This document shows positions 1 to 64,000 of a stretch of DNA of 64,000 nucleotides, piece after piece. The notes beneath the pieces were generated by a model. That model was not told the origin of the DNA. It saw nothing but the letters and a program-made list of their open reading frames with translations, and did no database searches. Position 1 is the stretch's first letter. Every line of letters starts with the position of its first letter. The translations under genes were made by a program, and so were the position numbers. Origin of the DNA: Streptomyces sp. WMMC500. GTDB taxonomy: Bacteria > Actinomycetota > Actinomycetes > Streptomycetales > Streptomycetaceae. The stretch lies in the NCBI RefSeq assembly GCF_027497195.1, contig NZ_CP114905.1, forward strand, positions 1,302,001-1,366,000. The letters run 5' to 3'.

Positions 1-1
1 G

Positions 2-958
2 CGTCGCATCGAACGCGCGGTCGTCACCGGTGCCGCCGGCTTCATCGGATCCCACTTGGTGGATACCCTCCTGCGGCGAGGGGTCACCGTCCTCGGCATC
101 GACCGGCGCACCCCCCAGAACAACGATGCGGCGGCGCAGAACCTCCGCGACGCGCTCAGTGAGCCCGCCTTCCGGCTAGCCTCGGGCGACCTGGTCACCG
201 ACGAGCCGAAGCGGTGGCTGGAGGGCGCGGACGCCGTCTTCCACCTGGCCGGCCTTCCCGGTGTTCGGCCGTCGTGGGGAGACGCCTTCCGCGAGTACCT
301 TGCCTGCAACGTGCTGGCCACGCAGCGGCTGATGGAATCCGCCCAGTCCCTCCGCGTGCCCCGCCTGGTCCTCGCTTCCTCCTCCAGCGTCTACGGCGAG
401 ACGGTCGGTACCGGCCCGCTGCGCGAGGACGGCGTCACGGCCCCGAGATCGCCGTACGGCGTCACCAAGCTTGCCGCGGAGCGGCTCGCGCTCGCGTACG
501 CGCTGGCGCCGGGGAGCCCGACCAGCGTGGTCGCGCTCCGCTACTTCACCGTCTACGGTCCCCGGCAACGGCCGGACATGGCCATCGGGCGCATGCTCAG
601 CGCGGTGGTCACAGGGCAGCCGCTGGTGCTGTACGGGGACGGGCGACAGCGCCGGGACTTCACCTTCGTCACCGACGCCGTCGAGGCGACCATCGCGGCC
701 GCCGTCGCGCCCGCCACCGCTGAGGCGGTCAATGTCGGCGGCGGAGACAGTGTGACGGTGCGCCAGGTTCTGCGGCACGTCGCCGACGTCACCGGAAAGG
801 AGGTTCCTGTGACGGCCGACGAGGAGCAGGCGGGTGACGTGCGCACCACGGCCGCCGACCTCTCCAAGGCCCGCACGCTCCTCGCCTACCGGCCCTCGGT
901 AGCCCTGCGAGAGGGCGTCGAACGCCAGTGGGCCTGGTTGTCATCCCGGACCGGGTAG
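2..958 (+). CDS. NAD-dependent epimerase/dehydratase, 5' end outside the window
   Basis: This is an extended short-chain dehydrogenase of the sugar-nucleotide epimerase/dehydratase family, acting in the cytoplasm on an NDP-sugar. The reading frame is open from the first bases. The Rossmann motif GAAGFIGSHL lies just inside the edge, so the start codon is a few codons upstream of the window; the in-frame TTG at 56 falls after this motif and cannot be the start. Further marks are the active-site region SSSSVYGE, the YxxxK pair in SPYGVTKLAAERL, and the RYFTVYGPRQRP substrate loop typical of UDP-glucose/glucuronate epimerases. About 318 residues are visible, near the family's usual 310-330. The substrate cannot be told from the sequence. 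An FkbM methyltransferase relic follows directly, consistent with a polysaccharide locus extending leftward. Confidence 0.9.
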   Translation, partial: RRIERAVVTGAAGFIGSHLVDTLLRRGVTVLGIDRRTPQNNDAAAQNLRDALSEPAFRLASGDLVTDEPKRWLEGADAVFHLAGLPGVRPSWGDAFREYLACNVLATQRLMESAQSLRVPRLVLASSSSVYGETVGTGPLREDGVTAPRSPYGVTKLAAERLALAYALAPGSPTSVVALRYFTVYGPRQRPDMAIGRMLSAVVTGQPLVLYGDGRQRRDFTFVTDAVEATIAAAVAPATAEAVNVGGGDSVTVRQVLRHVADVTGKEVPVTADEEQAGDVRTTAADLSKARTLLAYRPSVALREGVERQWAWLSSRTG

Positions 959-1521
959 GGAGTCAGGACCATGCCTCGACGTCGGGGCACACTACGGCGA
1001 GGCGCTGGACATCGCGCTGGATCCCGGTGAGGTTCGAGCGGATCTACTCCTTCGAGCCGTCGCGGACCTGCCATCGAATCCTGCGGGGCCTCCGCGACTC
1101 CCGGGTCCGCATCGTGCCGGCAGGGCTGTCCGCCAGGGCGGGCGAGGCGACCCTGTTCGGCACCGTCCTGGTCGGGGCGAGCGTGTACGCCGACAAGGGA
1201 CAGCACACCCGGCAGTTGGAGGGCGGAGGCCATCGCTCCGATGCGCGCCACGGACTGGCTGCGCGCGAACACCTCGCCGGACGACGAGGTCTACCTCAGG
1301 CTCAACTGCGAGGGCAGCGGGGCGACGTGCTCGACGCCCTGCCGGACGGCGGAGCCATCGACCGCACCTGCAGCGTCTACGTCGACTTCGACGTGCGGAA
1401 GGTGCCCAGCCAGGTCCACCACCAGGCGTTCATCGAGCGGCGCCTGCACGAGCGGGCCACATCCTTCGTCACGCCGGGCACGCTGGCGCTTCCCGCCGGC
1501 GGCGCGGCCGTGCGGGCATGA
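959..1521 (+). pseudogene. FkbM-family methyltransferase relic, several frameshifts
   Basis: No single frame covers this stretch, but successive frames spell an FkbM-type SAM methyltransferase. LDVGAHYGEALDIA (motif I, from about 975) is in one frame. RIYSFEPS followed by VRIVPAGLSARAGEATLF is in a second. DWLRANTSPDDEVYLRLNCEG (about 1250-1310) is in a third. DVLDALPDGGAIDR and VYVDFDVRKVPSQVH return to the second. At least three frame changes are needed, so the gene is broken or the assembly has several indels here. The N-terminus before motif I seems missing. FkbM enzymes O-methylate sugars or polyketides, which fits the polysaccharide neighbourhood. The following bases to 1725 hold no supportable gene. 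Confidence 0.75.
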
Positions 1522-1725
1522 CTCGTCCCGGTGCGTCCGGTCGAGCGCGCCACGCCGGGCCGCTGGCGGGACCGCCTCGGCCTCCACCGGCCTCCCTACC
1601 TCTGTGCCAGCCGCGCCGAGCGGCGTCTTCCCGAAGCCGGTCTACGCCCTGGCCGCGCCCGTCTGGGTGCCCGGTCTCGGCCGGGCCCCGCCGCTGACCC
1701 AGCCGGCACGCACGGTGTCCGGCCC

Positions 1726-2925
1726 TCACAGCAGGTCGTGGAGCATCGCGGCGACGCGCTGAGGGGAGAACTCGCACTCCGCTCGGGCCCGCAGCCGCCG
1801 TCCCAGTGCCCGCCGCTCCGCCGGGGCGGCGGACACCACGGCGCACACGTGGCCCACGAGCACGTCGAGGTCGCCGACCGGCGCCACGTACGGGTAGCCG
1901 GCGCCGACGACGTCGGCGGATCCGCCCGCGTCCGTCGTCACCACGGGGGTGGCGGAGGCCATGGCCTCCAGCAGCACACGCGGAAATCCTTCCTCGTAGC
2001 TGGGCATGACCACGCAGTCGGCCGCCGCGTACAACTCGGGCAGGTCCCGATTGGGCACCGCGCCCAGCAGCGACATCCGCCCTCCCAGCGCGGGGTCGGC
2101 GGCCTGCCGCACCAGCCGGGCACGCTCGGGCCCGTCCCCGGCCACGACGAGGCGGACACGGACCCCGGATGCGGATTCGGCCGCCGACGCGTCCACCTGG
2201 TCCTCGACGGCCGAGCTGACGGCCGCGAGCAGCGGGGCCAGGAGCCGAACGCCCTTCCGGTACGACAGCCGGTGGACGAAGAGCAGGACGAACTCGGCCT
2301 CGCCCCACCCCAGCCGGGCGCGGGCCCTCGCCCGTTCCCCCTCGTCCAGCGGCGCGAACCGCTTCGCGTCCACGTCGTTGTACAGCAGCCTCATCCGGTG
2401 ACGCGGTACCCCCCAGAGCCCGGCCATGAGCGGGACCATCGTCTCCGGACCGGTCACCAGGCAGTGCACCAGCCGTGCCGTCACCCGGTTGACGACGTCG
2501 TGGGCCCGGTCTCCGAGAGTCTTGCGCTGCTCCGGCTCTCGTACGTCGGGCAGGCCGCTTCGCCACAGCAGGATGCGGTGGCGGTAGAGCGGGCGGGTGA
2601 GAATGAGGATGATCACGAACAGGGTGGAGTAGCGCAGGAAGTACGTGCGATAGCCCGCGCGGGCGCAGCGGTGGATCGTGAGAGCCGTGCCCAGCGCCCG
2701 GCCGAGCCGGCCCCGGCCGGGGACGGGCAGCAGCAGGCGTACCCCGGGCAGCCGGGCGGGGGGTGTACCCCGTTCGACGACTGCCGCGACGTCGATCCGC
2801 TCGCCGAGCGCAGCGAGCAGTGCCGGGATGTGCGCGAAGTGCTCGGACTCGGTCTCGGACAGGTGAGGCACGACGTAGACCAGCCGAGGACGCGCCTCCT
2901 GCGGAGCCCTGGCCATCCGTTCCAT
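1726..2925 (-). CDS. GT-B glycosyltransferase (GT4-like)
   Basis: A retaining GT-B glycosyltransferase of about 400 residues, expected to add a sugar to a lipid-linked glycan at the cytoplasmic membrane face. The C-terminal donor-binding region has the GT4 signature PSYEEGFPRVLLEAMASATP followed by VVTTDAGGSADVV, with a preceding RLSYRKGVRLL loop. A hydrophobic stretch near residues 100-115 (LFVIILILTRPLY) suggests peripheral membrane contact. The frame is open to 2991, but ATG 2925 (or ATG 2916) is preferred because it begins four bases after the stop of the upstream methyltransferase. It is the last gene of a tightly packed leftward operon running from 6847. Donor and acceptor are unknown. 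Confidence 0.88.
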   Translation of the reverse strand: MERMARAPQEARPRLVYVVPHLSETESEHFAHIPALLAALGERIDVAAVVERGTPPARLPGVRLLLPVPGRGRLGRALGTALTIHRCARAGYRTYFLRYSTLFVIILILTRPLYRHRILLWRSGLPDVREPEQRKTLGDRAHDVVNRVTARLVHCLVTGPETMVPLMAGLWGVPRHRMRLLYNDVDAKRFAPLDEGERARARARLGWGEAEFVLLFVHRLSYRKGVRLLAPLLAAVSSAVEDQVDASAAESASGVRVRLVVAGDGPERARLVRQAADPALGGRMSLLGAVPNRDLPELYAAADCVVMPSYEEGFPRVLLEAMASATPVVTTDAGGSADVVGAGYPYVAPVGDLDVLVGHVCAVVSAAPAERRALGRRLRARAECEFSPQRVAAMLHDLL

Positions 2926-2929
2926 CGGC

Positions 2930-3772
2930 CTAGCCCACCGGCTGCGGGTTCTCGGCACGCGGCTGCGGCGCCTCGGCCAGGCGCACCGCACCGCTGATCT
3001 TCCTGGAGTCGAAGAGGAACGCGGGGCGTTGGCCCTTGGCTGCGCAGAAGTCGATGAATGCCCTGCTGCAGTTCACGTCGTCGCTCGCGAGCACCCCGCC
3101 CGGGGCCATCCGGTGCCATGCCTCGCCATATTCGAACAACTGCGGCAGGTACATGTGGTCGCTGTCGTGGAAGAACAGGTCGATCTTCCCGATGCGTGCC
3201 AGCGCCAGTCTCAGTGAGGTCTCGGGTGACGCAGCGCTGAGGATCTTCAGCCGCCACCGGGGGTGGTGGGCCACCAGGCGGCCGGCGGTGGCGTTGACGT
3301 CGAAGCTGTGCAGCACGCCTGCCCCGTTGCGTTCCAGCGCGGCGAGCAGCAGCCAGGAGGAGCGGCCGTCGGCGACCCCGGTCTCCACGACGCATCCCGG
3401 CCGAAGCAGCCTGCCGAGACCGTAGAGCGCGGCGCTGGTTCCGGCCTCGACGCCGTGGGTCCTCGGGTAGTACAACTCCGTTTCGGCGTAGCGGGCAGCC
3501 AGGTTCCCGGCGACCTCCCGGTATTCACCGAGCACCTCGGCGACCTGGCTCGGCTGCCATCCCAGGCTTGCAAGGAACTCGGCCGCCGACATGGCCAGCT
3601 GGCCGCCGGAGCGGGTGAAGTCCGCGATGCCCGGCGGGGTGCACCGGCGGATGCCTGCCCCCAGCGCGCGCATCGCCAGATGCCCGCTCAGCACCGAGGC
3701 GACCGGCCTCACGCCCGCCTGCCTGACCCATCGGCGGAGCGTCTCCGCCCGCCTCACAGTGTTATGGCTCAT
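2930..3772 (-). CDS. class I SAM-dependent methyltransferase (Methyltransf_24-like)
   Basis: A 280-residue cytoplasmic methyltransferase. The SAM-binding core begins near residue 128 with VVETGVADGRSSWLLLAAL, then LHSFDVNA (acidic loop), IDLFFHDSDHMY (motif with Asp pair) and GGVLASDDVNCS, the order expected for the Methyltransf_24/cephalosporin-hydroxylase-like group. The first 100 residues form a less conserved helical domain. A GGAGGG sequence precedes ATG 3772, although the spacing of about 12 bases is long. It lies between two glycosyltransferases, with 21 bases to the upstream gene and 4 to the downstream one, so it probably modifies a sugar of the polysaccharide repeat unit. The acceptor cannot be deduced. 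Confidence 0.85.
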   Translation of the reverse strand: MSHNTVRRAETLRRWVRQAGVRPVASVLSGHLAMRALGAGIRRCTPPGIADFTRSGGQLAMSAAEFLASLGWQPSQVAEVLGEYREVAGNLAARYAETELYYPRTHGVEAGTSAALYGLGRLLRPGCVVETGVADGRSSWLLLAALERNGAGVLHSFDVNATAGRLVAHHPRWRLKILSAASPETSLRLALARIGKIDLFFHDSDHMYLPQLFEYGEAWHRMAPGGVLASDDVNCSRAFIDFCAAKGQRPAFLFDSRKISGAVRLAEAPQPRAENPQPVG

Positions 3773-3793
3773 GCTCTGGTGTTTCCCTCCGTG

Positions 3794-4954
3794 TCAGTCT
3801 GAAGTGGACGGCGCAGCGGCCACGGAACGGAAGAGAGTGGCCAGCATGGCGATGTTGGTCTCGAAGCCGTACGTCGCGAGGGCGCGGCGACGTACCGCCT
3901 CCAGCTGCCCGGCGCTGTGCGGAGATCCGAGGACGCGGCGCACGCCCGCTGCGATGTCCTCCGGCTCGGGGTCGACCAGGGTCACGCTCTCCCAGCCCTC
4001 GGTGGCCGCCGGGATGCCGCCGACCGAGGTGGCGATGACGGGAACGCCGGAGGCCGCGGCCTCCATCAGCGTGCGCGGCATCCCCTCGTCCCGCGAGGAG
4101 ATGACGAAGAGGTCCGTACCGGCCATCTCCTCGCGCACCTCCGCCACGTCCCGCGCGCCGAGGAACGTCACATGGCCGCCGAGCCCCAGGTGGTGGGCCT
4201 GCTGCGCGAGGATGCCTCGGAGCGGCCCGTCCCCCACGATGCGCAGCCGCAGGCCGGGCAGTGTCGCGACGAGCTCGGCGACAGCGGCGAGCAATAGGTC
4301 GTAGCCCTTGGACGGGTGAAGCCGGCCCACCGCCAACAGCCGGGGAGCGGAGGGATCTGCCAGCGGCGGCCGGGCGCGCGGCAGGGGTTGCTCCCAGTCG
4401 GGAAGCAGCCGGGAGGGGATCAGGACGGAAGAGATGCCGCGTCGCCGCAGCGCCTCGGCGATCGACCGGGCGACGACGCGGCGGGCTGTGCTGCGCTGGG
4501 CGAACACCACGACGGCCCGGCGCAGCACCGCCCGACGCCGGCGTCCCAACGAAGCGACGGGCAGCCCGAGGTAGTCGCCGTGCACGTCCATCAGCCAGGG
4601 ACGCCTGACGCGGCGCGAGACCAGCCACGCGGCGAGCCACCCCCACGGCTCCGCGCCGTTGAGCACGACGACCTCTCCCCGGCGGGCGGCGGCGCGCGCG
4701 AGCCGCGTGCCGGTCATGACCGCCCCGGCCACCCATGCCAGCGAGCGCACGCCGGGCCGGCGCGGCCGCCTGACGACGTGCAGCGATCCGAGCCGCAAAT
4801 CCAGCGACGGCCCCGCCCAGACGCAGTGCGCCCGGCCGAGCTGCTTGCCCAGCGCCTCCCAGGTGCTGAAGTCCTTGGAGACGGTGACGTTCGGCTGCCG
4901 GGCGGCGGAGAACGTCACGACGGTGAGCCTGCGCGGAGCATGCTGGGCGGTCAT
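3794..4954 (-). CDS. GT4-family glycosyltransferase
   Basis: A 386-residue GT-B glycosyltransferase. The N-terminal acceptor half contains VVVLNGAEPWGWLAAWLV and LMDVHGDYLGLP. The C-terminal donor half begins near residue 205 with LLAVGRLHPSKGYDLLLAA and contains SSRDEGMPRTLMEAAASG followed by VPVIATSVGGIPAA, the EX7E-type GT4 signature. ATG 4954 shares a base with the stop codon of the WbqC-like gene, indicating translational coupling. The position in a run of glycan genes supports a role in building the repeat unit. Sugar specificity is unknown. Confidence 0.9.
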   Translation of the reverse strand: MTAQHAPRRLTVVTFSAARQPNVTVSKDFSTWEALGKQLGRAHCVWAGPSLDLRLGSLHVVRRPRRPGVRSLAWVAGAVMTGTRLARAAARRGEVVVLNGAEPWGWLAAWLVSRRVRRPWLMDVHGDYLGLPVASLGRRRRAVLRRAVVVFAQRSTARRVVARSIAEALRRRGISSVLIPSRLLPDWEQPLPRARPPLADPSAPRLLAVGRLHPSKGYDLLLAAVAELVATLPGLRLRIVGDGPLRGILAQQAHHLGLGGHVTFLGARDVAEVREEMAGTDLFVISSRDEGMPRTLMEAAASGVPVIATSVGGIPAATEGWESVTLVDPEPEDIAAGVRRVLGSPHSAGQLEAVRRRALATYGFETNIAMLATLFRSVAAAPSTSD

Positions 4955-5649
4955 CAGGGGCTGAGCCTGTAGTGGGACAGCAGCGGGGGCAGTTCGGGCG
5001 GTTCCAGCCGCGCCCAGGCGTCGACCGCCGAGAGGCGGGGGACGAACGATGCGTCGCCCTGGTCGTACGCGGGGTGATCGAAGTCGAAGAACTTCAAGGA
5101 GATGCCCTGCTCAGCGAAGGCCGCCGGGTCCAGGTACTCCCGTCCGCCGGGACCCGAGAGGTACTCGTCGGCGCCCACCTCCCGGCATAAGTTGACCAGC
5201 CGCTCGCTTCGGGTCCCGGGCACCCGGAGCGCGGAGGCGCGCACGCGGGGCACGGTGACGCCGAACTGGCCGAGCAGCCAGCCGGCGAGGCCGAGGTTGA
5301 GATCGGCTAGGCGGCCGCCGACGGGTGTCGCGTCCAGCAACTCCAGGACAGGGCCGATGCGCTTCGCCCCCGGGGTGTCGGCGAGCGCCTGCGTCAGCCG
5401 TCCCCGGTAGCGCCGCCGCCAGTGCGGCACCTCGTAGATCCGCACCTCGTGGATGGGGGTGCCGAGGGGTGCGGACACGGGAACGGTCAGCCAGGTGGGA
5501 CGCCCGTTCAGCAGGACCAGGTTGCGGTTCTGGACGTAGTTCTTCCGGTACGGAACCGAGTCGAGCACGATCCACAGATCACAGGCGGCCACCTTGGCGA
5601 GGAGGCCGAGCCATGGCAGGTGCTCGGGCTGGTGGATGGTGACCCTCAC
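4954..5649 (-). CDS. WbqC-like family protein
   Basis: A 231-residue protein of the WbqC-like family. The N-terminus MRVTIHQPEHLPWLGLLAKV and the following DLWIVLDSVPYRKNYVQNRN are the family hallmark; SGPGGREYL lies near residue 165 and FFDFDHPAY near 190. The GTG start at 5649 is preceded by GGGAGGG five bases upstream. Family members occur in O-antigen, capsule and natural-product glycosylation loci, often beside acyltransferases or transaminases, and their biochemical role is still poorly defined. It lies between a PIG-L deacetylase and a glycosyltransferase, suggesting a role in amino-sugar modification, but this is inference from position only. Confidence 0.88.
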   Translation of the reverse strand: MRVTIHQPEHLPWLGLLAKVAACDLWIVLDSVPYRKNYVQNRNLVLLNGRPTWLTVPVSAPLGTPIHEVRIYEVPHWRRRYRGRLTQALADTPGAKRIGPVLELLDATPVGGRLADLNLGLAGWLLGQFGVTVPRVRASALRVPGTRSERLVNLCREVGADEYLSGPGGREYLDPAAFAEQGISLKFFDFDHPAYDQGDASFVPRLSAVDAWARLEPPELPPLLSHYRLSP

Positions 5650-5662
5650 AATGCCCTCCCCG

Positions 5663-6331
5663 TCACATCAGGGCTTCCATGCGGGAGATCTCGAATGCCT
5701 CGCCGTACCGGGCGCCCATCTCGTAGCCCCGGTAGCGGGAGCGGGCCTCGACGCCCTCGATCCACTTCTCCCCGCCGTACTTCTCGTACTCCGACCGGTG
5801 CTGGCGTAACGCCCGGAGCTTCAGCTCGGCTGTGTCGTCGATATTGACGTACAGCTGGGGTCGGAAGCCGACGTAGCTACGCCCGGCGGGCGTGATCGGC
5901 TCGTACATGACGATGGAGTTGGAGTACCTGCCGGCGGCGATGGTGGCGAGCGAAGTGTTGGCGTGGGACCGGTGCGTGTCGAACGGCCAGTGGGTGAAGA
6001 CCAGAGTGGGTCTGAAGTCGTCGATGACCTCGTTGATGGCCTCCACCACGGTCGAGTGGTTCTCCACGTCCTTGGCGGGGAACTCCAGGATGTCGAGCTG
6101 CTTCACGCCCAGAGTCGTGGCGGCCTCTTTCCCCTCCGCCACCGCCACCCCGGCCTCGCGGCAGCGGCTTCCGTCGTACGCGGTGTAGGCGGAGGTGCTC
6201 ATCACCAGGAAACGCACCAGCGCCCCGGCCCGGACCAGGCGGGCGGCGGTGCCCGCGGCCGCGAGCTCGATGTCGTCGAGGTGGGCTCCTACGAAGAGGC
6301 TCCGCTCGAATGTCGGGTTACTGCAGAGCAT
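5663..6331 (-). CDS. PIG-L/LmbE-family deacetylase
   Basis: A 222-residue zinc-dependent N-deacetylase of the PIG-L/LmbE superfamily. The metal and catalytic motif AHLDDIELAAAGTAA lies at about residues 16-30 (the usual HPDDE, with Leu for Pro). The second metal His is in THWPFDTHRSHANTS near residue 115. Members remove acetyl groups from N-acetylamino sugars such as GlcNAc conjugates. The ATG at 6331 follows a GAGGA ribosome site. It is 12 bases downstream of a GNAT gene and 13 upstream of the WbqC-like gene. The trio could deacetylate an amino sugar and re-acylate the free amine. That pathway is an inference. Confidence 0.9.
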   Translation of the reverse strand: MLCSNPTFERSLFVGAHLDDIELAAAGTAARLVRAGALVRFLVMSTSAYTAYDGSRCREAGVAVAEGKEAATTLGVKQLDILEFPAKDVENHSTVVEAINEVIDDFRPTLVFTHWPFDTHRSHANTSLATIAAGRYSNSIVMYEPITPAGRSYVGFRPQLYVNIDDTAELKLRALRQHRSEYEKYGGEKWIEGVEARSRYRGYEMGARYGEAFEISRMEALM

Positions 6332-6343
6332 CGTGGTGTCCTC

Positions 6344-6847
6344 TCACCGTTCTGCCGACGTCCTGCCGGCACGGGCCGGGTCCGGTCGCGCCAGCGCGGC
6401 CTTCCCGGCCGGTGTGCTGCCAGTAACGCGGAATCCCGCGCGTTCGTAGAGCGAGAGCGCTGGTTTGTTATGGGGGTCGCAGACGACGGTCACGGTCCCG
6501 GGGACCTCGGTGAGGAAGCGGTCGAGCAGTTGGGAGGCGGTGCCGGTGCCCCAGTGGCCCGGGTCGGTGGCCAACCGGTGGATGTGCGCCCCGTGTTGCT
6601 GCCGGGAGGCGATGAGGAACCCGACCGGGCTGCCCCGAGCCACGGCGACGAGGCTCAGCTCTTGCTTGCCGGGCAGCGCGCGGGTGAAGTTCTCCGCCCG
6701 CCACGGCTCGTCGTCGTAATGGCTGCTGGCCTGGTGGGCCCGTCGTTCCACCTCGACGAGCGCGGGAATGAGATGGTCCGCCACATGCTCCAGCCGCAGC
6801 AGCTGCCGCCGTGGGCGAGCCGCGGCTGATTCTCCCCTGCCGTCCAT
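6344..6847 (-). CDS. GNAT-family N-acetyltransferase
   Basis: A GNAT acyltransferase of about 167 residues. The acetyl-CoA pyrophosphate-binding motif appears as HIHRLATDPGHWGTGTASQL (motif A region), and motif B as NKPALSLYERAGFRVTG, both typical of the fold. ATG 6847 is preferred over the longer frame start at 6907 because GGGAG lies five bases upstream and the extension has no domain character. It is the first gene of a leftward operon (GNAT, PIG-L, WbqC, GT, methyltransferase, GT). By position it may acylate an amino sugar freed by the PIG-L enzyme, but GNAT substrates are very diverse and a stand-alone detoxifying role is possible. Confidence 0.82.
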   Translation of the reverse strand: MDGRGESAAARPRRQLLRLEHVADHLIPALVEVERRAHQASSHYDDEPWRAENFTRALPGKQELSLVAVARGSPVGFLIASRQQHGAHIHRLATDPGHWGTGTASQLLDRFLTEVPGTVTVVCDPHNKPALSLYERAGFRVTGSTPAGKAALARPDPARAGRTSAER

Positions 6848-6912
6848 ACAGACTCCCGCAGTCGAACCGTCACCCTCTGCAATCAGAGTGACACGGCATA
6901 GAGCCATATGGG

Positions 6913-6934
6913 GGATGATGCGTCAAATTCATCC
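6913..6934. promoter_or_regulatory. inverted repeat in a divergent promoter region
   Basis: GGATGA and TCATCC form perfect 6-base arms around a 10-base centre, between the divergent GNAT operon (start 6847) and the Wzy-like gene (start 7027). The location suits an operator controlling either direction. No known regulator consensus was recognised. Confidence 0.35.
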
Positions 6935-7026
6935 GAAAGAAGTATGTGTTCCGCTTGCGGGGCCTTCCGTGCACGCTTCGCGGCAGACTGAGCGCGGCCG
7001 TCGTCGGATGCGCAGGTGGAGGAACC

Positions 7027-8415
7027 GTGCGACATCGTGTGATGCGGAGCCTGTCCAGGGATGCCTCCCTGCCGCTGGTCGGCGCGGCGGCTGGCCTGCT
7101 CCTGCTCACGTACGGCCTTGCCGCGCACGGCGATCTGGTCTCTGGTCTGCTGGCGTCGCCGGAGTCCGAGGCGGCTCAGGCGGGGGGTGACGGGGGGTGG
7201 GGCGTGGTCCCCCTGGTCGGGGCGGTCGCGGTCGCCGCCGCTCTGCTGCTGCCGCGCGGCGTGCTGCTGGCGGCGGCCGTCGTGACGGTCCACGGGCTGG
7301 GCACCAGCGCGCTCATGTCCCCGGTGGTGGGGCCGCTGCTCGCCAGCGACCTGTTGCTGCTGATGTATCTGGTGCGCGTGCCGGTGCTGCCACGCCAGGA
7401 GGGTCTGGGAGCGGCGCGCCGGCTCGTCGGCCCGTCCCTGGCGCTCTTCCTGGCCTGGTCCCTCCTGGCCACGGTCATCGCAGGGGCGTCGGCGACGCCT
7501 CTGCTGCGGATTGCTGTCTACGCAGCGGCGTTCATGGCAATGTCGCGTCGCGGTGCCACCGAGCGGCGGGTGGTCTACGGCGTGGTCCTCTGCTATGCCC
7601 TGGTCAACCTTGCCGGCGGCGTGCTTCAGGGGCAGACCCGCCTGGTGGGCCTGGACATCGGTGATCCGGCGCAGGCCGGGATGCTGCTGCTGGCCGCGCT
7701 GTGTCCCCTACTGAGCGGCGAACTCCGTTTCACCGGCCGCTGGGTAGTCGCCGCGGCGCTGCTGGGCGGGATCCTGCTGACGCAGACCCGCGGCGTGTGG
7801 TTCGCCGCCGTCGTCATGCTCGTTGTCTGGCGGATGCCGAGGCGGTCGCCGGGCCGGCTCGTCGTCGTCCTCCTGTGCATGGCGGTGCTGGGGTTCGAGA
7901 TCGTCGACTCGGTGTCCCAGCGTTTCGGACTCAACGGGGACAGCGTCGGATACCGGGTACACAGCGTCGTCAACGGGATTCGCGACGGCATGGCCAATCC
8001 CGTCTTCGGGAGCGGCTGGGGGGAGGTCTCGTCCATGGAGTACCTCAGGCAGCACCTGTCGGACACTCCCGAGGAGGTCCTGCCCTACAACCTGTTCATC
8101 AGCGTCTTCGCCTTCACGGGAGTCCCGGGCCTGCTGCTGCTGACGCTGTTTCTGGCAGTGCTGCTGATCTCACTGCGCGCCGCCCGCAGCGACGCCCCCC
8201 TGCTGTTCACGGTCGCCGTGTTGGCCATGTCCCTCTCCGAGATGACGCTCTTCGCCGGTTCCATGCTGACGCTGCTGTTCTTCGTCTACGCCGGCCTGTC
8301 CTTCGGCCGGGAGGACGACGCGCCGTGCGGTGACGGGCTACTCAAGGAGGGGAGTCCCCCGTCGATGGGTCGCGGCTCGGCTCCGCCGGGCCACGCGGCG
8401 GGGGCATCGCCCTGA
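7027..8415 (+). CDS. O-antigen ligase/polymerase-like membrane protein (Wzy-like)
   Basis: A polytopic membrane protein of about 463 residues with roughly 10-12 hydrophobic segments, e.g. LPLVGAAAGLLLLTYGLA near the start and FTVAVLAMSLSEMTLFA near the end. A large hydrophilic loop at about residues 300-350 contains GYRVHSVVNGIRDGMANPVF and GSGWGEV. This arrangement is that of Wzy polymerase/O-antigen ligase (Wzy_C) proteins, which join lipid-linked repeat units outside the membrane. GTG 7027 is chosen because GGTGGAGG lies four to five bases upstream; the frame itself is open from 6946. Its 3' end overlaps the convergent Wzx-like gene by 74 bases. WaaL-type ligation rather than polymerisation cannot be excluded. 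Confidence 0.82.
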   Translation: MRHRVMRSLSRDASLPLVGAAAGLLLLTYGLAAHGDLVSGLLASPESEAAQAGGDGGWGVVPLVGAVAVAAALLLPRGVLLAAAVVTVHGLGTSALMSPVVGPLLASDLLLLMYLVRVPVLPRQEGLGAARRLVGPSLALFLAWSLLATVIAGASATPLLRIAVYAAAFMAMSRRGATERRVVYGVVLCYALVNLAGGVLQGQTRLVGLDIGDPAQAGMLLLAALCPLLSGELRFTGRWVVAAALLGGILLTQTRGVWFAAVVMLVVWRMPRRSPGRLVVVLLCMAVLGFEIVDSVSQRFGLNGDSVGYRVHSVVNGIRDGMANPVFGSGWGEVSSMEYLRQHLSDTPEEVLPYNLFISVFAFTGVPGLLLLTLFLAVLLISLRAARSDAPLLFTVAVLAMSLSEMTLFAGSMLTLLFFVYAGLSFGREDDAPCGDGLLKEGSPPSMGRGSAPPGHAAGASP

Positions 8416-9796
8416 CGAGAGACCGCAGAGCGGCGAACCAGCCGGCGGTGCTGAAGACCACCAAGCACAGCGAACCCCAGGCGAAGGCGGCGGTCACGGC
8501 CGAGGCGCCGGACCAGCTCCGGACCGCGACGACCAGCACACCCAGCAGACCCAGGCCCTCGGCCGTCACGAACGCCAGCCGGACACCGGGGCGGCCCAGT
8601 GCCGACGGCAGCACCTTCCCCCACACAACCGTGCCCCGCAGCGCGGCTGCGGCCATCAGCACCACGGCGGGCGTGGCCAAGGCTGCGTACGCCGGGCCGT
8701 AGACGAGGCCTAGCACCGGACCGGACAGGGGAACCGCTACCACCACGCCAGCTCCACCCACGGCGGACGTCACCGCGCTGGAGCGGAGCGCGTCACGCAT
8801 CACCGCCGCGCGGCGCCCACCTGCGCGTGCCCGCGCCAGGCGCGGGTGAAGCTGCGCGGACACGGGGTTGACCACGCTGGCGAGGAGGCGGCCAGGCGCG
8901 GCGACGACCTTGAGGTACGTCACGAGTGTGGGTCCGCCGAGCAGCCCGGCCAGGAGCGAGACGCCGTTCTCGGCGGCCACGGCCACCGACGCGGTCACCG
9001 AACTCTTCATCACGAAGGGGACCAGCCCCGCGGGCAGCCGGGTGTCGTCCCCTCCATCCCCCTCCCTGTCAGCTTCCCCATCGACTCCGCCTCGAGGAAC
9101 CCCGCAGGCCCGGCGCATGTGGCGGCAGGCGTCGACGGTGAGCAGCACCGTTGCCGCCAGGCCCGAGACCGCGCCTGCTGCCAGGTAGCCAGACGGCCCG
9201 GCGGCCAGCAGTGCCAACAGCGTCCCCAGGCACCCGGCCAGGGCCATTGCCACGCGTATCCGGCCGAGCCGGGACAGTCGGTCGGCGAGGGCGTAGCCGG
9301 CCGACGCACTGCCCGAGGGGGTGGCCGTGCCCGCGGCCACCACCGCCAGCACCAGGAACGTGCCCTGCTCGTCGGGAAGCCATCCGGAAGCGGCGACAGC
9401 GATCGCGACCGCCACGCCGACGACCGTGGCCACCGCGCCCGTCGCGACGTCCACACGCAGCAACCGGTGGTAGAGCCGGGTACCCCGGCCAGGGCCGCCC
9501 CGTTGCGCGGCGGGTACGAAGTGCTGCATGGCGTCCTCCATGCGCGGGTCCCACACCAGAAACCAGACCGTCGCCAAGGACTGCGCGAAGAACACCTGCC
9601 CTGCCTCCGCCGGACCGGCGACCCGGACCAGCACGGCGGTGGTGACGAACGACAACACGGACTCGGCCTGGCCGGCGGCGCTGAGCGAGGCGAATGCGGC
9701 GAGGTGGCGACGGCGTGGCAGCCACGGGCGCGGGATGCCAGCTACTCGCGCCCACACAGGACGTACCGGAGCGGTGCCCGGTGATTCGCCGGGCAC
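8342..9796 (-). CDS. polysaccharide flippase (Wzx/MOP-superfamily-like)
   Basis: A 484-residue membrane protein with about 12-14 hydrophobic helices spread over its length. An early segment, LSAAGQAESVLSFVTTAVLV followed by RVAGPAEAGQVFFAQSLA, resembles the opening helices of Wzx/MurJ-type flippases of the MOP superfamily. A soluble insertion rich in Glu, Asp and Gly lies near residues 240-260. Such proteins move undecaprenyl-diphosphate-linked repeat units to the outer membrane face. The ATG is three bases after the stop of the UDP-sugar dehydrogenase gene, so the two are probably co-transcribed. Its distal end overlaps the convergent Wzy-like gene, an unusual arrangement for a functionally linked pair. 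Confidence 0.8.
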   Translation of the reverse strand: MPGESPGTAPVRPVWARVAGIPRPWLPRRRHLAAFASLSAAGQAESVLSFVTTAVLVRVAGPAEAGQVFFAQSLATVWFLVWDPRMEDAMQHFVPAAQRGGPGRGTRLYHRLLRVDVATGAVATVVGVAVAIAVAASGWLPDEQGTFLVLAVVAAGTATPSGSASAGYALADRLSRLGRIRVAMALAGCLGTLLALLAAGPSGYLAAGAVSGLAATVLLTVDACRHMRRACGVPRGGVDGEADREGDGGDDTRLPAGLVPFVMKSSVTASVAVAAENGVSLLAGLLGGPTLVTYLKVVAAPGRLLASVVNPVSAQLHPRLARARAGGRRAAVMRDALRSSAVTSAVGGAGVVVAVPLSGPVLGLVYGPAYAALATPAVVLMAAAALRGTVVWGKVLPSALGRPGVRLAFVTAEGLGLLGVLVVAVRSWSGASAVTAAFAWGSLCLVVFSTAGWFAALRSLVRAMPPPRGPAEPSRDPSTGDSPP

Positions 9797-9799
9797 GTC

Positions 9800-11083
9800 C
9801 TACAGCACCTCGACGTGCTCACCGCGGCGACACCGGTTGCGCGTGTCGAACACATACACCCCGGCCCGCTCGACGAGTGCGTAGTCGAAGGCGTCGTGGT
9901 CGGTGGCGACCACCACCACGTCGGCCGCGTGGAGCTCGGCCTCGGTCAGCTCGACGCAGGTGATGTCCTGAGGCAGCAGCGCGGGGTCGGTGTACGGTTC
10001 CACAGCGGCCACCCGGGCGCCGAGCCCGACCAGCGACCGTGCCAGCGCCAGGGCCGGCGACTCGCGGATGTCGCCGGTGTTCTTCTTGTAGGCCAGGCCC
10101 AGTTGCAGGACGCGGGAGCCGTTGACCGGCTTGCCGCGCGCGTTCAGTCCCCGGCTGATCCGTGCCACGAGGTGGTCGGGCATGGCGCCATTGATCTCGT
10201 TTGCAAGCTGGACGGTCCTGACGTCCCGTCGCAGCAGGCGCCTGACCTGCCAGGACAGGTAGCAAGGGTCGATCGGCAGGCAGTGCCCACCCACGCCAGG
10301 GCCGGGGCGGAAGGGCATGAATCCGAACGGCTTGGTCGCGGCGGCCTCGATGGCCTCCCAGATGTCCGCGTCCAGCGATCTGGAGACCATGGCCAGCTCG
10401 TTGACCAGTGCGATGTTCACGTGCCGGAAGGTGTTCTCCAGCAGCTTGCACAGCTCGGCAGTGCGGCAGGAGCCCACGGGCACGGTGCGCTCCACGAGGC
10501 GGCTGTAGAAGCGCTCGATACTGCGCAGCGAGGCGGCATCGATACCGGCGATCACCTTGGGGGTGTTCTCCAGGCGCCAGAGGGGGTTACCGGGGTCGAT
10601 CCGTTCAGGGCTGTATCCGAGGTGGAAGTCGGGGCCGGCCTGCAGGCTGCTGCCATCCTCCAGCAGCGGCCGCAGGAGGCACTCCGTGGTGCCCGGGTAG
10701 GTGGTCGACTCCAGGATCACGGTGGCGCCAGGCTTGATGTGGGGCGCTAGGTTCAGGCCCGCGCGCTGGACGTGGCGTAAGTCGGGGACGCCATCGCGCA
10801 GCGGCGTCGGCACGCTGATCGTACATACGTCGAAGTCGGCGGCCTTGTCGTAGTCGGTCGTCGGATGGTACTGGCCGGCGGCGAGCGCGGCCGCCAGCCG
10901 GGTGTCGCTCACATCTTCGACGTACGAATCACCGGACTCCAGGTGCTTGACCCGCAGCGCGTCTGTGTCGAGCCCGATGACGGTGAACCCGCATTCCACG
11001 GCTCGTAAGGCCAGGGGAAGTCCGACATATCCCTGACCGACGACCACCAGCTTCTGCCGCCTGCCCTGCTTGCCGCCATACAC
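9800..11083 (-). CDS. UDP-sugar 6-dehydrogenase (UDP-GlcNAc/ManNAc or UDP-glucose type)
   Basis: A nucleotide-sugar dehydrogenase of about 427 residues that oxidises C6 of an NDP-sugar to a carboxylate using two NAD+. The N-terminal Rossmann motif is VVVGQGYVGLPLALRAVECG. The catalytic Cys lies in GVGGHCLPIDPCYL, and the conserved central helix includes KLLENTFRHVNIALVNELA. The GGHCLPIDP context and overall length favour the WecC/WbpA-type UDP-N-acetylamino-sugar dehydrogenases over simple UDP-glucose dehydrogenase. The frame is open from 11152, but GTG 11083 with AAGGGG about nine bases upstream looks the better start. The product would be an acidic sugar for the polymer. It is divergent from the epimerase gene at 11303. 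Confidence 0.9.
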   Translation of the reverse strand: MYGGKQGRRQKLVVVGQGYVGLPLALRAVECGFTVIGLDTDALRVKHLESGDSYVEDVSDTRLAAALAAGQYHPTTDYDKAADFDVCTISVPTPLRDGVPDLRHVQRAGLNLAPHIKPGATVILESTTYPGTTECLLRPLLEDGSSLQAGPDFHLGYSPERIDPGNPLWRLENTPKVIAGIDAASLRSIERFYSRLVERTVPVGSCRTAELCKLLENTFRHVNIALVNELAMVSRSLDADIWEAIEAAATKPFGFMPFRPGPGVGGHCLPIDPCYLSWQVRRLLRRDVRTVQLANEINGAMPDHLVARISRGLNARGKPVNGSRVLQLGLAYKKNTGDIRESPALALARSLVGLGARVAAVEPYTDPALLPQDITCVELTEAELHAADVVVVATDHDAFDYALVERAGVYVFDTRNRCRRGEHVEVL

Positions 11084-11194
11084 AACAACCCACCCCTTGA
11101 AAGTAATATAATGCCACGAATCCCCACGTGATTTCCTTCGGATTTTATGCACGCGAGAGGCCCCAACTACTCAACCGGGAACCGAGGTTCACTC

Positions 11195-11225
11195 TTACTA
11201 AGTAACCGGATGCATTTCCGAAATG
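11195..11225. promoter_or_regulatory. two adjacent palindromes in a divergent promoter
   Basis: Two near-perfect palindromes lie close together between the divergent dehydrogenase and epimerase genes: TTACTAAGTAA at 11195-11205 and CATTTCCGAAATG at 11213-11225. Each has perfect arms around one central base. The surrounding 150 bases are clearly richer in A+T than the coding DNA, as expected for a control region. They are candidate operators for coordinated control of both polysaccharide operons. No specific regulator is recognised. Confidence 0.45.
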
Positions 11226-11302
11226 ACCGGGGTTCCATCTCTCCACCAGATGTGACAATTGGGTGACTCGACAATTCCCCAAGAGGGCGGAGTGGCTGCA
11301 AT

Positions 11303-12367
11303 ATGAATTACTGCACGACGTACCTGGTCACGGGCGGAGCCGGCTTCATCGGCTCTCATCTCGTCGATGGCCTGCTGGCGGCGGGCAGGCGGGTGGTGGT
11401 ACTAGACAACCTCTCCACCGGGCGCACGGAGAACTTGGCGGCGGCCATGGAGCACGGCGGATTCCGGTTCGTTCGTGGCTCCGTGCTCGACGCCGCGCTG
11501 GTGGATACGTTGACACAAGAATGTGATGCCGTGGTGCACCTTGCCGCGGCCGTCGGGGTCAAGCTGATCATCGAACAGACGCTGACGTCGTTCGTCACGA
11601 ACATCCGAGGCACCGAGACCGTCATCGACGCGGCGCATCGCCATGGCTGCGGGGTTCTGGTGGCGAGCACGTCGGAGGTCTACGGCAAGAACTCACACGG
11701 CGCGCTCGACGAGATGGCCGATCGCATCCTTGGCAGCCCGTCGGTTGCCCGGTGGTCGTACAGCACCGCGAAGGCCGTGGACGAGGTACTCGCCAACCTC
11801 TACCACCGTGAGCGGGGTCTGAAGACCACCATCGTCCGGTTCTTCAACGTCGTCGGCCCCCGGCAGAGCCCCGCCTACGGCATGGTCATCCCGCGTTTCG
11901 CCCACCAGGCGGTGGCCGGTGACCCCCTGACCGTCCACGGCACCGGCCAGCAGCGGCGCTGCTTCCTGCACGTTGCGGACGCGGTGGCGGCGCTGCTCCT
12001 CCTGCTGGACAACTCGGCGGCGGACGGGGAGACGTTCAACATCGGGGGTGAGGAGGAAATCACCGTCCTTGAACTCGCCGAACGGTTGATCGCCCAGGCC
12101 GGGAGCGCGTCAGTGGTGCGACAGCTCTCCTACGGCGAGGCGTACGGGCCGGGCTTCGAGGATATGGAACGCAGACTGCCGGACACCACGAAGCTGCGCG
12201 AGCTGACCGGCTGGCGGCCACGGCACTCCATGGTCGAGGTGATGGCGGCCGCCATCGCTGAGGCACGAGAGCAGCAGGACAGCTCGGAACCGGGGGATGC
12301 GCCGGGTGTCCCCGGTCGGCGAAGTTCGGCCCCTCCCTCGGCCCCGGTTGCGGAGGGCGGAAGATGA
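11303..12367 (+). CDS. NAD-dependent epimerase/dehydratase (GalE/UXS-like)
   Basis: An extended SDR of 354 residues acting on an NDP-sugar. The NAD motif GGAGFIGSHLVDGLLAAG starts near residue 11. DNLSTGR, the active-site STSEVYGKNS, the YxxxK pair in WSYSTAKAVDEVL and the RFFNVVGPRQSP loop follow in the usual order. C-terminal residues 330-354 are a low-complexity Pro/Ser/Gly tail. The GalE/UDP-glucuronate decarboxylase subgroup is likely. The reading frame overlaps the next gene by the four bases ATGA, so translation is coupled to the WecA-like transferase. Next to a UDP-sugar 6-dehydrogenase it might act on an oxidised sugar nucleotide, but that is not demonstrable here. Confidence 0.9.
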   Translation: MNYCTTYLVTGGAGFIGSHLVDGLLAAGRRVVVLDNLSTGRTENLAAAMEHGGFRFVRGSVLDAALVDTLTQECDAVVHLAAAVGVKLIIEQTLTSFVTNIRGTETVIDAAHRHGCGVLVASTSEVYGKNSHGALDEMADRILGSPSVARWSYSTAKAVDEVLANLYHRERGLKTTIVRFFNVVGPRQSPAYGMVIPRFAHQAVAGDPLTVHGTGQQRRCFLHVADAVAALLLLLDNSAADGETFNIGGEEEITVLELAERLIAQAGSASVVRQLSYGEAYGPGFEDMERRLPDTTKLRELTGWRPRHSMVEVMAAAIAEAREQQDSSEPGDAPGVPGRRSSAPPSAPVAEGGR

Positions 12368-13521
12368 GCGCCTCGCTCGCCGCAGCGGCTGCCGGCGCCG
12401 CCCTGTTGGGCGTGGTGCTGATGACGGAGCCGCTGCGGCGCCTCGCTCTCCGCCATCACCTGACCGACCGGCCCGGCATCGGGAAAGCGCACGCCGCGCC
12501 GACGCCGTACCTCGGCGGCGTCGCGGTCGCTGCGGCCACGCTCACCGTCGGTGCCGGCACCGCGCTCGCCGACGACCTGCTCGACCCGACACTGGGGGTC
12601 CTCCTCGGTGCCGCCGCGGCCGTGGCCGTGCTCGGCCTCGTCGATGACGTGCGTCCGCTCAGCCCTGGGCTGCGGCTGGGCGTCGAAATCCCCGCAGCGG
12701 CGGCGGTGGTGGCGGTGGGTGGCGGCCCCGAACTCACCGGTTGGGGCGGGATCGACGCGGCCCTGGCCGTGGCGTGGATCGTTTTCACCACCAATGCAGT
12801 CAACCTGCTGGACAACACGGACGGCGCGGCCGCGTCGCTGTGCGCGATCAGCGGTGGATTCCTCTGCGGGACCGCGCTGTCCGGGGGCGAAGCGGGGCTC
12901 GTGTTGGTGACCTCCGCCCTGGCCGGAGCGTGCCTGGGATTCCTCGGTCACAACTGGCATCCGGCGCGGATATTCCTCGGTGACGCGGGCTCCCTCTTCC
13001 TCGGCTTCACCCTGTCCTCGGCCGCTGTCGTGCTCCACGCGGGCGGCGACGGGCCGACCGGGCTCCTCGGCGTGTGGCTGGCCACCTTGATCGCCACTGC
13101 GGACACCTTCCTTGTCATGCTCTCCCGTCGTATGGCGGGACAACCACTGCTACGGGGGGGCACCGACCACGCCGCCCACCGGCTGCGGCGCGTGGGGCTG
13201 AGGGTGCCGTGGGCCGTGCTGCTCCTGTGCGGGGTCGCGACAGTTGGCTGTCTCACCGCGCTGGTGCTGACCGGCGCGCCGCCGGGCATCGCGCTCAGCG
13301 GCGCCGCGATGTCCGCCGCCGCCATCGTCGGCTCGCTGATCACGCTTCCGGCGGTGGGCCCGCTGGTTCCTGGTCGGGCGGACCGTCGGGTGCCGCCGCA
13401 GCGCCCGCGCCGGCCACTCCGTAGCCTGCGTCCGAGGTTCTCGGATCAGGCACGTACCCGGGGAGCCTGCGGAACCACCGAACAGTCTCCGCCAGACCCG
13501 TGTCCAAAGGCTCGGGAGTGA
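12364..13521 (+). CDS. undecaprenyl-phosphate N-acetylhexosaminyl-1-phosphate transferase-like (WecA/MraY family)
   Basis: A 385-residue integral membrane enzyme of the PNPT superfamily, which transfers a phospho-sugar from a UDP-sugar to undecaprenyl phosphate and so starts the lipid-linked glycan. Visible hallmarks are GKAHAAPTPYLGG near residue 40, LGLVDDVRPLSPGLR (DD motif), FTTNAVNLLDNTDGAAA, HNWHPARIFLGDAGSLFLGF (the nucleotide-binding loop; the Asp is catalytic) and the C-terminal His loop DHAAHRL. About ten hydrophobic helices alternate with these loops. The start overlaps the epimerase stop. The last 182 bases overlap the convergent epimerase gene on the other strand. It is the best candidate for the committed step of the whole locus. 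Confidence 0.92.
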   Translation: MSASLAAAAAGAALLGVVLMTEPLRRLALRHHLTDRPGIGKAHAAPTPYLGGVAVAAATLTVGAGTALADDLLDPTLGVLLGAAAAVAVLGLVDDVRPLSPGLRLGVEIPAAAAVVAVGGGPELTGWGGIDAALAVAWIVFTTNAVNLLDNTDGAAASLCAISGGFLCGTALSGGEAGLVLVTSALAGACLGFLGHNWHPARIFLGDAGSLFLGFTLSSAAVVLHAGGDGPTGLLGVWLATLIATADTFLVMLSRRMAGQPLLRGGTDHAAHRLRRVGLRVPWAVLLLCGVATVGCLTALVLTGAPPGIALSGAAMSAAAIVGSLITLPAVGPLVPGRADRRVPPQRPRRPLRSLRPRFSDQARTRGACGTTEQSPPDPCPKARE

Positions 13522-14389
13522 CGTCGGGGAAAAGTCGCCGCAGCAGGCCGTCGGCCGCCTGGGAGTCGCGAACGTCGCCCGCGCGGGCCGCCTCGTGCCG
13601 GATCTCTCGGGGCGGCGACCCGACGACGGCAGTGAGCCGTTCGACGAGTTGACGGAGCGACACGTGATTGCCGAAGGCGAGGTTCACCGGCCCGCGGCAG
13701 CAGACCGAATGTTCCACCGCGTCCGCCAGAACACGGACGACCGTGCCGACGTACGTGAAGTCTCGCGTCTGCAGGCCATCACCGAAGATGGTCACCGGCC
13801 GCCCGCGCAGCATGGCGTCGATGAACGCCGGGACGACAGCGGCATAGGCGTGTGCCGGGGACTGCAGCGGGCCGTAGACGTTGAAGAAGCGCAGCACGAG
13901 CACCGGCAGACGGTACGCCGCCCCGTAGGCAAGTGTGTACGCCTCGGTGGCGACCTTGCTGGCGGCGTACGGGCTGAGCGGGATCGTGGGCAGCGCCTCG
14001 TGTTTCGGCAGTTCCGCGGAGTCCCCGTAAACGGACGAGGACGAGGCGGCGATGACGTGAACGCCGCGGCGGCGGCACGCCTCCAGCACACGCACGGTGC
14101 CCGTGGCGTTGGCCTCGTGGCTGGCGACGGGATCGGTCAGGGAGCGGGGCACGGAAGGGCGGGCGGCCAGGTGGACGACCGCGTCCGCCGAGGAGATCAC
14201 GTCGTCGAGCAGGCGAGCATCCAGGACGCTGCCCTCGACGAACTCGGCGGCGACCCCGTCCAGGTTCGCCGTCGAGCCGGTGCTGAGGTCATCCAGGGCG
14301 GTGACGTGATGGTCGGTCCGGCCTGCGGTGAGCCAGCGGCAGAGGTTCGCTCCGATGAATCCTGCTCCGCCGGTGACAACAACGTTCAC
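13340..14389 (-). CDS. NAD-dependent epimerase/dehydratase
   Basis: A 349-residue extended SDR. The sequence begins MNVVVTGGAGFIGANLCRWL; the catalytic region ASSSSVYGDSAELPK, the YxxxK pair in SPYAASKVATEAYTLAY and the RFFNVYGPLQSP loop follow. This is the UDP-glucose 4-epimerase/UDP-glucuronate decarboxylase type. The last 35 or so residues are a Pro/Ala/Gly-rich tail with no domain character. That tail is encoded exactly where the gene overlaps the 3' end of the WecA-like gene on the other strand. It overlaps the glycosyltransferase upstream by ATGA and is therefore co-translated with it. Substrate not assignable. Confidence 0.9.
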   Translation of the reverse strand: MNVVVTGGAGFIGANLCRWLTAGRTDHHVTALDDLSTGSTANLDGVAAEFVEGSVLDARLLDDVISSADAVVHLAARPSVPRSLTDPVASHEANATGTVRVLEACRRRGVHVIAASSSSVYGDSAELPKHEALPTIPLSPYAASKVATEAYTLAYGAAYRLPVLVLRFFNVYGPLQSPAHAYAAVVPAFIDAMLRGRPVTIFGDGLQTRDFTYVGTVVRVLADAVEHSVCCRGPVNLAFGNHVSLRQLVERLTAVVGSPPREIRHEAARAGDVRDSQAADGLLRRLFPDVTPEPLDTGLAETVRWFRRLPGYVPDPRTSDAGYGVAGAGAAAAPDGPPDQEPAGPPPEA

Positions 14390-15627
14390 GTGCGTTCACC
14401 CTCTCCTTCTGCTGTGTTCGTGTCTGTTGCGGCGCCGTCCGCTAAGGGCGGCGGCCACCAGCCGCGCGCCACGGCGATCTCGGCGTACAGGCGGTCGGTG
14501 TCGGCGATCAGGCGTTCCGCTCCGAACCGGCGCATGGTCCAGGCGCGGGCCCGCTGGCCCATGTCGCGGCGGAGCCCGGGGTCCTTGAGGAGCCGCACGG
14601 TATGACGGGCGAGCTCCGCGACGTCCGGCGCGGCCAGCAGCCCGGTTTCGCCGCTCCGCACCACCTCGGCCACGCTGCCCACGTCGGTGGCGACCACGGC
14701 GACACCGGCCTGGCCCGCCTCGATGAGGCTGACGGGCATGCCCTCGTTGTCGGAGGTGAGCAGCACCAGGTCCGCCGCCGCGTACACCGTCTCGACGTCG
14801 GCGCGCCACCCCAGTGGCTGGAGCAGATCCTCCGTGCCGGCCTGTCCGGCCAGTGCGCCGGCGAGGTCGCCCTCGCCGCACACCACGAAACGGGCGGCGG
14901 GTACGGCCCGCCGCACCTCGCGGGCGACGGCCACAAACCGGTCGGGCCGCTTGATCCGTGTCACGCGGCCGACATACGCGACGACAGGACTGTCCGGTGG
15001 CAGGCCGAGTCGCCGCCGGGCGTCCGCACGCGTTGGGAGCGTGGGCAGCACGGTCCCCGGCGGCACGACCGCGTATTGCTCCGGCCGTCCGATCCCGGCG
15101 GCGATCAGGTCGTCCCGCACCCGCACGCCGACGGCAACGAGCCGGTCGGTGTGCCGGGCCAGCAGCCGCTCCGCGTGGACGACCATGCCGGTGACGCGGG
15201 GCGAGAAGTATCCGTGCAGCAGGTGGCCGTGATAGGTGTGCACGCGGGCGGGCACCCGTGCCCGGATTGCGGCGACGCGGCCCAGGGCGCCGGCCTTCGC
15301 GGTGTGCGTGTGGACGATGTGCGGCTGGAACTGGCGCATGGCGGCGGTGAGTTCCCGCACCGCACGGAGATCGTCGCCCGGCCGGACTGCCCGGCCCAGC
15401 GCGGCCACCCGCCGGACCGGCACGTCGGGGGCGCGGCTGTCGAGATGGTCGGCCTCGCCGGGGCTAACCGATCCGGCGAACAACCGCTGCTCGAAGCGGG
15501 CCGGGTCGAGACCACGCAGCAAGGCGGTGACCTGGACGGCCGGACCACCGACGTTCATGCGGGCGATGACCCGCATCACGCGAAGACGACCGGAACCCGA
15601 GCGTGGTGCCGCCGTTGCACTCAGCAT
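14386..15627 (-). CDS. GT4-family glycosyltransferase
   Basis: A GT-B glycosyltransferase of about 413 residues. The N-terminal motif MRVIARMNVGGPAVQVTAL is the usual GT4 Gly-rich opening. HIVHTHTAKAGALGRVAA and HTYHGHLLHGYFSP follow in the acceptor domain. The donor domain begins with VAYVGRVTRIKRPDRFVA and carries TSDNEGMPVSLIEAGQAG, then VAVVATDVGS, the EX7E signature. ATG 15627 is preferred to TTG 15648; no strong ribosome site is visible for either. It opens a two-gene leftward operon with the epimerase and is divergent from the phosphatase at 15713 across an A+T-rich spacer. WbpH/WecA-partner-type transferases are the closest general type; donor unknown. Confidence 0.9.
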   Translation of the reverse strand: MLSATAAPRSGSGRLRVMRVIARMNVGGPAVQVTALLRGLDPARFEQRLFAGSVSPGEADHLDSRAPDVPVRRVAALGRAVRPGDDLRAVRELTAAMRQFQPHIVHTHTAKAGALGRVAAIRARVPARVHTYHGHLLHGYFSPRVTGMVVHAERLLARHTDRLVAVGVRVRDDLIAAGIGRPEQYAVVPPGTVLPTLPTRADARRRLGLPPDSPVVAYVGRVTRIKRPDRFVAVAREVRRAVPAARFVVCGEGDLAGALAGQAGTEDLLQPLGWRADVETVYAAADLVLLTSDNEGMPVSLIEAGQAGVAVVATDVGSVAEVVRSGETGLLAAPDVAELARHTVRLLKDPGLRRDMGQRARAWTMRRFGAERLIADTDRLYAEIAVARGWWPPPLADGAATDTNTAEGEGERT

Positions 15628-15712
15628 GTTCCAAGGTAAACGCACCAAAGCAGAGAATCACGCATTCTTCCTTGATATATCCTTCTTATTGATGAATTGA
15701 CATACTGGCGCT

Positions 15713-16333
15713 ATGTCAGAACCATTCCGCACCGGCGTCCTCATGGTGTGCACCGGCAACCTGTATCGCTCACCGCTTGCGGCGGGGCTGCTCAGACAGC
15801 GGCTGGCCGATCCTGGCCGGGTGCCCATCGGAGTGACCAGCGCGGGCACGGCGGCGGATCCCGGCACACCGGTGCCACCGGCGGTGACGGCGATCCTCCA
15901 GTCCCGGGGCGGAGATCTCGCGGAGCCCGTGGCACGGCGGTTGACCACCGAACTGGTCGAGCGTGCTGATCTGGTGCTGGGCGCCGCTGTCGAACATCGC
16001 GAGGCCGCGGTGCGACTTGCCCCGGCGCGTGCGCTATGCCGGGCCTTCACGCTGCGGGAGTTCGCCCTGCTGCTGCGAGAGGAGGACGCGGCGGGGATCG
16101 CGGACCCGGCCGCCCGACTCGGGGCGCTTGTCCGGGCCGCAGCCGCCCGGCGCGGAAGCGTCCGCGTGGCGGGCGCCGATGAGGACGTGGCGGACCCGAT
16201 CGGCTCGGACGGGTCGGTGCTGCGGGCGTGTGCGGCGCGGATCGAGGAGTCGGTGGAGCGGATTGCCCGTGCCGTGCTGAGCGGTGCAGGCGACGGTGAC
16301 CGGCGGTTGTCCGGTCACTCGCAGTCCGGATAG
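15713..16333 (+). CDS. low-molecular-weight protein-tyrosine phosphatase
   Basis: A 206-residue LMW-PTP. The P-loop CTGNLYRS at residues 13-20 supplies the nucleophilic Cys13 and phosphate-binding Arg19. A general-acid Asp is likely in DEDVADP near residue 160. In exopolysaccharide loci such phosphatases (Wzb/PtpA group) remove phosphate from the C-terminal tyrosines of the Wzc-type kinase, and a BY-kinase lies 2.6 kb downstream at 18972. The chain is about 50 residues longer than typical LMW-PTPs because of an Ala/Arg-rich insertion before the acid loop. The 3' end overlaps the DUF4012 gene by 19 bases on the opposite strand. Confidence 0.9.
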   Translation: MSEPFRTGVLMVCTGNLYRSPLAAGLLRQRLADPGRVPIGVTSAGTAADPGTPVPPAVTAILQSRGGDLAEPVARRLTTELVERADLVLGAAVEHREAAVRLAPARALCRAFTLREFALLLREEDAAGIADPAARLGALVRAAAARRGSVRVAGADEDVADPIGSDGSVLRACAARIEESVERIARAVLSGAGDGDRRLSGHSQSG

Positions 16334-18177
16334 GGGTCCACCGTGACCGGCATCGGGGTGACCAGTGGCTGACGCAGCAGCACCGGCGCCCGGTCACCTT
16401 CCTTGCCCACTGGCTCCACCAGGTGGAGCGTGAGGACGCGGGTGGACTGTGCGGGCAGTTCGGCATCCATGGTGAGGACGGGGTGGCCGCGTTCGACCCC
16501 GCTGTGCACGGTGATGGGGCGGCCGTCCAGTTCGGCTCCGGTGAGAATCGCGCCCGAGGAGGCGTAGTAGGAGACGAGCAGCCGGTTGTCACCTGGCTGG
16601 GTGGGGTAGTCGGCGTCGTCGCCGCGCTGGGTGACGTAGGCAGGGAGTCCTGACGCGGGGGCGTTGTTGCTCAGGGTGATTTTTGCGGTGACGGTACGGC
16701 CCAGGGTGGTGCAGCGTCCGGGCGTCCAGCGCAACCGTCTTTCCAGGTAGTAGTCGAGTTTGCCGCCGGCGGCGTTGTTGACGAGGAGACCCGCGAAGGG
16801 TCCGGGGTCCTCAGGCAGGATCCCGCTCACGGACTTGGTCTCCAGGTGCCGTTGTTCGTCCCGGTGCGCGCTCCATACCTTCAGGCGCTCCTCCCTGAGC
16901 ACGTCGGCTCCCGCTTCGAGCAGTGAGGGCACGCGCTCACCGTCGTCGAAAGCACCGGTCAGGGTCGCGGCGGCGGTGCGCGCCACGTCGAGGAGGAAGG
17001 TCTGGCGCTCTGCGTCGTCCTGGAAGCGTTCGTAGGCGGTCCGCAGGACGAGATCGCGGACGGTGCCGCCGGTGAGCGCCGTGCCGTCGGGCAGCCGGGC
17101 CGGGCCCGTCGCCTCGAGCAGGCGCCCCAGGCCGGTGGGGTCGAGCGCGATGACGCCGTCCACCCGGTGGCCGCTGTGCTTCTGCCACGTGGCCGCCCAG
17201 ATGCGTGCGGCGTTGGGGAAGTGCGGGCTGAGGTTGGAGTTCGCCCACACCTGGGTGGGAGCGCTGGTAACGTACTGGGCCTCGAATTCGGTACCGAGAT
17301 CGATGTCGGGTCGGGTGTCCGACAGTTCGGAGCCCGTGCCGAAGTGCTCGAAACGCACGACTCCGTGGTCGGCCGTGAACACGGCGAAGGCCCCAGCCAT
17401 TCCGCCGGTGCCCCGGGATTCGGCGGTGTTCTGGAAGACCGCGAAATACCGGCGCGGACTGTCGTCGCCCAGCATGGGCGGAAGGAGGCGGGCCGCCAGG
17501 GCGGTGTCGTCGGTCGCGGTGGCGAGGCGGTCGACCTGGCGGACCAACTCGTCACGCGCATCAGCGGTGGGCAGCCAGGTATTGCGCGGCAGCGCCTCCA
17601 CGGCGGCACCCACCTCCTTGGTGGCCTGCGCCGCCCGTTCCAGGTCCCGGGCCGCATGCCGAAGCCTGGACGACAGGGTGTCAAGGCCGCCACCGTCGCG
17701 CGTCTCGCCCTCCACATCGGAGACGAGCCGCACCAGCGGAGGCAGCACCTCCCTCGTCAGCCGGTCGGTCGCGTTCGTCGCGCCACGCACCGTCTCGGCG
17801 GGATCGCCGAGGACCGGCAGGGCGTCGGCGAGGAACCAGGCAGGCCCCGAGGTGAGAACGCGCGCCTGCGTGGCGTGCTCGGCTGCGGCGCTCACAGCCC
17901 TGCGAGACTTGTCGGGGTTGGCGATGACCGACTGCCGCGCCGTCTCCAGTTCGCGTCGCGCGGCGAGGAGTTCGCTGCGGGCCAGCAGTCCGGTGACCAG
18001 GAGCCAGCCGGCGCCGACCAGCAGCAGACCGGCACAGCCCAGCAGCAGATGCCGTGCCCGGAACCACCTGTGGTCCCGGGCACGGCGTGGTGGCGACAGC
18101 CGGCTTCGCCAGAGGCGGGGCCCGCCGGTCACCACCTTGAGGCGCGAGGGCAGGCGCGTCAGTCGACGTGCGGGCAT
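16315..18177 (-). CDS. DUF4012 domain-containing membrane protein
   Basis: A 620-residue protein. An Arg-rich cytoplasmic N-terminus is followed by one membrane helix (LLLGCAGLLLVGAGWLLVTG, about residues 46-66), an extended coiled region with many Ala, Glu and Arg, and then the extracytoplasmic DUF4012 domain. That domain includes YFAVFQNTAESRGTGGMAGA and GVIALDPTGLGRLLEATGP. The domain has the LytR-CpsA-Psr-like context of many actinobacterial exopolysaccharide loci, but its activity has not been established. The location among polysaccharide genes supports a role in polymer assembly or attachment at the cell surface. Confidence 0.85.
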   Translation of the reverse strand: MPARRLTRLPSRLKVVTGGPRLWRSRLSPPRRARDHRWFRARHLLLGCAGLLLVGAGWLLVTGLLARSELLAARRELETARQSVIANPDKSRRAVSAAAEHATQARVLTSGPAWFLADALPVLGDPAETVRGATNATDRLTREVLPPLVRLVSDVEGETRDGGGLDTLSSRLRHAARDLERAAQATKEVGAAVEALPRNTWLPTADARDELVRQVDRLATATDDTALAARLLPPMLGDDSPRRYFAVFQNTAESRGTGGMAGAFAVFTADHGVVRFEHFGTGSELSDTRPDIDLGTEFEAQYVTSAPTQVWANSNLSPHFPNAARIWAATWQKHSGHRVDGVIALDPTGLGRLLEATGPARLPDGTALTGGTVRDLVLRTAYERFQDDAERQTFLLDVARTAAATLTGAFDDGERVPSLLEAGADVLREERLKVWSAHRDEQRHLETKSVSGILPEDPGPFAGLLVNNAAGGKLDYYLERRLRWTPGRCTTLGRTVTAKITLSNNAPASGLPAYVTQRGDDADYPTQPGDNRLLVSYYASSGAILTGAELDGRPITVHSGVERGHPVLTMDAELPAQSTRVLTLHLVEPVGKEGDRAPVLLRQPLVTPMPVTVDPYPDCE

Positions 18178-18196
18178 CGCGTTGCCAAGCCGGCGG

Positions 18197-18748
18197 TCAC
18201 CGGGTCCCGTTCCTTAGGCGCCGAGCCCCAAGCCACGCTCCGCCACCGAGCGCGACCAAGGCCGCAGCGCCACCCACTTGGCGCGGCCCGATGCCGGCGT
18301 CGACCTTCGCGTGCTGCTGCTCTTCCTGCTGACTTGACTCCCCGGCATGGGGAGTCAAGCGCGGGAAGACGAACAGGAACGCCGACGCCGTGAGGTTGGG
18401 GTTCTGCCCCTTGAGTTGAAGTTGATGGAAGCCCAGGCCGGTCGACCTGGGAATCGTGACGCTCCCGGACACCCTCCCGCGCGCGTCGGCCTGGAAGGTG
18501 CCCAGCGGCTGGCTCGGGCGGTCTCTCAGCACGGCGACTACCTGCTGGTTGGGATCGAAGCCCTTCGCTGTGAACCGCACCGGGTCGCCGGCGACCACGA
18601 AGAGTTGGCTGAGACTGAGGCTCGGCGGCGGACGCGGCGGGTAGGTCTGGGCGTGCGCGACCTCTGCGACCGTCAGCGGTACCGTGAGGAGAACGGCAAC
18701 CGCTGCGAAGGCCGTGAGGGCGGTGCGCCATACGGATCGTCTGAGCAT
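18197..18748 (-). CDS. secreted Ig-like protein with C-terminal membrane anchor
   Basis: A 183-residue exported protein of unknown function. Residues 1-33 form a classical signal peptide ending ...VAEVAHAQT, followed by a short Pro-rich spacer. A beta-rich region contains FVVAGDPVRFTAKGFDPNQQ and GRVSGSVTIPRSTGLG, resembling a small immunoglobulin-like fold. A Gln/Glu-rich linker (SSQQEEQQHAKVD) leads to a C-terminal hydrophobic helix (GGAAALVALGGGAWLGAR) and a basic tail. That is a sortase-like layout, but no LPXTG or LAXTG motif is present. It is 19 bases upstream of the DUF4012 gene and probably co-transcribed. It may be a surface partner of the polymer machinery; this is inference. Confidence 0.7.
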   Translation of the reverse strand: MLRRSVWRTALTAFAAVAVLLTVPLTVAEVAHAQTYPPRPPPSLSLSQLFVVAGDPVRFTAKGFDPNQQVVAVLRDRPSQPLGTFQADARGRVSGSVTIPRSTGLGFHQLQLKGQNPNLTASAFLFVFPRLTPHAGESSQQEEQQHAKVDAGIGPRQVGGAAALVALGGGAWLGARRLRNGTR

Positions 18749-18877
18749 CTCTCAACGCTCCTAGAGCTGTTCGAACTGGCGGCGCCCCCCGGCAGTCTTC
18801 GATCAGATATCCATCCCCTGTCCTCCCGAACCGCCCTCCTAACGGCTCAACGGCTCGAATCACTCGAAAGAGCTAAT

Positions 18878-18892
18878 GGGGAGCCACTCCCC
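18878..18892. promoter_or_regulatory. GGGGAG/CTCCCC inverted repeat upstream of the BY-kinase gene
   Basis: Perfect 6-base arms around CCA lie in the region between the divergent secreted-protein gene and the kinase gene at 18972. Immediately upstream, AACGGCTC occurs twice in tandem (about 18841-18856). Candidate operator or short 5'-UTR hairpin. Confidence 0.35.
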
Positions 18893-18971
18893 TTATGGAA
18901 GACAAAAGGGATGTGCTCAACTTCCTTCCAATGACGCCCGCGTGTACCGGAGGCGATGGGGGACGAATCCC

Positions 18972-20420
18972 GTGAAACTGCTCGATCACGTGCCGACCCT
19001 GCTCCGCCGATGGCGTGCCATCGTGGTGCTGGGAACGCTGGGCACGGTGCTCGGGGCGCTCGCCACCTCCGCCGCCGTTCCCCAATACCGGGCCACCAGC
19101 ACCCTGTTCGTGTCGCTCCAGACCACCGAGGACACGGTCACGCTGAACGAAGGCAACAGCTTCGCTCAGGCGCGGGTCCGTTCCTACGCGGAGGCGGTGT
19201 CGAGCCCTCAGGTGACAGAGCCGGTTGTGGAGGCGCTGGATCTCGACATGACGCCCGCACAGTTGGGGGACGTCATCAGCACCGAGGTACCACTCGACAC
19301 GGTGCTGCTCAGGATCAGCGTCACCGACACCAAGCCGTCGCGCACCGCCCGGATCAGCAATGCAGTCGCCGAGCGGTTCACCGAGGTCATCCCCGAGATC
19401 GAACGGCCAGTGGGGGCCAAGTCGTCACCGGTGCGGCTGAGCATCGTCGAGCCCGCTGACGTGCCCACGGCTCCTACTTCCCCCAGCCTCACGCTCAATC
19501 TGTCGCTGGGACTGGTGGCGGGGCTGGCTCTCGGCGTCGGCTTCGCCGTCGCGCGGGAGTCACGCGACTCGTCGGTGCGCAGCCGCCGTGACCTGACCGA
19601 ATCTCTCAGCGCAACCCTGCCGGAAGGCGGTGTGCCCCCAGTGCTTGGGAGCATCCCGTATGACGCGCGGACCTCGGAGCATCCCCTCGCCAGCCTGGAG
19701 AATGCCTTCGGCCCTCGTGCAGAGGCATTCCGGCGGCTGCGCACCACCTTGCGATTCCTGGACGTGGACCGGACGCCAAAGATCATCGCCGTTTCCAGCG
19801 CATTACCCGGCGAGGGGAAAAGCAGCGTCGCGGTCAACCTCGCGGCGGCGCTCTCCGAACTCGGCGCCTCCGTGTGCCTCGTCGATGCCGACCTGCGACG
19901 CCCTTGCCTGGCGCGCAGGCTCGGTCTGGTCCAGAACGCAGGGCTCACCACCGTGATGATCGGCCAGGCGACCACGAGCGAAGTGCTGCAGTCCACGGAT
20001 TCCTTCTCCGTCCTGACCAGCGGAGCGATCCCCCCCAACCCGGCGGAGATGCTGGCTTCCGCCCAGTACCGGGCGGTGGTACGCGACCTCGCTGAGAGCT
20101 TCGACCACGTAGTCGTCGATACCCCACCGGTGCTCCCGCTGTCCGACGTTCCCGCGATGGCACCAGCGCTGGACGGCTACCTGCTGGTGGTCCGCTACGG
20201 ACGGACACGTCGCGGTCAGCTCACCGACGCCGTCCGCGCACTCCGGTGCACACCCACCGCCGTGCTCGGCACCATCCTCAACATGGCGCCTTCGAAGGGC
20301 GAAAGCGAGTACTACGGATACGTCGCCTCACAGAGAGCGCAGCGACATCTCCCCGTCCCCCTCCGCCTCCTGGGCAGACTGCGCAAGCACCGCTCGGTGG
20401 ACGAAGCGGTCGGTGCCTAA
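18972..20420 (+). CDS. polysaccharide co-polymerase / bacterial tyrosine kinase (Wzz-BY-kinase fusion)
   Basis: A protein of about 482 residues joining a Wzz-type chain-length domain to a BY-kinase, as in Wzc/CpsCD. The Wzz part has a first membrane helix at about residues 17-36, YRATSTLFVS, and a second helix near 178-200. The kinase has Walker A LPGEGKSSVAVNLA (about 278), Walker A' VCLVDADLRRPCLARR (about 303) and Walker B HVVVDTPPVLPLSD (about 378). A short C-terminal Tyr cluster, SEYYGYVASQ (about 444), is a likely autophosphorylation site. GTG 18972 is chosen because GGGGGA lies about eight bases upstream. It controls polymer length and export and is probably reset by the LMW phosphatase at 15713. 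It is the last gene of the polysaccharide region. Confidence 0.9.
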   Translation: MKLLDHVPTLLRRWRAIVVLGTLGTVLGALATSAAVPQYRATSTLFVSLQTTEDTVTLNEGNSFAQARVRSYAEAVSSPQVTEPVVEALDLDMTPAQLGDVISTEVPLDTVLLRISVTDTKPSRTARISNAVAERFTEVIPEIERPVGAKSSPVRLSIVEPADVPTAPTSPSLTLNLSLGLVAGLALGVGFAVARESRDSSVRSRRDLTESLSATLPEGGVPPVLGSIPYDARTSEHPLASLENAFGPRAEAFRRLRTTLRFLDVDRTPKIIAVSSALPGEGKSSVAVNLAAALSELGASVCLVDADLRRPCLARRLGLVQNAGLTTVMIGQATTSEVLQSTDSFSVLTSGAIPPNPAEMLASAQYRAVVRDLAESFDHVVVDTPPVLPLSDVPAMAPALDGYLLVVRYGRTRRGQLTDAVRALRCTPTAVLGTILNMAPSKGESEYYGYVASQRAQRHLPVPLRLLGRLRKHRSVDEAVGA

Positions 20421-20698
20421 AACTCCGGTTGTAGTTCGTTTTCGCTGCCGATTCCTGGCAGTCCCACGCCGCCTCACTCGCCTACGCCGACGAACACCTC
20501 GGCCGCCTGGTCAACGGGCTTACCCGAGCGAAGAGATGGCTGATCGTCATGTGCCGACCGCGGAGACGCATTCGGTGATCACGTCTACCACGGCCGCGGG
20601 CTCACCCACCCCTGAGTGCTCAACCTGCCCAACGCCGCCCGGTTGTCGACCCAGTGTGATGCGCCGGAAATGACGGCACTAAGTCTGTAGGCTGTTTT

Positions 20699-21443
20699 GT
20701 GGTGTCTCCGGGTCCTCGTTGCTGTTTCGAAGTGGTGCTGTCTGCTGCTGAGCGGGCGGAGTTGGCGCATTGGGCGGGCGGTGCGGTGCCGGCACGTGTG
20801 GCGGAGCGGGCCCGGATCGTTCTGGCCTGTGCGGATGGAGTGTCCCATACGGCTGTGGCAGCGGACGTCGGGGTGTCCGCGGAGATGGTGCTCAAGTGAC
20901 GCTCGCGGTTCGTGGCCCGGCGGATGGCGGGCCTGGTGGACGAGCCGCGGCCGGGGCCGGAGCAACAGCAGCACGAAGAAGGAGATCGCCGCCGAACTCG
21001 GTGTGTCGCAGGGGACAGTGAACCGCTGGCGGTCGAGGTTCATCCGCTTGCGGCTGGACGGGCTGAGCGATGAGCCGCGTCCGGGCAGGCCGCCCTCGAT
21101 CCTGCTGAACCAGGTCGAGGACGGGCTCACGGCGACGTTGGAGTCCACCCCTGGCCAGGACACCCACTGGTCGCGGGCCTTGATGGCCAAGCACTCCCGC
21201 GTTTCGAAATCCGCCGTCAGGCGGATCTGGAAGAAGTTCGACCTCAAGCACCATCTCCAGGACGCGTTCAAGCTCTCCACCGAACCCTCAGTTCATCGCG
21301 AAAGGTCGTCGATGTCGTCAGCCTGTACCACCATCCGCCCGAGAGCGCGGCGCATCCGGCAAGGCTTACGGCACATCCAGTACCGCAGCGGCCTCATAGA
21401 CGGCTGCGTCGCCGAGACCGACCTGACCATCAGACCCACCTGA
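20699..21443 (+). pseudogene. IS630-family transposase relic (two N-terminal fragments joined)
   Basis: The first fragment (20699-20960) reads LSAAERAELAHWAGG, RIVLACADGVSHTAVAADVG, then a stop at about 20897, then RSRFVARRMAGLVDEPRPGP. The second (from about 20970) starts again inside the helix-turn-helix with KKEIAAELGVSQGTVNRWRS and repeats the same motif as GLSDEPRPGRPPSIL, then WSRALMAKHSRVSKSAVRRI. After about 21290 the frame shifts and QFIAK / VVDVVSLYHHPPESA continue in two other frames. The DDE catalytic half is missing. The duplicated DEPRPG segment suggests two related elements recombined or a nested insertion. The 278 bases between this relic and the BY-kinase gene contain no supportable gene. 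Confidence 0.75.
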
Positions 21444-21503
21444 GCAACCCAGCGACATCACGCGTTCAACCTCAGTAACCCACCGGCCACACGGAAATCG
21501 GGG

Positions 21504-22160
21504 TCAGCGTCGAGTGGCGAAGTTCTGTACCCACCAAGGGCCGTTGGCTTTCAGGCTGACACCGGCGCCGAAATCCGTGTAGGCGCAGTTGAGCATGTTG
21601 ATGCGGTGTCCGGGACTGTTCATCCAATCCCGCATAGCGGCCTCGGGAGTCGTGGGTCCCTTGTGGATGTTCTCACCCCACGCTCCTACCGGATAGCCCG
21701 CCCTCCGCATCCGGGCGTCAGCGTGCTCCCCCTCAGGGCTGACGTGCTCGTAGTAGCTGCGCGCCGCCATGTCCCGGGCGTGCGCCCGCGCGGCGGCCCG
21801 CACGCGGGGGGACACACGCAGAGGGCCGCACCCAGCCTTCCTCCGCTCGGCGTTCGCGAGGACCAAGATCCGTCTCTCGAACCTCGCGGACTTACTCAGC
21901 TCCGGGGCCTTCGGAGGCGCCTCGGGGCGCACGGCTGCGGAACTCTGCTTCGAGGCATCGGACGGGCGCGCCAGCGCGGGGGTACCGGCCAAAGTGAAAG
22001 CGGTGGCCGCCACGACTCCGCCCACCAGGATGCGGATCTTCAGTCCGCGAGAGATCCGTCCGTGGCGGCCACGCCGCTCACAGCTCCTCACCGGGGAAGG
22101 ATCTGGGCCTGCTCGGCGTCGTCGTCCAGGTGCATATCGGCTCCAGTCCATGCTGCTCAT
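21504..22160 (-). CDS. secreted CAP-domain (SCP/PR-1-like) protein
   Basis: About 218 residues. After a basic N-terminus, a hydrophobic signal segment (ILVGGVVAATAFTLAGTPAL) ends near ALA-RPS, so the protein is exported. The CAP domain fills the C-terminal half: ILVLANAERRKAGCGPLRVS, the CAP His in YYEHVSPEGEHADARM, GENIHKGPTTPEAAMRDWMN, SPGHRINMLNCAYTDFGAGV and a terminal WWVQNFA. This order matches bacterial YkwD-like CAP proteins, whose activity is mostly unknown. The frame is open much further upstream (to 22478), but ATG 22160 or 22151 gives a sensible signal peptide. It is a surviving gene between transposase relics. Confidence 0.85.
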   Translation of the reverse strand: MSSMDWSRYAPGRRRRAGPDPSPVRSCERRGRHGRISRGLKIRILVGGVVAATAFTLAGTPALARPSDASKQSSAAVRPEAPPKAPELSKSARFERRILVLANAERRKAGCGPLRVSPRVRAAARAHARDMAARSYYEHVSPEGEHADARMRRAGYPVGAWGENIHKGPTTPEAAMRDWMNSPGHRINMLNCAYTDFGAGVSLKANGPWWVQNFATRR

Positions 22161-22329
22161 CGGTCGGTCCGACGTAGTGGGACATCGACGGTACGCATCG
22201 GGATCACAACTCTCCACTCGCTTCCGGGAACCGGCGCGTGCACGGCCAGGTCTCCGGGAGACCGGGAGGACTGGCTGCCGGCGGGCGGCATCCGGACGAC
22301 GGCCCTGCCGCGCACCGCGGACGGCGAGG

Positions 22330-22770
22330 TCACGTCGCCGGTGCCGTCCAATCCCGGTTGTCCCCGCAGTGGCAGGCGTAAAGTTGCACCTCGGTGCCGT
22401 TCGCGGTGTTCGCGCCGGCCGCATCGAGACATTTGCCGAGCGCCCGCCAGATCCACCCGACCAACTGCACCTTCGCACCGTCCGCGTTCAGCGCCCGGCC
22501 ACGTCCACGCACGTGCCGCAGGCGCCTCGGATCGGCCCGGCGCTGGTGCCTGGTTCAAGGAGCCGGACGTGGCGGAACGAGACGTCATCGCCTGTGCCGT
22601 GGTTCTGCAGACTGATGTACCCGGCGAGCGCACGTGCCGGATCGGTGTTGGTGAAATCGTTGATGAGTACGCCGTTGAGGCAGACACGCACATGCTCACC
22701 TTCTACCCGCGCCTCGAAGTGGTTCAACTCCCCCGCCGGATGAGGGGCTCGCCGGGAATCAAGTCGTGGC
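22330..22770 (-). pseudogene. relic of a DUF1080/LamG-like plus ricin B-lectin protein
   Basis: One reverse frame (about 22770-22490) spells ELNHFEARVEGEHVRVCLNG, VLINDFTNTDPARALAGYI and SLQNHGTGDDVSFRHVRLLE, a good match to the C-terminal strands of DUF1080/3-keto-disaccharide hydrolase domains. The next frame (about 22450-22340) spells LGKCLDAAGANTANGTEVQL followed by YACHCGDNRDW, the QxW-type repeat of ricin B-lectin domains. The frame changes between the two and neither has a start, so this is the 3' part of a broken secreted carbohydrate-active protein. It directly precedes the ISAzo13 relic, which probably truncated it. Confidence 0.65.
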
Positions 22771-22799
22771 TTCCAGCTGCGGGGATCGTTGTTCTGGTG

Positions 22800-22925
22800 T
22801 GGGGAGACCGGAGGGGATCGAAGCCGCGCTGGCTGCGAAGTTCCAGGTGTTGTTACCGCACCTGGACGAGCGTCAGCGTCGGCTGGCCATAGGGGCGGAA
22901 GCGCGGTCGTGGGGGGCATGGCGGG
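22800..22925 (+). pseudogene. ISAzo13-family transposase N-terminal relic
   Basis: The forward frame reads [20 protein letters not shown] then [17 protein letters not shown], followed after a one-base shift by GHGGIR. This is the N-terminus of the Rhodopirellula-type (ISAzo13, DDE) transposase. The similarity stops abruptly at about 22925, where IS701 sequence begins, so one element has been fused onto the other. Confidence 0.65.
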
Positions 22926-23996
22926 ATCCGGCTCGTTGTCGCTGAAGGTCCGCCGTGGTGTGCCGACATTCGGCACCGACGGCGGGGTGCTGATCATGGA
23001 CGAGACCGGCTTCGTGAAGAAAGGCCGCGCCTCGGCGGAGGTGCAACGGCAGTACACCGGCACTGCGAGACGCATCGAGCACAGCCAGGCCGGGGTCTTC
23101 CTCGCCTACGCCACCAGCCGGGGACGGGCGCTGATCGACCGCCGGCTCTACCTGCCCGAGAAACTCCTGGTGCACCGACCCGGAGCGCCGCCGGGCGGCC
23201 GGGATACCCGACGAGATCGAGTTCGCGACCAAGCCCCGCCTGGCCTGGGAGATGATCGCCGCCGCGCTGGACGCCGGGGTGGAGGCACCCCGGGGTGACC
23301 GGCGACGAAGCCTACGGGCAGGACCCACGGTTGCGTGCCCGACTGGAGGAGGCAGGCATCGGCTACGTCCTGGCCGTCGCCTGCTCGACGCGGGTGCGGA
23401 TCAACTCAGGCCGCACCCCTGTCCGTGCGGACACCGTCGCGGGCCGCCTGCCCGCCACCGCCTGGCAGCGGCAGAGGGCGGGCAGCGGCGCGAAGGGCCC
23501 GCGCTACTACGACTGGGCATGGATCCACATCGGCGCCGACGAGCACCGCCATCTGCTGGTCCGCCGCAACCGCACCACCGGTGAACTGGCCTTCTATCTG
23601 TGCTGGTCACCCACCACGGTCACCCTTGCGGAGCTGGTACCCGTCGTCGGCGTCCGCTGGAGCGTCGAGGAGTGCTTCCAGCCGCCGAAGGCCATGTCGG
23701 ACTCGACCACTGCCAGGTCAGGCACTGGACCTCATGGCACCGGCACATCACCCTCGCCCTGACCTTCCTGGCCGCCGTCGCCGCCGACGCTGCCCCCAAC
23801 CGGCCCGACGATCCTCGCCATCCCGCCCACAGCCTCGACCCGATGCTCTGGACCGTCCCGGAGATACGTCACCTATCCGCCGCCGCCTTCAGCCCTCCGA
23901 CACAGTCACCAGCCCCACTGCCGCACTGGTCCAACTGGCGCAGATGCCACCAGGCGACAACCCGACGCAGCCACTACCGACGACGGGGCATCGATG
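22926..23996 (+). pseudogene. IS701-family transposase relic, frameshifted, N-terminus missing
   Basis: Parts lie in three frames: [20 protein letters not shown] and [20 protein letters not shown]; then [20 protein letters not shown]; then [40 protein letters not shown] and WSVEECFQ; then HCQVRHWTSWHRHITLALTF and the C-terminal WTVPEIRHL. The three acidic catalytic positions (DETGF, GDEAYG, VEECF) can all be seen, but the N-terminal helix-turn-helix part is absent and at least four frame changes are needed. It cannot make an active transposase. Confidence 0.8.
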
Positions 23997-24422
23997 AAGC
24001 CGCTGGATCCCCCACAGAACCACACCGGAGTACTAACCGGTTGCGGCGAAGACAATGGCCGATCCTTCTCGAAGTCCATGCCCACGACCACGCCAGATGG
24101 CGAGGTCGAGAGCACAGTTAATCGCATCCTCTTTCTCTAGCGCACGCCTGCAGGACCTTATCAATCCCGAGTGTTGGTTTCCGGTGATGGTATATTCGAC
24201 GGCCTTCTCATCTGCCCCCCACGCCGCGCCAGTCGTACGAATCAATTGATCGGACTTGTATGAAAGGGGAATCGTCGAGCCATGAGGGCGACGAAGTCAG
24301 GGCCACCCGGCGGCAGCGGACGGACATCCCACTCATCAGGAGCTTCCGCGTCATCGACACCGAGGGCCGCGGCGAGAAAAGCAGCGAAGGCAACAGCGAA
24401 GAAGTCGGGGAACAGCAGCACC
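23997..24422. other. region with no supportable gene
   Basis: This 426-base stretch follows the IS701 relic. Short open frames occur on both strands but show no domain, no convincing ribosome site and no codon pattern of a real gene. The forward frame from 24282 is an in-frame extension of the lipoprotein gene and carries a Ser/Ala/Lys-rich sequence that is probably untranslated. Confidence 0.5.
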
Positions 24423-25265
24423 ATGAAGGTCCACCGGTATCTCGCCGCCCTCTGCGTCGCGGGCACGCTTCTCCCCCTGACCGGTTGCGGGGGCACTTCT
24501 GGAGCACCCGACCTCCCTCAGGGCGACGAATCCTTCACCGCAGACCCGGGAGAGTTCACCGTCGACATCGACAACAAGTACTGGCCGATGAAGCCGGGCA
24601 GGCGCTGGATTTACCGGGAGGTGGACGAAGAAGGCAACGTGCTCAAGGTCGTCGTGACCGTCGCCAACCAGAAGAAGAAGATCGCCAACGGGATTACTGC
24701 CCGCGTCCTACGCGACACCGTAACCAAGAACGGTGAACTGATCGAGGACACCATCGACTGGTACGCCCAGGACTCCCAGGGAAACATTTGGTACCTGGGT
24801 GAGAAGACGGCGGAATTCAGCAAAGGAAAGGTCTCCTCCACTGCCGGATCATGGGAGGCCGGTATCGACGGCGCCCTGCCAGGGGTCGTCGTCGCTGGTA
24901 GTCCGTCTGACGGCCAGCGATACCGCCAGGAATTCTTCAAGGGTGAAGCCGAAGACAACGGCGAGGTGCTGAGCACCGGCGAGCAGGTTGAGGTTCCTGC
25001 CGGGCATTACCGAAATGCGCTGCTCACCAAGGACACCAACACCCTCGAACCGCGTGTGCTCGAACTCAAACTTTACGCACCCGGCGTGGGGCCCGTCCTC
25101 ACCCTCGACATCTCTGGCGGTTCAGGAAGTGAGGAACTCGTCACCGTCGACAATGTGGACCCTGCCACAGCCGAGGAGGCTGGCACGACACCCCTCGGCA
25201 CCCCGTACGGCAACCAGGGACGAGCGTCGCGGTACGGACCAGAGCACCGGGCTCAGCGATTTTAA
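24423..25265 (+). CDS. predicted lipoprotein of unknown function
   Basis: A 280-residue exported lipoprotein. ATG 24423 has GGGGAA upstream and is followed by a signal peptide with lipobox LLPLTGCGG, giving Cys24 as the lipidated residue. The mature part is hydrophilic and beta-rich, with FTVDIDNKYWPMKPGRRWIY (a motif common in uncharacterised bacterial lipoproteins), DTIDWYAQDSQGNIWYLGE, and DLKLY/ELKLYAPGVGPVLTLD near the end. These resemble secreted proteins annotated only as hypothetical. The C-terminus after about residue 260 (TTPLGTPYGNQGRASRYG) looks unlike the rest and runs up to an IS630 fragment, so the original end may have been replaced. Confidence 0.75.
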   Translation: MKVHRYLAALCVAGTLLPLTGCGGTSGAPDLPQGDESFTADPGEFTVDIDNKYWPMKPGRRWIYREVDEEGNVLKVVVTVANQKKKIANGITARVLRDTVTKNGELIEDTIDWYAQDSQGNIWYLGEKTAEFSKGKVSSTAGSWEAGIDGALPGVVVAGSPSDGQRYRQEFFKGEAEDNGEVLSTGEQVEVPAGHYRNALLTKDTNTLEPRVLELKLYAPGVGPVLTLDISGGSGSEELVTVDNVDPATAEEAGTTPLGTPYGNQGRASRYGPEHRAQRF

Positions 25266-25272
25266 ACCCCGA

Positions 25273-25344
25273 GATCAGTGGCTGACAGTCTTCCAACTAC
25301 CGCCCTACGCACCCGACCTCAACCAGGTCGAGGGCCTGTCCTGA
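25273..25344 (+). pseudogene. IS630-family transposase C-terminal fragment
   Basis: The frame spells DQWLTVFQLPPYAPDLNQVE GLS then stop. The LPxYAPxLNxxE motif carries the last catalytic Glu of IS630/Tc1-type DDE transposases. Only this segment remains. It may be the 3' end of the same element whose 5' half lies at 20699-21443. Confidence 0.65.
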
Positions 25345-25415
25345 GGGTCGGGGCTGGGATCACCGGCAGTGGGGCGCATGAAGGCAGACAGTGTGATGGC
25401 GTCTGGTCGGAGGGT

Positions 25416-26279
25416 CTACGGTTTGGGCCGGGAACTGCTGAGGAATGCGGCGGCGTGGTCCGGCACGTAGGTCTGAAGGTGCTTCGGTGGGCGCTCGTAA
25501 CCGCTCGGCGGCGGGCGAGGCGGCAGCCGGAGATCCGGCTGCCGGACTTCTCGGTAGGACACCGTGGACAGCAGGTGAGCGATCATGTTGACGCGGGCGG
25601 CCCGCTTGTCGTCGCTCTCCACGACGTACCAGGGCGCCTCGGGGATATCGGTGTGCGCGAACATCTCGTCCTTGGCCCGGGAGTACGCCTCCCAGCGGGT
25701 GATGGACTCCAGATCCATCGCCGAGAGCTTCCAGCGCCGCGCCGGATCGCTCAGCCGCTGCCGGAACCGCCGCTCCTGCTCGGCGTCGCTCACCGAGAAC
25801 CAGTACTTGCGCAGCAGGATCCCGTCCTCGATGAGCATCCGCTCGAAGACGGGGCACTGACGCAGGAACCTCTCGTGCTCCTTCTGCGTGCAGAAGCCCA
25901 TGACGCGCTCGATGCCGGCGCGGTTGTACCAACTGCGGTCGAACAGCACGATCTCACCCGCAGCCGGGAGCCGCTCGACATAACGCTGGAAGTACCACTG
26001 TGTTCGCTCGCGTTCCGTCGGCACGGGCAGAGCGACGATGCGCACGACACGAGGGTTGAGAAGCTCGGTGACTCGCTTGATCGTGCCTCCCTTACCGGCC
26101 GCGTCGCGGCCCTCGAAGATCACCACGAGCCTCTCCCCTTCGGCCCGCACCCACTCCTGGAGCACTACCAGCTCGGTTTGCAGACGGAACAGCTCCTTCT
26201 CGTACAGCGACCTGGGCAGACGGCTGCGTCTGCCCTCGCCCTGCGATGGCCCACCGTTCGTCCGCTTCGTGCCAGGCAC
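25416..26279 (-). CDS. ppk2: polyphosphate kinase 2
   Basis: A 287-residue class PPK2 enzyme, which transfers phosphate between polyphosphate and nucleoside di- or monophosphates. The P-loop-like Walker A is FEGRDAAGKGGTIKRVTE (about residues 54-71), the Walker B/lid region is EIVLFDRSWYNRAGIERVMG (about 108-127) and RRWKLSAMDLESITRWEAYS follows near 185. WYVVESDDKRAARVNMIAHL near 215 is also characteristic. Length matches single-domain class I PPK2. The C-terminus is Pro-rich. It stands alone between transposon relics and reads toward the IS630 fragment. Nucleotide preference (ADP, GDP or AMP) cannot be told. Confidence 0.95.
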   Translation of the reverse strand: MPGTKRTNGGPSQGEGRRSRLPRSLYEKELFRLQTELVVLQEWVRAEGERLVVIFEGRDAAGKGGTIKRVTELLNPRVVRIVALPVPTERERTQWYFQRYVERLPAAGEIVLFDRSWYNRAGIERVMGFCTQKEHERFLRQCPVFERMLIEDGILLRKYWFSVSDAEQERRFRQRLSDPARRWKLSAMDLESITRWEAYSRAKDEMFAHTDIPEAPWYVVESDDKRAARVNMIAHLLSTVSYREVRQPDLRLPPRPPPSGYERPPKHLQTYVPDHAAAFLSSSRPKP

Positions 26280-26429
26280 CGTCCTCGCCCTCCCTCACGC
26301 ACCGGCTGACAGGACCAGGATGGACTTGCAGGTGAACGCGTGCCCCCTGGGCTGAGCTAGTCGTGGGGACGACCGCGACGGGACAGCGGCATGATGTGGG
26401 AGGGTGGCCGGCCTCCCGCCGCGGGCTGC

Positions 26430-26610
26430 CCGCCGAACACCTGCGTCCGCGAGGCCCGCATCCTGGCCCACCTGCCCGCCCTGCCGCTCTGTCTCACAGA
26501 AGACGATGAGCCAGCCGACCCCGAAGCGGCAGCCGCGCGGCTCTGTGCCGCGAACGGGACACTGAGCCACGACCCGGCGGGACCAGGCCCCGGCCGCCGG
26601 CACCCGGCCA
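26430..26610 (+). pseudogene. ghost of a second serine recombinase C-terminus
   Basis: The frame reads NTCVREARILAHLPALPLCL, then EDDEPADPEAAAARLCAANG and TLSHDPAG. It aligns with the C-terminus of the recombinase at 27019-28572 (NTYVREDRVLARLPALLLCL, DEPTAPEAAAAHLRAEN). The two copies differ too much for a recent duplication, so this is the tail of a different, related recombinase of which nothing else remains. Confidence 0.6.
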
Positions 26611-27018
26611 GTCCGGGTGACCCGCGTCTCCCTCGAGGCCGCGACCGCCCCCAACCCGGCGCCCGCGCTCAGTCAGTGCTGCTCGGGTACTGCGGCGACG
26701 GGGCACGGAGCACGGGGGAGGTCGAAGGTGATCGGGGCGACGTTGGCGAGTCCCCGGGCCCAGACTGCCAGGAGTGCTCGGCAGTACCAGAAGCACTTTC
26801 GATCGTGCTACGGACGCTCTCGCCACGACTCCGGCATCACGGCTCAAGGTATGCGCCAGAACGAGTCCGGAAGTCGGCGGTGCTGACTTGTCAATACCCC
26901 TCACCCGAACGAGTGGCTTCCGGTTCCCTTCCGCGGCCGTATGTGCGACGTTCGCGATGGCACACCCGGGCATTTCGATCCCCGGCTTGGTCGGGTAGCG
27001 CCTGCAGGGAGGTGCGGC
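26611..27018. other. region with no supportable gene
   Basis: About 400 bases between the recombinase ghost and the second recombinase. No frame shows recognisable protein sequence. The last bases contain the GGGAGG ribosome site of the recombinase relic at 27007-27012. Confidence 0.5.
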
Positions 27019-28572
27019 ATGGCTTCGACGGGCACGTTGCCGCTTTTCGACCCGCCTGCCGACCCCGGCGTGCTGGGGATGTGGGCGGGCAGCCGGGCGA
27101 CCGAGGCGCAAGCGCGGGATGGGGTGCGGTTTGCGTTTTACGGGCGGGTGTCGACGGAGGATTTCCAGGATCCGGAGACTTCCCGGGGCTGGCAGTTGCT
27201 GCGTGCGCAGGCGCTGGTCGCCGGGCACGGGCGGGTCACCGCCGAGTTCTTCGACATCGGGCACAGCCGGGTGCTGCCCTGGCCCCGCCGCCCGGAAGCC
27301 GGCCGGCTGATCGACGCACTGGCCGATCCCGGCCGCGCCTTCGACGCGGTGGTGATCGGCTCCAGCGAGCGGGCCTTCTACGGCAGCCAGTTCGCCGCCA
27401 TGGCCCCGCTCTTCGAACACCACGGCGTCCGGTTGTGGCTGCCCGAACTGGGCGGCCCGGTCGACCCGGGCTGGCCGGGCACGAGGAGCTGATGATCCTG
27501 CTGGGGATCCTGTCCAAGCGGGAGATCGCCCGCGCCCGCCTCCGCGCCCGCACCGCGATGACCGTCCAGGCCCGCGAACAGGGACGCTACCTCGGCGGCC
27601 GGCCGCCCTACGGCTACCGTCTCGCCGATGCCGGCCCCCACCCGAACCGGGCCTGGGCCCGCCGTGGCGCCCGCTCCCAGCGCCTGGAGGCCGATCCCAC
27701 CACCGCGCCGGTGGTCTCCTGGATGTTCGCGCAGCGCCGCGTGGGCAAGACCGTGGCGCGTATCGCCCGGGCACTGAACGATGCGGCGGTGCCGTGTCCG
27801 TCGGCGGCCGACCCGGAACGCAATCCGCACCGCAGCGGCGGCCGGTGGACGCTGACCTCGGTGGGAGCGATCCTGGCCAACCCCCGCTACACCGGCCGGC
27901 AGGTGTGGAACCGCCAGCGCACCGACCACGAACTCGTCGACCCGGCCAACACCGCCCTCGGCCACCGCGACATCGCCCGCTGGAACCCGCCGCAGGACTG
28001 GATCATCTCCCGCCAGCAGGCGCATCCGGCTCTGGTGAGCGAGGCCGACTTCGTCGCCGTCCAGGGCATGCGGGCCAGGACCACCGCGCCCGGGGCGTGC
28101 CTACCTGCTCGCCGGGCTGCTCCACTGCGGGGTGTGCGGGCGGCGGATGGACTCCTGCTGGTCCCACGATCGCCCGGCCTACCGCTGCCGCCACGGCCGC
28201 ACCAGCGCCACCGGCCCTGGCACGAGCCGACCGCGCAACACCTACGTCCGTGAGGACCGCGTCCTGGCCCGTCTGCCTGCCCTGCTGCTCTGCCTCGCCG
28301 AAGGCGACGAGCCGACTGCTCCCGAAGCGGCGGCCGCACACCTGCGGGCCGAGAACGTGACCCTGACCTACGACCCGGCGGACCAAACCCTGACCGCCCG
28401 GCACCGCGACGAGAGAAAGGATCCGTATCGGCTGACCAGCGCCCCCTCCACCGCCAGGGACGGACGCAGCAAAATGCACCCGTTCCTCACTCCAGGTGAG
28501 AGCCGGGTGCCGATGACGCCTGCCCGTAAACCCGTGGTCGTGGGGCGATTATGTGTCCGAGGGGGGACTTGA
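27019..28572 (+). pseudogene. large serine recombinase, two frameshifts
   Basis: ATG 27019 has an excellent GGGAGG six bases upstream. The catalytic N-terminal domain is readable: FAFYGRVSTEDFQDPETSRG (nucleophilic Ser) and VVIGSSERAFYGSQFAAM. Near 27475 the frame is lost; HEELMILLGILSKREIARAR, GRYLGGRPPYGYRLADAGPH and LTSVGAILANPRYTGRQVWN (recombinase domain) continue in another frame. Near 28095, in a run of G, it shifts again to AYLLAGLLHCGVCGRRM (zinc ribbon) and NTYVREDRVLARLPALLL. The second shift could be a one-base sequencing error; the first needs missing bases. Large serine recombinases integrate phages and mobile elements, so this may be the scar of an integrated element. No att sites were identified. 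Confidence 0.85.
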
Positions 28573-28778
28573 CCACTACGCCCACGTCCTCTCCCGGAGT
28601 ACATCGTTGCCGTTGAAGTGATCGATGCCCCTCACCTGCGGACCCAGCCTGCTTCGGTCTGACCTGCCGGAACGGCGACTCGTCTACTGCTGATTGTCTG
28701 GTTCAGGCGGTCGGATCTGGAGCAGGTTGGAGATGCCGCCCTGGTTCACACAGTCCTGCGGGAGGTCGTGCACGTGCC

Positions 28779-29540
28779 AGTGAGCCTCTTCAGGGTTGCA
28801 GCTCCAGGGTGAGAACGGCTTTGGCGATTGACGTCATGCGGGTGGGGCTGCATCGGGATCTGCGGAAGACCCGCCATGACTTCAGGCGGGCAACACCGCG
28901 TTCGACGGGTGCCCGTGCCGCGGCCAGGGCCCGGTTACGGGTTCTCTCGGTGGGGGTGAGTTCCTGCAGGGGGCCTGCGTTTGATGCCCGTGGTGAGCCA
29001 GGGGCCGCCGCCCTGGTATCCGAGGTCGGCACGAGGGGAACGCCTTGGCGCTCGCAGATCCGGATGATCCGGTGGGTGCGGGCGGCGGTCAGGTCGTGGG
29101 TGCGGCCCGGCAGTGTGGGTGAGAGCCACAGCAGTCGGCTTCCCGGAGCGGTGACCACCTGGACGTTCACGCCGTGGCGCCGGTGCTTGTGGGAGTAGTC
29201 GGTGCGGCCGTCGCCGACCCGGTCGCACTCGGCAAGGGTCCCGTCCAGGAGGACGAAGTCAGCATCGTGGTCGCGTAGCGTCTTCAGCAGGCCCGGTGCA
29301 CGTGCGGCGAGAAGGTCGACGACCGTGCTGGTGTAGGCGTGTGCGGTGGACTCGCTGATGCGGAAACCCGCAGCGATCTTCGCCAGAGTGGTGTGCTCGC
29401 GCAGGTAGACCAGTGCCACCATCGCGCGATGAGACGGGCGGAGCTTGCAGCGCCGGTCTCATCGCGCGAGTGACAAGCAGCATGGTGACCCACTCGACGA
29501 GCGCATGCGGCAGGTCGAGTGCGGCAGGATGGATGACCAA
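28779..29540 (-). pseudogene. IS5-family transposase relic
   Basis: Reading leftward from TTG 29540: VIHPAALDLPHALVEWVTML, then after a shift near 29465 CKLRPSHRAMVALVYLREHT, TLAKIAAGFRISESTAHAYT, DFVLLDGTLAECDRVGDG and SHKHRRHGVNVQVVTAPGSR. After a second shift near 29035, GYQGGGPWLTTGIKR; after a third near 28975, APVERGVARLKSWRVFRRSR up to the stop near 28796. These are the helix-turn-helix and DDE regions of IS5-type (DDE_Tnp_4) transposases. At least three frame changes make it inactive. Its 3' 136 bases are repeated in inverted orientation at 33180-33315. Confidence 0.85.
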
Positions 29541-29609
29541 CGAGGCCCCCCGGGCAAGGTGATTGAGACGTCAGACATCTCGATCAACAGCCCGGGGGCC
29601 TCGCTCGTT
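29539..29609. repeat. long nested hairpin at the 5' end of the IS5 relic
   Basis: Arms CGAGGCCCCCCGGGC (29541-29555) and GCCCGGGGGCCTCG (29590-29603) pair along 14 bases, with one unpaired C. Inside them TGATTGAGA and TCTCGATCA form a second stem with one mismatch. The structure lies right at the transposase start. It could be the terminal structure of the element or a transcription terminator that insulates it. Confidence 0.6.
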
Positions 29610-29689
29610 GCGGCTCGCGAACCGTCACCTGATCGGTGGCCACCTCGAAGAAGCTCAGTGAGCCGACAGGCTGCCGGCATGTCACACAG

Positions 29690-29866
29690 CGACAGATTCT
29701 GCTTGCCGACCTGGTGATCACGCTGGACGAGCCGGCGGTACTTCGATCCGGCGCCGTCGCGATGGGCGGCGGCCGTATCGCCGCGGTCGGCCCGGCGTCA
29801 GAGGTCCTGGCCCGCTTCGGGCACCTGGATCGGCTCGACGGCGGTGCCGCGGCCCTGCTGCTCTGA
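29690..29866 (+). pseudogene. amidohydrolase N-terminal fragment
   Basis: The frame reads QILLADLVITLDEPAVLRSG, then AVAMGGGRIAAVGPASEVLA and RFGHLDRLDGGAAALLL, and stops. This is the beta-sandwich opening segment of metal-dependent amidohydrolases (cytosine-deaminase/atrazine-hydrolase type). The HxH metal motif and the whole barrel are missing, so only a stub remains next to the IS5 relic. The 375 bases from here to 30241 hold no other supportable gene; they contain the promoter region of the following secreted-protein gene. Confidence 0.65.
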
Positions 29867-30241
29867 TCGTAGATCTCCGTACGGAGCATGGGCCGATGTG
29901 CTTGGGCGGTGTCCTCGGATGTGCGGGTAGTGATCTTGGCGCGTCGTTCGAGATCGTCGGCTCGATCCGGTCCCCACCCGATTCATGCCCCGCGGGCCCG
30001 CCGTCGGCACGGCTGAGCACCCGGTCAGATAGTCCCGTGGTACGTGGGGCAGAAGCCTGCGCAAGGAAAAGCAACCATTAACGCAGCGCTGATTAATCCG
30101 GACCAGGAGGCATTTTATCCAATCACCATTCGCTGTCTCCGAGGTATCCACCGGCTAGGGCGAGGGTAGTCGGCTGCCGAACGGAGCCGCCGTTTCATCG
30201 AATTCGGTGATGGTGGCAGAAGCTACGAGAAAGGACAGGCC

Positions 30242-30820
30242 GTGACACACCGCAACACACGCACCGGGCGCTTCAGCCGGATTTCTCTCCGCGCAGGCGC
30301 CGCCGCCGGAGCGCTCGTCGTCGGATGTGCGGGCACCGCTGTGTCGGCCACAGCGCCGGAGGGCAGTACCCGGCCGGCGCAGAGCACAGTGTCGTCAGAC
30401 CGATCTGAGCAGGAGAGTGCATCGCCGCGGCGGACTGCCGAGAAGCGGGTCGAGAAATTCTACCGAGCCTACGTCGCTGCGCGGAAGCACGGGAACGACA
30501 GGAAGGTCGAGCACCTGAAGAAGACCGGGCTCACGCGTCACTGTGCCAAGCAGACCGAGGCATGGGGCAAGAAGCACGCAGGCGGCGGAGTGCTGGCCTC
30601 GAAGCATATTCCGCGGGTCGACTTCGTCCAGTGGAATGGCAACTGGCCCGGCGGTAGCGGCAGCAAGTACAACAAGCCCAAGTACAACGGCAAGTGGGCA
30701 AAGAAGCATCCCTGGGTGGTTGTTGCCCTGCGGCACAACGGTAAGCAGACCCTGCTGCCCGTCTCGTACGACCTGAAGGCGAAGAAGATCGGCATCATCG
30801 CCTCTTCTGCACGCAGGTAG
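30242..30820 (+). CDS. small secreted protein of unknown function
   Basis: A 192-residue exported protein. GTG 30242 has GAAAGGA upstream. The first 38 residues form a signal peptide (basic start, then AGAAAGALVVGCAGTAVSAT). A Ser/Arg-rich linker follows, then a compact basic domain with RVEKFYRAYVAARKHGNDRK, VDFVQWNGNWPGGSGSKYNK and HPWVVVALRHNGKQTLLPVS YDL. The Tyr/Trp/Lys-rich composition and the single-domain layout resemble small Streptomyces secreted proteins annotated as hypothetical. It is not clearly linked to either neighbour; a hairpin follows at 30885. Confidence 0.75.
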   Translation: MTHRNTRTGRFSRISLRAGAAAGALVVGCAGTAVSATAPEGSTRPAQSTVSSDRSEQESASPRRTAEKRVEKFYRAYVAARKHGNDRKVEHLKKTGLTRHCAKQTEAWGKKHAGGGVLASKHIPRVDFVQWNGNWPGGSGSKYNKPKYNGKWAKKHPWVVVALRHNGKQTLLPVSYDLKAKKIGIIASSARR

Positions 30821-30884
30821 CGGCGGACCAGAAATGAAGGCGTCGCCATAGGCGGTGCCTTGCGTCGCTGCGGGGGAACGTCGG

Positions 30885-30907
30885 GGCGGTGATCCGAACG
30901 GACCGCC
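30885..30907 (+). terminator. possible terminator after the small secreted protein gene
   Basis: GGCGGT and ACCGCC form a perfect 6-base stem with an 11-base loop, 65 bases after the stop codon. There is no T run, as is common in GC-rich actinobacteria. Confidence 0.35.
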
Positions 30908-31156
30908 GCCCCGGCCTCCCCGACGCGCCGGTCGTCTCCACGGCGACGAGAGAGCCTGCCTTCCGAGACGAGCTGGTCCCGCTCGCCGCCGGGGATGGGC
31001 GACGCGAACGGTGACCCGGCACCCTCGCCCGTACCACGAAGATCTCGGACTCGGGCGCTTGCGGGTGGCCACGGCAATTCACACCTCGACATTGCGCCGG
31101 CCGTGCGGAAGGTGATGAACTCGCCTCGCCAGACGCCGATGTGCCGAGTAACGTGT

Positions 31157-31795
31157 TCACCCGACCAAGATTCGGACCCCGAGTGCCACCAGAACTACCC
31201 CTGTGAGGCGTTCCACCCAGAGACGACTCTGCGCAGTGGTGATGAGCCTAGCCGCGGCATGAAGAGCTAGTGAGAAGACACTCCACCACAGTACCGCGAT
31301 CGCCAGAAAGGTAACGGACAGCACGAACGTTGTCTGCGTTCTGGGTTCCGCCTTTCCGATGAACTGAGGTATCAGAGTGAGGAAGAGGAGCGCGATTTTC
31401 GGGTTGAGCAAGTTCGATATCAGTCCCTGGCGAAATGCCGTTGCCCTGGAGATCGAACACCCGCGCCTTCGCATGTCACCTTGCTCCGCGGCGCTGCGAT
31501 GTCGAGTCAGCGCGCTCTGAAGTGCCCGCCCTCCGAGATAAATCAGATAGACCGCGCCGGCGTATCGCACTGCGTCGAAGGCTCGCGGAGAACTGGCCAG
31601 GAGGGCTGCCATTCCGAGGCTTGAGGTAAGCGCATAGGCTGCGATGCCTGTGCAGCAGCCCAGCCCAGTCATCCACGCGACGCCGGTATTGGCGGACAGG
31701 CCGTTGCGCAGGATCAAGGCCATATCAGGACCTGGGGTCACTGTGAGCAGGAGAACGACACCCAGAAACGGCACAAATTGCTCAGGAGGATGCAT
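31157..31795 (-). CDS. LysE-family translocator
   Basis: A 212-residue membrane protein with six predicted helices, of the LysE/RhtB amino acid exporter family. The N-terminal motif FVPFLGVVLLLTVTPGPDMA includes the conserved TPGPD, followed by LGCCTGIAAYALTSSLGMAA. The central loop has FRQGLISNLLNPKIALLFLT, also family-typical. The gene lies 11 bases downstream of the aromatic amino acid hydroxylase gene and is probably co-transcribed. It may therefore export that enzyme's product or substrate. Base composition here is noticeably lower in G+C than in the polysaccharide region, suggesting transfer. Confidence 0.88.
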   Translation of the reverse strand: MHPPEQFVPFLGVVLLLTVTPGPDMALILRNGLSANTGVAWMTGLGCCTGIAAYALTSSLGMAALLASSPRAFDAVRYAGAVYLIYLGGRALQSALTRHRSAAEQGDMRRRGCSISRATAFRQGLISNLLNPKIALLFLTLIPQFIGKAEPRTQTTFVLSVTFLAIAVLWWSVFSLALHAAARLITTAQSRLWVERLTGVVLVALGVRILVG

Positions 31796-31806
31796 TTTCG
31801 GCGCCC

Positions 31807-32691
31807 CTATCTTGACGAGATCTCACGCATGACCGACTCATCGGTTGCAGACACGCAGAAGTCACTGAAGAAATCTTCGAAGTGGCTGATCGAATCAGCG
31901 TGGAACAGAATGGGCTGGAAGCGGCTGTAATCGTAGTCGATGGTGATCATTTCACCGACATTCATCGACCGAATTTCAGCGCCCCGAAACTCGGCAAGCT
32001 CACCGCAAGAAGAAAGCAGACTCGCCCCGAATGCCTTCATCTCTCCCGATTCCTTGATCACTCCGTATTCCATCGTGAACCAGAAGAATCTGGATACGGC
32101 CTGGCGTGCCCCGTCGGTTTCCAGATGCCGGATGGTCCGGCCTAAAAGCCTGTATAGATCGGCAATTCTGCTGGAGGCCAGCGCCGTACCATGACCGATT
32201 ACCTCATGCACCATGTCCGGCTCCGGCGAGAATAGCGGCTTGGAGGAATGCCGAATGAACTGAGTTGCCAGAAAAGTTCCCTCTGCCAGCGGTCCGTAGA
32301 ACTCTGCCACGGGCACGATTCCAGCAGCCGGGGCGAACCGAAAGCCGGTGAGAGCTGAGAGCCGCTCCGAGACCGTGCGCAACTGGGGGACATGGTCGTA
32401 CGGGAGGTCGAGCAGCTCGCCAGCCTCATTCATCGCGGCGCATGCATAGGTGCGATGCCGCGTATGCAGTTCCTTTCGTATTGTTCGCCAGCATTCGTGG
32501 TCGTCGGGCGCGTAGCTCACTTCTGGCGCCGGATCGCCCGGCATATGGCTGAGTGCGGCTTTCAGGATTTCGTTGCGCCGCCCAAGATAGTGTGGATCTC
32601 CAGACCCCGGAAGCTCGGGATCAAGATGAACCACTGGTGCGCCCTCATCATTTGTCCTGACTGATGTGTCTTTCTGACCGTCCTCGAACAT
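31807..32691 (-). CDS. pterin-dependent aromatic amino acid hydroxylase
   Basis: A 294-residue member of the biopterin-dependent Phe/Tyr/Trp hydroxylase family, which uses Fe(II), O2 and a tetrahydropterin. The iron ligands are all present: His162 and His167 in PEPDMVHEVIGHG and Glu208 in FFWFTMEYGVIKE. FRFAPAAGIVPVAEFYGPLA and FLATQFIRHSS lie before them, as in bacterial PhhA. ATG 32691 is preferred to 32781 because AAAGGAG lies eight bases upstream. The reaction may be Phe to Tyr. Streptomyces also has a Phe 3-hydroxylase (PacX) of this family that makes meta-tyrosine, so regiochemistry is open. Paired with a LysE exporter; no pterin recycling gene (PhhB) is in the window. Relatively low G+C. 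Confidence 0.92.
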   Translation of the reverse strand: MFEDGQKDTSVRTNDEGAPVVHLDPELPGSGDPHYLGRRNEILKAALSHMPGDPAPEVSYAPDDHECWRTIRKELHTRHRTYACAAMNEAGELLDLPYDHVPQLRTVSERLSALTGFRFAPAAGIVPVAEFYGPLAEGTFLATQFIRHSSKPLFSPEPDMVHEVIGHGTALASSRIADLYRLLGRTIRHLETDGARQAVSRFFWFTMEYGVIKESGEMKAFGASLLSSCGELAEFRGAEIRSMNVGEMITIDYDYSRFQPILFHADSISHFEDFFSDFCVSATDESVMREISSR

Positions 32692-32855
32692 GCGGTGTGC
32701 TCCTTTGGGTCGGCGGCATCGCCATCTCAGGTTCAGCGGAAGGCTGCTTTGCTGTGGACCAAATGAAATGAGCCTGTTCAAAGCGCCATAGCGCGGCTAT
32801 TGTTTGGGCGCCAAGGCTTCAGTGCCTGGATACGCTTTCACAAAAGGAGCAGCCC

Positions 32856-32891
32856 GTGTCCGTCTCTCCACTTCGGCGCATTCAGGACTGA
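32856..32891 (+). CDS. possible 11-codon leader or truncated gene start
   Basis: GTG 32856 has an excellent AAAAGGAG five to six bases upstream and opens a frame of 11 codons, SVSPLRRIQD after the start, ending in TGA. Reading through the stop gives a further sensible-looking stretch (RADGAYDVVCRA), so it could be the broken 5' end of a gene (Trp TGG to TGA) rather than a leader peptide. It is divergent from the hydroxylase gene. No other gene is visible between here and the IS5 fragment at 33180. Confidence 0.3.
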   Translation: MSVSPLRRIQD

Positions 32892-33179
32892 CGGGCCGAC
32901 GGGGCATATGACGTCGTCTGCAGGGCTTCCGCACAGTCGCACAAGGTGATGTTTCGCTGTCGGTCGTTGGATTATTTCAGACAGAGGAAGCGTGGGCCAC
33001 GTCCGGCGGGACGATATCGGTGACCGATTTTTGCGGCGGCAGGCGAGCTTTCAGCTAGTCTTGCATCGAATCGGAATACCGATCGCCCCGTAGTGGTGCC
33101 CATTCTTTTCCTGAGCGGACCCGTTTGATCTTTGGGGCACACCGCCCTGTGGTGGCTCCTTCTGTCCGGGCGTTGCCCT

Positions 33180-33315
33180 GGGCACCCGTCGAACGCGGTG
33201 TTGCCCGCCTGAAGTCATGGCGGACCTTCCGCAGATCCCGATGCAGCCCCACCCGCATGACGTCAATCGCCAAAGCCGTTCTCACCCTGGAGCTGCAACC
33301 CTGAAGAGGCTCACT
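33180..33315 (+). repeat. inverted copy of the IS5 relic 3' end
   Basis: This 136-base segment matches the reverse complement of 28779-28914 with about two mismatches. It encodes APVERGVARLKSWRTFRRSR, then CSPTRMTSIAKAVLTLELQP and stop, i.e. the C-terminus of the same IS5-type transposase with its terminal bases. The rest of this copy is missing. Together with 28779-29540 it brackets 4.5 kb that includes the hydroxylase and LysE genes. Confidence 0.85.
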
Positions 33316-33333
33316 CGGTTGCGGTTGCAGGGG

Positions 33334-34863
33334 TCACGAGGTGCGCTCCCAGTGTTCGCTCTCATGCTGCCAGACCTGCTTCGCGACCGTGTAGGAGTCC
33401 CACTCGGCTTCGGCACGAAGGATCGCCCCGTCCGCCGCGAAGGTGAAGACCTCGGTGCCGGGGAAAGTCACGTTGGTGCCGAGGTACGACGTCGCGCTCA
33501 TGCGCCAGTTCACGCTGGCCCGCCCGCGCGAAATCGAATCCACGGTGTAGTCGGGCTCGATGCGCAGGAACGTTTCGAATGTGGACTCGATGAATACCTT
33601 CAGCTTGCTGCGTCCGACGAAGGGGCGGGTCCCGGCGATGTCCAGCAACATCCCGTTCACCGGATCGAACAGGGCCGTCCACGCGGCGGCATTCCGATCC
33701 CTTATGGCTCGGAAGTAGGCGTCGACTCGCTCACCGACGAGGGATTCGGGACAGTCCCCCGGGAGCGCCTCCGGAGGGTACGGGTACAGTCCGGTCGCAC
33801 GTTCGGCGGCAAGCAGCATCTCCCCGGACCATGCCCCGTACCGGAGCACGGCGACGAGGGCAAGGTCGTGACGGGCCTGGTTCAGAGCGGGCAGAAGCGG
33901 ACGGACCGCGTGCGTCGCCAGCCGCTCCACCTCTTTCCCCAGCGTGCCCCGGGTCTGCGTGCCCAGCACATCAAGCACCAGTTGGTAGTGGTGAAGCAGG
34001 AACGTCTGGCATCGTTTGGCCAGACTGGCCGTCGCGCGCAGGTAGCGGTACGCGGCCGGGTCAGCTCGCGGCTGGTCCAGCAAGGCGGCAAGAGAGGACT
34101 GGCGGCAGGCCAGGGCTTCCTGGAGCGTGCCGAGCAGCGCGCGGGGACGGCGCAGCATCTCGTGCGCCGCGCGGGAATCGGCGGCCGTGCCGTCTCTGAG
34201 CCGGACCCGGAGCGGGTGGAAGTCAGACGGCACCATGAGTTCCAGCATGTCGTTGTTCGAGGTCACCAACTCGACCGCACGGGCGGCCTGGTCTACATGG
34301 ACCGCCGCCTTCGACCAACTCCCGGCGTCGGCCTCGGCGGCGGCCCGGTCGGTCTGGTGCAACGCGATGCGCAGCCAGCACTCGGTGAACTGATGCACCG
34401 TGCGGAAGATCGGATCCTCCAGCTCCCGCCAGGGGCGCTGACACATCTCATGGACAGCTTCCACCTTGGCCCGGACATCCGGCGTCAGATACGGCCACCG
34501 CACAGTGCGCAGCGCCAACGTGATCGCTCCCGTGGCTTCCGCGGGCAACCTCCGGAGGATCGCGACGCCTTTCGCACTCAGAGGTGTCCGACGCTGCTGA
34601 GGCTCTGTGCAGCCGAGGTCGGAGGCTATGAGCGCGCAGGAATCGACCACACACTGAGTGATCCGACGCAGCCGCTCCTCCGGGCAGGATTCCGCACGGG
34701 AATCATCAAGGGTGTCAGCAGCCAGCCGCAGGCACAGTTCCACCGCCTGCAGCCCGGCGATGACGACGATCTGCTGCTTGCGCTCGTCACGCGCGGGCCA
34801 GGTCGCCCGAAGCCGGGGCAACATGACGTAGACATCGTAGGGAGATATGTCGACGGTCCTCAT
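33334..34863 (-). CDS. putative heme-dependent aromatic oxygenase-fold protein (Trp-2,3-dioxygenase-like) with C-terminal SnoaL-like domain
   Basis: About 509 residues. Numbering from this start, the section near 154-240 resembles tryptophan 2,3-dioxygenase: FRTVHQFTECWLRIALHQTD (cf. the FxxxHQxxELW motif) and MLELMVPSDFHPLRVRLRDG (cf. LExMxPxDFxxFRxxL). HHYQLVLDVLGTQTRGTLGK near 291 sits where that family has the axial heme His and GTGG loop. Residues about 375-505 look like a SnoaL/NTF2 domain: VDAYFRAIRDRNAAAWTALF, DYTVDSISRGRASVNWRMSA and EVFTFAADGAI. The heme-dependent aromatic oxygenase superfamily also includes tyrosine hydroxylases such as LmbB2. Assignment is by motif order only and is tentative. 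It is downstream of the GH/sulfatase genes on the same strand, with 122 bases between. Confidence 0.6.
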   Translation of the reverse strand: MRTVDISPYDVYVMLPRLRATWPARDERKQQIVVIAGLQAVELCLRLAADTLDDSRAESCPEERLRRITQCVVDSCALIASDLGCTEPQQRRTPLSAKGVAILRRLPAEATGAITLALRTVRWPYLTPDVRAKVEAVHEMCQRPWRELEDPIFRTVHQFTECWLRIALHQTDRAAAEADAGSWSKAAVHVDQAARAVELVTSNNDMLELMVPSDFHPLRVRLRDGTAADSRAAHEMLRRPRALLGTLQEALACRQSSLAALLDQPRADPAAYRYLRATASLAKRCQTFLLHHYQLVLDVLGTQTRGTLGKEVERLATHAVRPLLPALNQARHDLALVAVLRYGAWSGEMLLAAERATGLYPYPPEALPGDCPESLVGERVDAYFRAIRDRNAAAWTALFDPVNGMLLDIAGTRPFVGRSKLKVFIESTFETFLRIEPDYTVDSISRGRASVNWRMSATSYLGTNVTFPGTEVFTFAADGAILRAEAEWDSYTVAKQVWQHESEHWERTS

Positions 34864-34985
34864 AGGCACGGTACAGCCCCCCAGTCCGCGACGCCGGCGG
34901 CTCCCCCGCGCTTCACGGGGCTGTGTTTCTATACCACACTTTTCAGCCACTCCGGAACCGCCGCTGCATCGGGCAGGAGCCGTGA

Positions 34986-36926
34986 TCAGCGGGCCAGGGG
35001 GGTGAAGCGCAGCAGGGTAACCGAGTGTGCCGCGAAGGTGAACTCAAGACCGGTGTCGTCCGTGCGGCTCCGAGACCGGTCGATGGCCACCGGGCCGGCA
35101 TCGTGGTAAGAGTGGCCGGTCACGACGGACACCTCCGCGTGGTCGGCGGGGCGGAAGCCGTCCAACTTGATGTGCGTCGCTATGCCGGCCTCGGGTGAGC
35201 GGTTGACGACGACGAGGCGAAGTGAGCCGTCGTTCCCGATCGCTGCCGTGGCGAGGAGGGCGTCGTAGGACGATCCCAGGGGGGTGTCGCGCGTGTGTAC
35301 CTCCGGGTTGCCCGCCATCTGCACTGCGGTGACGTGGCCCTCACTCTGAAAGAAGTGCTTGAGCTGTTCGCGGACGATGGAGTCCACGGACCGGATGTAG
35401 TCCGGGGGCCCTCCGAGGAGTGAGCGCGAGCGGCCCGGCTCGTCGCCGATCATGTCGTTGCCCGCGGTCCAGGGGACGCCGAGTTCGGTGAATCGCACCC
35501 ACTGGGACGCCATGTACAGGGCGTGTGACACGGCGTACGCGTACTCGCGGAATGCCTTGGCGGATCTGCGGTTGCCGCCGAAGAAGAGTGCGCCGGACTC
35601 GGAGACCGCGATCAGCGCGTCGTTGCGGCCGTGTCTGCGTGCCTCGTCCTGCAGATCGGCGACCGCTCGGCCCGCGGCGGCGTCGCCGAGCATCTGGTAG
35701 TCGTGTCCCGCTCGGCGGTCCGGAAATCGGTCGGCGCCCAGGTCACGGCTGAAGTTCGTGTATGGATGGATAGCGATGCCGTCGTAGGCGTCGCCGGGGC
35801 CCTCGTCCGCCAGGAGCGCCGGGAAGCTGGTCTGCGTGTCCAGCTTCCCCTGTTCGACCGGTGCCCAGACGGCGTATATCCGAATGTGGGGGTCGACGGC
35901 CTTCATCTTGGCGTAGTAATCGACGAATCCGGCGTGCGGTCCCGAGTCGTAGTCGGCGGTGATCTTCGCGTTCCTCCGGGGCACCCTGCCGTGCTTGCCG
36001 TCGCCGAAGCGGATGGTGCCGCTGTCGGCGTCGAAGGCGTAGACGGGATCATACGGGCCGGCGGAGTCGAGGTCGTCGACCTCGCTCCAGGTGGCGCGGC
36101 CGACGCGGACGGTCTGGGTGCCGGGAACCACGGGCGGGTAGTGCACGGCGAAGACCTGATCCGGCGCGCCGGTGCTGTGGCTCGCCCGGTGCCGGTGGTC
36201 GGTGGGCGTGCCCACCTCCTGGTTGACCTGCCGCTCCGTACCGCCGAAGGCGTACTGCCGCAGAGCGGTTGCTGTGTCGCGGCTCATCCAGTAGCGCTGG
36301 TTCTCCCCGAACAGTTCGTTGCCGATCTCCCAGTCCCGTACCCCGTAGGGTTCGGGATGGCCGTTCGCGGCGCGCAGATCGCCCCACGTATTGCCCTGCG
36401 GGGCGTTCATGTACGCGACCCAAGCGGCAATCTCGTCGGGAGTCGAGCCGACGAAGGGGGCCATGATCTGCGGTGTGGCACCGAGGGCTTTCATGACCTG
36501 CATGTACTCATCGGGGCCGTAACGGCTGTCCACCTCCTCGCCGTCCTGGCCCTCGACCTGGGGGCGGCGCTGGTCCTGCGGGCCGATCGCCGCCCTCCAG
36601 TCGAAGAGATTGGAGGAAGTGCCGCCCGGATAGCGGATCATGCGGACACCGCTGGCCCGGATGTGTTCCACTGCCCGCGGCACCGGGGATTCCGTGTCGG
36701 GATCCCACACCCCGAATCCGTCGTTGTACCACTTGGCACCGTTCACGCCGGTCGTGTACGGACTGACGGCCGGCCCGGTACGGGATGCGTCGACGGTGAT
36801 GACGGTGCTCGCCGATCCGCTGGGACTGGGGTCGGGGTCGCCGTCCGCGCTGCAGGCGCCCGCACCGCCACCGAGGGCGAAGGCTACGGTGCCCCCGAGG
36901 AATTGGCGCCGGCCGACGCGGCTCAT
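34986..36926 (-). CDS. secreted clan-A glycoside hydrolase (alpha-L-arabinofuranosidase-like)
   Basis: A 646-residue exported glycosidase. The N-terminus has a twin-arginine-like GRRQFLGG, a hydrophobic segment and a lipobox GAGAC (Cys25), so it is probably a Tat lipoprotein. The catalytic barrel includes SGVRMIRYPGGTSSNLFDW (about 92-110), the acid/base Glu204 in DWEIGNELFGE and a likely nucleophile Glu443 in AVSESGALFFGG, as in GH51/GH79 relatives. Between them (about 255-330) is a beta insertion containing TWSEVDDLDSAGP and GTIRFGDGKHGRVP, a motif also seen in phage baseplate-type domains. The C-terminal beta-sandwich holds LRLVVVNRSPEAGIATHIKL. It lies 28 bases after the sulfatase gene. 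Substrate unknown. Confidence 0.85.
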   Translation of the reverse strand: MSRVGRRQFLGGTVAFALGGGAGACSADGDPDPSPSGSASTVITVDASRTGPAVSPYTTGVNGAKWYNDGFGVWDPDTESPVPRAVEHIRASGVRMIRYPGGTSSNLFDWRAAIGPQDQRRPQVEGQDGEEVDSRYGPDEYMQVMKALGATPQIMAPFVGSTPDEIAAWVAYMNAPQGNTWGDLRAANGHPEPYGVRDWEIGNELFGENQRYWMSRDTATALRQYAFGGTERQVNQEVGTPTDHRHRASHSTGAPDQVFAVHYPPVVPGTQTVRVGRATWSEVDDLDSAGPYDPVYAFDADSGTIRFGDGKHGRVPRRNAKITADYDSGPHAGFVDYYAKMKAVDPHIRIYAVWAPVEQGKLDTQTSFPALLADEGPGDAYDGIAIHPYTNFSRDLGADRFPDRRAGHDYQMLGDAAAGRAVADLQDEARRHGRNDALIAVSESGALFFGGNRRSAKAFREYAYAVSHALYMASQWVRFTELGVPWTAGNDMIGDEPGRSRSLLGGPPDYIRSVDSIVREQLKHFFQSEGHVTAVQMAGNPEVHTRDTPLGSSYDALLATAAIGNDGSLRLVVVNRSPEAGIATHIKLDGFRPADHAEVSVVTGHSYHDAGPVAIDRSRSRTDDTGLEFTFAAHSVTLLRFTPLAR

Positions 36927-36954
36927 TCGATATCTCCCATGACGGTCGCGCGAG

Positions 36955-38544
36955 TCAGGACGGACGGCGTGCGGCGGCTCGGCATTCGTCCGCGCCTTCG
37001 CACGCCTTCAGATCGGCCAGCCAGGCGTGCAGCTTCCTGCGGTCGGCCGACGGCAGGTCGTCCCACTGATTGGTCAGTTGGTCGGGGTCGGAATCGAGGT
37101 CGTAGTACTCACGCTCGCCGTGGGCGTACTCGACGTACAAGGCGTCGGCGGTGCGCATCGCGTGATAGCTCGGCGCGTTGCCGGTGTTCATCGGCGCAGC
37201 ATCGGGGTCCCCTTCCTGGGGGGAAGTATGCCGGTGCTCGACGAGGACGGCCTGACGCCAGTCTTTTTCTGCGTGGCCGTGCATCAGGCCGGTGAGGCTC
37301 TCACCGTCGACGGTGGCCGGCGGGCGCAGCCCTGCGAGGTCCAGGAAGGTGGGTTTGATATCGATGGTGGCGGCGATGCCGGAGACTTTCTCGTCCGCAG
37401 GGACACGGGGGCCCATTACCACGAGGGGCACATTGATATCGGTGTCGTAAGCGGTCTGCTTGCCTGGGCGCAGTCGGTGCTCGCCCATGTGGAACCCGTT
37501 GTCGGAACCGAAGACGACGTAGGTGTTCTCGGCAACTCCGTGCGCCTTCAGGGTGCGGCGTAGCTGCCCGATCAGGTCGTCGATCGACTGCACCGAACAG
37601 ACACGCTTGGCGAACTTGCTGTCGAAGTCCTGCTTCTCCCGGACTGTCAGGGGCGCAAGCCGCCGCTGCCACTTCGGGCCGTTGACTGTGGCGTGGTCGA
37701 AGGCGTCGGTGCGGGGTGCCGCCAGGCCGGGAAACCCTGCCTGGTCCCTGGGGGCCGGAGTGGAGGGGCCGTGGGGTGCGAAGGTGGCCAGTTCCAGCAT
37801 GAAAGGCTGGTTCGCCTGCGCGGACTTGCCGATGAAGGATGTCGCCTTCCTCGACAGCACATCCGTCAGATAGTCCTTGGGTTCATGTCCGTACTCAACG
37901 ACCTCGCCGTTCTCATTCAGGGTGTAGTCGAAGTTGGAATAAGCGTTCCCGGCCACGGCCCACTCGTCCCAGCCCGGGGGGATGTTCCGCTTCGGGTTGC
38001 CGTCCGCACCCGGGTAGTAGCCGTTCATATACTTCCCCATGAACCCGGTCCGGTACCCCGCCTTCTGCAACGCCGGCGCGAAGGACTTGGCCTCGTTGCC
38101 GTTTCGGACGAAGGCGCCAAGACCACCGTCCTTACCGGTGTTGGTGAAAACACCCGAATTATGGGGGTATTGACCGGTGAAGATTGACGTGCGCGAGGGG
38201 CAGCACTGCGAGTTGGTGGCGAAGAAGTCGGTGAAGGTCACCCCGTCCTTCTGCAGTTCCTGGACCTCCGGCATATGCCGCACCAGATTCCAGTCGAGAT
38301 CGTCGGTGAGTACGTAAACGATGTTCGGCCTGCGGCCTTCGGAGATCGGGCTGCGGGACGGAGAGCGGGAGTGGGATGGGGATGGGGAGTGCGACGGAAG
38401 CGGGACCGATTCACTGCGGGGCGTGCCGCTCACCGATTTGGGGGACGGCGACGAGCCAGCCGGCGGCTGGACGACGAGACCGTCGCTCTCGCAGGACGTC
38501 AGCAGGAGCGCAATCAGCAGCCACGGCCGAAAACTACGGACCAT
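36955..38544 (-). CDS. secreted lipoprotein sulfatase
   Basis: A 529-residue arylsulfatase-superfamily enzyme. A signal peptide ends in lipobox LLTSC (Cys18), then a Ser/Pro-rich linker to about residue 70. The domain opens with RPNIVYVLTDDLDWNLVRHM (metal-binding Asp pair 81-82). NSQCCPSRTSIFTGQYPHNS carries the formylglycine site: C114 in C-x-P-S-R. GSDNGFHMGEHRLRPGKQT (about 340) supplies further metal and sulfate ligands. It resembles glucosamine-6-sulfatase/choline-sulfatase-type secreted enzymes. Activity needs a formylglycine-generating enzyme, not found in the window. It sits between the DUF4232 and glycoside hydrolase genes with 28-29 base gaps, so the set may act on a sulfated or decorated glycan outside the cell. 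Confidence 0.92.
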   Translation of the reverse strand: MVRSFRPWLLIALLLTSCESDGLVVQPPAGSSPSPKSVSGTPRSESVPLPSHSPSPSHSRSPSRSPISEGRRPNIVYVLTDDLDWNLVRHMPEVQELQKDGVTFTDFFATNSQCCPSRTSIFTGQYPHNSGVFTNTGKDGGLGAFVRNGNEAKSFAPALQKAGYRTGFMGKYMNGYYPGADGNPKRNIPPGWDEWAVAGNAYSNFDYTLNENGEVVEYGHEPKDYLTDVLSRKATSFIGKSAQANQPFMLELATFAPHGPSTPAPRDQAGFPGLAAPRTDAFDHATVNGPKWQRRLAPLTVREKQDFDSKFAKRVCSVQSIDDLIGQLRRTLKAHGVAENTYVVFGSDNGFHMGEHRLRPGKQTAYDTDINVPLVVMGPRVPADEKVSGIAATIDIKPTFLDLAGLRPPATVDGESLTGLMHGHAEKDWRQAVLVEHRHTSPQEGDPDAAPMNTGNAPSYHAMRTADALYVEYAHGEREYYDLDSDPDQLTNQWDDLPSADRRKLHAWLADLKACEGADECRAAARRPS

Positions 38545-38573
38545 CTCTCGAAACCACCTAGGTTCTGTGCGGG

Positions 38574-39311
38574 TCAGTTACCGGTGCCGCGGCGGAAGGC
38601 GGAGATCGTCGGGACATCGCCCGAAACGGGCACCTCGCCCTGTGTCCAGGCCACCTCCAGGGACTTGGTCTCGTTGGGAGGGGTGAGGTGGAGGGAATCG
38701 GGGACTGCGGTATGTGCTCCGCTGATGTCCGGATTCCCGAAGGACAGCCCTGCCCAAGCGCTCTGACCAGAATCCAGAATGACGGAAGTGGACCTGGTCA
38801 ATCCGTCACGCTCCGGGTCATGACCCATCTGGTTTCCAGCGCTGTCCACGAAGGCCACGCCCGGGTAGCCGTAGACAACGCAGGGCTGAAGGGATTCGTT
38901 GGTGACGACGAGGGGGTAGTTCTCCTTCCCCGCACCCGGCCGGTTCGCGCCGACCGACGCGCTCAGACCGGACGAATCGCAGCGGGTCCCGGTCCCGCCG
39001 TCCTCCACCGGCCGGCCCGCGTCGCCTTCGCCGTCCTCCGCCGGGGACGACGGTGGGGGACGGCCGGATTCGGTGCCCGACTCACCGTCGGTCTCGGTCT
39101 CGGCCGGGCCGTCGGGAGCCGGCTCCGCCTGGCCCGTCAGGTTCGCCGGGCCGCCGGCGTCGTCCGCCCCGCTTGCGCAGGCACTGAGGAGCAGGCCCAA
39201 CACGGCAAGGCCGGAGGCCAGTGCCGCCCGGCTGACGCTTGCACGTTTCCCGCGCGCTGGTATGGCGTCCACGGAATCTCTCGGCGCTTCACCTCGTCGG
39301 CAGATCACCAT
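38574..39311 (-). CDS. DUF4232 lipoprotein
   Basis: A 245-residue exported protein. ATG 39311 has AAGGAG seven bases upstream. After a 28-residue basic lead comes a hydrophobic signal with lipobox LLLSAC (about Cys45). An acidic Gly/Thr/Pro-rich linker runs to about residue 110. The DUF4232 domain then shows CDSSGLSASVGANRPGAGKE, NESLQPCVVYGYPGVAFVDS and SFGNPDISGAHTAVPDSLHL, with the two conserved Cys. The domain is common on actinobacterial surface lipoproteins and has no known activity. First gene of the leftward DUF4232-sulfatase-GH set. A fragment closely resembling its C-terminal part recurs at 51279-51383. Confidence 0.88.
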   Translation of the reverse strand: MVICRRGEAPRDSVDAIPARGKRASVSRAALASGLAVLGLLLSACASGADDAGGPANLTGQAEPAPDGPAETETDGESGTESGRPPPSSPAEDGEGDAGRPVEDGGTGTRCDSSGLSASVGANRPGAGKENYPLVVTNESLQPCVVYGYPGVAFVDSAGNQMGHDPERDGLTRSTSVILDSGQSAWAGLSFGNPDISGAHTAVPDSLHLTPPNETKSLEVAWTQGEVPVSGDVPTISAFRRGTGN

Positions 39312-39655
39312 GCATGTACTCCTTCAGCTCATGCTCGTGGGACATGGGTGCTGAGGCATATGTGTTCCGTTATCGATGTCTGATGCACCGCACGGCACGC
39401 TGGTTCGCACGGAACGCAGCCAGGGTCGAGCCCGAGTGGGAAAAGCGAAGGCAACGAGTAGTGGATGAGGGTACGTCCCGGCGCGCTGGAGCGGATTATT
39501 TCATCCTGGTGTCGGAATATTAGGCTGTAGGGACATCGCTCACGAAGTGTGTCTTATGATCCGCGGACGGAAGGAAAGCCCGGCACGGCGCCGCTTCAAC
39601 TCCCCGACAGGTTCCTCTTCCTCAGCGCGGACCGAATTGAGAGGGGCATTATTGT
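39312..39655. other. intergenic region between divergent DUF4232 and O-methyltransferase genes
   Basis: No gene is supportable in these 344 bases. The 13-mer CTTATGATCCGCG at 39553-39565 is also present just before the second O-methyltransferase gene (53715-53727), so it belongs to the shared upstream sequence of the pair. Confidence 0.5.
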
Positions 39656-40702
39656 ATGACATTGTTCGAGCACCCCTTTGTCGCGGCCGGCTCCGACCGG
39701 TCTCCAGCGGGCGACACCGGGCGGCTGATCCAGATGATCACGGGCTACATGCTCACCCAGGTGGTACGAACGGCCGCCGAACTGCGCATCGCCGACCACC
39801 TCCACCCCCACGGAGCCACCGCCGCCCAAGTCGCAGAAGCAGGATCCCTCCACCCCGACGCCACCTTCCGGTTCCTACGAACCTGCGCCTCACTCGGCCT
39901 CGCCACCTCCCACGGCAACACCTTCACCAGCACACCGCTCCTCGCCACCCTGCGCACCGACACCCCCAACTCCCTGCGCGACCTCGCACTCTGGGGCGGC
40001 ACCGAATCACACTGGCTCCCCTGGGGCAGACTCACCGACGCCATCCGCACCGGCACCAACCAAACACACGCCACCCTCGGCGCACCCATCTCCGACTGGC
40101 TCCAAAGCAGACCGAAAGACGCCGAGATCTTCACCGACGCCATGACCGCCATGACCGGTGATCTCGCGCACAAACTGGTCGACGTAGTCGATCTTGAGGA
40201 CGTCGGGGTCGCCGTAGACATTGGCGGTGCCGCCGGAAATCTCGTGCAGACGCTCATGCAGCGCCATCCGGGGCTGGCCGGCGTCGTGCTCGACCTCCCG
40301 CGCGTGGCCGCCGACGCGCGCGCGTCGGCGGTGCGCTTCGGTGTCGCGGACCGGTTCAGCTTCGTGGGCGGCGACTTCTTCGAAGGCGTACCGCCGGGCG
40401 ACGTACACCTGCTGAAGTTCATCCTGCACGACTGGGACGACGACGCCTGCGTACGCATCCTGCGCAACTGCCGCAAAGCCCTCAGGCCAGGCGGGCATGT
40501 ACTGGTGATGGAACTCCTCGTCGACGACACGCAGGAGCCGGGCTTGGCCTCGCTGATGGATCTGAACATGATGGCGCTGACGGCCGGACGGGAGCGCAGC
40601 ACCGAGGAGTTCGCAAGCGTCTTCCAGCGCGCCGGCCTGGAACTCGTCGAGGTGACACCCTCTGCGTCCATGGTCTCCGTGCTGAAGGCCGTGCCCGGTT
40701 GA
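39656..40702 (+). CDS. SAM-dependent O-methyltransferase, copy A (Methyltransf_2 family)
   Basis: A 348-residue two-domain methyltransferase of the plant-COMT-like/Methyltransf_2 family common in natural-product pathways. Residues 1-100 form the dimerisation/winged-helix domain (GYMLTQVVRTAAELRIADHL, FRFLRTCASLGLA). The SAM domain has VAVDIGGAAGNLVQTLMQRH (motif I, about 182), FVGGDFFEGVPPGDVHLLKF and ILHDWDDDACVRILRNCRKA. The general-base His in the LHDWDD motif is present. GAGAGGGG lies upstream of ATG 39656. Its first half (39677-40125) is identical at DNA level to copy B at 53729. Codons there end in C to an unusual degree compared with the second half. Substrate unknown (phenolic compound likely). 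Confidence 0.92.
   Translation: MTLFEHPFVAAGSDRSPAGDTGRLIQMITGYMLTQVVRTAAELRIADHLHPHGATAAQVAEAGSLHPDATFRFLRTCASLGLATSHGNTFTSTPLLATLRTDTPNSLRDLALWGGTESHWLPWGRLTDAIRTGTNQTHATLGAPISDWLQSRPKDAEIFTDAMTAMTGDLAHKLVDVVDLEDVGVAVDIGGAAGNLVQTLMQRHPGLAGVVLDLPRVAADARASAVRFGVADRFSFVGGDFFEGVPPGDVHLLKFILHDWDDDACVRILRNCRKALRPGGHVLVMELLVDDTQEPGLASLMDLNMMALTAGRERSTEEFASVFQRAGLELVEVTPSASMVSVLKAVPG
39677..40125 (+). repeat. 449-bp direct repeat, copy 1 (O-methyltransferase 5' half)
   Basis: Identical by eye, base for base including third positions, to 53750-54198, both at offset 14,073. Similarity drops sharply after GACGCCGA in both genes. Such identity beside diverged 3' halves points to gene conversion or a very recent recombination. 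Confidence 0.9.
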
Positions 40703-40721
40703 GCACTTCGGCAGGCAGCGG

Positions 40722-40739
40722 GCCCTCGATGCCGAGGGC
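40722..40739. terminator. hairpin between convergent genes
   Basis: GCCCTCG-ATGC-CGAGGGC is a perfect 7-base G+C stem with a 4-base loop, 20 bases after the O-methyltransferase stop and 15 before the stop of the VirB4-like gene on the other strand. It suits a bidirectional factor-independent terminator without a T run. Confidence 0.55.
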
Positions 40740-40753
40740 TCGATTCGGACCGC

Positions 40754-42208
40754 TCAGTTCTGCCACTTCCGGTTGGTGTCGTTGACGTCCGCCTCCGCGG
40801 TCGTCAGGTCGACGTGCAGTGCGATGCCGGGCCGGCCGCCCACCTTTACCAGGAAGTTGCCCCGCCCGGGCGGCTCGGTCTCGGCGCTGGCCGCGGTGTC
40901 CCACCCTGGCGGAGTGGACCACGCGGTGAGCATCCCCCGCTCGGTCCCCGACAGGTCGACGATCTGTGTCAGGCGCGGCATCTCTTCCTTCGGGAGCCCT
41001 CCGCAGATCACCATTCCGGCCCGCTCGACGTAGCCCAGCGCCTTCATCCTGTCCTCCTCGCCGGGCAGGGAGAGCAGGTCCTTCATGGTGTGGGTGATCA
41101 TGGCCATCCCAACGCCCCGCTGCCGGTTCAGCCGGGTGAGGGCATCCACGCGGTCGACCAGGCCGGTGCCGGCGCGCAACACCCGCCACAGCTCGTCGAG
41201 GACAAGAAAGTAGTGACGCTGCGGCTCCAGCCCGGCGTCGGCGAGTGCTTGAGCAGCGGCGACTGCCCCGAAGCCGTAGGACCAGCACGACAGCAGCGCC
41301 GCGGCCTGCAGCAACATCTCCGAGTCGTCGATGGACGACACGTCGAAGCACACCGGCCGGTCCCTTTGCATGGGTTCGGAGGTGGGGTGGGCGAAGGTCT
41401 CGCCCAAGCGTCCCTCGCCCAGCAGTGCGGTCAACGACGACTCCAGCGCTTCGGTGATGTCCCGGTAGCGGTCGAGGTCGCCGCGGTCGAGGGCAACCGC
41501 CCGGACTCCTTCGGGGGCGTCCTTGATGATCTGCACCAGATCACCAAGCACGGGGATGCCGGCGTGCCGCTCATCGAGGATCTTCAGCGCCGCGTTGAGG
41601 ATGGTCTCCTCCCGATCACTGGGAGGCTCCCGGCGCAGGATGGTGATGAGGGCTGAGACCATGTGCAGTCGCCGGCCGTGTGCGTCGGCCAGGAGTGCGC
41701 GGCGGGCTTCGCCGGTCAGCCGCTCGGCGGCGGTCCTGCTCTCGCCGGGGTCCAGCACGTTGAGGTAGCCGCGGCCACGGCCGAGGGTGATGACCTGACC
41801 GTCCACGGCGCGGATCAGCTCGACGTAGTCGGGCTTGAGGTCCCCGAAGACCATCGGATGTACGCCATAGCCGGCGAGGCCGAGCGCCATGCGGCGTACC
41901 ACCGTGGACTTCCCGAGTCCGGGCTGCCCCAGGACGAACAGGCTCGGGTTGCTGATCAGATGAGCGCGCTGGAACCAACTGATCGGATCGCAGCAGACAG
42001 TCGCACCGGAGTGGAGATCCCTGCCCAGCGGAACTCCGATCATCGGGGTGCCGGAGCCAGCTCCGTACGGCCACAGGCCGCACACCTGGACCGTGGTGCC
42101 GCGCCACTCCGGCGGGGCGTCCAGGTAGTGCCATGCGCCGCCGCCGCGGCCCGGCCAGCCGCGCGGGCCCGGGCGTCGCGGCCGTCGGCCGCTGGAGGTC
42201 GTCGCCAT
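40754..42208 (-). CDS. VirB4/TraC-like conjugation ATPase
   Basis: A 484-residue P-loop ATPase. Walker A is LGQPGLGKSTVVRRMALGLA (Lys100). Walker B is FLVLDELWRVLRAG (about 330), followed by RGVGMAMITHTMKDLLSLPG and YVERAGMVICGGLPKEEM. This matches the VirB4-like motor found with the SCO6880-type conjugation genes of actinobacteria. It would power substrate transfer or pilus-like assembly at the membrane. It is shorter than the usual VirB4 because the N-terminal membrane part is supplied by the neighbouring SCO6880-type gene, ten bases upstream. It is the last gene of a leftward operon from 46782. Confidence 0.85.
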   Translation of the reverse strand: MATTSSGRRPRRPGPRGWPGRGGGAWHYLDAPPEWRGTTVQVCGLWPYGAGSGTPMIGVPLGRDLHSGATVCCDPISWFQRAHLISNPSLFVLGQPGLGKSTVVRRMALGLAGYGVHPMVFGDLKPDYVELIRAVDGQVITLGRGRGYLNVLDPGESRTAAERLTGEARRALLADAHGRRLHMVSALITILRREPPSDREETILNAALKILDERHAGIPVLGDLVQIIKDAPEGVRAVALDRGDLDRYRDITEALESSLTALLGEGRLGETFAHPTSEPMQRDRPVCFDVSSIDDSEMLLQAAALLSCWSYGFGAVAAAQALADAGLEPQRHYFLVLDELWRVLRAGTGLVDRVDALTRLNRQRGVGMAMITHTMKDLLSLPGEEDRMKALGYVERAGMVICGGLPKEEMPRLTQIVDLSGTERGMLTAWSTPPGWDTAASAETEPPGRGNFLVKVGGRPGIALHVDLTTAEADVNDTNRKWQN

Positions 42209-42218
42209 GGGTTCCCCT

Positions 42219-43727
42219 CTACAGGTTGTCTCGGAACGCGGTCGGGAGCGTCAGATGCAGCGGGATCACCAGGCCGATCGGCAGGCATGCGGCGAACGCG
42301 GCGGCCTGTGAACCCGCCGCCTTGCGCAGCGCTATGCGCGCGGGCGCGGACAGGTTGTCGATGGCCGCCTCGGCGCGAGGCAGTTCCCCGGCCGACGCCA
42401 CCGTCGCGGTGACGTACAGCCCGAAGCGGGTGACGCCGGCGCCCGAGGCTTCCTCCGTTGCCGTCTGCTCGGCGGCCCGCACCGCCACGTCGTCCCGTGC
42501 CCGCCCGAGGGGGGACTGCCCGGCCCGGAAGACGGCGTCCTTGCGGTCGCGTTCGACCAACCGAGCCGCCGCGGCCGGATCGTGCGGCCGGTATGCCAGC
42601 GTCACCCGCTTGCGCGCGACGTGCTCGCTGGGGGCGAGCAGCCCGGTCAGCACGGACGGGAGCACCTCACCGCGCGGCGCCTCGGCCATGACCCAGGTCA
42701 CCGACACCGCCGAGTCGTGCCGGTAGTGATCCCACGCCTCTTGTGCCGCGGCAGGGCCCGCCTGGTCCCACGTCAGACCGCTGCCCCCCGGGTGCCCGTG
42801 GGCCTCTTCGACCAGCGTCCCGACGGACGGGTCGTAGGCGATGCGGACCGCCTCGGCCAACTGCATCGCCGTCATGGCCCGGGCTGCGCCGGCGCCGGTC
42901 ATCGCGAGCCCCGACGTCAGTCCGGGCAGCCGATGGCCCAGCAGCACGGCCATCTCCTCCGGGCCGCGTCGGTCGTGCCCGGCGTGGGCCGCGCCGGAGT
43001 ACGTGAGCGCGATCCGTGTCGTGATCTGCGCCGAGCCGGCCGGGTACTCGTGCAGTACTTCCTCAAGCATCTGCATGGCGAGCGCGGGCGCGTCCGGCGC
43101 GGTGTTGCCGCGTACCTCGTGCTGCAGCCGTAGCCCGGAGTCCGGGGCCGCCTCCACCGTCACGGTGGCGCCGACCAGACCGGGCTCGGTGGCCAGCGAC
43201 GCCAGCCACGTTCCCCAGTGGGCAACCCAGGTGTCGACCTGGTCCTGATCCACCAGGGATGCGCCGTCGGCATCACAGTTCAGCGCCACGACGTAGTGGT
43301 TGCTGTCGGGGTAGGTGATCATCGCGAAGGGCAGGCCGTAGGCGTCCCGATGCTCGCTGACCGTCGAGGACGCGGCCAGCCCCGGCAGCGTGCATGTGCC
43401 GTGGCCGATGTGGCTCAGCGGCCCGGACCGGTACAGGTGGGCTCCCGTCCTGACCTGCCGGCGCCAGGCCGCTCGTGCGACGGTACGCATCAGCAGTGTG
43501 CGCCCGTGCCGGTCCTTGACCGCCAACGGGGCGAGCGCGATGAGCAGCAGTACCCCGAGCACGAGGGCCACCACGACAGAGACGAGCATCCCCAGTACCA
43601 CGGCGATCATCCCGCCGAGTAGCAGGAGGGTGGCACCCAGGCTAAGCCGGCCGATACCGCCGCGTTCCGGACGCCGCCAGTTGCCGTACGTGCGCTGCTG
43701 TCGCGGTGCCGCCTCACCCGTGGTCAC
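42219..43727 (-). CDS. SCO6880-family protein (conjugation-associated membrane protein)
   Basis: About 502 residues. An N-terminal basic segment (RTYGNWRRPERGGIGRLS) is followed by two close membrane helices (LGATLLLLGGMIAVVLGMLV and SVVVALVLGVLLLIALAPLA). A large soluble region then contains YGLPFAMITYPDSNHYVVAL and VAHWGTWLASLATEPGLVGA. This two-helix plus VirB4-N-terminal-like layout is typical of SCO6880-type proteins, always found beside the VirB4-like ATPase. GTG 43727 with GGGAGG five bases upstream is chosen; the open frame extends to 43982 but overlaps the next gene. It probably anchors the ATPase complex. Confidence 0.8.
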   Translation of the reverse strand: MTTGEAAPRQQRTYGNWRRPERGGIGRLSLGATLLLLGGMIAVVLGMLVSVVVALVLGVLLLIALAPLAVKDRHGRTLLMRTVARAAWRRQVRTGAHLYRSGPLSHIGHGTCTLPGLAASSTVSEHRDAYGLPFAMITYPDSNHYVVALNCDADGASLVDQDQVDTWVAHWGTWLASLATEPGLVGATVTVEAAPDSGLRLQHEVRGNTAPDAPALAMQMLEEVLHEYPAGSAQITTRIALTYSGAAHAGHDRRGPEEMAVLLGHRLPGLTSGLAMTGAGAARAMTAMQLAEAVRIAYDPSVGTLVEEAHGHPGGSGLTWDQAGPAAAQEAWDHYRHDSAVSVTWVMAEAPRGEVLPSVLTGLLAPSEHVARKRVTLAYRPHDPAAAARLVERDRKDAVFRAGQSPLGRARDDVAVRAAEQTATEEASGAGVTRFGLYVTATVASAGELPRAEAAIDNLSAPARIALRKAAGSQAAAFAACLPIGLVIPLHLTLPTAFRDNL

Positions 43728-45078
43728 GCCGGCCTCCCTCGTCACCCTGCCCGCGCCCGCCATCGGGCGGTACGCCGGGGATCTCATCGGCTTCGCCCCA
43801 CTCGCGCTCGCCCGGAGCGCGGGCACCCCCGTCCCCGCGCGGGGAACCGTTGCCGATGACGCCCATCTGGTGCTGCCGCCGCACGGGGGACAACCCCTGC
43901 GACGGCACATGCGGGCTGGTCCAGGCCGACGGCGCCGGCGCGTCCCCCTTGCCCGCTGCCCGACCACCGGGCTTGCCGCCACCAGTCCCGCCGCCCGGGC
44001 TCACGCGGGGCCTCCCGCCCGCGGTGGACCCTGCCCCGGAGACGCCCGGCTGCCCGCTGCCGCCCGGCGCGACCGCCCTCCTCGATGCCGGGGAACCGCC
44101 ACCGGTCCTGACGGCTATCGCGCCGGTGGCGATGGCCTGCCCCACGCCGCGGGCGCCGACGGCCGTCGGCCGGCCCCCGACCGCTGTGACCGCCGGTACG
44201 GCGACCCGCAGCAGCGCCGGCAGCGTCAACGTCGCCAGAATCAGCAGCATGACGCCGGTGACCTGGGTGGTGAAGTCGCCATCCTCGCCACGCCCGATGC
44301 TGGCGAACCCGGCGGCGTACACGATCGCCGCGGCCGGCTCGAAGAGGATGAACGCGACGAGCCACGCCGCCAGTTTCTGGAACCAGGCCCTGCCGGCTTC
44401 CGTCGAGGAGGCGGCCGCGGCCAGCGGCAGAGTACCGGCCAGAATGACCAGCATGGCGCTGCGCGCCAGCATGAACGCGATCTGCACGATGCCGGCGACG
44501 GTCAGCACCAGGGCCATGATGAAGATCAGCCCGAGCAGCGGTTCGTCCACACCGTAGCTGAACGCCGTCAGCACGAGAACGCGCTCCCCGAAGGCGTCGA
44601 CGCAGCGCTGCGTGTCGGTGGCGTCTCCGCACCCGGTGGACCGGTTGATGATCCAGATACTGAACGAATCGCCCGCCTTGACGAGCAAGTTGATCACAGC
44701 GACGGCGACCGCGGAGACGACGACCAGCCGGAGTACCCCTGCCGCCGCCAGCCGGGCCGGCTCGGCACGCCGCTCCCACGCCAGCCGGCCTGCGGCCACG
44801 ACGAGGCACAGCACCGCCACCCAGCTCGTCAGCCAGATGGTGCTGTCCCGGAGGAAGCCGACCGGCCCGGCGTCCTGGTCAAGTCCCGGGCTTTCCACTC
44901 GCATCCAACTGGTGGCCAGTTCCTTGACGGTCCAGACGGCCGCGTCCTGGAAGCTCTCGACAATCTCTTCCCAGCCGCTGGCCGTGCCGTCGCCGACCGC
45001 GTCCTGCGCCGCATCCTTGCCCCTGCACGCCGGGGGCGGCGGCACAGGCACCTCCGCAAGAGAGTCGCACCAGCCCAT
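43714..45078 (-). CDS. TrbL/VirB6-like membrane protein
   Basis: About 454 residues. Eight or so hydrophobic segments span residues 85-310, including TSWVAVLCLVVAAGRLAW, LLGLIFIMALVLTVAGIVQI and VTGVMLLILATLTLPALLRV. This is followed by a long Gly/Pro/Arg-rich cytoplasmic tail (RTGGGSPASRRAVAPGGSG and onward). The layout is that of TrbL/VirB6 channel proteins of type IV secretion systems and of the SCO6881-type genes. ATG 45078 overlaps the stop of the gene upstream, so translation is coupled; the frame can start at 45093 too. The 3' end overlaps the SCO6880-type gene by 14 bases. Confidence 0.78.
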   Translation of the reverse strand: MGWCDSLAEVPVPPPPACRGKDAAQDAVGDGTASGWEEIVESFQDAAVWTVKELATSWMRVESPGLDQDAGPVGFLRDSTIWLTSWVAVLCLVVAAGRLAWERRAEPARLAAAGVLRLVVVSAVAVAVINLLVKAGDSFSIWIINRSTGCGDATDTQRCVDAFGERVLVLTAFSYGVDEPLLGLIFIMALVLTVAGIVQIAFMLARSAMLVILAGTLPLAAAASSTEAGRAWFQKLAAWLVAFILFEPAAAIVYAAGFASIGRGEDGDFTTQVTGVMLLILATLTLPALLRVAVPAVTAVGGRPTAVGARGVGQAIATGAIAVRTGGGSPASRRAVAPGGSGQPGVSGAGSTAGGRPRVSPGGGTGGGKPGGRAAGKGDAPAPSAWTSPHVPSQGLSPVRRQHQMGVIGNGSPRGDGGARAPGEREWGEADEIPGVPPDGGRGQGDEGGRRDHG

Positions 45079-45827
45079 CAGACTCCGCCCCACTCCGTGT
45101 AGCCGTCGAGCGTGGTGAGGGTCTTCTGGGGTGCCCCGGTGTCGGAAATCTCGTATCGCCAGTCGCCCTCGGTCCAGCGGAGGGTGCTCGTCGAGACCTG
45201 CAGCGTGCCCCCGGTGAACCGGGTCACCAGTTGGATCACTGCCATGTCCCCCGTGTACGTGATGACATCGAACCCCGCGATCTGACCGAGCTCCCCGGGC
45301 TGCGGGGCCGGCGGCGACGCCGACTCAGCCGCCTTCTCCCGGGCGGTGACCATGGCCCCCTTGGCGTTCCCATAGGTCTGTTCGTCCACCACGGCCCGCC
45401 AGTCCTCCGCCAGCGCGACGCGGTGACCGATCTGCGCCGCCGCCATCACCGCCCCGGTGGGCGACCGGGCGTAGCAACGTGCCAGGTCGCCGTCGACAAC
45501 CGCCGGCCCCGCCTCCTTCGACACCGGCAGGGCCACGGTTCGGTACAGCTCCCAGGTCGCCGGTGGCGGCTCAGTCGGCACCTCGCTGCTCTCGGCCGGC
45601 TCCGGGCAGCCGTTCTCACCGTTCTCTGCGCCCTTGTCATCCGGCCGGGAGCCCGGCGCCCCAGACGGCGACGCCGGACCGGCGGAGTCCTCGCCGTCCA
45701 TCCCTGCGACCAGGACGACGGCGAACAGCAGGACGACCACGGAAAGGAACCCACCCGCCGCAACGAACCCCGGGCGCGTCCACTGGCTGCGCCGCCGGTC
45801 GTCCTGAAGCGGTCTGGGTGTGCTCAC
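45078..45827 (-). CDS. membrane-anchored VirB8/TcpC-like protein
   Basis: A 249-residue bitopic protein. Basic N-terminus, one helix at about residues 24-44 (FVAAGGFLSVVVLLFAVVLV), an acidic Gly/Pro-rich linker, then an extracytoplasmic domain with ALPVSKEAGPAVVDGDLARC, AMVTAREKAAESASPPAPQP and STLRWTEGDWRYEISDTG near the end. The helix plus NTF2-like WxxGDWxY ending is how VirB8/TcpC-type proteins of Gram-positive conjugation systems look. The assignment is by topology and neighbourhood. Overlaps the TrbL-like gene at its stop. Confidence 0.65.
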   Translation of the reverse strand: MSTPRPLQDDRRRSQWTRPGFVAAGGFLSVVVLLFAVVLVAGMDGEDSAGPASPSGAPGSRPDDKGAENGENGCPEPAESSEVPTEPPPATWELYRTVALPVSKEAGPAVVDGDLARCYARSPTGAVMAAAQIGHRVALAEDWRAVVDEQTYGNAKGAMVTAREKAAESASPPAPQPGELGQIAGFDVITYTGDMAVIQLVTRFTGGTLQVSTSTLRWTEGDWRYEISDTGAPQKTLTTLDGYTEWGGV

Positions 45828-45851
45828 GGTGCAACTCCTTCCGAGGAAGGG

Positions 45852-46163
45852 TCAGATCAGCGCAGAGACGATGCCCGAGGCAGAGCCGGCCAGGACGCAG
45901 GCGCCCATGACGATTCCCAGGCCGCGCAGGTGCTCGCGGCCCTCGCCGCGGCTGTGCGCAATGGCCATTCGTCCGGCCACGACAAGGATTCCGACCACGC
46001 AGAGCAGCGTCACACCTCGGAATACCCAACGCAGCACCCTGACGAGTTTTTCCCAGCCGGGTGGATTTCCTCCGCCCTTAGGGTCGGGCACCTGGGCGAG
46101 ATCGGTGTACGGCAGGGAGTCGGCGAAAGAACTGAGGACGTGGAGAACTTGCAGATCAGGCAT
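45852..46163 (-). CDS. small two-helix membrane protein (DUF6112/VirB2-like)
   Basis: A 103-residue protein. A soluble N-terminal part (MPDLQVLHVLSSFADSLPYT) precedes two hydrophobic helices: VFRGVTLLCVVGILVVAGRM and GLGIVMGACVLAGSASGIVS. The layout is that of VirB2-like pilin or DUF6112 proteins beside SCO6880-type genes. ATG 46163 overlaps the 3' end of the upstream gene by eight bases. The longer frame from 46247 is not supported by domain sequence. It may form the pilin-like or channel subunit. Confidence 0.65.
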   Translation of the reverse strand: MPDLQVLHVLSSFADSLPYTDLAQVPDPKGGGNPPGWEKLVRVLRWVFRGVTLLCVVGILVVAGRMAIAHSRGEGREHLRGLGIVMGACVLAGSASGIVSALI

Positions 46164-46782
46164 GGTGAGACCCCGCTTCGGTGAGACGGGCCAGATCACG
46201 AGCCACACGCTGCAGCTCGCGGGGAAGGTACTCGGCGGGCGGCTCACCCAGCCGCCATTCCTCGATCCACGGCACGCTCCAGGACCGCGCGACGCCGCCG
46301 GACACCAGTCGCATCAGGTCTCGCAGCGGGCGCGGCAGGTTCCCAGGGGCGTCCGCGATGACGACCAGCCCGAGGAGCTCGACTCCCGGCACCGACCCGG
46401 AGGCCCACTGTCGCGCGGCTCGCTGCGCCGCCTGGAGCCCGTACGCGTGCGACCGGGCGACCAGCACGACCTGATGCCGCACGCCGGCGGTCCGCGGCAC
46501 CGGCCAGTACTGCCCCGCCTCCCGGGTGTCGCGGCCCACCGCGGCATGCAGGGTCGAGGTGCCGGCGCCTCCGTGGCAGCCCACCCACCACCAGCGGGCC
46601 GTGGCCCCCGTCTCGGGATGGGCAATCCCCAGACCCACCGCAGGCGGTGTCACCACACCGGGCTGCGGCTGCACCGCTCGCCGCGCATCGGAATCCCCCC
46701 GAACCAGGGGTTCGGAAGCAGCGTCGTACGAAGCAGGCGATGGCGCCGACGTCAGCCACGGATTCCCCGAAGGCTCAACCAT
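46156..46782 (-). CDS. DUF6668-like protein with P-loop-like motif
   Basis: A soluble protein of about 208 residues. ATG 46782 has GGGAG six bases upstream; the frame extends to 46863 without support. An N-terminal Pro/Ser-rich section leads to WWWVGCHGGAGTSTLHAAVG (about residues 65-84), a GGxGxST loop like that of MinD/ParA-type NTPases. HQVVLVARSHAYGLQAAQRA and GVELLGLVVIADAPGNLPRP follow. No full deviant Walker A Lys or Walker B Asp pair is visible, so nucleotide hydrolysis is uncertain. First gene of the leftward conjugation-like operon. Confidence 0.65.
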   Translation of the reverse strand: MVEPSGNPWLTSAPSPASYDAASEPLVRGDSDARRAVQPQPGVVTPPAVGLGIAHPETGATARWWWVGCHGGAGTSTLHAAVGRDTREAGQYWPVPRTAGVRHQVVLVARSHAYGLQAAQRAARQWASGSVPGVELLGLVVIADAPGNLPRPLRDLMRLVSGGVARSWSVPWIEEWRLGEPPAEYLPRELQRVARDLARLTEAGSHHA

Positions 46783-46879
46783 GATCAACTCCCTTACAGA
46801 GTCGATGCGCGTTCTGAGTGTAGCCATGTGGCCGCAATCGGTCGCACACCTTAGCGTATGCACAACTCAGGCCACATAT

Positions 46880-46898
46880 ACTGACATTAACTGTCAGT
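46880..46898. promoter_or_regulatory. perfect inverted repeat in the conjugation-gene divergent promoter
   Basis: ACTGACA-TTAAC-TGTCAGT: 7-base perfect arms with a 5-base A+T-rich centre, midway between the divergent operons starting at 46782 (leftward) and 47038 (rightward). The first arm overlaps TATACT (46877-46882), a plausible -10 element. This is a strong candidate operator for a repressor that keeps both halves of the transfer-like system off. No repressor gene was recognised nearby. Confidence 0.6.
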
Positions 46899-47037
46899 CG
46901 AGCCCGCGCCCGAGTGAGACCCGCGTCGTCAGGATGCGCGGACGTGGCGCACATGGGCGAGTGGCTGCCGGCCGACTGCGGCGAGGTGCTGATCCGCATG
47001 CGCGAGCTGACAGAGCGACGTCCCCGAGTGTGGTGCC

Positions 47038-48027
47038 GTGAGAGCGGCTGGGCACGCCGCCATCGGCGCAGCCGCGTGCGTTCTGCTCGCGGCCACCGGC
47101 CTCGCCGTGATCGGCGGAGCAACGGACGGTCCTGCGGCTGCGGAACTCGGGCTCAACGGGCAGAAGATCCCCGACGAGTACGAGCCGTGGGTGCTTCAGG
47201 CCGGCGAGTTGTGCGATGCCGTCTCGCCGGCGCTGATCGCCGCCCAGATCGACGCCGAGTCCGGTTGGGACCCTCACGCCGTCAGCCCTGTCGGCGCCAC
47301 CGGCATGTCCCAGTTCATGCCGGGTACCTGGGCAACATGGGGCGTCGACGCGGACGGTGACGGCGAGGCGGATCCGCGGACCCCGGCTGACGCAATCATG
47401 ACGCAGGGCCGGTACGACTGCTGGCTGGCCGAGAAGGTGCGGGGGATCGAGGGCGACCCCACGGAGCTGATGCTGGCCGGCTACAACGCCGGCCCCGGCG
47501 CCGTACAAGTTTACGGCGGCATCCCGCCGTATCCTGAGACGCAGGCATACGTCTCCCGGATCCAGCAGCTCGTCGCCGAATACGGCATCCGTGACAGCGA
47601 GCCCGGCAGTGAGTTCGGGGCACGTGTCGTCCGCTACGCCAAGGAACAGCTCGGTGTCCCTTACAGCTGGGGGGGCGGCGGACCCGGCGGCCCGTCCTAT
47701 GGCTTCGCCCAGGGCGCCGGCATCCGGGGATTCGACTGCAGCAGTCTGGTCCAGTACGCCGTGTACCACGCTTCCGACGGCAAGGTGCTGCTGCCGCGTG
47801 TCTCGCAGGCACAGGCCACCGTCGGCGATGCCGTCCCGCGCAGCCGGCTGCTTCCCGGAGACGCCATCGGCTTCGTCCTCAACGGGGGCTCGGTAGACCA
47901 TATCGGCATCTACCTGGGGTCCGGCCAGTTCATCCATGCGCCCCGCACCGGCGACGTCGTGAAGGTCTCCGAACTCGACGATCCCTACTACGCGAGCAAG
48001 CCCCAGGACTACCGGAGGTACGGATGA
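47038..48027 (+). CDS. bifunctional cell-wall hydrolase: lytic transglycosylase plus NlpC/P60
   Basis: A 329-residue exported protein; residues 1-33 are a signal/membrane segment (AAIGAAACVLLAATGLAVIG). The SLT-like domain has SPALIAAQIDAESGWDPHAV (catalytic Glu), ATGMSQFMPGTWATWG and LMLAGYNAGPGAVQVYGGIP. The NlpC/P60 domain follows: VRYAKEQLGVPYSWGGGGPG, GFDCSSLVQYAVYH (catalytic Cys) and GSVDHIGIYLGSGQFIHAP (His). VirB1-like hydrolases of this layout open peptidoglycan for type IV secretion channels. The gene is divergent from the conjugation ATPase operon and starts the rightward one. GTG 47038 has no strong ribosome site. Confidence 0.9.
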   Translation: MRAAGHAAIGAAACVLLAATGLAVIGGATDGPAAAELGLNGQKIPDEYEPWVLQAGELCDAVSPALIAAQIDAESGWDPHAVSPVGATGMSQFMPGTWATWGVDADGDGEADPRTPADAIMTQGRYDCWLAEKVRGIEGDPTELMLAGYNAGPGAVQVYGGIPPYPETQAYVSRIQQLVAEYGIRDSEPGSEFGARVVRYAKEQLGVPYSWGGGGPGGPSYGFAQGAGIRGFDCSSLVQYAVYHASDGKVLLPRVSQAQATVGDAVPRSRLLPGDAIGFVLNGGSVDHIGIYLGSGQFIHAPRTGDVVKVSELDDPYYASKPQDYRRYG

Positions 48028-48680
48028 CGACGCCGCCGAGGTGGGCCCGGGCCGCCGCCACCACAACCGCGGCAGTCATGCTGTTCACCGGCTGTGGCGG
48101 AAGCGACGACCCCACGCCGGCCTCAAGTACCAGCGCACCGCCGCCCACTGGCCCCGGCCCGTACGAGGAGCCTGCCGGCCCGACGCCGGCCGCGACCCTG
48201 GAGCCTGGTGCGCGCGGCACGCCGAGGGGGCGCATCCCCAGTCCCGGCGACGTCGACGAGCGCGACGCCACCGCCGTCAGTCGGAGAATCGTGACCGGCC
48301 TGTTCAGCTACGACACCGCGCTCGACAAGGGCCGTAACGACGCCGGCCGCCGGGTGGCCGAAGCAGGATGGTGCACAGAGGAGTACGCCGATCATCTGCG
48401 CAACGCCGCCGCCCGCTCCGCCCCAGGTGCCGACTGGACCACCTGGGCGGCGCACCGCGCCTACACCACGGTGCAGCTCGCCCCCGCCAGTGAAGCCGGC
48501 CGTCCGCAGGACACGGTCACGACTGCGTACCGGCAGTGGAGCGTCAGCATCACCCCGCGCGGCCGCGACGACTGGACCGGCCCTACCGAGACATCCACGG
48601 TGTTCGCCGAGCTGAACCGCGACGACGCCGAGGCTCCGTGGCGGCTCGACGCGATCAGCATCCAGGGAGGGAGCAGATGA
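48024..48680 (+). CDS. predicted lipoprotein in the conjugation-like operon
   Basis: A 218-residue lipoprotein. The signal ends in lipobox LFTGC (Cys24), followed by a Pro/Ser/Thr-rich linker to about residue 80. The folded part contains AVSRRIVTGLFSYDTALDKG and TAYRQWSVSITPRGRDDWTG. The overall NTF2-like pattern resembles the outer domains of VirB8/TcpC-type proteins, but similarity is weak and no function can be named. It overlaps the stop of the cell-wall hydrolase gene by four bases (ATGA) and the next gene likewise, so all three are co-translated. Confidence 0.7.
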   Translation: MTTPPRWARAAATTTAAVMLFTGCGGSDDPTPASSTSAPPPTGPGPYEEPAGPTPAATLEPGARGTPRGRIPSPGDVDERDATAVSRRIVTGLFSYDTALDKGRNDAGRRVAEAGWCTEEYADHLRNAAARSAPGADWTTWAAHRAYTTVQLAPASEAGRPQDTVTTAYRQWSVSITPRGRDDWTGPTETSTVFAELNRDDAEAPWRLDAISIQGGSR

Positions 48681-49618
48681 CTACCGAAAAAGTGCCCCCC
48701 TGGCCGCTGTACCGCCTCACCGCGCACCAGGAGGGTGCCGTCACCATCGCCGGCCCGGCCGTCCCCCACGGCCCTTACCCCTCCCGCGCTCACGCACTCC
48801 AGGCCGTCGCCGACATCGCCTCCCGTACCTTGCGACCGCCGCGACCGGTGCGCGTCGAAGCGCTGGACGTTGACGGCACTGCCTGGCCACTGCTCGCCCA
48901 CCCGGACGGCACCGTCAGCGAGGCTGGCCCGCCCCGGCGAACCGGGAAGAAGTCCAAGAAGGGCAAGCCCACTCCCCCTCGAAGGACACCCGCACCGCCA
49001 CCGCCACCGGCACCGGCACCGCAGGCGAACGCACCGAGTGGGCCGCCGCGACGCGGCTCAGGGCCCTCCGCCACCCGGCCCCCGGCTCCTGCCCTGCCGC
49101 GGCGCACCGAGCCGGCCGAGGCCGACCGGCCAGCGCCACCGCCGCGGTGTAAGCCTCGTCCGGGCCCGATCCACACCACGCGGGTCATCCAGCAACACAT
49201 CGACGCGGGCGATCTCGACATAGCGGCGGCACTCGCCGCTCAGCTCGATGAATCGGCCGCGGACGCTCACGGCCCCAGCCACCCTGAGGCCCTGCGCGCC
49301 CGTCGACTACGCGGCGAACTCGCCGCCGTCCGCGGTGACCTCCCTGGTGCCGTCTCCATACTGCGCGACGTCGCCGAAAGATGGTGGCACGGTGGTTATC
49401 GCACGGAGGCCGAGCGTGCCGCCGATCAGGCCCACCACGTCTGGCTGGCTATCACCGAGCTCGATGCCGCGACCCGGGCGGGCCACAGCATCCTGCGTAT
49501 GCGCACCCAGATCCCCGGCCCCGACGCCAGCGCCTACCACCAAGCCCAAGCCCGGCAGGCCGAACTCGAAGCCGCCGCCATCCGAAGCGGCAGCGAGACC
49601 GATATCAACGAACGCTGA
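48677..49618 (+). CDS. hypothetical protein with Pro-rich linker and helical repeat C-terminus
   Basis: A 313-residue cytoplasmic protein. ATG 48677 has GGAGGGAG upstream and overlaps the lipoprotein stop. Residues 1-90 form a small alpha/beta domain (PWPLYRLTAHQEGAVTIAGP). Residues 90-175 are extremely rich in Pro, Arg and Ala and probably disordered. The C-terminal part (HIDAGDLDIAAALAAQLDES, HPEALRARRLRGELAAVRGD, GAVSILRDVAERWWHGGY) has the periodicity of tetratricopeptide-like helices. No function is recognised; the position suggests an accessory role in the transfer-like system. Confidence 0.7.
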   Translation: MTTEKVPPWPLYRLTAHQEGAVTIAGPAVPHGPYPSRAHALQAVADIASRTLRPPRPVRVEALDVDGTAWPLLAHPDGTVSEAGPPRRTGKKSKKGKPTPPRRTPAPPPPPAPAPQANAPSGPPRRGSGPSATRPPAPALPRRTEPAEADRPAPPPRCKPRPGPIHTTRVIQQHIDAGDLDIAAALAAQLDESAADAHGPSHPEALRARRLRGELAAVRGDLPGAVSILRDVAERWWHGGYRTEAERAADQAHHVWLAITELDAATRAGHSILRMRTQIPGPDASAYHQAQARQAELEAAAIRSGSETDINER

Positions 49619-49891
49619 GCATCGTCACGGTGCGTGAAGCGAAAACGAGCGACGCGGCCTCTGAACCAGCCGTGCCCGGCCGGAACGCGGGCGATCACCG
49701 AGGCGGTTGCCCCGACGAGTAGACGGTGGACCCTGCGGTGAAGCGCGGATGCGACTGCTCAGGGATGCTCGGCAGTCGTCAGTAAGGGAGGGACGTGCCC
49801 GAGGGAGTGCGGAGGTCCGAAGAGGCGGCCGGCGAGGGAACAGGCGGAGGGTCTCAGCACCTGGATCCGCCTCATGGCTGCCTTCCAAGGC

Positions 49892-50092
49892 TCATCGGGC
49901 GGAACGGGCGCGGGGCTCGATCCGCCGCGGCGCGATGGCCATCCCGCCGGGCAGCAGCTCCCCGGTGTCGTCGAAGACGATGGTGCCGTTGCACAGCAAG
50001 CTCCAGCCCTGCTCGGGGTGGAAAGAGACGATCTGCGCGGCGTCGCGGTCAGGGCGGTCGGCAGCGGGGCACGGTGGCCAGTGGGAGCACAT
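49892..50092 (-). CDS. DUF5999 family protein
   Basis: A 66-residue protein. ATG 50092 has GAGAGG six bases upstream. The sequence MCSHWPPCPAADRPDRDAAQ, then VSFHPEQGWSLLCNGTIVFD and DTGELLPGG, is the recognisable DUF5999 pattern with conserved Cys and His residues that may bind a metal. The family is widespread and conserved in Streptomyces and has no known function. It stands alone, with no operon partner. Confidence 0.85.
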   Translation of the reverse strand: MCSHWPPCPAADRPDRDAAQIVSFHPEQGWSLLCNGTIVFDDTGELLPGGMAIAPRRIEPRARSAR

Positions 50093-50862
50093 GGGACGCC
50101 TCTCGATGTCAGCTCCGGCAGCCCTTCCGGGGGCCGCCGGACGGTGTTCTGCTGTCATCTCGTAGGAGGCTGGGCGGGCGGCAGAAGTTCATCGATGTAC
50201 CGGAATTCCAGACGGAAGGTGAGCACCCGACATCATCCGACCCGCCGGGCGTTCGTCCGGCCGGCTGCCCCACGTAGGGCCTCCTGCAAGCAGCAAAGCC
50301 CACGCCGGCACGAGTTGAGCTACCGCAGGTGGTCGTTCGGCAACCGAGAGACGGGCGCGATGGGTTCGTTAACGGATGCGAGCCATGGCCGAGCCCGCGA
50401 ACCACCGACAAACCACAACAAGATCCTCCGGATGCCCGGAGGGAAACCGCCGAGAGCTACAAGTGTGTCCGCTGGCGTGGCCAACGTGGATCAGAGGTCT
50501 CTTCGCAAGGATTCCTCGGAATCGGGCAGTGATCGGTTGCAGGTTCGCGCCTCTGACGTAAGCGAATGAAGCAACTGCCTGACCCGTTGAGGCGAGTGCC
50601 GCGTACGCCGCCACGGATACTCACCCCCGACGAGCGGGAGAGACACAATCCCTACCCCACCAAAATCGCAACCTATGCGGCGAAACAGGAAGACCAGCCG
50701 ATCCGGATTAAACCAGGTATCCCCGGGAATAATTCATCGCCAGAACAACATCCCAGTAACGTCCTTCTACGATGCACGAAGCAACTTACGGCCCGGGCGG
50801 CGTCTCATCGTCCACCGGGCCGATGCGCACCCTCCGGGCATCATGGAAGGATCGGCACTCGG
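50093..50862. other. 770-base region with no supportable gene
   Basis: No open frame here has a recognisable domain, a consistent codon pattern or a good ribosome site. The frames that run through it are extensions of the truncated channel gene at 50863. The region may be eroded DNA left by past rearrangement. Confidence 0.5.
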
Positions 50863-51278
50863 ATGGCCTCTCAAGAGGTGATCGACACCGTGGCATACGT
50901 CATGGACTTGCTGGGCATCATGGCGTTCGCCTTGTCCGGTGCCTTTTTGGCGGTGCGAAAGGATTTCGACTTCTTCGGGGTAATCACTCTAGCCGAAATC
51001 ACCGGTCTCGGTGGCGGGGTGATTCGAGACCTCGCCATCGGCGTCCCGCCCGTGGCCTTTCAGGATCTCGGTTACTTCTGCACTCCGCTTGCCGGCGGCT
51101 TGGTGGTCTTCTTCAGCGCACGATTGCAGCGCCACGAAAGGGCATTCGACGTATTCGACGCCACTGCGCTGGGCCTGTTCAGCGTGACCGGAACCATCAA
51201 AGCACTCGCGTACGGGCTCAACCCCCTAGCCGCCGTGACCCTGGGCATCGCAACGGCTGCCGGTGGCGGGGTAGGAGG
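50863..51278 (+). pseudogene. truncated TRIC/UPF0126 cation-channel gene
   Basis: ATG 50863 opens a clear UPF0126 (TRIC, formerly glycine transporter domain) protein: TVAYVMDLLGIMAFALSGAF, FDFFGVITLAEITGLGGGVI, RDLAIGVPPVAFQDLGYFCT and PLAAVTLGIATAAGGG. At about 51270 the protein should continue with GGxxRDVL and the second half. Instead the sequence changes abruptly into DNA that encodes a DUF4232 fragment on the other strand. Only five or so of the seven expected membrane helices remain. Forward read-through to 51564 overlaps the kinase gene and is meaningless. The family forms K+-permeable trimeric channels in other bacteria. Confidence 0.75.
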
Positions 51279-51383
51279 CGTGGTCTCGTCGGGTGGGGTG
51301 GTGAGCAGCAAGTCGGGCACGGCCGTACGTGCACCGCTCGGGTCCGGGTTTCCGAAAGCCCGTCCTGGCCCAGGGCTCTGGCC
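51279..51383 (-). pseudogene. DUF4232 gene fragment
   Basis: The reverse frame spells GQSPGPGRAFGNPDPSGART, AVPDLLLTTPPDETT. The gene at 38574-39311 has GQSAWAGLSFGNPDISGAHT, AVPDSLHLTPPNETK at the equivalent place. No start or further domain is present. It is a relic of a second DUF4232 gene fused against the truncated channel gene. Confidence 0.65.
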
Positions 51384-51430
51384 TGGCTTCAGTAGCATCG
51401 TCGGGATTCCGCCCCGTCTGCCGACTAATG

Positions 51431-52840
51431 TCAGCGTTCGATGCGCAGGGAATCCAGGATGCGATCGGTTGCGTCGCTCCCCTCACTCCCGTCGCTCTGG
51501 CGGATCTGCAGGTACACCTGCGGATGACCGCCGCTCTCCGCCGGAGCGAGAGCGATCTCTATGACGGCACCGCTCTCGTTCGGGCACTGGTCCCAGCTCC
51601 GTATCCCCCCTTGCCAGTCCGCTCCCTGATAGATGCGGTTGCCCTTGTACCGGCAGTCGTGGTGAGTGAGGGTGCGGACCATGGCCGCGACGTCACCCCT
51701 CTCACTGAGGCCGACGAAGAGGCCGTTGACAGCCGCGTCTGGATCCTGCCACGCGGAGAGATCGTCGGCGACGGCGATCCCGGGCTGAACTCCCTTGCCG
51801 AGTCCGAAGGCCTGAGGGTGCCAGCCGGAGGTGCGTATCTGGCGGCCCCACTGTGCGGGCACCTCGGCGGCGATCCGGCCCGTGGAGTCCTCGATCTGCA
51901 CGGTGTCCGTCGACGGCTGGCCGAGCTGCCACCAGCCGACGCCTCCCGCGGCGATGACGGCCGCGCAGGCGATGGCGAGGAGCGCTCCCCTGCTTCGGCG
52001 GCGAGGCCGGGCAGCGGGCCGCACCTCGGCCGGGAGGGCGAGTCTCCCGAGCTCGTCGGCGAACTCCCGCGCGGTGCGCCAGCGCCGTTCGCGGTCCGGC
52101 TCCATCGCACGCCGCAGCGCCGCCCGTACGTCCGCGTGCAGCCCGGGTCGCTGCTCGTCCGGTCGGACGACCTGCCCCGGTGGGCCGGGAACGCAGCCGG
52201 TGAGGAGGTGGTAGCCGAGAGCGCCGAGGCTGTACACGTCGGCTCGCTCGTCGATGCCCGCGCCGGGCACGGCCTGCTCGGGTGGCTGGTAGCCCGCCGA
52301 CCCCGCGGCCAGCGTAAGCCCGGACGCATTGGCCAAACTCTTCGCCAGCCCCAGGTCTGCGAGAAGCACCCTGACCGTTCCCTCGTTGTCCGGTCTGTCG
52401 TCCCGGAACGAGGTGCGGAACAGCACGTTGGAGGGCTTGATGTCACGGTGCACGACGCCCGCCGCGTGGAGCGCGGCTGCCGCAAGGGCGGCCTGGGCGG
52501 TGAGGTGTAGGGCCTCCTGTACAGAAAGCGGCCCTTCGGCCAGCCGGTCTTCGAGGGTGCCACCGTCCGCGTACTCCATCACGAAGTAGGGTCTGTCGTC
52601 GGGCAGTTCACCGATGTCGAAGACCTGCACCACCCGGTTCGAATCAGCGCGGCGCAAGAGGCGTGCCTCGACCAGGAACCGTTCCCGGATGTCCAGCCGA
52701 TGGGCCCAGTTCTCCGCCAGTACCTTGACCGCGACCGGGGCCTCTAGGACGTCGTCATACGCGAGCCAGACGACGCAGAAGGCGCCGGCTCCCAGACGTC
52801 GCTCGAGACGGTAACGCCCGATCCGTCCCATAGATTTCAT
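51431..52840 (-). CDS. membrane Ser/Thr protein kinase with extracytoplasmic domain
   Basis: About 469 residues. The kinase domain starts IGRYRLERRLGAGAFCVVWL (Gly-rich loop), VAVKVLAE (ATP Lys), VVHRDIKPSNVLF (catalytic HRD) and LADLGLAKS (DLG for DFG), with AGYQPPEQ and DVYSLGALGYHLLTG. A membrane helix lies near residue 300 (GALLAIACAAVIAAGGVGWW). About 150 outer residues follow (VPAQWGRQIRTSGWHPQAFG, WDQCPNESGAVIEIALAP), with two Cys that could pair. ATG 52840 or 52831. It is divergent from the ECF sigma gene across only 46 bases, suggesting that the kinase senses an external signal and controls that sigma factor. Confidence 0.93.
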   Translation of the reverse strand: MKSMGRIGRYRLERRLGAGAFCVVWLAYDDVLEAPVAVKVLAENWAHRLDIRERFLVEARLLRRADSNRVVQVFDIGELPDDRPYFVMEYADGGTLEDRLAEGPLSVQEALHLTAQAALAAAALHAAGVVHRDIKPSNVLFRTSFRDDRPDNEGTVRVLLADLGLAKSLANASGLTLAAGSAGYQPPEQAVPGAGIDERADVYSLGALGYHLLTGCVPGPPGQVVRPDEQRPGLHADVRAALRRAMEPDRERRWRTAREFADELGRLALPAEVRPAARPRRRSRGALLAIACAAVIAAGGVGWWQLGQPSTDTVQIEDSTGRIAAEVPAQWGRQIRTSGWHPQAFGLGKGVQPGIAVADDLSAWQDPDAAVNGLFVGLSERGDVAAMVRTLTHHDCRYKGNRIYQGADWQGGIRSWDQCPNESGAVIEIALAPAESGGHPQVYLQIRQSDGSEGSDATDRILDSLRIER

Positions 52841-52886
52841 ATTGCTATCATCTCGTCCCTGAGCTACGGCCCGAGAGGAGCACGTC

Positions 52887-53438
52887 GTGGGGTACGCCGA
52901 CGGCACGGAGGAACTCGCGGAACGCGCCGCGAAGGGAGACACCAGGGCGCTGGATGCCCTGTTGGAGAGCATCCGTCCGGAGGTCGTGCGGCGCTGCGGC
53001 AGGTTCCTTCCCTGCCGGGAGGACGCCGAGGAGGCCGCGCAGGACACCCTCCTCCAAGTGGCCCGAAAGATCTCCTCGTTCGAGGGCCGAAGCCGGTTCA
53101 GCACTTGGCTGTACATGGTGGTGGCGAACTGTTCGCGCCAGAAGTACCGCGAGCTGAAGCGCCGGGCGGCCGAACAGCCGGCCACGATCGAGGACGCCTA
53201 TCACGTGGACCCGCGTACGACCAGCGTTATCGCCGGGTCGCGCATCGACCTGCTGGAGGCGCTGGAGCGGCTGGAGCGGGAGCATCCCCACCTGGTCACC
53301 TCCCTGGTCTACCGGGACATCTGCCAGTTGGATTACGCGGAGATCGCCGAACGGATCGGCGTCCCCCTCGGCACCGTGAAGTCACGCCTGCACCAGGCAC
53401 GTCGTGAGATCAGGCCGTGGCTGTCCGACTCTTCGTGA
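52887..53438 (+). CDS. ECF-family RNA polymerase sigma factor
   Basis: A 183-residue sigma factor with region 2 (EDAEEAAQDTLLQVARKISS, RSRFSTWLYMVVANCSRQKY) and region 4 (LDYAEIAERIGVPLGTVKSR LHQARRE). There is no region 3. GTG 52887 has GAGGAG about ten bases upstream. No anti-sigma gene with a zinc motif is adjacent; instead the divergent neighbour is a Ser/Thr kinase, as in the kinase-linked ECF groups where phosphorylation replaces the anti-sigma factor. The target promoter is unknown. The gene ends before a strong hairpin at 53534. Confidence 0.92.
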   Translation: MGYADGTEELAERAAKGDTRALDALLESIRPEVVRRCGRFLPCREDAEEAAQDTLLQVARKISSFEGRSRFSTWLYMVVANCSRQKYRELKRRAAEQPATIEDAYHVDPRTTSVIAGSRIDLLEALERLEREHPHLVTSLVYRDICQLDYAEIAERIGVPLGTVKSRLHQARREIRPWLSDSS

Positions 53439-53533
53439 CATCGACCGGCAACCCGCGAGCCGCGACTCGCTTCTGCCAACGGTTACCGTAGCCGTTGCAG
53501 GGGCACCAGGGGAAGCCGGGCGAACCAGAAGCA

Positions 53534-53577
53534 CCCGGCTGACCTCGCTCGTCCTCCGCTGAGCGAGGTCAGCCGGG
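53534..53577. terminator. strong hairpin after the ECF sigma gene
   Basis: Arms of 17 bases, 53534-53550 and 53561-53577, pair perfectly (CCCGGCTGACCTCGCTC with its complement) around a 10-base loop. This is the strongest hairpin seen in the window. A smaller repeat, CAACGG/CCGTTG at 53477-53497, lies just before it. There is no T run, as expected for this GC level. It should stop transcription from the sigma gene and shield the methyltransferase gene downstream. Confidence 0.8.
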
Positions 53578-53703
53578 CGGCGCGCCATCGAGAGCGCTGA
53601 AGAGGCTGTCTCCGCCGGACGGTTGGACGGTGCACAGGGCATCACACGAGGGGGGATTAAATCATCTTGAGATTGGACTAATCAACTGATAGAGAAGGTT
53701 GCC

Positions 53704-53721
53704 ATGAGAACTGCCTTATGA
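53704..53721 (+). promoter_or_regulatory. possible 5-codon upstream ORF (MRTAL)
   Basis: AGAGAAGG at 53691-53698 is a good ribosome site, five bases before ATG 53704, which opens a 5-codon frame ending in TGA at 53719-53721. The methyltransferase ATG is seven bases further and has no ribosome site of its own, so its translation may depend on reinitiation after this uORF. Confidence 0.4.
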
Positions 53722-53728
53722 TCCGCGA

Positions 53729-54775
53729 ATGGCATTATTCGAGCACCCATTTGTCGCGGCCGGCTCCGACCGGTCTCCAGCGGGCGACACCGGGCGGCTG
53801 ATCCAGATGATCACGGGCTACATGCTCACCCAGGTGGTACGAACGGCCGCCGAACTGCGCATCGCCGACCACCTCCACCCCCACGGAGCCACCGCCGCCC
53901 AAGTCGCAGAAGCAGGATCCCTCCACCCCGACGCCACCTTCCGGTTCCTACGAACCTGCGCCTCACTCGGCCTCGCCACCTCCCACGGCAACACCTTCAC
54001 CAGCACACCGCTCCTCGCCACCCTGCGCACCGACACCCCCAACTCCCTGCGCGACCTCGCACTCTGGGGCGGCACCGAATCACACTGGCTCCCCTGGGGC
54101 AGACTCACCGACGCCATCCGCACCGGCACCAACCAAACACACGCCACCCTCGGCGCACCCATCTCCGACTGGCTCCAAAGCAGACCGAAAGACGCCGAAG
54201 TCCTTACCAACGCCGTGCGGGCCATCACCCGCAACTTGGCCCAGGAACTCGCCGATGTGATCAGTCTCAGGGGCGTCGGTGTCGCCGTGGACGTCGGCGG
54301 CGCCAGCGGAGACTTCATCCAGACGCTCATGCGGCGGCATCGCGGTCTGACCGGCATTGTGCTCGACCTCCCGCGCGGGGCCGCCGAGGCGCAGGCGTCC
54401 GCGGTGCGCCTCGGCGTCGCCGACCGGTTCAGCTTCGTTTGCGGCGACTTCTTCGAAGGTGTACCCCCGGGCGACGTACACCTGCTGAAGTTCATCCTGC
54501 GCAACTGGGACGACGACGCCTGCGTACGCATCCTGCGCAACTGCCGCAAAGCCCTCAGGCCAGGCGGGCGCGTACTGGTGATGGAGCTCATCGTGGATGA
54601 TGTGGCAGCGCCCGGCCTGACATCGCTGATGGACCTGAACGTCTTGACCCTGACGACCGGACGGGAGCGCAGCACCGAGGAGTTCGCAAGCATCTTCCAG
54701 CGAGCCGGCCTGGAACTCGTGGATGTGATGCCGTCTGCGTCGCTGGTCACCGTGCTGGAGGCGGTGCCCGGTTGA
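53729..54775 (+). CDS. SAM-dependent O-methyltransferase, copy B (Methyltransf_2 family)
   Basis: A 348-residue paralogue of copy A (39656) with the same domain order. Motif I is VAVDVGGASGDFIQTLMRRH. FVCGDFFEGVPPGDVHLLKF and ILRNWDDDACVRILRNCRKA follow. In copy B the LHDWDD motif reads LRNWDD, so the general-base His found in copy A is replaced by Arg-Asn, which questions ordinary O-methyl transfer. The first half is DNA-identical to copy A; the catalytic half is clearly diverged, with scattered identical patches. It is convergent with the VOC dioxygenase-like gene at 54832. Confidence 0.9.
   Translation: MALFEHPFVAAGSDRSPAGDTGRLIQMITGYMLTQVVRTAAELRIADHLHPHGATAAQVAEAGSLHPDATFRFLRTCASLGLATSHGNTFTSTPLLATLRTDTPNSLRDLALWGGTESHWLPWGRLTDAIRTGTNQTHATLGAPISDWLQSRPKDAEVLTNAVRAITRNLAQELADVISLRGVGVAVDVGGASGDFIQTLMRRHRGLTGIVLDLPRGAAEAQASAVRLGVADRFSFVCGDFFEGVPPGDVHLLKFILRNWDDDACVRILRNCRKALRPGGRVLVMELIVDDVAAPGLTSLMDLNVLTLTTGRERSTEEFASIFQRAGLELVDVMPSASLVTVLEAVPG
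53750..54198 (+). repeat. 449-bp direct repeat, copy 2 (O-methyltransferase 5' half)
   Basis: Identical to 39677-40125. The two repeats have the same orientation and enclose 13.6 kb that includes the conjugation-like genes, so homologous recombination between them would excise that segment as a circle and leave one hybrid methyltransferase gene. Confidence 0.9.
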
Positions 54776-54817
54776 GATCCGCCGACGTGTCCGTGAGGGA
54801 GCTTGCCGTGCCAGCGC

Positions 54818-54833
54818 GACGGCGCACACCGTC
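54818..54833. terminator. weak hairpin between convergent genes
   Basis: GACGG-CGCACA-CCGTC lies between the stop of methyltransferase copy B and the stop of the convergent VOC gene. Only five pairs; low confidence. Confidence 0.3.
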
Positions 54834-55755
54834 ACGGCGCGGCGTGCGCCTCGGTCATCAGGTCGGCGAGGTCCTCGGGGTGCAGGAAGGAGGGCGGCGG
54901 AGGCGGCCCCCAGCTCAGAAGCCCGTCGGTGCCGTCCAGCGCCTCCGGTGTCCAGAGCCGGTCGTCGACGATGCAGTCCATGTCGGAGTAGTACGCGGTG
55001 AAGTTGCCGGCGGGGTCCTTCAGGTACCAGAAGAAATGGGAGCCGGCGCGGTGGCGGCCAAGTCCCCAGACGTGCCGCTCGGGGTGGTCCTTGAGCATCG
55101 CCGCGGCACCGCGACCGATCTCGTCGACATCGTCGACCTGCCAGGAGGTGCGGTGCAGGAAGCCCACCGGTGCAGTCAGGAGGAGGAGGTTGTGATGATC
55201 GGTTGAGCACCGCAGGAACACGCCCTCGTCCTTCAGGTAGTCGCTGGCCGAGAGGCCGATTCCCTCGCGGAAGAACGTGGTGGTCCTGTCGAGGTCGGTG
55301 GTCCCGACCACGACCTGGCCGAGCTTGCGCGGCCGTACCGGGTTGCTGCGCAGTACTCCCGGTGCACGCGCGTCGGCGCGCTCAAGGCGGCCGGGTCCGT
55401 TGCAGGGCGTGTCCGGCGCCGCGTCCTGGAGCAGTGGGTCGGTGACTTCCAGGACGGCGAAGACTTTGGTGACTTTCTCGTACGCGATGAGCGTGGTGAG
55501 GTCGTTGTGGTGCTGGATGCCGAGGTCGGTCAGACGTGCGGCTACGGCGACGAGGTCGTCCGGGTGGTCGACGCCCACGCGTAGCTCGACCAGCCGCCGG
55601 GTGGGTGCCCAGACGATGTGCAACTGGCGTCCGCCGTCGCGAGTGGTGAACCAGCCGTCGCCTTCGGGCTCCAGACCGAACTCGCCATAGAACGCCGCTG
55701 TTTCGGTGACGTCGGGAACTCCTATGGTCACAGAGGTCAGACTGTGCAGGGCCAT
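54832..55755 (-). CDS. VOC-superfamily extradiol dioxygenase homologue, metal ligands altered
   Basis: A 307-residue protein with two VOC modules (SVTIGVPDVTETAAFYGEFG and KLGQVVVGTTDLDRTTTFFR), resembling 2,3-dihydroxybiphenyl/catechol 2,3-dioxygenases. In active members iron is held by His in LGHV, His in LHxTSWxVDD, and Glu in GNxxEYYSD. Here the first is Gln (LGQVVV, codon CAG), the second is kept (FLHRTSWQVDD) and the third is Ala (GNFTAYYSD, codon GCG for GAG). It may thus be a non-catalytic binding protein or a dead enzyme. The rest is intact and of full length. Some VOC members are resistance or binding proteins. Start ATG/GTG near 55755; divergent from the lipoprotein gene across 296 bases with no other gene. 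Confidence 0.85.
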   Translation of the reverse strand: MALHSLTSVTIGVPDVTETAAFYGEFGLEPEGDGWFTTRDGGRQLHIVWAPTRRLVELRVGVDHPDDLVAVAARLTDLGIQHHNDLTTLIAYEKVTKVFAVLEVTDPLLQDAAPDTPCNGPGRLERADARAPGVLRSNPVRPRKLGQVVVGTTDLDRTTTFFREGIGLSASDYLKDEGVFLRCSTDHHNLLLLTAPVGFLHRTSWQVDDVDEIGRGAAAMLKDHPERHVWGLGRHRAGSHFFWYLKDPAGNFTAYYSDMDCIVDDRLWTPEALDGTDGLLSWGPPPPPSFLHPEDLADLMTEAHAAP

Positions 55756-56051
55756 GAGGGCTCCTCTTCGTCATGTCGTACGGTGCCGCGGAAAAGGTGG
55801 GCAAAGGAAACATGCGGGTCAACGGTGGGCGGTGGCAAGCCGCACCCGACCGGATTAATGGCGATGGCAGCGGAAAAAAGGGTCATCCGCACGGTGCCGG
55901 CTAACGGGCACGCCTAGCATCTCGCCCGACAGGGAGAGGCGTGAACTTGTGTGTGGCCGACTGCATCTGACCGTGTGGAAGCTCCCGTCGCAGGCCCGGG
56001 GTGCGCTTCGATCCCCCGGGACCGTCTATCCGAGAAGAGGACGTCACGCAC

Positions 56052-56648
56052 GTGAAGCACACAGCTACAAGCTGGATCTCCGGCATATGTCTACTGGCGT
56101 TGCTGCCCGCGGTCGCGGCGTGCTCCGAGGGCTCCCGGGAATCTCAGAAGTCGGGCGCCTCGACCGCAACTGAGCCGACATCCGAAGCCAGTCGGTCTCA
56201 GGAGGGCGGACCCTCCGCACAGGCGACCTCCCGGGACACGGCGGCAGAGTGGGTCGCCGCGATCGTCCAGGATCGCGCGCGCCGGGCCTGCCTGCTGATG
56301 GGAACCGCCCGCACCGGCTCGACACCCGCAAAGGCGAATACCAAGGAGATGTGCAGCGGCCGTGGAACCGAGGCGGAGGAAGCCAGGAACCTGCTCCACG
56401 ATCTGCACGCCTCGTTCGCCCTCGACCCGCCGCGGAGTTCTCCGGAGGTGGTGGCCGAGGAGGTTCCGGAGTCCGGCGGAACGGCGACCTTCGGCGGGGA
56501 CCAGGTCACCGTCGACGGTCAGACGCTCGAAGCAGTCATGCTGTCGAACTCCTCCGGGGTAGAAGACAGCGAGCTGGAACTCGAGATCGTTGCCACGGAG
56601 ATCGACGGCCGGTGGTACGTCACCGACCTGCCGGTCTCCGTCGGCTGA
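56052..56648 (+). CDS. predicted lipoprotein
   Basis: A 198-residue exported protein. GTG 56052 has AGAGGA about ten bases upstream. The signal peptide (SWISGICLLALLPAVAACSE) ends in lipobox AVAAC. A Ser/Glu-rich linker follows. The domain has WVAAIVQDRARRACLLMGTA and a C-terminal LELEIVATEIDGRWYVTDLP, the WYVxxL ending of NTF2-like or DUF4878-type lipoproteins. Two further Cys (in RRACLLM and KEMCSGR) may pair. Function unknown. 48 bases upstream of the regulator gene and possibly co-transcribed. Confidence 0.75.
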   Translation: MKHTATSWISGICLLALLPAVAACSEGSRESQKSGASTATEPTSEASRSQEGGPSAQATSRDTAAEWVAAIVQDRARRACLLMGTARTGSTPAKANTKEMCSGRGTEAEEARNLLHDLHASFALDPPRSSPEVVAEEVPESGGTATFGGDQVTVDGQTLEAVMLSNSSGVEDSELELEIVATEIDGRWYVTDLPVSVG

Positions 56649-56696
56649 CGGCCTCCCACCCTCGCCGAACGCCGGTTACGACGTGAGGATCATCCG

Positions 56697-57530
56697 GTGA
56701 ACCATCACGAGTTGGGGAATTTCCTGCGAGCGCGGCGCGACGCCTTGCGGCCCACCGACGTGGGACTGGCACCCGGCGGCCCCCGTCGCACCCCGGGTCT
56801 TCGGCGTTCCGAAGTCGCACTGCTGGCGAACGTATCGGTCGACTACTACGAGCGCCTTGAGCAAGGCCGGGCCGGTCATCCCTCACGCAGGCTGCTGGAC
56901 GCCCTGGCCCGCGCACTGCGGCTGTCCGCCGACGAGCGAAACTACCTCCACGTCCTCGCCGGCTACCCACCACCCGCCCGGTTTTCCGTCACACCCCAGG
57001 TCGAGCAGGGAATGCTCTTCCTGCTCGACTCGCTCACCAACGCGCCGGCGCACGTGATAAACGACCTGACCACGGTCCTGGCCCAGAACGCGCTCAGTGT
57101 CCGCCTCCTGGGTCCGTGGGCCCAGCAGACTGGACGCCAGGCCAACTTGATCTGGCGATGGTTCACGCAGCCGGCCGCACGCTCCCGGGACTTTCTGGAG
57201 GACGACGAGGAAACGGGGCGCGCGTTTGTCGCAGACCTCCGGATGGCTTCGGCGGCCCGCGGCTGCGATCGCGTCTCAGGCGAGCTGATCGCTGACCTGA
57301 AGGCCGCCAGCGCGGAGTTCAGCTCGCTCTGGGGCGAAATGGGCGTGGAGCCGATTCGCTCGGTAGACAAGACGCTCGTTCACGATGAACTGGGGCGTCT
57401 CGACGTGTGCTGTACCGTGCTGAGCGCGACGGCGAGCCGTCGGCTGATCGTGTTCAGGCCGCAGCCGGGCACAGCAACGGCCGAGCGCTTCGCCTCACTG
57501 CGTACCGCGTGCCAGGGCTCACCCGCCTGA
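56697..57530 (+). CDS. XRE-type helix-turn-helix regulator with MmyB-like domain
   Basis: A 277-residue transcription factor. Residues 1-80 are an HTH_31/XRE DNA-binding domain (FLRARRDALRPTDVGLAPGG, TPGLRRSEVALLANVSVDYY ERLEQGR). Residues 100-265 are the MmyB-like ligand-binding domain (NALSVRLLGPWAQQTGRQAN, SRDFLEDDEETGRAFVADLR, LIVFRPQPGTATAERFASLR). These regulators often control divergent or adjacent oxidoreductase genes and bind fatty acids or other small molecules. GTG 56697; the nearest targets could be the lipoprotein gene upstream or its own promoter. Confidence 0.92.
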   Translation: MNHHELGNFLRARRDALRPTDVGLAPGGPRRTPGLRRSEVALLANVSVDYYERLEQGRAGHPSRRLLDALARALRLSADERNYLHVLAGYPPPARFSVTPQVEQGMLFLLDSLTNAPAHVINDLTTVLAQNALSVRLLGPWAQQTGRQANLIWRWFTQPAARSRDFLEDDEETGRAFVADLRMASAARGCDRVSGELIADLKAASAEFSSLWGEMGVEPIRSVDKTLVHDELGRLDVCCTVLSATASRRLIVFRPQPGTATAERFASLRTACQGSPA

Positions 57531-57540
57531 CGTGTCTGGC

Positions 57541-58788
57541 TCATGCCGGTGGTGCGGGCGCGAGCTCGTCGAGGAAGTGGGCCTCGGCGGCGTCCAGGGC
57601 CAGTCGTACGGCTCCGGTGACCACAGCGTTCTCTCGCAGTGGGGACGCCTCAATGCGGGGAACGAGCGGCATGAGGCCCGCGACCCTGCGCCGCAGTGGC
57701 GGGAGGAGCACGTCACCCCCCGCCGCGACGGCGCCCGTGATCACCACGAGTTCGGGTGCCAGCAGCATGGACAGGGTCGCGATCGCGAGCGCGGCCGCCT
57801 CCAGTCCTTCGTCCAGGACCACAGCCATACCGGCATCACCGCGGCGGCTCGCCTCAAAGACCCCGCTTGCCGTCACCCGGCGCGGGTCACCGCCCGTCAG
57901 CTCGTACAGCTCCGCTCCCGGAATGCCGGAGCGCGGAGGGCTGCCGTGCGCGGCCAGCCGGGCCACCAGGAGCGCGCCGAGGTCCCGGACTCGCGCGGCG
58001 ATGGCGTCCTCGTCGGAGTAACCGCCCTGCAGAGACAGGAATCCGAGGTCGCGGGCACCGTTCTCGTGCCCCCGCACCAGGGTGCCGTCCGCACACATGC
58101 CCACGCCCAGCCGTTCGCCGGCCAGCAGCGAGACGACGTCCTTGGAGCTGCGAGCGCAGCCACGCCAGCGCTCCCCGATGAGCGCGAGGTTGCAGTCGTT
58201 CTCGACGCACACGTACGAGGAGAAGTCCTGCGCCAGGGCGGCGCGCAGGTCGACCCCGACGAAGCCGGGGATGCCGGTGCGCAGCCGTACCACGCCGTTC
58301 ACGTCGACGGTGCCGCTGGTCCCGACGCAGACGGCCAGCACCTGGTCGTTCCGCAAGCCCGCGCCCCGTACCGTCTCGGCGGCGAGCGTCCGCACCTGCG
58401 CGATGCGCTGCCCCGGGCTGATGCCGGGGTCGCCGAACTCGTGACGGCCCTGCCCGACGGAGGCGCCGTGGAGGTCCGCGAGGGCGACGCGGACGCTGTG
58501 CGCTCCTATGTCGATGCCGAGGACATAGCCGGCCGTCGCGGCGAAGGAGAAGACCCGCGCGGGACGGCCGCGCCCAGCCGAGCGCCCCGCCGAGTTCTCC
58601 CGGACCCACCCGAGACGGACGAGGTGCTCGGCGGCGGCAAGGACGGTGGGACGGGACATCCCCGTGGCGTCCATCAGGTCGCCCGAGGACATCTCCGCCT
58701 CCGCCGGGGTACGTACGCGCAACTTCCGCAGGACGTGGGCGGCGTTGACCCTTCGGGCCGAGGCCGCCGTGGCGATGTCGGCAGGCAT
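57541..58788 (-). CDS. ROK-family transcriptional regulator
   Basis: About 415 residues. An N-terminal winged helix (residues 15-75: NAAHVLRKLRVRTPAEAEMS and DLMDATGMSRPTVLAAAEHL) precedes a sugar-kinase-like ROK fold: GYVLGIDIGAHSVRVALADL, VCVGTSGTVDVNGVVRLRTG, CVENDCNLALIGERWRG and ELVVITGAVAAGGDVLLPPL. The zinc motif CxCGxxGC usually seen near residue 260 is missing, replaced by GARDLGFLSLQGGYSDED. ATG 58788 or TTG 58821. It is divergent from the peptide-importer operon, whose start codon is overlapped by an inverted repeat. It is therefore the likely repressor of that operon, responding to a sugar or glycopeptide. Confidence 0.92.
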   Translation of the reverse strand: MPADIATAASARRVNAAHVLRKLRVRTPAEAEMSSGDLMDATGMSRPTVLAAAEHLVRLGWVRENSAGRSAGRGRPARVFSFAATAGYVLGIDIGAHSVRVALADLHGASVGQGRHEFGDPGISPGQRIAQVRTLAAETVRGAGLRNDQVLAVCVGTSGTVDVNGVVRLRTGIPGFVGVDLRAALAQDFSSYVCVENDCNLALIGERWRGCARSSKDVVSLLAGERLGVGMCADGTLVRGHENGARDLGFLSLQGGYSDEDAIAARVRDLGALLVARLAAHGSPPRSGIPGAELYELTGGDPRRVTASGVFEASRRGDAGMAVVLDEGLEAAALAIATLSMLLAPELVVITGAVAAGGDVLLPPLRRRVAGLMPLVPRIEASPLRENAVVTGAVRLALDAAEAHFLDELAPAPPA

Positions 58789-58878
58789 CTGGGTGGGGCG
58801 CTCCTGTTCCGTCGCGGACAAGCTGCAACGCGTGCACGGCTCTTGACCGGGTGCGCGCCGAGTGTCAGTGTAACGTCG

Positions 58879-58901
58879 TTTAATAAAATTCGCTTATTTA
58901 A
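58879..58901. promoter_or_regulatory. candidate ROK operator overlapping the start of the importer operon
   Basis: TTTAATAA (58879-58886) and TTATTTAA (58894-58901) form an imperfect inverted repeat with a 7-base centre. It is the most A+T-rich spot of the region. The last base is the A of the ATG at 58901. ROK regulators usually bind A+T-rich palindromes of this kind. Binding would block both transcription and initiation. Confidence 0.6.
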
Positions 58902-60484
58902 TGGTGATCGCAGTGCACCCTCCTCTGACGGGCAAGCACCACGGGCGGCGCGCGTTCCTCGGCACGGGGCTGTCCCTCGGAGCGGCCCTGCTGCTCCCCG
59001 GATGCCGGCGCGCCGTGGACGGGCAGCGGACGTCCGGCAACGGGGGCCCGAGTGCGGGAGGCATGCTGCACATGGTCCAGGGCGCGGACATCCAGCCCGC
59101 TCTCATGCTGTCCCAGAACAATCCGAACTTCTCCGTGAACCGGACGGTCTTCAACACCCTGATCGCGCTGGATCACCACACACTGCGGCCCAAGGCACAG
59201 CTCGCGACGGGCTGGACGGTCTCGGACGCAGGGCGGCGATACGTCTTCACGCTCCGCGATGACGTCCGGTACCACAGCGGCAGGCCGTTCGGCCCGGACG
59301 ACGTGGTGTTCGTTCTCGGGCACATGGCCGAGGAAACCACCACGACCCAGGTCAAGGCAGTCGCGCAACAGGTCATCTCGGCCGAGAAGACCGGTGCGCA
59401 CGAGGTGACCGTCGTCTTCGGCCAGGCCCTCGACAACGTCTGGGACCTCTTCGAGATGATGATCCTCATCGACCGCGAGTCCGTCGACGAGCTGACCAGC
59501 GGCCGGGAGATCATCGGCACCGGCCCGTTCACGCTCGCCTCCTACCGGCCCGGCGCGACGATCTCGCTGCGGCGCAACGAGCACTACTGGAAGCCGTCCC
59601 GGCCCTATCTCGACGGCATCGAGATCGCGATCACCAGCCAGTCGTGGACCGCGGTGTCCTCGCTGCGCTCCCTCCAGTCCCAACTGGCCCTCGATCTGTC
59701 GCCGCTGGACGCCGCGGGCATACGCGACCTGCCGGGCTTCCGGCTGGTGGAGTCCGATGCCAACGACCTCACGTACTATATCGGAGCCAACCTGGACATC
59801 GCGCCCCTGGACCGCCGCGAGGTCCGCCAGGCCATCGCATGGGCGGTGGACCGCGACCGGGTGCTCGACCAGGCTCTCGGCGGCATCGGCCGCACCAGCA
59901 GCCTGCCGTGGTCCCCGGGCTCGCCGGCGTGGGACGACGCACGGGCCGACACCTACGGCATGGACGCCGCGAAGGCGAGAAGCTTGCTGCGCCAGGCCGG
60001 CGCCGCGGGCACGGAGATCGGTCTTTTCTACAGCAACACGCTCGCGACCAACGCCGCCATCGCCCAGATCGTCCAGTCCAACCTCGCGGACGTGGGTCTG
60101 CGCTGCCGTCTGGAACCCAAGCAGGCGGCCGACTACGACCAGTTGTTCATCGGCGGCAAGCTTCCCGGTCTGTTCGTGAACGGCCACGGGTTCGGCCGGC
60201 TGTCACCGGCGACACTGGTGACCGGCGCGCTGCCGTTCAACTCCGAGCACAACGCGTCCAACTTCCGCAGCCCGGAGTACTCCCGTCTGGCACATGCGAT
60301 CTGGACCGGCCGCGGCAGCGCCCTGAGGACGGCGTACCGGGAGCTGAACGAACTCTTCCTGACCGAGCAGTTCGTCATCGACCTGGTCAACAGCACCCAC
60401 ACGTACGCGATCTCGACAGCACTGAAGGGGCTGGCGTGGACGATGTACGACTACCTCGACCTCGACGACGCCTACCTGGCATGA
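58901..60484 (+). CDS. ABC transporter substrate-binding protein, oligopeptide/nickel type
   Basis: A 527-residue exported binding protein (SBP_bac_5). A Tat-like signal GRRAFLGTGLSLGAALLLPG ends in lipobox LLPGC (about Cys36). The mature part has LNTLIALDHHTLRPKAQLAT G, FTLRDDVRYHSGRPFGPDDV VF and GTGPFTLASYRPGATISLRR, in family order. ATG 58901 coincides with the end of the operator and has no ribosome site; GTG 58904 or 58913 would serve as well. Leaderless translation is possible. It captures a peptide, opine or glycopeptide outside the membrane. First gene of the importer operon. Confidence 0.93.
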   Translation: MVIAVHPPLTGKHHGRRAFLGTGLSLGAALLLPGCRRAVDGQRTSGNGGPSAGGMLHMVQGADIQPALMLSQNNPNFSVNRTVFNTLIALDHHTLRPKAQLATGWTVSDAGRRYVFTLRDDVRYHSGRPFGPDDVVFVLGHMAEETTTTQVKAVAQQVISAEKTGAHEVTVVFGQALDNVWDLFEMMILIDRESVDELTSGREIIGTGPFTLASYRPGATISLRRNEHYWKPSRPYLDGIEIAITSQSWTAVSSLRSLQSQLALDLSPLDAAGIRDLPGFRLVESDANDLTYYIGANLDIAPLDRREVRQAIAWAVDRDRVLDQALGGIGRTSSLPWSPGSPAWDDARADTYGMDAAKARSLLRQAGAAGTEIGLFYSNTLATNAAIAQIVQSNLADVGLRCRLEPKQAADYDQLFIGGKLPGLFVNGHGFGRLSPATLVTGALPFNSEHNASNFRSPEYSRLAHAIWTGRGSALRTAYRELNELFLTEQFVIDLVNSTHTYAISTALKGLAWTMYDYLDLDDAYLA

Positions 60485-60493
60485 GGAGGCAGC

Positions 60494-61444
60494 ATGCTGG
60501 TCTACACGCTCCGCCGTGTCCGGTCGGGCGTCATCATTCTCGCCGCGGCCTCCGTGGTCGTGTTCGGTGTCCTGCACCTGGCGCCCGGCGACCCGGCGGT
60601 CCTGGCCGCAGGTCCCGACGCTTCGCCGGAGACCGTCGCCGCGGTGCGGCATGAGCTGGGCCTGGACGCGTCGTTGCCGAGCCAGTACGCGAGCTGGCTC
60701 GGCGGGGTCCTGTCCGGGGACCTCGGCGACTCCTACGTCCGCCAGTTGCCGATCGGCACGCTCATCGGCAACGGGGCCGGCAACACCCTCGCGCTCGCGC
60801 TCAGCGCCACCGTCCTGGCCGTCACTCTCGGTGGCCTGGCCGGTCTGGTGCTCGGCGTGACCCGCAGCCGCGCCCTGCGCGCGGTGACCGGCGCGCTGAC
60901 ATCGCTGGCCTTCGCGGTACCCCCGTTCGTGAGCGGAGTGCTGCTGGTGCTGCTGTTCGCCATCACCTGGCGGCTGTTGCCCCCCGGCGGCTACACCTCC
61001 GTGCTTGCCGACCCGGAGCTCGGCTGGCAGTACCTGATCATGCCGTCGGTGGCGCTGGCGCTGCCAGCAGCGGCCATCCTCGCGCGGTTCCTCGCCACGT
61101 CGATCCGCCAGGTCCTGGACGAGGAGTTCATCCGCACGGGCACGGCCAAGGGCCTGCGCCACCGCCGGATCGTGCTGCGGCATGCGCTGCCGAACGCGCT
61201 GCCGCCCGTTCTGACGGTCCTCGGCATCCAGATCGGCCAGATGCTCGGCGGCGCCATCGTCGTGGAGGCCGTCTTCGCCTGGCCCGGCATCGGCCGGCTC
61301 ATCGTCGACTCGGTCAAGAGCAACGACTTCCTCGTCGTGCAGGACCTCCTGCTGATCGCCGTCGCGGTGTTCGTCGTCCTGCAGACCCTCACCGACCTGC
61401 TGCACGCCGCCGTGGACCCGCGTCTGAGACTGGAGCGAGCATGA
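60494..61444 (+). CDS. ABC transporter permease, DppB type
   Basis: A 316-residue membrane protein with six helices, starting MLVYTLRRVRSGVIILAAAS as in DppB/OppB. The conserved early loop FGVLHLAPGDPAVLAAGPDA and the EAA loop EFIRTGTAKGLRHRRIVLRH followed by ALPNALPPVLTVLG are clear. GAGGAGGCAGC before ATG 60494 gives a ribosome site, nine bases after the binding-protein stop. It forms the pore with the DppC-type permease. Confidence 0.94.
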   Translation: MLVYTLRRVRSGVIILAAASVVVFGVLHLAPGDPAVLAAGPDASPETVAAVRHELGLDASLPSQYASWLGGVLSGDLGDSYVRQLPIGTLIGNGAGNTLALALSATVLAVTLGGLAGLVLGVTRSRALRAVTGALTSLAFAVPPFVSGVLLVLLFAITWRLLPPGGYTSVLADPELGWQYLIMPSVALALPAAAILARFLATSIRQVLDEEFIRTGTAKGLRHRRIVLRHALPNALPPVLTVLGIQIGQMLGGAIVVEAVFAWPGIGRLIVDSVKSNDFLVVQDLLLIAVAVFVVLQTLTDLLHAAVDPRLRLERA

Positions 61445-62298
61445 GCGCCGTCGCGACCCGGCCGCCCGGCGTGGCCGCCGGCCCGCTGCCCAGGTGGCGG
61501 CGTGTGCTGCGGCGCCCCGGTCTCGCCACCGGAATCCTCCTGGTCACGTTGCTCCTGGCGGCCGGACTGCTGGCACCGCTGCTCGCGACCGCGGCTCCCA
61601 CCGAGCAGGGACCGCTGACCCTGTCGGGTCCGTCCGGCTCCCACCCACTCGGCACCGACGAATTCGGCCGCGACCTGTTCTCCCGCGTCCTGTACGGACT
61701 GCGCCAGGACGTGCTGGCCGCCCTCGTCGCCGTGCCGATCGGCGCCGTCGCAGGCGTCGTCATCGGCCTGGCGGGCGGCCTGGCCCGCTGGGTCGACACG
61801 GTCGCGCAACGGGTCTTCGACGTCATGCTGTCGTTCTCCGCGCTGGTCGCCGGGGTCACGATCGCTTCGATCATGGGCCCCGGCCAGTCCGCGGTGATGC
61901 TGACCATCGTCCTGGTGAACGTCCCGCTGTTCGGGCGGCTTACCCGTACGTCGGTCCTCAGCCAGCGGGAGCGCGACTACGTCGTGGCCGCCGCCGTGGC
62001 CGGCGCCGGCCCGGTGCGCGTCCTCGTACGCCACATCCTGCCCAACAGCCTTGCCCCGCTCATCGTCCAGTTCACGCTCTCGGTGTCGACCGCGGTCTTC
62101 ATCGAAGGCGGCATGAGCTTCGTCGGCATCGGCATCCGGCCGCCGTCCCCGTCCCTCGGCTCGCTGCTGCAGGGGAGCATGAACTTCCTCTCCCAGAACG
62201 TGTGGTATGCGCTCGGACCGATGCTCGCGGTCACCCTGCTCGTGCTGGGCCTCCAGCTCATCGCCGACGGGCTCACCACGAGCCTGCTGCGCCGGTGA
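61441..62298 (+). CDS. ABC transporter permease, DppC type
   Basis: A 285-residue membrane protein with an N-terminal OppC-type helix (ATGILLVTLLLAAGLLAPLL), the family motif HPLGTDEFGRDLFSRVLYGL, and the EAA loop ERDYVVAAAVAGAGPVRVLV RHILPNSLAP. The start overlaps the DppB-type gene by four bases (ATGA), so they are co-translated. Confidence 0.94.
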   Translation: MSAVATRPPGVAAGPLPRWRRVLRRPGLATGILLVTLLLAAGLLAPLLATAAPTEQGPLTLSGPSGSHPLGTDEFGRDLFSRVLYGLRQDVLAALVAVPIGAVAGVVIGLAGGLARWVDTVAQRVFDVMLSFSALVAGVTIASIMGPGQSAVMLTIVLVNVPLFGRLTRTSVLSQRERDYVVAAAVAGAGPVRVLVRHILPNSLAPLIVQFTLSVSTAVFIEGGMSFVGIGIRPPSPSLGSLLQGSMNFLSQNVWYALGPMLAVTLLVLGLQLIADGLTTSLLRR

Positions 62299-62335
62299 GC
62301 ACGAGCCCGGCGTCCCCTCCGCAAAGGAGCCCGCC

Positions 62336-64000
62336 TTGACCACCCCGACCTCTTCGAACTCCGGCCACAAGGGCGGGGCCGGTCCCCTCCTGGACGTCCG
62401 CGACCTCGTCACGAGCTTCCACACCGACCGTGGCGTGGTGCACGCGGTGCGCGACGTCAGCCTGAGCGTCCGGGCGGGCGAGACACTGGCCGTCGTCGGC
62501 GAGTCCGGCTCCGGCAAGAGCGTCACCGCGATGAGCCTGCTGCGGATGGTGCGCTCGCCGGGCCGCATCGACAGCGGCCAGGTCCTCTTCCGAGGCCGCG
62601 ACCTGCTGCGGTTGGACGAAGAGGAGATGCGTGCGGTGCGCGGCGCCGGGATCGGCATGGTCTTCCAGGACCCCATGTCGAGCCTGAACCCCCTCATGCG
62701 CATCCGCGACCAGCTCGTCGAGGCGATGCGCGCACACGGCAAGTTCACCGGCGGCCAGGCCCGCGCACGTGCGGTGGACCTGATGGGACTGGTCGGCATC
62801 CCGGATCCGGACGCCCGACTGGCCGACTACCCGCATGCGTTCTCCGGCGGCATGCGGCAGCGTGTGCTCATCGCCATGGCGGTGGCGAACGAGCCGGACG
62901 TCCTCATCGCCGACGAGCCGACCACCGCGCTCGACGTCACTATCCAGGCGCAGGTGCTCGACCTGCTCACGTCACTGAACACCGAACTCGGCACCGCGGT
63001 CGTGCTGATCACGCACAACCTCGGGGTGGTCGCCCGCGTCTGCCGCCGCGCCGTCGTGATGTACGGCGGACGGATCGTCGAGGAAGGCCCGGTCGAGGAC
63101 CTGTTCTACGGCCCCCGCCACCCGTACACCCGCGACCTGCTGGCGGCGACGCCCCGGCTACGCGCCGACCGGAACACCCCGCTGGTACCGATCCCGGGGC
63201 GTCCGCCGGATCTTTACCTGGCCGGCGCGGGCTGCCCGTTTGCGGACCGGTGTGCGCACGCCGACGGTCGTTGTCACACCGAACGGCCGCCGCGACGCAG
63301 CGCCCACGACCGTTCCTGGGACTGCTGGCTCCCCGCTGACGGCGGCCTGCCCGACGTAGCTTCCTCCCGGAAGCGCGACGTCGGGCCGATACGCCTCCGT
63401 GCCGCCGGGCGGGACGGAGGGGAGGTGTTGTTGTGCCTCGATGACATCACCAAGTCCTTCGCGGGCCGTGGCCGCCGCTCCCCCGCGGTCAGTGCGCTCG
63501 CCGGCGTCGGTCTCGACCTGCGCCGCGGCGAGACCGTCGGGCTCGTCGGCGAGTCCGGCTGCGGCAAGTCCACGCTGGCCCGCATCGTCCTGGGGATCGA
63601 GCGGCCCACCACGGGCACCATGCACTACGCGGGCCGCGACGTCAGCCAGCTCGACCGGCGGGGACTGCGCGAGCTGCGCCGCAAGGTGCAGATCGTCTTC
63701 CAGGACCCGTACAGCTCCCTGAACCCCCGGATGACGGTCGGCCAGTCGCTCGCCGAGCCGCTGCGGCTGCACGACCGGGCCGGTGCGAAGGGCATACACG
63801 CCGCGGTCGGCGAGTTGCTGGAACTCGTCGGACTCGACCCGTCTCTCGCGCCGCGGTACGCGCACGAGTTCTCCGGTGGGCAGCGTCAGCGCGTCGCCAT
63901 CGCCCGCGCGCTGGCCGTCGGCCCCGAGATGGTCGTCTGCGACGAGGCCGTCAGCGCGCTGGACGTATCCCTGCAGGCACAGGTTCTGAACCTCCTGTCG
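62336..64000 (+). CDS. fused ABC transporter ATPase (DppD-DppF type), runs off the window
   Basis: A TTG at 62336 with AAAGGAG six bases upstream opens a frame that stays open to the window end, at least 555 codons. First ATPase domain: Walker [18 protein letters not shown]-loop [14 protein letters not shown], signature [16 protein letters not shown], Walker [13 protein letters not shown]. The DppD-type C-terminal tail with a Cys cluster follows ([21 protein letters not shown]). Second domain from about residue 365: [49 protein letters not shown] and [11 protein letters not shown]. Two separate genes are the usual case, so this is a natural fusion. It drives the importer encoded upstream. Confidence 0.93.

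Follow-up and report, generated by a model that had tools for sequence, protein, structure and literature searches.

The 64 000-nucleotide stretch of Streptomyces sp. WMMC500 DNA analysed here (the window) represents 1.30–1.37 Mb of an 8.61-Mb single-contig genome (99.97 % complete), and contains a gene whose product appears to join a heme oxygenase-like core to a SnoaL-like module. The question raised by this locus is whether such a chain is a tryptophan 2,3-dioxygenase (TDO) with an added domain, an enzyme with one or two catalytic sites, or a sensor. The ORF at 33334–34863, on the minus strand, starts with an ATG at 34863 and encodes a single intact protein of 509 aa. An in-frame GTG upstream, at 34950, would add 29 residues and give an alternative form of 538 aa; in the homologue alignment the N-termini of the family start near the ATG form, not the GTG form. 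The ORF, and the order of three motifs quoted in a preliminary description of this DNA (residues 153–163, 206–220 and 291–307), were both confirmed. Three parts can be distinguished in the protein, and these and the residues considered below are located as follows.

33334..34863, minus strand: gene of the fused protein, a single ORF; same domain order in 18 homologues including itself
34489..34863, minus strand: N-terminal helical domain, residues 1–125; Pfam PF07231 match at residues 5–81, helices in predicted models
33829..34488, minus strand: TDO/MarE-like heme oxygenase core, residues 126–345
34393..34395, minus strand: His157, distal His equivalent (MarE His55, CmTDO His72); HQxTECW aligned with HQTTELW
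34207..34209, minus strand: Arg219, equivalent of the carboxylate-binding Arg (MarE Arg118), from profile alignments
33988..33990, minus strand: His292, putative heme axial His (MarE His201); His in 23/23 fused, 21/21 short and 10/10 TDO rows
33364..33747, minus strand: SnoaL/KSI-like domain, residues 373–500
33715..33717, minus strand: Tyr383, KSI Tyr14 equivalent, in 22/22 rows
33640..33642, minus strand: Asp408, KSI Asp38 equivalent, in 20/22 rows
33451..33453, minus strand: Glu471, KSI Asp99 equivalent, in 20/22 rows

Compared with Pfam as a single sequence, the protein scores above the cut-off for SnoaL_2 and Hs1pro-1_N, slightly under it for Hs1pro-1_C and well under it for Trp_dioxygenase (PF03301, 15.5 bits against 34.9); the match to TIGR03036 is also weak and below its cut-off (34.7 bits against 390.7). 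When 18 homologues are combined in a profile, the solved TDO chain 2nox is matched with an E value of 9.1e-12. With hhalign, the fused family aligns with eight short stand-alone TDO-like proteins over 209 columns, the heme His included (E 5.9e-20), and with three TDO rows over 156 columns (E 8.4e-11). The best solved structures for the predicted model of residues 1–372 are MarE, TDO and IDO: the top Foldseek rows are MarE, then TDO, and the 50 matches listed by VIA-align are all MarE, TDO or IDO. The model includes the helical core with a lid helix found in these three proteins, a feature of the heme-dependent aromatic oxygenase (HDAO) superfamily, whose members are named in the available text of two papers as TDO, IDO, PrnB, TyrH, SfmD and MarE (PMC11791213; PMC11904535). 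The TDO-like fold put forward in the preliminary description is borne out by these comparisons, and structure prediction of both parts, the check proposed there, gave the expected folds by Foldseek. The sequence profiles and predicted models together support placing the core in the TDO/MarE fold, with His292, His157 and Arg219 in position.

A search of 5.8 billion proteins yielded 18 with this organization including the window protein itself, the others being 31–65 % identical to it over the alignment. At E values up to 0.01, Pfam detects SnoaL_2 in all 18, Trp_dioxygenase in 16, Hs1pro-1_N in 13 and Hs1pro-1_C in 11. Two strict peptide patterns, compared with 84 980 species (one genome each), identified six loci, of which L002 and L003, judged by contig, correspond to P0002 and P0008. 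Fused genes were detected in 1/394 genomes of the class and 1/392 of the genus (the window's own genome both times), in 2/235 of a Myxococcota sample and in 1/301 of a Chloroflexota sample, all of these counts being lower bounds, with three to six candidates scored per genome. In 75 further genomes matched in the class search, every listed match is confined to core columns (up to 373) or to SnoaL columns (from 397), and none spans both. A search with the core only added eight entries. P0019, P0023 and P0024 have the SnoaL part, P0021, P0025 and P0026 end inside or before the end of the core, and P0020 and P0022, on contigs of about 1 kb, continue into unrelated letters that may reflect misassembly. 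No clear unfused family member was found in the full-length and core-only searches (8000 candidates scored in each), and a PHROGs search gave nothing useful for the fused protein.

A maximum-likelihood tree built from 53 core domains, L053 not being among them, separates the 22 fused rows from the others by a branch with support of 100/100. The TDO rows group together (100/99), with the short proteins on their side of the branch. The fused group spans Actinomycetota, Chloroflexota and Myxococcota, and its two deepest rows are L005 and L006. Since it forms one fully supported group, the fusion either predates the split between the copies of these three phyla or has travelled as a unit.

Residue counts for the core refer to an alignment that comprises 23 fused, 21 short and 10 TDO rows. 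Where a locus repeats another row (L001–L003, L008, L028, L035–L037 and L041), only its P or L twin entered the counts. L010, L014, L022 and L025–L027, which match the core too, were omitted from the counts and the tree. Either His291 or His292 had initially been proposed as the heme ligand. His292 is kept in all 23 fused rows, so the homologues do have a conserved His at the heme position, whereas His291 is a His in only 9/18 members and would not be the ligand. The distal His157 is present in each of the 22 fused rows with a letter at that column, in 21/21 short rows and in 7/10 TDO rows; L053 has a gap there in the aligned cut, and HQ in its full sequence. Arg219 is found in 22/23 fused, 20/21 short and 10/10 TDO rows. 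The partial retention of ELW and GTGG noticed at the outset was also seen, these reading ECW and GTLG here. Cys162, which replaces the Leu of ELW, occurs in 22/22 fused rows with a letter at this position; the GTLG reading follows the register of the 2nox profile alignment, and the multi-row alignment shifts the loop by one column. Two further residues are specific to the family, Arg223 (23/23 fused rows) and His216 (21/23, and present in a few short rows as well). In the genome's own TDO-family protein (L033, 4242453–4243262), and likewise in L030, Thr occupies the place of the distal His; in L032 it is Gly. In the Umezawaea copy, L007 (9990–11200), the frame is lost in the SnoaL part and Ser stands at the Arg219 column, which would indicate either a decaying gene or an assembly error.

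TDO shares the distal His, the carboxylate Arg and the axial His with the window protein (His157, Arg219 and His292), as would be expected if the latter were an ordinary TDO with an added domain, making N-formylkynurenine. The solved TDO structures (2nox, 2nw7 and others) carry ELW, GTGG and SGFQS, however, where the window protein has ECW, GTLG and TAADS and, in addition, the extra domains; TAADS takes the place of the TDO loop SGxQS. The Tyr of the TDO N-terminal helix, which lines the pocket of the neighbouring subunit, corresponds in profile alignments to Pro128, a residue shared with P0002 in a column where 15/18 members have Tyr. The fused rows are separated from the TDO rows by the 100/100 branch, and the genome has a separate TDO-family gene at 4.24 Mb. 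A TDO-family match was present in all six genomes tested, that of G773 being the fused gene itself. The equivalog score of 34.7 bits also argues against an ordinary TDO, yet a genuine-looking TDO, L018, is likewise under the cut-off (286.5 bits). Taken together, this makes an ordinary TDO highly improbable. In the loop after Arg219, TAA replaces SGA in 3/23 fused rows, including the window protein. This change, with Pro128 in place of the TDO-type Tyr, alters the substrate pocket and indicates that the substrate of the window subgroup has probably changed, and that of the window protein is, on this comparison of sequences, probably other than plain tryptophan.

The short stand-alone proteins L009–L017, the nearest by profile, are not fused, and the branch that splits off the fused group leaves them with the TDO rows. 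They have an LGxGSG..S loop; the eight with a clear start are 235–277 aa long. MarE (PDB 9ca3/8vyy), a 2-oxindole-forming heme monooxygenase of maremycin biosynthesis, is 15 % identical to the window protein and, unlike it, lacks a SnoaL domain. The features given for MarE in the available text of its description are His55, Arg118, His201, Phe51, Tyr24 of the neighbouring subunit and the loops DATG and SLGGR (PMC11904535). The two loops are not found in the window protein, which has approximately DGTA and GTLGK in their place. What decides between dioxygenation by TDO and monooxygenation by MarE is left open in the portion of the MarE paper available (PMC11904535). HDAO enzymes leave a shared oxygenation scheme at different points, as TDO and MarE do, and a natural fusion with a second, apparently catalytic domain offers a way to test directly whether what becomes of the oxygenated intermediate can still be settled once it has left the heme site.

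The SnoaL-like module reported earlier at the C-terminus is upheld by the SnoaL_2 match (PF12680, 29.8 bits against a cut-off of 27) and by a predicted model with the expected fold. For the model of the whole protein, pTM is 0.86, which suggests a defined packing of the oxygenase and SnoaL domains. The 50 Foldseek matches listed for this model are KSI/SnoaL-type and orange-carotenoid-protein structures, the SnoaL domain having taken up the listing. SalBIII (5cxo), an example of the KSI-fold epoxide openers of polyether pathways, is among the structural matches. In the KSI catalytic set, Tyr14 and Asp38 are kept as Tyr383 and Asp408, and Asp99 is replaced by Glu471. The exceptions are P0015, which lacks both Asp408 and Glu471, L006, which lacks Asp408, and L005, which lacks Glu471. 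The equivalent of KSI Tyr55 is kept in 0/22 rows and is Ile in the window protein, which further differs from the KSI/SnoaL-like family (1ocv) in that the latter is not fused to a heme-oxygenase-like core. Among other SnoaL_2 matches of the same genome, the Tyr/Asp/acid set occurs in 1/27 under strict scoring and in 1/16 near-full-length matches under loose scoring, the alignment of these distant paralogues being poor around Asp408. Alignment and predicted model support a KSI/SnoaL fold for this part, with Tyr383, Asp408 and Glu471 in the catalytic places.

Both TDO and MarE yield an oxygenated indole capable of opening or rearrangement, and enzymes of the KSI fold shuttle protons or, in polyether pathways, open epoxides. 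For these reasons the most economical reading is a cascade in which oxygenation is followed by acid–base processing: a bifunctional enzyme, in which heme oxygenation of an aromatic compound precedes isomerization or ring opening at the SnoaL site. The chances of this reading being correct are about even. In such an enzyme the core would bind heme and oxygenate an indole- or phenol-type substrate bearing a carboxylate, and the reactive product, an epoxide or a non-aromatic keto form, would be handed to the SnoaL domain. There, Asp408 would move a proton while Tyr383 and Glu471 stabilize the oxyanion, and the product could be isomerized, ring-opened or cyclized. The surroundings of two actinobacterial relatives count in favour of two steps: L002 is near genes for an NDP-hexose 2,3-dehydratase (a deoxysugar enzyme), an epimerase and an EryCIII-type glycosyltransferase, and L004 is near a GNAT gene and an NRPS. 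Fused genes may mark unrecognized biosynthetic clusters in some actinomycetes. Counted against two steps, besides the exceptions in the catalytic set, the absent Tyr55 and the want of a conserved gene neighbour, is the location of the deepest fused rows, L005 and L006, near signalling genes.

The chief rival to this two-step reading is an active heme oxygenase core combined with a non-catalytic SnoaL domain that serves in assembly or in the binding of substrate. NTF2-fold domains have such roles in other proteins, and the versatility of SnoaL/NTF2 folds, the loss of the catalytic set in P0015 and the absence of KSI Tyr55 are all in keeping with it. The retention of Tyr383 in 22/22 rows, and of Asp408 and Glu471 in 20/22 each, is not, and neither is the rarity of the set among the other SnoaL_2 matches of the genome; a non-catalytic SnoaL domain is accordingly considered unlikely, although it deserves serious weight. 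No published HDAO–SnoaL fusion was found in the open-licence full-text literature. The available text of two HDAO papers mentions no enzyme of fused type, and that of the first lacks the word 'fusion' altogether (PMC11791213; PMC11904535); in the part available of a paper on a hydrazine-forming heme enzyme, no link to the fused protein was seen (PMC12154649). This suggests that a two-step fused enzyme has not been described before in the searchable literature.

The N-terminal domain, for which predicted models show helices, is matched by only one Pfam family, plant Hs1pro-1. Hs1pro-1_N (PF07231, residues 5–81) scores 26.7 bits with the 509-aa form and 27 with the 538-aa form, above the cut-off of 25, and Hs1pro-1_C (PF07014) scores 27.1, below its cut-off of 29.3. 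The N part of this nematode-resistance-associated plant family (Hs1pro-1/HSPRO) is matched by 13/18 members and the C part by 11/18. The plant proteins are thought to act in signalling, and no SnoaL part is known in them. With IDO chains the alignment to the model starts at residue 1, with TDO chains only at about residue 125; the N-terminal region and core may thus have an IDO-like arrangement. Comparison of the core with the N-terminal domain for an internal duplication placed a helix in register, with E values of 0.03–0.06 and an hhalign probability below 2 %. It is possible, if somewhat doubtful, that the fused proteins constitute a new branch of His-ligated heme oxygenases, coupling oxygenation, within one chain, to a KSI-like acid–base site that processes an unstable intermediate, with the N-terminal domain and core as a bacterial, catalytically complete counterpart of plant Hs1pro-1/HSPRO. 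If so, the orphan plant family would be a relative of the heme oxygenases, and the fused family a sequence bridge from HDAO enzymes to it. In the open-licence literature, nothing relevant by title links Hs1pro-1/HSPRO with dioxygenase, heme or indoleamine.

The Hs1pro-1_N match also bears on whether the protein could be a heme- or ligand-based sensor, in the manner of Hs1pro-1/HSPRO, and not an enzyme. In L005 (Chloroflexota, 9084–12201), a PAS-STAS gene lies just upstream of the fused gene and a gene with a weak V4R/DUF2378 match just downstream, a sensory-looking setting, and in L006, STAS and FIST genes adjoin the fused gene. A sensor is nevertheless improbable: the full set of oxygenase residues is kept, the KSI residues are largely kept, and there is no sensor or STAS domain among the neighbours scanned in the window, L002, L004 and L053, the last of which has an adjoining M28 peptidase gene. 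L004 does have a helix-turn-helix gene, 1.9 kb upstream.

In the window, the order on the minus strand is a DUF4232 protein, a sulfatase, an arabinofuranosidase-like glycosidase and then the fused gene. The sulfatase and glycosidase are 28 bp apart, and the oxygenase gene begins 122 bp after the glycosidase. The preliminary description had placed the gene in an operon line with the sulfatase and glycoside hydrolase; the same-strand run is as described. For the window's sulfatase, glycosidase, DUF4232 protein, aromatic amino acid hydroxylase and LysE, however, no homologue was found by tblastn (E 1e-3) in the loci of seven relatives (L002–L007 and L053, 7.8 to 21.6 kb each). The 122-bp gap and this lack of homologues argue against a fixed operon, and an operon with the sulfatase and glycosidase as a functional unit was rejected. 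L002 does have an alpha-amylase gene 8.6 kb from the fused gene, but it is unrelated.

Beyond the fused gene, an insertion sequence (IS) remnant starts 18 bp past its stop. The end of an IS gene is present as two inverted 136-nt copies (98.5 % identical), at 28779–28914 and at 33180–33315. The right copy is this remnant, and the IS gene itself (DDE_Tnp_4) occupies 28790–29422. The segment between the copies is of lower GC content and encodes a LysE-type exporter (31157–31795) and a pterin-dependent aromatic amino acid hydroxylase (31807–32781); GC contents for the hydroxylase and LysE genes are 57 and 60 %, against 67 %. A joint pathway of the fused protein with this hydroxylase and exporter was rejected, on account of the intervening IS remnant, the inverted IS flanks and the lower GC content. 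L004 has an aldo/keto reductase gene about 4 kb upstream of the fused gene, and L005 has one 0.6 kb downstream; as this is a common family and the two positions disagree, it was not counted as a conserved neighbour. Apart from this reductase and the STAS-domain genes of L005 and L006, none of the neighbours scanned recurs in kind, and the relatives' loci scanned contain no conserved gene neighbour pointing to a pathway.

Small, secreted-looking proteins with weak similarity to each other (26 % identity, E 5e-7) are encoded near the fused gene at 30242–30820 in the window and at 7539–8000 in L004, in different orientations. Elsewhere in the window, two O-methyltransferase genes (39656–40702 and 53729–54775), 14 kb apart, are 90 % identical in DNA, rising to 99 % over the first 300 nt. 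Inspection of the intervening sequence indicates genes for an SLT/NlpC-P60 protein, a DUF6668 protein, a protein kinase and a possible ATPase, and this stretch is perhaps an integrated element. At the other end of the window, positions 1–21000 include sugar epimerase-, glycosyltransferase-, flippase- and chain-length-like genes, as recognized by inspection, and this region is probably an exopolysaccharide cluster.
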